Shown here piece after piece: positions 1 through 15,819 of a stretch of 15,819 nt of DNA (the stretch's first letter is position 1; every line of letters begins with the position of its first letter). The DNA lies in the NCBI GenBank assembly GCA_023247285.1, contig JAHFGU010000025.1, positions 1-15,819 of the forward strand. The letters are read 5' to 3'. Under the pieces are notes generated by a model that was not told the DNA's origin, ran no database searches, and saw only the letters and a program-made list of their open reading frames with translations. The DNA is from Candidatus Omnitrophota bacterium. Lineage in GTDB: Bacteria > Omnitrophota > Koll11 > Aquiviventales > Aquiviventaceae. Both the position numbers and the translations under genes were made by a program.

Positions 1-51
1 GGCTGCCCGACCGCCAACGCGGAGGAGCGCCATGACCACCAGGAGACCTGA
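1..51 (+). CDS. 3' end of an unidentified gene (partial)
   Basis: An open frame enters from the left edge in frame 1 and ends at TGA 49-51. It encodes only 16 residues, ending ...EERHDHQET. The stop shares one base with the ATG of the next gene (TGATG). The same junction recurs at 807-811 and 3856-3860, so this is probably the tail of the upstream operon member. The two histidines near the C-terminus might suit a metal-handling operon, but the fragment is too short to name. Confidence 0.5.
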   Translation, partial: GCPTANAEERHDHQET

Positions 52-809
52 TGCGCGGTCGGATCACTCGATGGGGGCTGGCGGGACTGGCGGCCTGGGG
101 CGCGTGCGTTCCCGGGATCGCTGAGGCGCACCTGCGGAATTATCTCTTGAGCCAGCCATATCACACCGCCGAGCGCGGCGAATTCGAACTGGAGCTCTGG
201 AACGACATGGACTTCGCGGAAGCGGACAACGACGATTCCTACCACTCGAAGCATCAGATCGAGGTGGAATACGGCGTGACGGATCATGTCCAGCTCGCCT
301 ATTACGAAGTGTATACGTGGGACCGCGCGAAGGACTGGGAGCGCGACGAGTTCAAGCTCGAGGCGAAGGCGCGGTTCGCCGAAGCCGGGCAGTGGCCGGT
401 GGACGTCGCGCTCTACGCCGAATACGCCAACCCGGACGGGCGCCGGGACGCCAACAGCGACGAGTTGGAAACCAAGCTCATCCTGAGCAGGGATTTCGGG
501 CCGGTGAACGTCGTCGGGAACTTCATCTTCGAGCGCAAGCTCAACGAGCGCAGCGACTGGGAGATGGCCTACACCGCCGGGGTGAGCTATGCGGTGACAG
601 CCTGGACCCGGGTCGGGATCGAACTGAAAGAGACCTTGGGCGATAACGATGAATTCGGCTGGCGCCGCAACGACCACCAGCTCTACCTGCTGCCCGGGGT
701 GTACGCGAGCCTGACGCCGCATGTGCGGCTGCTGGCCGGGCCGGCCTTCGGCCTGACCCGTGCCAGCGAGGATCTGCAGCTCCGGAGCCTCTTGGAGGTG
801 GAATTCTGA
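51..809 (+). CDS. Small outer-membrane beta-barrel protein, metal operon
   Basis: This is a 252-residue exported protein. A signal peptide of about 26 residues (basic MRGRITR, hydrophobic GLAGLAAWGACVPG, AEA before HLRN) is followed by alternating polar and aromatic strands with short acidic turns. It ends in LEVEF; a terminal phenylalanine is the usual recognition signal for the outer-membrane barrel assembly machinery. There are no internal hydrophobic helices. The length suits a small barrel of about 10-12 strands. The start is supported by AGGAG at 41-45, five bases before ATG 51. It overlaps the upstream and downstream genes by one base each, so it is translationally coupled to the ZIP transporter that follows. 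A role in moving metal across the outer membrane, or in sensing it, is inferred from that neighbour only. I do not recognise the exact family. Confidence 0.75.
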   Translation: MRGRITRWGLAGLAAWGACVPGIAEAHLRNYLLSQPYHTAERGEFELELWNDMDFAEADNDDSYHSKHQIEVEYGVTDHVQLAYYEVYTWDRAKDWERDEFKLEAKARFAEAGQWPVDVALYAEYANPDGRRDANSDELETKLILSRDFGPVNVVGNFIFERKLNERSDWEMAYTAGVSYAVTAWTRVGIELKETLGDNDEFGWRRNDHQLYLLPGVYASLTPHVRLLAGPAFGLTRASEDLQLRSLLEVEF

Positions 810-2062
810 TGAACCAGATGGCGCACGGCGCGTGGCTCCTAGGCCTGCTGGCCGGAGGGACGATCCTCCTGGGCCTGCCGATCGCGCGGCTGCGCGCGGT
901 CTCGACGCGGACCAAGGCGTTCCTGAACGCCGTCTCCACCGGCGTGCTCATCTTCCTGCTCGTCGAGATCTGCGGGCATCTGCTCGAGGGCATCGAGGAG
1001 CTGGTCGAAGAGGCGGCGGCAGGCGGCGGCGCGTTCCGACCGGCGGCGCTGCAGGGCGCGGTGTTTGTCGCCGGGTTCTCTCTTGGGCTGCTCGGCTTGG
1101 TGTATTTCGAGCGGCGATTCCTTGGCGCTGCGCGCGAGGGGCTTGCCCCGCGCACCCGGGCCAAGCAGCTGGCCCTCTTGATCGCGGTCGGGCTTGGGCT
1201 GCACAACTTCAGCGAGGGGCTGGCCATCGCGCAGGGCTACGCCGCCGGCGCCATGCGGCTGGCATGGCTCCTGGGCATCGGGTTTGCGCTGCACAACGCG
1301 ACCGAAGGCTTCGGCATCGCCGCACCCCTATCCGGCCACCGGGTCGGCTGGGGGTTCCTGCTCGGGGCGGCTGTCATCGCCGGGGGCCCCACGTTCCTGG
1401 GCGCTATCATGGGCGGCTGGTGGACGAGCCGTCTGGCCGAATCCTTCTGCCTGGCGCTGGCCTCGGGCACCATCCTCTACATCATCGGCGAGCTGCTCCA
1501 TTTGGGGCGCCAACTCAAAGAGGAATCGGTGGTGGGCATCGGCCTCCTGGCCGGGTTCTTTGTGGCGGTGCTGACGGATTTCATCCTCATCGGAGCCAGC
1601 ACGCGGATGGCCAGCCTGGCTGAGCACAGCCCCTCCCGCTACTACGTGGCGGAAGTGGGAGAGCACCAGCCGCGCCATGGAGGGCAGTTCGGCGACGCGG
1701 ACGATCTCTACCACTACGAGGTGGTCCTCGACGCCCCCGCGCAGCTGCGGCTCTATGTCAACGATGAGCGGAACATCCCCCTGAACGTGCAGCGGCTTGA
1801 CGGGCGGTGGACCCTCAATCCGGACAGCGCCTCCCCGGTGTCCGGCCCCTTCACCCCGTCGATCGACGGCGGATTTTTTGTCGCCACGCTGCCGCCGGTG
1901 ACTGAGGAACCGGTGCACGTGGAGGTGGCGGTCCGCAAAGGGTCGGTCTGGGCCGCCATGGAATTTTTCCTGCCGCTCGCCACGGCGAAGAACGACGCCG
2001 AGCTGCCTCGGCACGCATCCGGCACCCCGGATCGTCCCACGCTAGTGGCTCAAAGCCGCTAG
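809..2062 (+). CDS. ZIP-family metal transporter with C-terminal extracytoplasmic domain
   Basis: This 417-residue protein is a ZIP (ZupT/GufA-like) divalent-metal permease of the inner membrane. Residues 1-264 hold about eight hydrophobic helices. The two diagnostic binuclear metal-site motifs are HNFSEG at 132-137 (TM4) and HNATEG at 162-167 (TM5). ZIP proteins normally end just after TM8. Here about 150 more residues follow, including a compact domain at roughly 289-390 that begins with HGGQFGDADDLYHYEVV and continues LRLYVND to MEFFLP. ZIP C-termini face outward, so this domain should be periplasmic. Its HGG start and beta-rich pattern resemble small domains seen near heavy-metal efflux genes. 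GGAGG at 794-798 precedes ATG 809, which overlaps the barrel gene's stop. The metal (Zn, Fe, Mn or other) and the direction of transport cannot be read from the sequence. Confidence 0.88.
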   Translation: MNQMAHGAWLLGLLAGGTILLGLPIARLRAVSTRTKAFLNAVSTGVLIFLLVEICGHLLEGIEELVEEAAAGGGAFRPAALQGAVFVAGFSLGLLGLVYFERRFLGAAREGLAPRTRAKQLALLIAVGLGLHNFSEGLAIAQGYAAGAMRLAWLLGIGFALHNATEGFGIAAPLSGHRVGWGFLLGAAVIAGGPTFLGAIMGGWWTSRLAESFCLALASGTILYIIGELLHLGRQLKEESVVGIGLLAGFFVAVLTDFILIGASTRMASLAEHSPSRYYVAEVGEHQPRHGGQFGDADDLYHYEVVLDAPAQLRLYVNDERNIPLNVQRLDGRWTLNPDSASPVSGPFTPSIDGGFFVATLPPVTEEPVHVEVAVRKGSVWAAMEFFLPLATAKNDAELPRHASGTPDRPTLVAQSR

Positions 2063-2107
2063 GCGCACCCCGACCATCTACTTCTCGACCTCCAGGCAAG
2101 CCGAAGG

Positions 2108-2116
2108 TGCTATAAT
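2108..2116 (+). promoter_or_regulatory. Extended -10 promoter for nadE
   Basis: A perfect TATAAT at 2111-2116 is preceded by TGC at 2108-2110, the TGn extended -10 element. The best -35-like match is TCGACC at 2085-2090 with a long 20-bp spacer, so the extended -10 probably carries the promoter. Transcription would start near 2122, leaving only about 20 bases before ATG 2143 and no evident Shine-Dalgarno. Confidence 0.7.
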
Positions 2117-2142
2117 ACTTGTTTGTCTCCGCTTGCTAACCC

Positions 2143-3858
2143 ATGCCAGCCCTGCGGCTTGCGCTTGCGCAACTGAATCTGACCGTTGGCGACCTCGGCG
2201 GCAATGTCCGCCGCATCGAGGAGGCAGCGCTGCGCGCCGAGGCCTGGATGGCAGACGCGCTGGTGGTGCCGGAGCTGGCCATCCCCGGCTATCCGCCGGA
2301 GGATTTGCTGCTGAAGTCCGGATTTGTCTCCGCGAACGAGCAAGCGCTCCGGCGGCTGGCTCCGCGGCTGCGCGGCCTCGTGGCGCTGATCGGCTTCGTG
2401 GAGCGCGGGCCGGCCGGCCGGCTCTACAATGCCGCCGCGGTGGTGGTCGAGGGGCGCGTGAGCGCGGTCTACCGGAAGCAGCACCTGCCGAATTACGGGG
2501 TCTTCGACGAGCGGCGCTATTTCACCCCCGGCGCCGGCCTGCTCATCGTGCGGGTCAATGGGCTGCCGGTGGGGGTGACCATCTGCGAGGACCTGTGGGA
2601 GGCGGCGCCCTGCCGGCTCTTGAGCCAGGCGGGGGCGCGCGCGGTCGTCAACCTCTCCGCCAGCCCGTACCACGCGGGGAAGAGCCGGCAGCGCGAGGCG
2701 CTCTTTTCCAGGCGCGCCAGGGAGCACCGGCTGGCGGTCGCCTACTGCAATCTGGTGGGCGGCCAGGACGAGCTCATCTTTGATGGGGCGAGCGTCGCCT
2801 TCGATAGCCGGGGCCGGTTGCTGGCACGCGGGGCGCAATTCCGCGAAGATCTGGTGCTCGTCGATCTGCCTGCCGCGCCAGAGCGGCAGCTCAGTTCACC
2901 TCGGGCAGGACGCCGGGCAGGGCTGATCTCAACGCGCGCGGTCCCGGTGGCCCGTCAGCTCACCGACCGGGTTCGCGTGCCGCGGGAGCTGGTGAAGCCG
3001 CTGCCGCTCGTGGAAGAGGTGTATGAAGCGCTCTGCCTGGGCGTTCGTGACTATGCGCATAAAAACGGCTTCTCCACGGTCGTGCTCGGGCTCTCAGGCG
3101 GCGTGGACTCCGCGCTCACCGCTTGCATCGCCGCCGATGCGCTGGGCCCAGAGCGCGTCATCGGCCTCGTGATGCCGTCGCGCTACTCGTCAACGCAGAC
3201 GCAGGAGGACGCCCGCCAGGCCGGCCGGGCGCTCGGCATCACGGTCCATACGATCAGCATCGAGCCTGCCTTCAGCGCGTATCTCCGCACGCTCCAGCCC
3301 CAGTTCCACAACCGGCCGGAGGATGTGACCGAGCAGAACCTGCAGGCCAGGATCCGGGGCAACCTGCTCATGGCTCTCTCCAACAAATTTGGCTGGCTCG
3401 TGCTGACCACCGGCAACAAGAGCGAGATGGCGACGGGCTACTGCACCCTGTACGGCGACATGGCCGGCGGGTTCGCGGTCATCAAAGACGTGCCGAAGAC
3501 GCTGGTCTACCGCTTGGCCCGGTTCCGCAACGGCCGCGACCCTGGGACGCCGATCCCGGAACGCATCCTGCGCCGGGCGCCGACCGCGGAACTAGCACCC
3601 CACCAGACCGACCAGGACGTGCTGCCGCCCTACGACACGCTTGACCGGATCCTCAAGGCCTACGTCGAGGAAGACCGCAGCCTCGCGGAGATCCTCTCCG
3701 CCAACCGGCTCAACCCGGAGACGGTCAGGCGCGTCATCCGCATGGTGGACCGGTCCGAATACAAGCGGCGCCAGGGGCCGCCGGGCATCAAGATCACGCC
3801 GAAGGCCTTCGGCAAGGACCGCCGCATGCCGATCACCAACCGGTACCAGCAGTCGTGA
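2143..3858 (+). CDS. nadE: Glutamine-dependent NAD+ synthetase
   Basis: This 571-residue cytoplasmic enzyme performs the last step of NAD+ synthesis: deamido-NAD+ plus ATP plus glutamine-derived ammonia gives NAD+. The N-terminal half is a nitrilase-type glutaminase with its catalytic triad visible: Glu44 (VVPELAI), Lys112 (YRKQHLPNYGVF) and Cys148 (ICEDLW). The C-terminal half is the ATP-pyrophosphatase synthetase domain. It has the P-loop SGGVDS at 318-323, then TGNKSE, the GDMAGGFAVIKDV stretch and a typical tail (KITPKAFGKDRRMPITNRY). The length matches the fused bacterial form. ATG 2143 is the natural start because residue 1 begins the conserved first strand (LRLALAQLN). It overlaps the following regulator gene at TGATG 3856-3860. 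Confidence 0.96.
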   Translation: MPALRLALAQLNLTVGDLGGNVRRIEEAALRAEAWMADALVVPELAIPGYPPEDLLLKSGFVSANEQALRRLAPRLRGLVALIGFVERGPAGRLYNAAAVVVEGRVSAVYRKQHLPNYGVFDERRYFTPGAGLLIVRVNGLPVGVTICEDLWEAAPCRLLSQAGARAVVNLSASPYHAGKSRQREALFSRRAREHRLAVAYCNLVGGQDELIFDGASVAFDSRGRLLARGAQFREDLVLVDLPAAPERQLSSPRAGRRAGLISTRAVPVARQLTDRVRVPRELVKPLPLVEEVYEALCLGVRDYAHKNGFSTVVLGLSGGVDSALTACIAADALGPERVIGLVMPSRYSSTQTQEDARQAGRALGITVHTISIEPAFSAYLRTLQPQFHNRPEDVTEQNLQARIRGNLLMALSNKFGWLVLTTGNKSEMATGYCTLYGDMAGGFAVIKDVPKTLVYRLARFRNGRDPGTPIPERILRRAPTAELAPHQTDQDVLPPYDTLDRILKAYVEEDRSLAEILSANRLNPETVRRVIRMVDRSEYKRRQGPPGIKITPKAFGKDRRMPITNRYQQS

Positions 3859-4547
3859 TGGCGCACCGCGTGCTGCTCCTTACGGATGACTGGCCGGCCA
3901 AGAAGCCGCTAAAGTCCGGGCTGATGGAGCGCGGCTGCGTCGTCGTCCAGGCTGAGACAGCGCCGCTGGCGGGCGACGCGTTTGAGCCGCCGGATCGCGT
4001 GGACGTCATCGTCGCCGACCTCGAGCGCTGCGCGCTGGACCCGGCGACGCTCTGCCGCGCGCTGCGGCGCGAGCGCCCGCTCAAGGAGCTGCCGCTGGTC
4101 CTGCTGATCACGGAGGAGCACTTCGGCCGGGTCGACTTCGCGTGGGGCGTGGATGACTACCTCACCCTGCCGGTGACGCCGCAGCGGCTGGCCGAGCGGC
4201 TCAACTTCCTCATGTGGAAGCTGCAGCGGGCCGTGCCGAAAAACGGGATCTCGCTCGGCGGGCTCGTCATCGATTTTGAGCGCTATGAGGTGCATGTCCA
4301 CGGCGAGCCGGTGGACCTGACCTTCAAGGAGTTCGAGCTGCTCAAGTTCCTCGCCACCCACCCGGGCAAGCCCTTCACGCGCGAGGCGCTGCTGGATAAG
4401 GTGTGGGGCTACGACTACTACGGCGGCACCCGCACGGTGGACGTCCATATCCGCCGCCTGCGCTCCAAGATCGAGCAGGGCGGCACTGCGTACATCGAGA
4501 CCGTCCGGAACGTCGGCTACAAGTTCCTCGCGCCTTCCTCTGTATAG
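3858..4547 (+). CDS. OmpR/PhoB-family response regulator with altered receiver
   Basis: A 229-residue two-domain regulator. The receiver (about 1-120) keeps the acidic pair Asp10-Asp11, the candidate phospho-acceptor Asp54 (VIVADLE) and Thr85 (LLIT). The nearly invariant lysine of the DYLTKP motif is replaced by Leu104 (YLTLPV). The winged-helix output domain (about 131-225) is canonical: LTFKEFELLKFL, then the recognition helix GTRTVDVHIRRLRSKIE and the wing TVRNVGYKF. ATG 3858 overlaps the nadE stop by one base. GTG 3855 is an alternative start that adds one residue. No partner histidine kinase is in the window. Cotranscription with nadE is likely, but a functional link is not shown. The missing lysine suggests altered or phosphorylation-independent signalling (inference). 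Confidence 0.92.
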   Translation: MAHRVLLLTDDWPAKKPLKSGLMERGCVVVQAETAPLAGDAFEPPDRVDVIVADLERCALDPATLCRALRRERPLKELPLVLLITEEHFGRVDFAWGVDDYLTLPVTPQRLAERLNFLMWKLQRAVPKNGISLGGLVIDFERYEVHVHGEPVDLTFKEFELLKFLATHPGKPFTREALLDKVWGYDYYGGTRTVDVHIRRLRSKIEQGGTAYIETVRNVGYKFLAPSSV

Positions 4548-4579
4548 GCGGCCCCAGCGGCCTCCGCGCCTTGTTTTTT
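4547..4579 (+). terminator. Possible intrinsic terminator after the nadE-regulator operon
   Basis: GGCC at 4550-4553 can pair with GGCC at 4559-4562 around a five-base loop, extended by GG 4547-4548 with CC 4564-4565 across one mismatch. A T-rich tract (TTGTTTTTT, 4571-4579) follows after a short GC spacer. The stem is short and the same T tract supplies a candidate -35 for the next promoter, so this is tentative. Confidence 0.35.
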
Positions 4580-4600
4580 CCGTTCCCCCTCAGGTATAGT
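4571..4600 (+). promoter_or_regulatory. Sigma70-type promoter for the pilin cassettes
   Basis: TATAGT at 4595-4600 matches the -10 consensus at five of six positions. TTGTTT at 4571-4576 is a partial -35 with an 18-bp spacer. The predicted transcription start, about 4607, falls just before the first strand of the folded leader at 4612. No comparable promoter was seen before any of the next seven genes, which are closely packed. Confidence 0.6.
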
Positions 4601-4611
4601 TAAGCAAGACA

Positions 4612-4702
4612 GGCTGTTGCTCTCGTGCCACACCCGGAGCAATCCGGGGCCGGAAAGCGATGGGTCCTCCACAGGCGGGGGATCGCCACGCTGCCAACAG
4701 CC
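4612..4702 (+). ncRNA. Structured leader RNA, riboswitch candidate
   Basis: The leader between the promoter and the first prepilin can close on itself. GGCTGTTG at 4612-4619 is a perfect reverse complement of CAACAGCC at 4695-4702. Inside this stem are CCCGG 4633-4637 with CCGGG 4644-4648, and GCGAT 4657-4661 with ATCGC 4682-4686, the latter extended by CCTCC 4666-4670 with GGGGG 4677-4681. That gives a three-way-junction-like fold. Downstream, CCCGG 4701-4705 with CCGGG 4712-4716 competes with GCCGGG 4711-4716 pairing to CCCGGC 4737-4742, which could be a switching platform before the ribosome site at 4752-4758. The order of short elements (AGCAA, GGAAAGCGATGGGTCC, GGGGATCGCC) loosely recalls c-di-GMP-I (GEMM) riboswitches, which often precede pilus genes. 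The standard GNRA-capped stem and GACGCAAAGC core are absent. Confidence 0.45.
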
Positions 4703-4770
4703 CGGTGAGCGCCGGGTGATCCGACAGGCAGGGGAGCCCGGCCATCGTGTTAAGGGGGATGATCGATCGG

Positions 4771-5259
4771 ATGGGATCGCGCGGGATGTCATTGGTGGAG
4801 GTGCTGATCGGCACCGCGGTGCTGGTCACCGGGGGCGGGGCGCTCCTGTTGGGCATGCACTACGCCCTGATCCAATCCGATTACCTGAGCCATGCGCAGA
4901 TCGCCATCCAGGCCGCCCAGGGGGAGCTCGAGCGGCTCACCGGCGAGGATTTCAGCACGCTGGCGACCGGGGGGGCGTACGCCGGCGCCAGGCAAACCGG
5001 CCAGCGCGTGGCCATCAACAACGCGGAGCTGCCTGGCGGGACATTGGGGGTCCAGATCAAGGCCTTCCCCGCCGGCACGCCCTTCTCGACGGCGACGCTC
5101 CTGGATCTCAGCGTGGCCGCCTGCTGGGCCTCGCGCAGCCGGCGGATCGGGGAAGACCGGAACTGCAACGGCGTACTGGACGCGGGGGAAGACGCCAATG
5201 GCAACGGGTGGATCGACTCGCCGGCGACGGTCAGCACCCGGCTCGCCCGGCAGGAGTGA
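4771..5259 (+). CDS. Type IV minor prepilin, PilV/GspI-like, with EF-hand-like loops (copy A, gene 1)
   Basis: A 162-residue prepilin. The five-residue leader MGSRG is followed by MSLVEVLIGTAVLV, giving cleavage after Gly5, a hydrophobic +1 and Glu at +5, as needed for prepilin peptidase and assembly. The hydrophobic helix spans about 6-28. Near the C-terminus two adjacent Ca2+-loop-like segments occur: DRNCNGVLDAGE at 129-140 and DANGNGWID at 141-149. Both fit the DxNxNGxxD pattern. AAGGGGG at 4752-4758 supports ATG 4771; ATG 4759 abuts that site and is less likely. The gene heads an eight-gene run behind the folded leader and is followed one base later by copy A gene 2. The PilV/GspI assignment rests on gene order and length rather than on a diagnostic motif. 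Confidence 0.85.
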   Translation: MGSRGMSLVEVLIGTAVLVTGGGALLLGMHYALIQSDYLSHAQIAIQAAQGELERLTGEDFSTLATGGAYAGARQTGQRVAINNAELPGGTLGVQIKAFPAGTPFSTATLLDLSVAACWASRSRRIGEDRNCNGVLDAGEDANGNGWIDSPATVSTRLARQE

Positions 5260-5260
5260 G

Positions 5261-5731
5261 ATGGGCCGCCAGGGCTTGACCGCGGTGGAGCTGTTGATCG
5301 TCGGCGGCGTGGCGTTCGGGCTGCTGGGGGGGATGATGCTGATGACGGCCGACGCGGGCAACCGGCTCTGGACCAGGATGGATTCGCAGGCGGCCACCAT
5401 GTCGGCGGCGCAGCAGGTGCTCAACCGGATGCGGGCAGATCTCCACGCGGCCTCGCTGGCCGGCGGCCTGACGTGCCAGCCCGGCGACGTGCAGTTTACC
5501 CGGTTCTCCGACGGGGCGGCCATCCGCTATCAGCTCGACGTGGCGGCGGGGATCGTCCGGCGCACGGTGGGCGCGGCGACCCAGGTGCTCGCGGGGAACG
5601 TGTCCGCCATGACCTTTCCCGCCTGCGCCAACGGGGTGGTCCGGGTGTCGCTCACGACGCGGGTCGTGCAGCGGCAGCGGCCGACGGCGACGCACACCCT
5701 GGAGTCGCAGATGAGGATCCAGAACCCATGA
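5261..5731 (+). CDS. Type IV minor prepilin, PilW/GspJ-like (copy A, gene 2)
   Basis: A 156-residue prepilin with leader MGRQG and mature start LTAVELLIVGGVAF. The cleavage glycine is at 5 and Glu at +5 is kept. One N-terminal helix is followed by a mostly beta C-terminal domain with two cysteines (LTCQPGD and FPACANG) that could form a disulfide. ATG 5261 is preceded by AGGAG at 5252-5256, inside the end of gene 1. Its stop overlaps the ATG of gene 3 by four bases (ATGA 5728-5731), indicating coupled translation. The second position in a minor-pilin operon and the LNRMRADLHAAS helix end suit PilW/GspJ, but no decisive signature is present. The equivalent in copy B is at 8618-9058. Confidence 0.82.
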   Translation: MGRQGLTAVELLIVGGVAFGLLGGMMLMTADAGNRLWTRMDSQAATMSAAQQVLNRMRADLHAASLAGGLTCQPGDVQFTRFSDGAAIRYQLDVAAGIVRRTVGAATQVLAGNVSAMTFPACANGVVRVSLTTRVVQRQRPTATHTLESQMRIQNP

Positions 5732-7272
5732 CGCGCGCCAGGCCGCACGACCGCAGCGGCTTTGTCCTGATCAGCAGCTACCTCATGCTGTTCCTGTTCT
5801 TCATCTACTCCAACGCCTTGACGGTGCAGACGATAACCCAGCGCACGGTCGCCGACCGCGCGCGCGAGGATCTCCAGGCGCTCAACCTTGCGCAGGGGGC
5901 GCTGGCGCAGCTCGGCGACAATCTCTACTACTTCGTGAACACCCTCGTGCCCGCCACGATCGCCCCCGGCTCCGGCGACGTGGTCGGCACGTTCCAGTGG
6001 ATCGACGGCCTGGTCGACGGCACCGAGGTGCCTGCGTTCGACGTCCCGGAGGGGGACCGCAACGGCGACGGCCTCATCACCACCGCGGACGGGGACGGCG
6101 TCCGAGACGGCCGGACCGACCATCCCGTGTGCATGTCAGGCCTGCCGACCATCAAGACGGCTGCGGGCGCGGATCCCTGCCCGGCCGCGACTCAGCCCGC
6201 GCAGGCCCCGAGGGCGTGGGTGACGGCGGTGACGTCGACGAATCCCGCCGATCCCTTCGCCCCCAGGCGAGTGACGCTGGAGGCCGAGGCGCGCGTCGGG
6301 GCTGCGACGAAGCGCTTGCGGGCCAACTACGTGTTTGAGCTGGGCAACTCCGACATCTTCCGCTACGCGTACTTCATCAACAACTTCGGGTGGTTTGACT
6401 TGCGGGGGAACTCTTACGTGAGCATCCACGGAGAGGTGCGCTCCAACGCGGACCTGGACTTCAGGATGTCCGGCGGCGCCGGCATCGCGGTCAACGGGGA
6501 TCTCTACGCCTCGCAGAACCCGCAGATCAAGAATCCGAAGACCATGCTGCCGGCCACCGGCACGATCAGCGGCGATGATCCGAGCCAGGCGAACAAGTGG
6601 GATTACCTGAGCGCCTACGGCCACCCGTGGACCCGGCGCCCCATCAAGGGCGTCACCTACCCAGGCCAGCCGAAGATCAACGGGGCGACCCCGGAGCTCC
6701 CCTACGGCGCCGCCTACGACGCCGACTATGTCAATCCGCAGACAGGCCAACAGGACCAGCGCAGGTTCACCGCCCAGCCGACCCACACGATGCCGTTCCT
6801 GGGAGACCTGGGCTACTACGAGAACCTCGCCGCCCAAACCGGCGGGAGGATGACCTATTGGGATGCCGATACCGGAGCGGTCAAGACCGTCGAGGCCTCT
6901 TACAAAGGGCCGGACGGGCAGGCCGGCACGGCGGATGACCAGCAGCCGCTGGTGCTGCTGGGGACGTGGGGCCGGCCCATCATCATGGAGGGCCCGGTCG
7001 TCATCCCGGGCGATGTGCTCATCAGCGGCGTCGTGCTCGGGCGGGGGACCGTCTACAGCGGGCGCAACGTGCACGTCCTGTGGGGGTTGCACAACATGCG
7101 CCGCACCCAATGGAAGCCCATCCGGCGGGACCGGTTCACCGGCGAGATCCGGGCCTCGCAAGGGTGCGACTGGAACGGGGCGCAGCGCCTCGGCACGGTC
7201 TGCACCAACGGCAGCTATTTCACGCCAGCCGAAACCGAACAGGGGCTGGTGCCCCCCGGGTGCATGCAATGA
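5728..7272 (+). CDS. Large PilX/GspK-like pilus-tip protein with beta-rich domain (copy A, gene 3)
   Basis: A 514-residue protein. The start MTRARPHDRSG followed by FVLISSYLMLFLFFIYSNA resembles a prepilin leader and helix with a cleavage glycine at 11. The +5 residue is Ser, not Glu. Loss of Glu5 is also typical of GspK, which sits at the pseudopilus tip. An EF-hand-like loop DRNGDGLITTAD lies at 110-121. A conserved YAYFINNFGWF block is near 213-224. Residues about 402-455 contain short repeats such as GPVVIPGDVLISGVVLGRGTVY that look like beta-helix rungs. This is much longer than ordinary PilX, so a large exposed domain is likely. ATG 5728 overlaps the stop of gene 2. Role in adhesion or tip assembly is inference. 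Confidence 0.75.
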   Translation: MTRARPHDRSGFVLISSYLMLFLFFIYSNALTVQTITQRTVADRAREDLQALNLAQGALAQLGDNLYYFVNTLVPATIAPGSGDVVGTFQWIDGLVDGTEVPAFDVPEGDRNGDGLITTADGDGVRDGRTDHPVCMSGLPTIKTAAGADPCPAATQPAQAPRAWVTAVTSTNPADPFAPRRVTLEAEARVGAATKRLRANYVFELGNSDIFRYAYFINNFGWFDLRGNSYVSIHGEVRSNADLDFRMSGGAGIAVNGDLYASQNPQIKNPKTMLPATGTISGDDPSQANKWDYLSAYGHPWTRRPIKGVTYPGQPKINGATPELPYGAAYDADYVNPQTGQQDQRRFTAQPTHTMPFLGDLGYYENLAAQTGGRMTYWDADTGAVKTVEASYKGPDGQAGTADDQQPLVLLGTWGRPIIMEGPVVIPGDVLISGVVLGRGTVYSGRNVHVLWGLHNMRRTQWKPIRRDRFTGEIRASQGCDWNGAQRLGTVCTNGSYFTPAETEQGLVPPGCMQ

Positions 7273-8054
7273 GCAAACCGCGGGTGTTGCTCGTGGCGAT
7301 CTTCCTGGGGCTCTCCTGCGTCCCCTGCACAGCTTTCGGCGGCTCGTCGTCAGGCAGCAGCAGCGGGGGCGGCGGGGGCGGGGGCTGCGCGTCGGACGAC
7401 GCGGTGTCCTACGGATGGACGGTGCCCGGGGATCCGGTCTACGGGTTCGGCGCGCCTGACCCGAACGCCGACGACCTCGTGGGGTTGGCGGCGAAGGGCA
7501 ACCTCATCATCGGCGATTACACCGATCCGGCCTTCCAGGGCAAGGTGGCGCCGAGGCTCCGGCCCGGCATCGACTCCATCACCCAGCCCTACGTGGTGGA
7601 CCCGACCGACGCGGCCCTGGGCTACGACAGCCGGATCCCGAGCCTCTGCGGGGGCCTGTCCCCATGCTTTGACGGCAACTATGACCAGGCGGACGGGGGC
7701 GCCAAATCGGACGGCGCACCCAGGAAGTTCTACGAGTCGAGCCTGTCCAACGCCGACTTTCAGCGGTACTACAACAAGGCCAGGGCGGGCGATGACTCCT
7801 CCTACGTCAATATCGAGGGCGCGCTCTACACGAACCACGCCATCGCCGGCCTGGTGAAGACCTGGTGGCTGGGGTTTCAAGGGTCGATCGTGGCCAGGGA
7901 CGAGGCGATCGACTTCTATCGCAGCATGTGGATCGATTACGACACCCGCCTGCTGAACGACTCCGGGTCGACGATCACCCTGCCTGCCAGCATGAAGCGG
8001 CCCCGGCTCGTGAGCTGGGAAGAATGCCCGGCGGCCGGCTGCGCAGGAGAATAG
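7269..8054 (+). CDS. Secreted partner protein of the pilin cassette (copy A, gene 4)
   Basis: A 261-residue exported protein of unknown family. The N-terminus MSKPRVLLVAIFLGLSCVPC is a signal sequence; the cysteines at 17 and 20 do not fit a good lipobox, so cleavage by signal peptidase I is more likely. A Ser/Gly linker (about 24-40) follows. Conserved blocks shared with the copy B protein are LAAKGNLIIGDYT, TQPYVVDPTDAALGY, RKFYESSL, ALYTNHAIAGLV, GSIVARDEAIDF and KRPRLVS. The short GN/GS-type rungs resemble those in gene 3, so the two may form one surface assembly. There is no pilin leader. ATG 7269 overlaps the gene 3 stop by four bases. It takes the place that PilY1-type proteins hold in other minor-pilin operons but is far smaller and not related in visible sequence. 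Confidence 0.75.
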   Translation: MSKPRVLLVAIFLGLSCVPCTAFGGSSSGSSSGGGGGGGCASDDAVSYGWTVPGDPVYGFGAPDPNADDLVGLAAKGNLIIGDYTDPAFQGKVAPRLRPGIDSITQPYVVDPTDAALGYDSRIPSLCGGLSPCFDGNYDQADGGAKSDGAPRKFYESSLSNADFQRYYNKARAGDDSSYVNIEGALYTNHAIAGLVKTWWLGFQGSIVARDEAIDFYRSMWIDYDTRLLNDSGSTITLPASMKRPRLVSWEECPAAGCAGE

Positions 8055-8066
8055 GAGCGGACCGGG

Positions 8067-8621
8067 ATACAGCGTGCGGGCTTGACCCTCGTGGAACTGC
8101 TCATTGGTGTTGCGCTCCTGCTGATCGGGGGCGGCGCCCTCCTGCTCGGGATGAACACCGCCATGATCCACACCGACTACCTGACCCAGCTCCAGGTCAT
8201 GGCCAACGCGGCCCAGGGCCGGCTCGAGGAGCTGGCCGCCGCCCCCTTCGATACGCTGTGGACCGGGGCTGAGTACGCGCAGGCCCGCCAGCCGAACACC
8301 GGCCTGTGCATGGGCCTCAACGAGGACCGCAACTGCAACAACCAGCTCGATGCCGGCGAGGACTTGAACGGCAACAACCGGCTCGATGAGCCGATAGCCG
8401 GCGCGCGGCTGAGCGTGCAGGTCCGCAGCGCCGATGTCCGCAATCCGGCCAACCCGGCGCTGCTCGACCTCTACGTCTCCGCGTGCTGGGCCTCTCGGCG
8501 CCGCGCCATCGGCGAGGATCGCAACTGCAACGGCCGGCTGGATCCAGGGGAGGACGCCAACACCAACACGTTGATGGACGGCCCGGTGGTCTTGGTCACG
8601 CGAGTGGGCCGTCCCGAATGA
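8067..8621 (+). CDS. Type IV minor prepilin, PilV/GspI-like, apparent ATA start (copy B, gene 1)
   Basis: A 184-residue prepilin paralogous to 4771-5259. The mature start LTLVELLIGVALLLIGGG has Glu at +5. In frame between the preceding stop (8052-8054) and this segment there is no ATG, GTG or TTG before the cleavage glycine. The only plausible start is ATA at 8067-8069, giving (M)QRAG and LTLVE, the same five-residue leader spacing as copy A. AGGAG at 8053-8057 lies nine bases upstream of it. A TTG at 8082 would remove the leader and is unlikely. The protein carries two Ca2+-loop pairs instead of one: EDRNCNNQLDAGEDLNGNN (about 86-104) and EDRNCNGRLDPGEDANTNT (about 150-168). It may be an ATG-to-ATA mutation, a sequence error, or a true rare start. 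Confidence 0.78.
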   Translation: MQRAGLTLVELLIGVALLLIGGGALLLGMNTAMIHTDYLTQLQVMANAAQGRLEELAAAPFDTLWTGAEYAQARQPNTGLCMGLNEDRNCNNQLDAGEDLNGNNRLDEPIAGARLSVQVRSADVRNPANPALLDLYVSACWASRRRAIGEDRNCNGRLDPGEDANTNTLMDGPVVLVTRVGRPE

Positions 8622-9058
8622 GGCGCGCGCCGGGCTTCACCTTCGTGGAGATGCTCATCGTGACGGTGGTCCTGATGCTCATTGGGGGGATGGCCATCGT
8701 GATGGCGCAGACCGGGCCCCGGGTGTGGACGCACACCTCGAGCCGGCTGGCCAGTATCACCAACGGCCAGCGCGCGCTGGACCGGGTGATTGGCGATCTG
8801 CGGGCCGCCTCCTCGGCGAGCGTCAACTGCGCGCCGCCCGCCCCCAACGAGCTCACCTTCACGCAGCTCGGCGCACCGGTTTCCTACGACTTGAACGGCA
8901 CGAACCTACTCAAGAACGGCCGGGTGATAGCCGGGGATCTCTCGACGTTCCGCTGCACCCGGTTCGCGGACGGGCATGTCCGGATCGAGGTCGGGGTGCG
9001 AGTGGACGCCTCCACGGTCCGCACGCTGACCTCGCAGGTGTGGGTGCGGCAGCCATGA
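8618..9058 (+). CDS. Type IV minor prepilin, PilW/GspJ-like (copy B, gene 2)
   Basis: A 146-residue prepilin with leader MRRAPG and mature start FTFVEMLIVTVVLMLIGG. The cleavage glycine is at 6 and Glu at +5 is kept. The helix leads into RALDRVIGDLRAAS, matching RMRADLHAAS in copy A gene 2, then a beta-rich domain with two cysteines (VNCAPP and FRCTRF). ATG 8618 overlaps the stop of gene 1 (ATGA), and its own stop overlaps ATG 9055 in the same way. The chain of four-base overlaps indicates coupled translation through genes 1 to 3. Without its own nearby ribosome site, it depends on gene 1 being translated, which is indirect evidence that the oddly started gene 1 is expressed. Confidence 0.83.
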   Translation: MRRAPGFTFVEMLIVTVVLMLIGGMAIVMAQTGPRVWTHTSSRLASITNGQRALDRVIGDLRAASSASVNCAPPAPNELTFTQLGAPVSYDLNGTNLLKNGRVIAGDLSTFRCTRFADGHVRIEVGVRVDASTVRTLTSQVWVRQP

Positions 9059-10722
9059 GCGCGCGCCGGACCAAGGGATTCGCGTTGATCGGCAGCTACC
9101 TCCTGCTCTCCGCCCTGTTTCTCTACTCCAACGCGCTGACCATGACCACGATCGTCCAGCAGGCCGCGGCCGACCGCATGCGCGAGACCTTCGAGGCGCG
9201 CAACCTCGCCACCGCCGCCCTCGAGACCCTGCGGGAAGACCTCAACCGCTTCCTCACGGTGGAGATGTACGCCTGGACGGCGCAGGGCAACGCGATCCAG
9301 GCGCTCCAGTGGCTGGATGACCTCGGCACGGGCAAGGAAAATCCCATCTTCGATCTGCCGAAGACCGACGCGAACGGCGATGGCGCGGTGGACTGGGCCG
9401 ACGGCACCGATCAGATCCGCGACGGGACGGCGGACAACCCCACGTGCCTGACCCTGCCGGTGACCTCGTATAGCAAAGGGACCGCGCTGGCCCCGCCCAA
9501 CGCCACGGCGACGTTCAAGAGCCCCAACGGCAAGAACCCGAACGACCAGGCGATCCAGGCCACGGCCGAGAGCGGCCCAACGTCCGGGACGCCGGCCTGC
9601 CGGGCCGCGGGCCTCTCGCCGGAGGCGCCCCGCGCGTGGCTGGTCAGCGTCGAGCCCGTGAACAAGAACGACCCCCTGTCGCCGCGGCGCGTCACGCTGG
9701 ACGCCGAGGCGAAGGCCGGCGGCGTCACCAAGCGGATGGAAGCCGTCTACGAGATCGATCTGGGCATGTCCGACGTGTTCAAGTACGCGTACTTCATTAA
9801 CAACTACGGGTGGTTCGACACCGGCGATGCGTACATGCGCATTAATGGGGACGTGCGGGCCAACGGCGACCTGCGGTTGACGGTCTGGGGCGGCAATTAC
9901 ACCATGACGGACGATTACAACGATATCCACGGGAACTTCTACGCCTCTGAAAATCCCGAGCTGATCAATCCGCAGACCGGCCAGAAGGCCCAGGGTTTCA
10001 TCAGCGGCGATGCGGGTCAGTATTCGACCGAAAAGGCGTACTGGGAAGTCAAGGGCGGCCACTCGCGCCCCTTAAAAAATCTCGTGTTTCCAGGGCAGCC
10101 GGCCCCGGGCGGCACGACCAAGTCCATCCCTTGGGGCTGGGATCCCTACCACAATCCGGCCAAAGGCGGCGCCATTGACCAGCAGCGCTTTGAGCGGCAG
10201 CCCACCCAGCCCATGCCCTATCTGGGCGACCTGGACTACTACAAGACGCTGGCCAAGCAGCGCAAGGGCGAGCTCAAGGGTCTTGTTTGGGTCGAGGGGG
10301 TCGGATACCGTCCGAAGGTGGTGACGGTTGACGGCATCTATGCAGGGGTGGACGGGGTCTTAGGCACGGCGGATGATAAGAATCCTTTGGTCATCCTCGG
10401 CGGCTACGCCAATCCGATCGAGATCACCGGGCCGGTGGTCGTGCCGGGTGATGTGATCATCAAAGGCGTGGTCAAGGGCCGGGGAACGGTCTATGCGGGC
10501 CGCAACGTGCATGTTGTCGGCAACCTCACCTACGCCAGTGACACGTGGGGCAGCGCCTCCTTTGTGGCGGCGCCCCGCTGGGAGTCGCTCCAGCGCAACA
10601 CGGTGACCGGGGAAGTCCGGGAGGTGTGGTGCTGCCCCGGGCGCGGCAGCTCGATTGGCATTGTCTGCAAGAGCGGGACGTTTTACCCGTATGGCCAAAC
10701 CCCGCCGGCCGGGTGCCTCTGA
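9055..10722 (+). CDS. Large PilX/GspK-like pilus-tip protein with beta-rich domain (copy B, gene 3)
   Basis: A 555-residue paralogue of 5728-7272. Leader-like MSARRTKG is followed by FALIGSYLLLSALFLYSNAL; +5 is Gly, so Glu5 is again missing. The EF-hand-like loop DANGDGAVDWAD is at 105-116. Shared blocks include YAYFINNYGWFD, NPQTGQ, QPTQPMPYLGDLDYYKTLA and the rung-like GPVVVPGDVIIKGVVKGRGT near 440-490. It is about 40 residues longer than copy A, partly from an insertion after the Ca2+ loop (about 137-180, Asn/Ala/Thr-rich). Four cysteines cluster near the C-terminus (EVWCCPGRGS, IVCKSG, PAGCL), a pattern that could stabilise the exposed end by disulfides. The start is fixed by ATGA overlap with gene 2. 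The PilX/GspK label is by position, missing Glu5 and architecture. Confidence 0.75.
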   Translation: MSARRTKGFALIGSYLLLSALFLYSNALTMTTIVQQAAADRMRETFEARNLATAALETLREDLNRFLTVEMYAWTAQGNAIQALQWLDDLGTGKENPIFDLPKTDANGDGAVDWADGTDQIRDGTADNPTCLTLPVTSYSKGTALAPPNATATFKSPNGKNPNDQAIQATAESGPTSGTPACRAAGLSPEAPRAWLVSVEPVNKNDPLSPRRVTLDAEAKAGGVTKRMEAVYEIDLGMSDVFKYAYFINNYGWFDTGDAYMRINGDVRANGDLRLTVWGGNYTMTDDYNDIHGNFYASENPELINPQTGQKAQGFISGDAGQYSTEKAYWEVKGGHSRPLKNLVFPGQPAPGGTTKSIPWGWDPYHNPAKGGAIDQQRFERQPTQPMPYLGDLDYYKTLAKQRKGELKGLVWVEGVGYRPKVVTVDGIYAGVDGVLGTADDKNPLVILGGYANPIEITGPVVVPGDVIIKGVVKGRGTVYAGRNVHVVGNLTYASDTWGSASFVAAPRWESLQRNTVTGEVREVWCCPGRGSSIGIVCKSGTFYPYGQTPPAGCL

Positions 10723-10731
10723 GGAGGAACG

Positions 10732-11535
10732 ATGCGCGCCTTGCGGCTTGCTGCGTTGGTGTTGAGCCTGATGGCGGCCATGCCGGCGGCGACATTCGCC
10801 GCTGGCGGCACCGGAGGGAATGACGGCACGAGCAGCTACGTCCCGCCCCCGCCCCCGAACGACACGAACTGGGAACCGTATGGCTTTGCAGCCGGGGAAG
10901 ATCCGGACTACCGCTTCGTCTACCCCGACAACAGCAAGACTGACATACTGGGTTTGGCGGCTAAGGGCAATATTGTCCTGGGCGATTACACGCAGCCCGA
11001 GTTCCAGAACTACGTGGCGCCAAAGCTGAAGCCGGGGAAGTGGTCGGTGACCCAGCCCTATATGATCGATCCCACGGATGCTAGCCTGGGGTACTCCAGC
11101 TACGTCCTGAACGGCAAGCAGTATTTCAACGGCGACTACACCCAGGTCGACGAGCAAGGCAACGGCAAAAAGCTGGATGGCAGCCCGCGCCGGTTCTACG
11201 AGTCCACGCTGCCGGATTGGCAATACAGCGGCCTCGTGGAGTCGTGGATGAACAATCCGAATCACGGCGAAGGCTCCGGCAATATCCAGGCCGTGCTCTA
11301 TACCAACCATGCGATTGCCGGGCTGGTGAAGGCTTACGATCTAGGCATCTTCGGCGCCATCGTGGCGCGCGACGACGCGTTCATGTACGGCAAGCGGCTG
11401 TGGCTCGACCACGATATCCGCATCATGGAGGAAGGCTCGCAGATCGATTTGAATCTGCCGGTGTCCATCAAGCGGCCGCGCCTGGTTTCGCTGACCGACT
11501 GCGGCGCTAGCGGCTGCCCCAGCAGCCAGAAATAA
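10732..11535 (+). CDS. Secreted partner protein of the pilin cassette (copy B, gene 4)
   Basis: A 267-residue exported protein and paralogue of 7269-8054. A signal peptide (MRALRLAALVLSLMAAMPAA, cut near TFAA) is followed by a Gly-rich then Pro-rich linker (VPPPPPND). Blocks common to both copies are LGLAAKGNIVLGDYT, TQPYMIDPTDASLGY, FNGDYTQ, RRFYEST, AVLYTNHAIAGLVK, GAIVARDDAF and IKRPRLVS. Unlike copy A it does not overlap gene 3. It starts nine bases after that stop with its own strong ribosome site GGAGGA just upstream of ATG 10732. It is the last gene of the eight-gene run. Family and activity are unknown; a surface or tip role with gene 3 is inferred from linkage and shared duplication. 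Confidence 0.75.
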   Translation: MRALRLAALVLSLMAAMPAATFAAGGTGGNDGTSSYVPPPPPNDTNWEPYGFAAGEDPDYRFVYPDNSKTDILGLAAKGNIVLGDYTQPEFQNYVAPKLKPGKWSVTQPYMIDPTDASLGYSSYVLNGKQYFNGDYTQVDEQGNGKKLDGSPRRFYESTLPDWQYSGLVESWMNNPNHGEGSGNIQAVLYTNHAIAGLVKAYDLGIFGAIVARDDAFMYGKRLWLDHDIRIMEEGSQIDLNLPVSIKRPRLVSLTDCGASGCPSSQK

Positions 11536-11552
11536 GCCCGCCGGTTTTTCCA

Positions 11553-11606
11553 GTCACCTCGATTTAACCTCCCCGATATCTCGCTGTAACATCCCTCTTC
11601 TAGGCT
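11553..11606 (+). promoter_or_regulatory. Four 11-bp phased operator repeats upstream of the winged-helix gene
   Basis: Four consecutive 11-bp units occur: GTCACCTCGAT (11553), TTAACCTCCCC (11564), GATATCTCGCT (11575) and GTAACATCCCT (11586). Position 4 (A) and positions 7-8 (TC) are invariant. Direct repeats with 11-bp period are the classic binding layout for PhoB/OmpR-type winged-helix proteins. A weak -10-like hexamer TAGGCT begins at 11601, 15 bases after the start of the last unit, and no -35 is needed in such activator-dependent promoters. The start site would lie near 11613, almost at ATG 11616. Confidence 0.65.
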
Positions 11607-11615
11607 AGGCATGCC

Positions 11616-11957
11616 ATGGCCCAGCCGCTGTCGCTTCAGTGCGGCGCGCTCACGATTGATCTGGAGCGCTACCGCGTGCTGCTGCGCGGGGAGCCTCTCC
11701 TGCTCACCTACCGGGAGTACGCTTTGCTCGCCTATCTGGCCGGCCGCCTAGGCCAGGTCGTGCATAAGCGGCAGCTCCTGGAGGAAGGGCTGGGCCGGCA
11801 TGATCCCGGCGGGCTGCGGATGGTGGATGAGCACATCCGCCATCTTCGGGGGCTGATCGAGCGCGAGAGCGGCTGCCAGATTGACGAGGTCGGGCCCAGC
11901 GGCTACCGGTTCACGTGCCGCGCGCCGGCATGTAACATCGAATTAACATCCGCGTGA
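11616..11957 (+). CDS. Stand-alone OmpR/PhoB-type winged-helix regulator without receiver
   Basis: A 113-residue DNA-binding protein made only of the Trans_reg_C fold. It starts with CGALTIDLERYRVLLRGEPLLLTYREYALLAYLAG, runs through the helix VVHKRQLLEEGLG, the recognition helix region GLRMVDEHIRHLRGLIE (about 67-83) and the wing EVGPSGYRF. These line up with the output domain of the regulator at 3858-4547. No receiver is encoded upstream: the pilin unit ends at 11535 and the gap is non-coding. It is therefore not a broken two-domain gene unless the break is old. ATG 11616 has only a weak AGG at 11607-11609. Arrays of 11-bp repeats lie both before this gene and over its last codons before the porin gene, so self-regulation and porin control are likely. 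Signal and partner are unknown. Confidence 0.85.
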   Translation: MAQPLSLQCGALTIDLERYRVLLRGEPLLLTYREYALLAYLAGRLGQVVHKRQLLEEGLGRHDPGGLRMVDEHIRHLRGLIERESGCQIDEVGPSGYRFTCRAPACNIELTSA

Positions 11958-11985
11958 TATGGGCGTAACGGTGGAATCGTATTGT
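11932..11985 (+). promoter_or_regulatory. Four 11-bp phased operator repeats upstream of the porin gene
   Basis: The units are GTAACATCGAA (11932), TTAACATCCGC (11943), GTGATATGGGC (11954) and GTAACGGTGGA (11965). The first two are near-identical and the consensus (G/T)TAACATC matches the array at 11553. TATTGT at 11980-11985 is a -10-like hexamer 15 bases after the start of the last unit, the same offset as in the other array. The array overlaps the last codons of the winged-helix gene. The layout resembles a Pho box, but the activating signal is not shown. Confidence 0.68.
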
Positions 11986-12026
11986 CGGCGCACGCAGATG
12001 GCAGAGCACAACGAGAGGAGGGCGGC

Positions 12027-13328
12027 ATGAAGTGGCGTATGGCACTAGCGCTGAGCGTGTTGGCGGCGGGAACCCCGGTGTGGGCTGATACCGAGGACGA
12101 CGCTTTGAAGGCGGAGATCCAGGTCCTGAAGGACCGACTCAGCCGGCTGGAAGGCCAAGTGGCCACCCGGCAGTCGGCCGGGATGACCGGCATCTCCAGC
12201 ATCGGGGAGAAAGCCGGCCCGGCGCTCGTCGAGTTGCCCAGCGGATTGCAGGGGCTGGGTATCAGCGGGTTTGTGGATCTGTCTTACATTTATAACTTTG
12301 CGGAGCCGGATGCCGGGGCCAGCCGCACCAACCGCGGCCGGGTCTTCGATACCCAGCCGAATGGCTTCGTGCCGCAGGCGGCAGAAATCGTGTTCGAAAA
12401 GCCGGAAACCGACACCATGCCGATCGGCTTCCGGACCGACCTGTATTTCGGGGATGACGCGGAGCTGACCCACTCCTCGGGGCTGTTCGCGAGCACGGAT
12501 GCAGTCGACCTCCAGCAGGCCTACGTCACCGCGAAAGCCCCGATCGGGGACGGGCTGGACTTCAAGCTCGGCAAATTCGTGACGCTGCTGGGCGCGGAAG
12601 TGATTGAGAGCCCGGCCAACTGGAACTTCTCGCGCTCGTATATGTTCGGCTACGCGATTCCGTTCACGCACACGGGTGTGTTGGCGACCTATCCGCTCGG
12701 GGAATGGGGCTCGGTGACCGGCGGGGTCGTGAACGGCTGGGACATGGTGGACGACACCAACATCGCCAAGACCCTCATCGGCAACCTCACGCTCACCCCA
12801 GTGGGAGGCGTCACGCTGGCCTTCAACGGGATCACCGGCGCGGAGCACACGGGAGAAAACCGCAACGACCGGACGGTGTTCGATTTCGTGGGCACGTGGA
12901 AGGCGCTCGACCAGCTCACCGTCATGGCCAACTATGACTACGGCCATGAGAGCGGGGTCGAGCCCGTCGTCGGCACGGCAGGCGGCGGCACCGGTTTCGA
13001 CACCGGCAACTGGCAGGGGCTGGCCCTCTACGGCAAGTATGATCTGACCCCGACGTGGTCGCTGGCCGGCCGGTGGGAGTGGTTCGATGACAAGGCCGGG
13101 GTGCGCACCGGGCTGGGCACCGTCGATTTGGCGACCGGCGCGCTCGGCCCGAATGACGTGGACTATTTCGAGTGGACGCTCACCAGCCAGTGGGCCTTGT
13201 ACGAGCACGTGCTCGCCCGGCTCGAGTACCGCCACGACATGGCAGGCGAGCGGGTCTTCTTCCGGGGCGCTGGCGAGTTCACCAACCGCTACGACACCAT
13301 CGCGGCGGAGCTGATCTATCACTTTTAA
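12027..13328 (+). CDS. BBP2-type (OmpL-like) outer-membrane porin
   Basis: A 433-residue porin. A signal peptide (MKWRMALALSVLAAGTPVWA, cleaved before DTEDD) is followed by a short coiled coil at about 21-48 (LKAEIQVLKDRLSRLEGQV), probably a periplasmic trimerisation or wall-contact segment. The barrel follows, from ISGFVDLSYIYNF to a terminal IAAELIYHF. The stretch VIESPANWNFSRSYMFGYAI and PFTHTGVLATYPLG is characteristic of putative beta-barrel porin-2 proteins. ATG 12027 is chosen because AGGAGGG at 12016-12022 precedes it and it begins a clean signal peptide; an upstream in-frame start at 11982 would put 15 polar residues ahead of that. It lies behind an 11-bp repeat array and before the ammonium operon. 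The permeant solute is unknown. Confidence 0.88.
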   Translation: MKWRMALALSVLAAGTPVWADTEDDALKAEIQVLKDRLSRLEGQVATRQSAGMTGISSIGEKAGPALVELPSGLQGLGISGFVDLSYIYNFAEPDAGASRTNRGRVFDTQPNGFVPQAAEIVFEKPETDTMPIGFRTDLYFGDDAELTHSSGLFASTDAVDLQQAYVTAKAPIGDGLDFKLGKFVTLLGAEVIESPANWNFSRSYMFGYAIPFTHTGVLATYPLGEWGSVTGGVVNGWDMVDDTNIAKTLIGNLTLTPVGGVTLAFNGITGAEHTGENRNDRTVFDFVGTWKALDQLTVMANYDYGHESGVEPVVGTAGGGTGFDTGNWQGLALYGKYDLTPTWSLAGRWEWFDDKAGVRTGLGTVDLATGALGPNDVDYFEWTLTSQWALYEHVLARLEYRHDMAGERVFFRGAGEFTNRYDTIAAELIYHF

Positions 13329-13339
13329 AGACGCGGGAT

Positions 13340-13413
13340 AAAAAGTGCCAACGCAAAATGTGCCAGACACTTTTTCAGTGCGCGAGCCCGAGGAAGGAAA
13401 AAGTGTCAGGCAC
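13340..13413 (+). repeat. REP-like palindromic element
   Basis: GTGCCAGACACTTTTT at 13360-13375 and AAAAAGTGTCAGGCAC at 13398-13413 are inverted copies with one mismatch. A partial third arm, AAAAAGTGCCA, sits at 13340-13350. AT-rich ends around a GTGCCnGACAC core are typical of dispersed intergenic palindromes mobilised by RAYT-type transposases. It lies directly after the porin stop and may also act as a transcription or mRNA-stability barrier. No transposase is in the window. Confidence 0.6.
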
Positions 13414-13429
13414 CTAAGGTTGTTGTGAG

Positions 13430-13503
13430 CCTGTCCGGCGCCGACCCGGACAGGGCCCCCCGCGCTTCGCTCTAGGGGGTGGAGCGTGGGGGGCATCCCC
13501 CAC
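13430..13503 (+). other. Two perfect GC-rich hairpins before the ammonium operon
   Basis: CCTGTCCGG 13430-13438 pairs perfectly with CCGGACAGG 13446-13454 around a 7-base loop. GTGGGGG 13486-13492 pairs with CCCCCAC 13497-13503 around GCAT. Neither is followed by a T tract, so they are not standard terminators. They may be part of the same dispersed intergenic repeat, or a leader structure for the operon. No clear promoter was found between 13414 and 13565. Confidence 0.5.
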
Positions 13504-13565
13504 CCGGCCGCGGCGCCGGAACGAAGTTGATTGACTGCCGCACCAGAGGGAGGAGCAGGGACGTC

Positions 13566-13733
13566 ATGGGCACAACGGCAACATCAGGATGGGCGGTACT
13601 GTGGTTCTTGGTCGGATTTACCGTGTTGGGAACCGCCGCGATCGGCGGCGGAGCGCTGGGACTCCTGGGCGGGGTTGCCATCATGGCATGGGCGTCCGTG
13701 CTCTTTCGCGCCGCACGCGCAAAGGAGGAATAA
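13566..13733 (+). CDS. Small two-helix membrane protein 1, ammonium operon
   Basis: A 55-residue protein with two hydrophobic segments: about 9-27 (WAVLWFLVGFTVLGTAAIG) and about 29-47 (GALGLLGGVAIMAWASVLF), then a basic/acidic tail FRAARAKEE. Further upstream in-frame starts exist at 13479 but would add a polar, arginine-rich stretch read through the hairpin region. ATG 13566, with AGGAG at 13551-13555 and AGGG at 13557-13560, is preferred. The stop TAA is directly followed by the ATG of the next small gene. Position upstream of amtB in a tight operon suggests a role in ammonium transport or its control, but I do not recognise a family. Confidence 0.7.
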   Translation: MGTTATSGWAVLWFLVGFTVLGTAAIGGGALGLLGGVAIMAWASVLFRAARAKEE

Positions 13734-13916
13734 ATGCGACCGATCGGCGTCTTGTGTCTTGCGGGAGGGTGGGCGATCGCCGTGGGCGGGTTGTTCTTGA
13801 CCTCCGCCACCACCGGCCGGCTTCTGATCGCGTGTCTGGGCATCGGGGTCTCGCTCTATGGGAGCCTCGGGATTCTCAACGGCTACTACCTTGAGCGCGC
13901 CATATGGAAGAAGTAA
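13734..13916 (+). CDS. Small two-helix membrane protein 2, ammonium operon
   Basis: A 60-residue protein with two hydrophobic segments, about 3-23 (PIGVLCLAGGWAIAVGGLFL) and about 29-49 (RLLIACLGIGVSLYGSLGIL), ending NGYYLERAIWKK. It has one of the strongest ribosome sites in the window: AAGGAGG at 13722-13728, five bases before ATG 13734, lying within the last codons of the previous gene. The stop is 20 bases before the amtB start, so the three genes are almost certainly cotranscribed. It is not visibly a copy of the 55-residue neighbour, although the two have a similar helix-helix layout. Function unknown; an accessory subunit for AmtB or the inner membrane is possible. Confidence 0.75.
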   Translation: MRPIGVLCLAGGWAIAVGGLFLTSATTGRLLIACLGIGVSLYGSLGILNGYYLERAIWKK

Positions 13917-13936
13917 CTCACCAGCAGGAGAGTCGC

Positions 13937-15592
13937 ATGATGCAGAAGACGCGGTGTCTCCTCCTGATCGCGCTCGGGGCGATCGGAGTGCTCAGCTACG
14001 CCACGCCGGCGAAGGCGGCGCTCAGCGCGAACGACGTCATCAGCGACATCGCCGCGCCGAGCACCGACGAGATCGGGTCGAAGGGCGATCCGGGCGCTGA
14101 GAAATACGGCAGCGTCAATGACGTCACGATGACCGACGCGAAGAAGGGCGTGACCTTGAGCGACCTGGCCAATCAGGCGGGGCAGAACAAGGTGGCGATC
14201 AACTTCGTGTGGACCTTGGTCACCGGCTTCCTGGTCATGTTCATGCAGGCCGGGTTCGCGATTGTGGAAACCGGTCTGATTCGCGCCAAGAGCGCCAACC
14301 ATACCATGATGATGAACTTCATGGTGTATGGGCTGGGCTTGTTTGCGTATTGGGTGTGCGGGTTCGCCATCCAGATGGGCGGCGCAGCACCCATTGCCAA
14401 CCTCGGCGGCGTGTTTCCCTTGAACCACGAACATATCGTGACCCTCTTCGGCAAGCCCTGGGGGCTGTTTGGGACGAAAGGGTTTTTCCTGAGCGGGGCG
14501 ACGTATGACGTCGGGGTGATGGTGTTGTTCTTGTTCCAGATGGTGTTTATGGACACCGCGACCACGATCGTGACCGGCTCCTGCGCGGAGCGCTGGAAGT
14601 ATTCCGCGTTCTGCGTCTCGACGATCTGCTTAGGGGCCCTCACCTACCCGCTCTTTGGCAACTGGGCGTGGGGCGGCGGCTGGCTCTCGCAGTTAGGGGC
14701 AAACTTCGGGCTCGGCCACGGCTATTGTGATTTTGCCGGCTCCGGGGTGGTGCACGCGGTGGGCGGATTGACGGGCCTGGCGGTGGCGATGCAGCTTGGT
14801 CCGCGCCTCGGCAAGTACAATCGCGATGGCAGCCCGAACGTCATTCCCGGGCACGACCTGTCGTACGTGCTCTTGGGCTGTTTCATTCTCGCGTTCGGCT
14901 GGTTCGGGTTCAACCCCGGCAGCACGCTGGGCGCGTCGGGCAATGGCTGTCTGCGCATCGGCAGCGTTGCCGTCAACACCATGCTGGCCGGATGCACCGG
15001 GTCGTTTGCTGCGCTGCTCTACATGTGGATCCGCTACGGCAAGCCCGATGCCTCCATGGCAGGCAACGGCCTGCTCGCCGGCCTGGTGGCGATTACCGCT
15101 CCGAGTGGATTTGTGAACACGCTCAGCGCCTGTATCATCGGTTGGGTGGCTGGGATCCTGGTGTGTCTTGGGGTCGAGTTCTTTGACCGCGTCGCGAAGG
15201 TCGATGATCCGGTGGGCGCCATTTCCGTCCACGGCCTGAACGGGCTGTGGGGCGTCCTCTCCGTCGGCCTCTTCGCGGATGGCCGCAGCAACTACGGCGG
15301 GAGCTGGAACGGCGTCGCCGGCTCGGTGACCGGGCTCTTCTACGGCGATGCAGGCCAGTTGGTGGCCCAGCTTATCGGGATTGCCACGCTGGTCGGCGTC
15401 ATCTTCACCTTGTCCTACCTGTTCAACTGGCTCGTGGACGTCGTGGTCGGCCAGCGGGTGGGGGCAAAGGCGGAGCTGGCTGGGCTGGATATTCCGGAAA
15501 TGGGCGCCTTGTGCTACCCGGACTTTCAGCTGAAGGCGGCAGACTACAACATCGGCGCCGGCGCTTCATCCCCGGCGATGGCCAAACACTGA
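13937..15592 (+). CDS. amtB: Ammonium transporter AmtB with exported N-terminal extension
   Basis: A 551-residue Amt/Rh-family channel of the inner membrane that carries ammonium inward. A signal peptide (MMQKTRCLLLIALGAIGVLS to PAKA) is followed by about 60 polar residues (28-87) that are longer than usual and should lie in the periplasm. The channel starts at FVWTLVTGFLVMFMQAGFAI and has about 11 helices. The pore twin histidines are His273 (GVVHAVGG) and His432 (SVHGLNG). Asp265 lies eight residues before His273, as in E. coli AmtB. The cytoplasmic tail contains GLDIPEMG, the motif by which Amt tails contact P-II proteins. ATG 13937 has AGGAG at 13926-13930; ATG 13904 would overlap the previous gene and put 11 polar residues ahead of the signal peptide. 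A P-II gene follows, as expected. Confidence 0.96.
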   Translation: MMQKTRCLLLIALGAIGVLSYATPAKAALSANDVISDIAAPSTDEIGSKGDPGAEKYGSVNDVTMTDAKKGVTLSDLANQAGQNKVAINFVWTLVTGFLVMFMQAGFAIVETGLIRAKSANHTMMMNFMVYGLGLFAYWVCGFAIQMGGAAPIANLGGVFPLNHEHIVTLFGKPWGLFGTKGFFLSGATYDVGVMVLFLFQMVFMDTATTIVTGSCAERWKYSAFCVSTICLGALTYPLFGNWAWGGGWLSQLGANFGLGHGYCDFAGSGVVHAVGGLTGLAVAMQLGPRLGKYNRDGSPNVIPGHDLSYVLLGCFILAFGWFGFNPGSTLGASGNGCLRIGSVAVNTMLAGCTGSFAALLYMWIRYGKPDASMAGNGLLAGLVAITAPSGFVNTLSACIIGWVAGILVCLGVEFFDRVAKVDDPVGAISVHGLNGLWGVLSVGLFADGRSNYGGSWNGVAGSVTGLFYGDAGQLVAQLIGIATLVGVIFTLSYLFNWLVDVVVGQRVGAKAELAGLDIPEMGALCYPDFQLKAADYNIGAGASSPAMAKH

Positions 15593-15604
15593 TCGGAGAC
15601 CTCT

Positions 15605-15694
15605 ATGACCGCGACGTTTATTTTTGGGATTCTCTCGCTCGTGGTCTTCGTCGCGATCGTCGCGGCGAAGCCTGGCAAGAGCCTGTTTGATTAA
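15605..15694 (+). CDS. 29-residue membrane microprotein between amtB and the P-II gene
   Basis: A complete small frame begins MTATFIFGILSLVVFVAIVA and ends AKPGKSLFD. Residues 4-20 form one hydrophobic helix, with a short positively charged tail, so it should be a single-pass inner-membrane peptide with its C-terminus inside. GGAG at 15595-15598 lies six bases before ATG 15605, and the gene begins 12 bases after the amtB stop. Its frame ends 21 bases before the P-II start. Ribosome site, spacing, stop and a clean amphiphilic pattern argue that it is real although very short. No family is recognised; KdpF-like single-helix subunits are a structural analogy only. A stabiliser or regulator of AmtB is a reasonable guess from position. 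Confidence 0.65.
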   Translation: MTATFIFGILSLVVFVAIVAAKPGKSLFD

Positions 15695-15715
15695 GGCGAC
15701 GGAGGCGCGCCCAGC

Positions 15716-15819
15716 ATGAAACTGGTGACGTGCATTATCCGGCCGGAGAAGTTGGACGCGGTCACCGATGCGCTGGACAAGCAGCATGTCGTGGGCATGA
15801 CCGCCACCGATGTCCGCGG
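15716..15819 (+). CDS. glnK: P-II nitrogen regulatory protein, 5' part
   Basis: The first 34 codons of a P-II (GlnB/GlnK) protein run off the right edge. MKLVTCIIRPEKLDAVTDAL then DKQHVVGMTATDVR matches the first strand, helix and second strand of the P-II fold. These proteins bind ATP/ADP and 2-oxoglutarate, and plug AmtB when nitrogen is plentiful. GGAGG at 15701-15705 lies ten bases before ATG 15716. The T-loop with its modification tyrosine lies outside the window, so GlnK rather than GlnB is chosen only because it is linked to amtB. Confidence 0.92.
   Translation, partial: MKLVTCIIRPEKLDAVTDALDKQHVVGMTATDVR

Follow-up and report, generated by a model that had tools for sequence, protein, structure and literature searches.

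The window analysed here is a 15,819-nucleotide stretch of DNA from a Candidatus Omnitrophota bacterium (contig JAHFGU010000025.1). Its forward strand encodes a glutamine-type NAD synthase, NadE (2143..3858; Pfam and NCBIfam), directly upstream of a 230-residue GlnR-like regulator of the OmpR family, RR230 (3855..4547), which has a pilin-like gene as its other neighbor. Further along the same strand lie a stand-alone winged-helix protein of 113 residues (11616..11957), which matches Pfam PF00486 (Trans_reg_C) only and has no receiver, a BBP2 outer-membrane porin of 433 residues (12027..13328; PF07642, E 1.3e-81), a small ORF of 55 residues (13566..13733; no Pfam match, 69% identity over 55 residues in locus L006) and an ammonium transporter, Amt (13904..15592; PF00909, E 2.2e-102). 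Where an organism is named among the 120 of 414 porin matches listed, it is Candidatus Omnitrophica or Omnitrophota. The 55-residue ORF appears membrane-like. Stretches of the type AAAAAGTGYC...GGCACC, partly inverted, are found past the porin gene (13339-13415), and a different, similar-looking inverted stretch (GGGTCCGGGTCTCATTTTT) precedes the winged-helix gene in L002. Pilin-like genes that form two related sets, with a weak N-methylation motif in one set or member, fill 4747-11535 between RR230 and the winged-helix gene's upstream repeats, and a block of this kind is similarly placed in L002 and L004.

Four direct units of 11 bp precede the winged-helix gene (array 1, 11553..11596, + strand; in order GTCACCTCGAT, TTAACCTCCCC, GATATCTCGCT and GTAACATCCCT) and four more precede the porin gene (array 2, 11932..11975, + strand; GTAACATCGAA, TTAACATCCGC, GTGATATGGGC and GTAACGGTGGA), just as an initial annotation of this DNA had described them, and their resemblance to OmpR/PhoB-type operators, also pointed out there, is real. 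The 113-residue gene, with its stop at 11957, reaches at its 3' end into array 2. The arrays follow the patterns GTCAC-n6-TTAAC-n6-GATAT-n6-GTAAC and GTAAC-n6-TTAAC-n6-GTGAT-n6-GTAAC, respectively. The shared (G/T)TAACATC core that had been proposed thus describes some of the units, but unit 3 is GATAT or GTGAT and the first unit of array 1 is GTCAC. Both arrays are followed by a −10-like hexamer, TAGGCT (11601..11606, + strand) and TATTGT (11980..11985, + strand), and the 15-base spacing reported for it is correct when counted from the start of unit 4 rather than from its end, which is four bases from the hexamer. No TTGACA-like −35 precedes either −10; the sequences at that place are ATCTCG for array 1 and ATATGG for array 2. 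Across 30 arrays (15 loci with two each, the window included), 25 have a TAnnnT or CAnnnT hexamer at offset 15, four have it at offset 14 and one has none, and the A at position 4 of the 5-mer is present in 30, 29, 26 and 30 arrays for units 1 to 4. The −10 of array 1 and the start codon of the winged-helix gene are separated by nine bases only (11601-11616), so that the winged-helix mRNA should be leaderless or nearly so; a similarly short gap also seems to be present in L001, L003 and L006, and not in L002 and L005.

We scored the window with a matrix built from 28 arrays at 14 loci of other genomes, leaving the window itself out. Array 1 scored 46.8 bits and array 2 scored 48.0 bits, compared to 1.0 bits for the best window site overlapping neither array and to a mean maximum of 1.6 bits, with a highest value of 18.8, in 300 random windows. 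Array 2 read on the opposite strand still scored 20.0 bits, because GTTAC is the reverse complement of GTAAC. A simple (G/T)TAAC x 4 score gave 16/20 for array 1 and 18/20 for array 2, with a maximum of 15, attained by five windows, among 100 first-order Markov windows. The arrays were not returned as a repeat family by a general repeat search of the window, since their units are too degenerate.

Conservation of the locus and its arrays

Scanning genome contigs for relatives of the 113-residue protein gave 14 loci, all in genomes belonging to the order of G004. Thirteen are titled Omnitrophota or Omnitrophica and one (L011, SBAZ01000142.1) Planctomycetales bacterium; the genome of the latter belongs to the order of the Omnitrophota genomes too, and its title is probably a misnomer. 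The 113-residue gene lies between two arrays at all 14 loci, although array 1 of L011 is below the threshold of one scan and was picked up in two others, one of them by pattern. All 14 loci continue with a BBP2 porin and 13 of them with Amt, since the L014 contig stops within the porin gene, and in L013 a P-II-like ORF (P-II by eye) and a 91-residue ORF are located between array 2 and the porin. A pattern derived from the arrays, with up to three mismatches allowed, matched 34 times in the 14 genomes, while the reversed pattern gave no match in the same genomes. The profile R1 recovered all eight expected arrays in four genomes that carry the 113-residue gene and were outside its training (E 4e-11 to 0.0015). 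The initial annotation had looked to conservation upstream of orthologues of both genes as the test of its proposal, and on both counts, at the loci and among the expected arrays, the repeats are conserved.

Within the order, the stand-alone protein was found in 18 of 28 genomes (E<=2.4e-36, with the next class from 2.2e-22), Amt in 19 and RR230 orthologues, with 56-77% identity, in 23. Arrays at E<=0.01 were present in 19 of the 23 RR230-bearing genomes and in none of the five others; these genomes are incomplete drafts, in which absences weigh little. The profile search found no array in G160, G163, G164 and G166, which have RR230, and Amt is present without an array in G160. An array immediately upstream is also lacking for five further Amt genes (two of G011, one of G007, one of G171 and the second Amt of the G008 operon), and another Amt of G171 has a weak array only. 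One array, G003:C92:11924, was found by pattern and missed by R1 at E<=1.

The distance between RR230 and array 1 varies. The end of the RR230 match lies 25, 36, 3 and 95 bases from array 1 in L008, L010, L013 and L005, respectively, and the two overlap by 8 in L009; the distance is 2.1, 3.8, 3.9 and 7.0 kb in L012, L002, L004 and the window. NadE also neighbors RR230 in L002, L004, L005, L010, L012 and L013.

Genes located behind the arrays

Arrays also occur at other places in these genomes. In G171, an array just downstream of RR230 is followed by Amt and P-II, with neither a winged-helix gene nor a porin, and in G014 an array just after RR230 is followed by genes for a GAF-ANTAR protein and a P-II-like protein. 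Other arrays precede genes for a GAF-GAF-ANTAR protein, a P-II-like protein and a nitrite/sulphite reductase with a Rieske domain (G003), a GAF-ANTAR protein (G005), a NirB-like protein and a Rieske protein (G008), a ThiS-family protein and MoaE (also G008), and P-II-like, P-II and MoaE proteins (G162). A second, weaker site in G008 lies before a type III glutamine synthetase. GAF-ANTAR proteins lie behind arrays at L031:1558-2328, L044:3985-5199 and L046:2545-3318; in G006:C36 the contig ends 74 codons into the gene, there is no Pfam match, and the GAF-ANTAR label was given by eye. The presence of GAF-ANTAR genes behind the same operator suggests a second, RNA-level step of nitrogen control.

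We also searched 145 genomes of the phylum with R1 and obtained 11 matches outside the training set at E<=0.01, with about 1.5 nominally expected by chance, the E-values being rough. Seven of these matches, all outside the order, are located before nitrogen operons, either of the Amt type (porin-Amt in G127; porin-Amt-P-II in G073 and G079) or of the glutamine synthetase type (G079, G033, G133 and G127). One lies before a Porin_5 gene and a PstS-like protein in G101. The remaining three (G071, G073:C13 and G145) have no evident operon behind them and are probably chance matches. Within the order, the match G007:C211:4287 (E 0.0015) is at a contig end. Among the weaker matches (E 0.01-1) that we inspected, namely the second site of G008:C236, G171:C183, the second site of G073:C21, G008:C139, G007:C184, G014:C63 and G014:C62, no clear nitrogen link was seen for G008:C139 and G007:C184, and the stretches in G014:C63 and G014:C62 contain no matrix score of 8 or more. 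Since arrays precede amt, P-II, glutamine synthetase, nitrite reductase, GAF-ANTAR and molybdopterin genes, the predicted regulon is one of nitrogen assimilation. The earlier description of a porin regulon was therefore too narrow: the porin itself precedes an ammonium transporter, and arrays also stand before the glutamine synthetase, P-II and nitrite reductase genes.

RR230 and the stand-alone winged-helix protein

A search of the PDB placed RR230 nearest to 8hih, 8hig and 8hml, whose titles refer to an initiation complex with Mycobacterium tuberculosis GlnR and to DNA-bound GlnR from Saccharopolyspora erythraea (6.5e-41 for GlnR versus 4.5e-20 for PhoB, 1gxp). In the DNA-binding domain, 59 of 96 residues are identical to those of 8hih. 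The recognition helix GGTRTVDVH(I/V)RRLR and the wing VRNVGYK are common to RR230 and GlnR, with small changes in a few orthologues, and differ in 20 other regulators that come from these genomes and from two outside ones. A tree separated the RR230 and GlnR rows from the 20 other regulators (98/92) and grouped GlnR with the relatives from outside the order (94/91), in both cases on few columns, with an unsettled bootstrap and two GlnR rows only. The receiver of RR230 is degenerate: it gave no Response_reg match by Pfam in the window, and across 23 orthologues the Asp is kept in all 23 while the canonical Lys is replaced by Leu in 22 and by Trp in one. Pfam GlnR_1st barely passes for the window RR230 (28.1 bits against a cut-off of 27) and gave no match for the G004 orthologue, and in the seven genomes that exceed the cut-off the matching frames are longer, at about 310-330 residues; we rejected this model as a marker, since it is not diagnostic here.

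In the passages of PMC10704036 that bear on it, GlnR is an orphan regulator whose Asp is not phosphorylated, and its sites are 5-mers repeated every 11 bp in a-b-a-b order, with (t/g)TAAC in M. smegmatis and an irreplaceable A at position 4. The same passages describe a four-site promoter occupied by four GlnR DNA-binding domains head to tail. The 30 arrays likewise have 5-mers of the GTnAC or GnAAC type every 11 bp, with A at position 4 as counted above.

The 113-residue protein has 443 homologues in a search that admits 0.55-1.75 times the query length. Those among the 120 matches listed are 103-131 residues long and highly conserved, so that this is a family rather than a broken regulator. 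Its predicted fold is an OmpR-type winged helix (pLDDT 84.4) with YycF and GlnR domains as top structure matches, and by sequence its nearest solved relatives are GlnR DNA-binding domains. Its branch in the regulator tree is long (2.34), so the tree does not fix its parent. Compared to RR230 and GlnR, the short protein has Glu in place of Val in 15 of 15 genome rows, His (12 rows), Ser (two) or Tyr (one) in place of Arg, Leu (14) or Phe (one) in place of Trp, and Gly (10), Pro (three), Ala (one) or Ser (one) in place of the wing Arg. A further alignment used 31 rows selected among the 443 homologues, and in it Arg occurs at the helix position in one row and in the wing in one row. We take the changed Trp and wing Arg positions to be equivalent to a Trp and a wing Arg of M. 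tuberculosis PhoP. As described in part of PMC4832192, this Trp of PhoP contacts phosphate and the wing Arg enters the minor groove. Judged by its sequence, the short protein is a GlnR-like winged helix with no receiver, from a family that has lost residues involved in touching DNA in its relatives.

Readings of the arrays and related systems

That the repeats might be a product of chance or a by-product of coding constraint deserves almost no credence. Array 2 of the window does overlap a coding 3' end, and some homologues terminate in its translation (e.g., CNKELT). However, array 1 is intergenic in the window, array 2 sits past the stop codon in L004 and L010 and is still conserved there, and unrelated nitrogen genes are preceded by the same array. 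A chance origin was rejected because the matrix scores of both arrays far exceed those of random windows. We also consider it quite improbable that the arrays are Pho boxes of a PhoB-type regulator, with a phosphate-responsive porin and transporter. Pho boxes are likewise 11-bp direct repeats according to the portion of PMC4415409 on this subject, RR230 scores best against PhoB among the NCBIfam models (far under the cut-off of that model), and the similar site in G101 comes after a canonical regulator and a histidine kinase, before the Porin_5 gene and the PstS-like protein (L213:2874-5287 and L269). Against this, the genes behind arrays in the window's order are those for Amt, P-II, glutamine synthetase III, nitrite reductase, GAF-ANTAR and molybdopterin proteins, and RR230, unlike the G101 regulator with its full Response_reg domain (6.5e-31), has no match to that domain. 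No Pst or phosphate-uptake gene occurs among the annotated array matches of the order, the one case being G101, outside it. The target genes and the contrast with G101 thus weaken a phosphate reading; from the genes behind arrays in other genomes, the original suggestion of phosphate- or nitrogen-linked control can be kept as to nutrients and nitrogen and dropped as to phosphate. The G101 site is likely a phosphate form of the same layout, in which a nutrient porin and transporter lie behind 11-bp repeats.

The initial annotation had suggested a regulon that controls its own adjacent regulator; that this 113-residue protein is the main activator of both arrays and of its own gene we regard as unlikely. 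In favor of it, the gene is flanked by the arrays at 14 of 14 loci, the protein is a winged helix, and the effector domain of PhoB binds DNA constitutively without its receiver, as an excerpt of PMC4415409 has it. On the other hand, the array adjoins a GlnR-like regulator in G171 and in the outside-order genomes G127 and G073, where the Amt operon follows the array without an intervening winged-helix gene, and the Val, Arg, Trp and wing Arg of RR230 and GlnR are changed in all 15 rows of the short protein. A self-regulated 113-residue activator is weakened by the G171 arrangement and the changed contact residues, and RR230 is the better candidate because the G171 array adjoins it without a 113-residue gene and because it keeps the DNA-contacting residues. 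RR230, rather than the 113-residue protein, is thus the likely binder of the arrays. The short protein is best read as feedback on the regulon, since its gene lies behind array 1 and before array 2, and the behavior of the PhoB effector domain implies that a receiver-less relative could occupy or disturb the arrays. Feedback on the array promoters is its most likely role, probably as an antagonist, although the sign is a guess. More tentatively, and as one possibility that we do not favor strongly, it could be a dedicated GlnR-like subunit with no receiver, which the regulon itself induces and which joins or disturbs the four-unit arrays while lacking the usual contacts. It would then be a built-in brake or timer for nitrogen uptake and, for an OmpR-type regulator, a natural dominant-negative that most of the order has retained (18 of 28 genomes). 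Such a relative between the arrays raises the question of how activator arrays are switched off.

Our preferred reading, which we hold with reasonable confidence, is that the arrays are RR230-bound activator sites of a nitrogen-assimilation regulon on which the short protein feeds back, probably as an antagonist. When nitrogen is scarce, RR230, a GlnR-type protein with a degenerate receiver, would bind the four 11-bp units head to tail and recruit RNA polymerase in place of a −35, a role that we infer because only four bases separate unit 4 from the −10 and no TTGACA-like −35 is present. From array 2, this would turn on the porin, the small ORF and the ammonium transporter, and from array 1 the stand-alone winged-helix protein, which would in turn act back on the array promoters, probably as an antagonist. 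The arrays with their geometry and conservation, the genes behind them and the family relationships are seen in the sequence itself, from which RR230 binding, activation, the nitrogen signal and the antagonism are inferred. Several observations speak against this reading, namely the four genomes with RR230 and no array, the Amt genes with a weak array or none, the G101 site before phosphate-type genes, the three phylum matches with no evident operon, the marginal GlnR_1st match, and the 7 kb between RR230 and array 1 in the window.

The closest known system is the actinobacterial GlnR regulon (amtB, glnA, nitrate/nitrite genes), which has in common with the present one a degenerate receiver that keeps its Asp, a recognition helix and wing that are nearly identical, four-unit sites of 5-mers with an 11-bp period, and ammonium transport, glutamine synthetase and nitrite reductase targets. 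It differs in that the regulon described here belongs to another phylum, has an outer-membrane porin at the head of the Amt operon, uses one fixed four-unit layout 15 bases from the −10, and includes GAF-ANTAR targets and a conserved receiver-less relative between two arrays. These likenesses suggest that GlnR-type control by four head-to-tail sites is not confined to Actinobacteria, and for an uncultured Omnitrophota group a single matrix now suffices to read a concrete nitrogen regulon off the genome. Within one library of open-licence papers, which most subscription papers lie outside, we found no report of GlnR in Omnitrophota, of nitrogen regulation in Omnitrophota or of an OmpR-type GlnR in Chloroflexi.

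Other OmpR-family systems offer partial parallels. The boxes of Bacillus subtilis PhoP and WalR/YycF have TTAACA- or TGTAA-like units about 11 bp apart, with other targets and a kinase partner, and motif likeness to them alone does not decide the matter. The Pho regulon (Escherichia coli PhoB and Streptomyces PhoP) is similar in its 11-bp direct repeats, its tandem winged-helix binding and, as in G101, a porin and transporter behind the box, but there the box core is CTGTCAT or GTTCACC (per the pertinent part of PMC4415409) and a canonical receiver with a partner kinase acts on phosphate targets. The atypical OmpR-family proteins ChxR and HP1043, as far as excerpts on them go, are phosphorylation-independent and bind DNA repeats, but are full-length proteins with a receiver, whereas the 113-residue protein has none.
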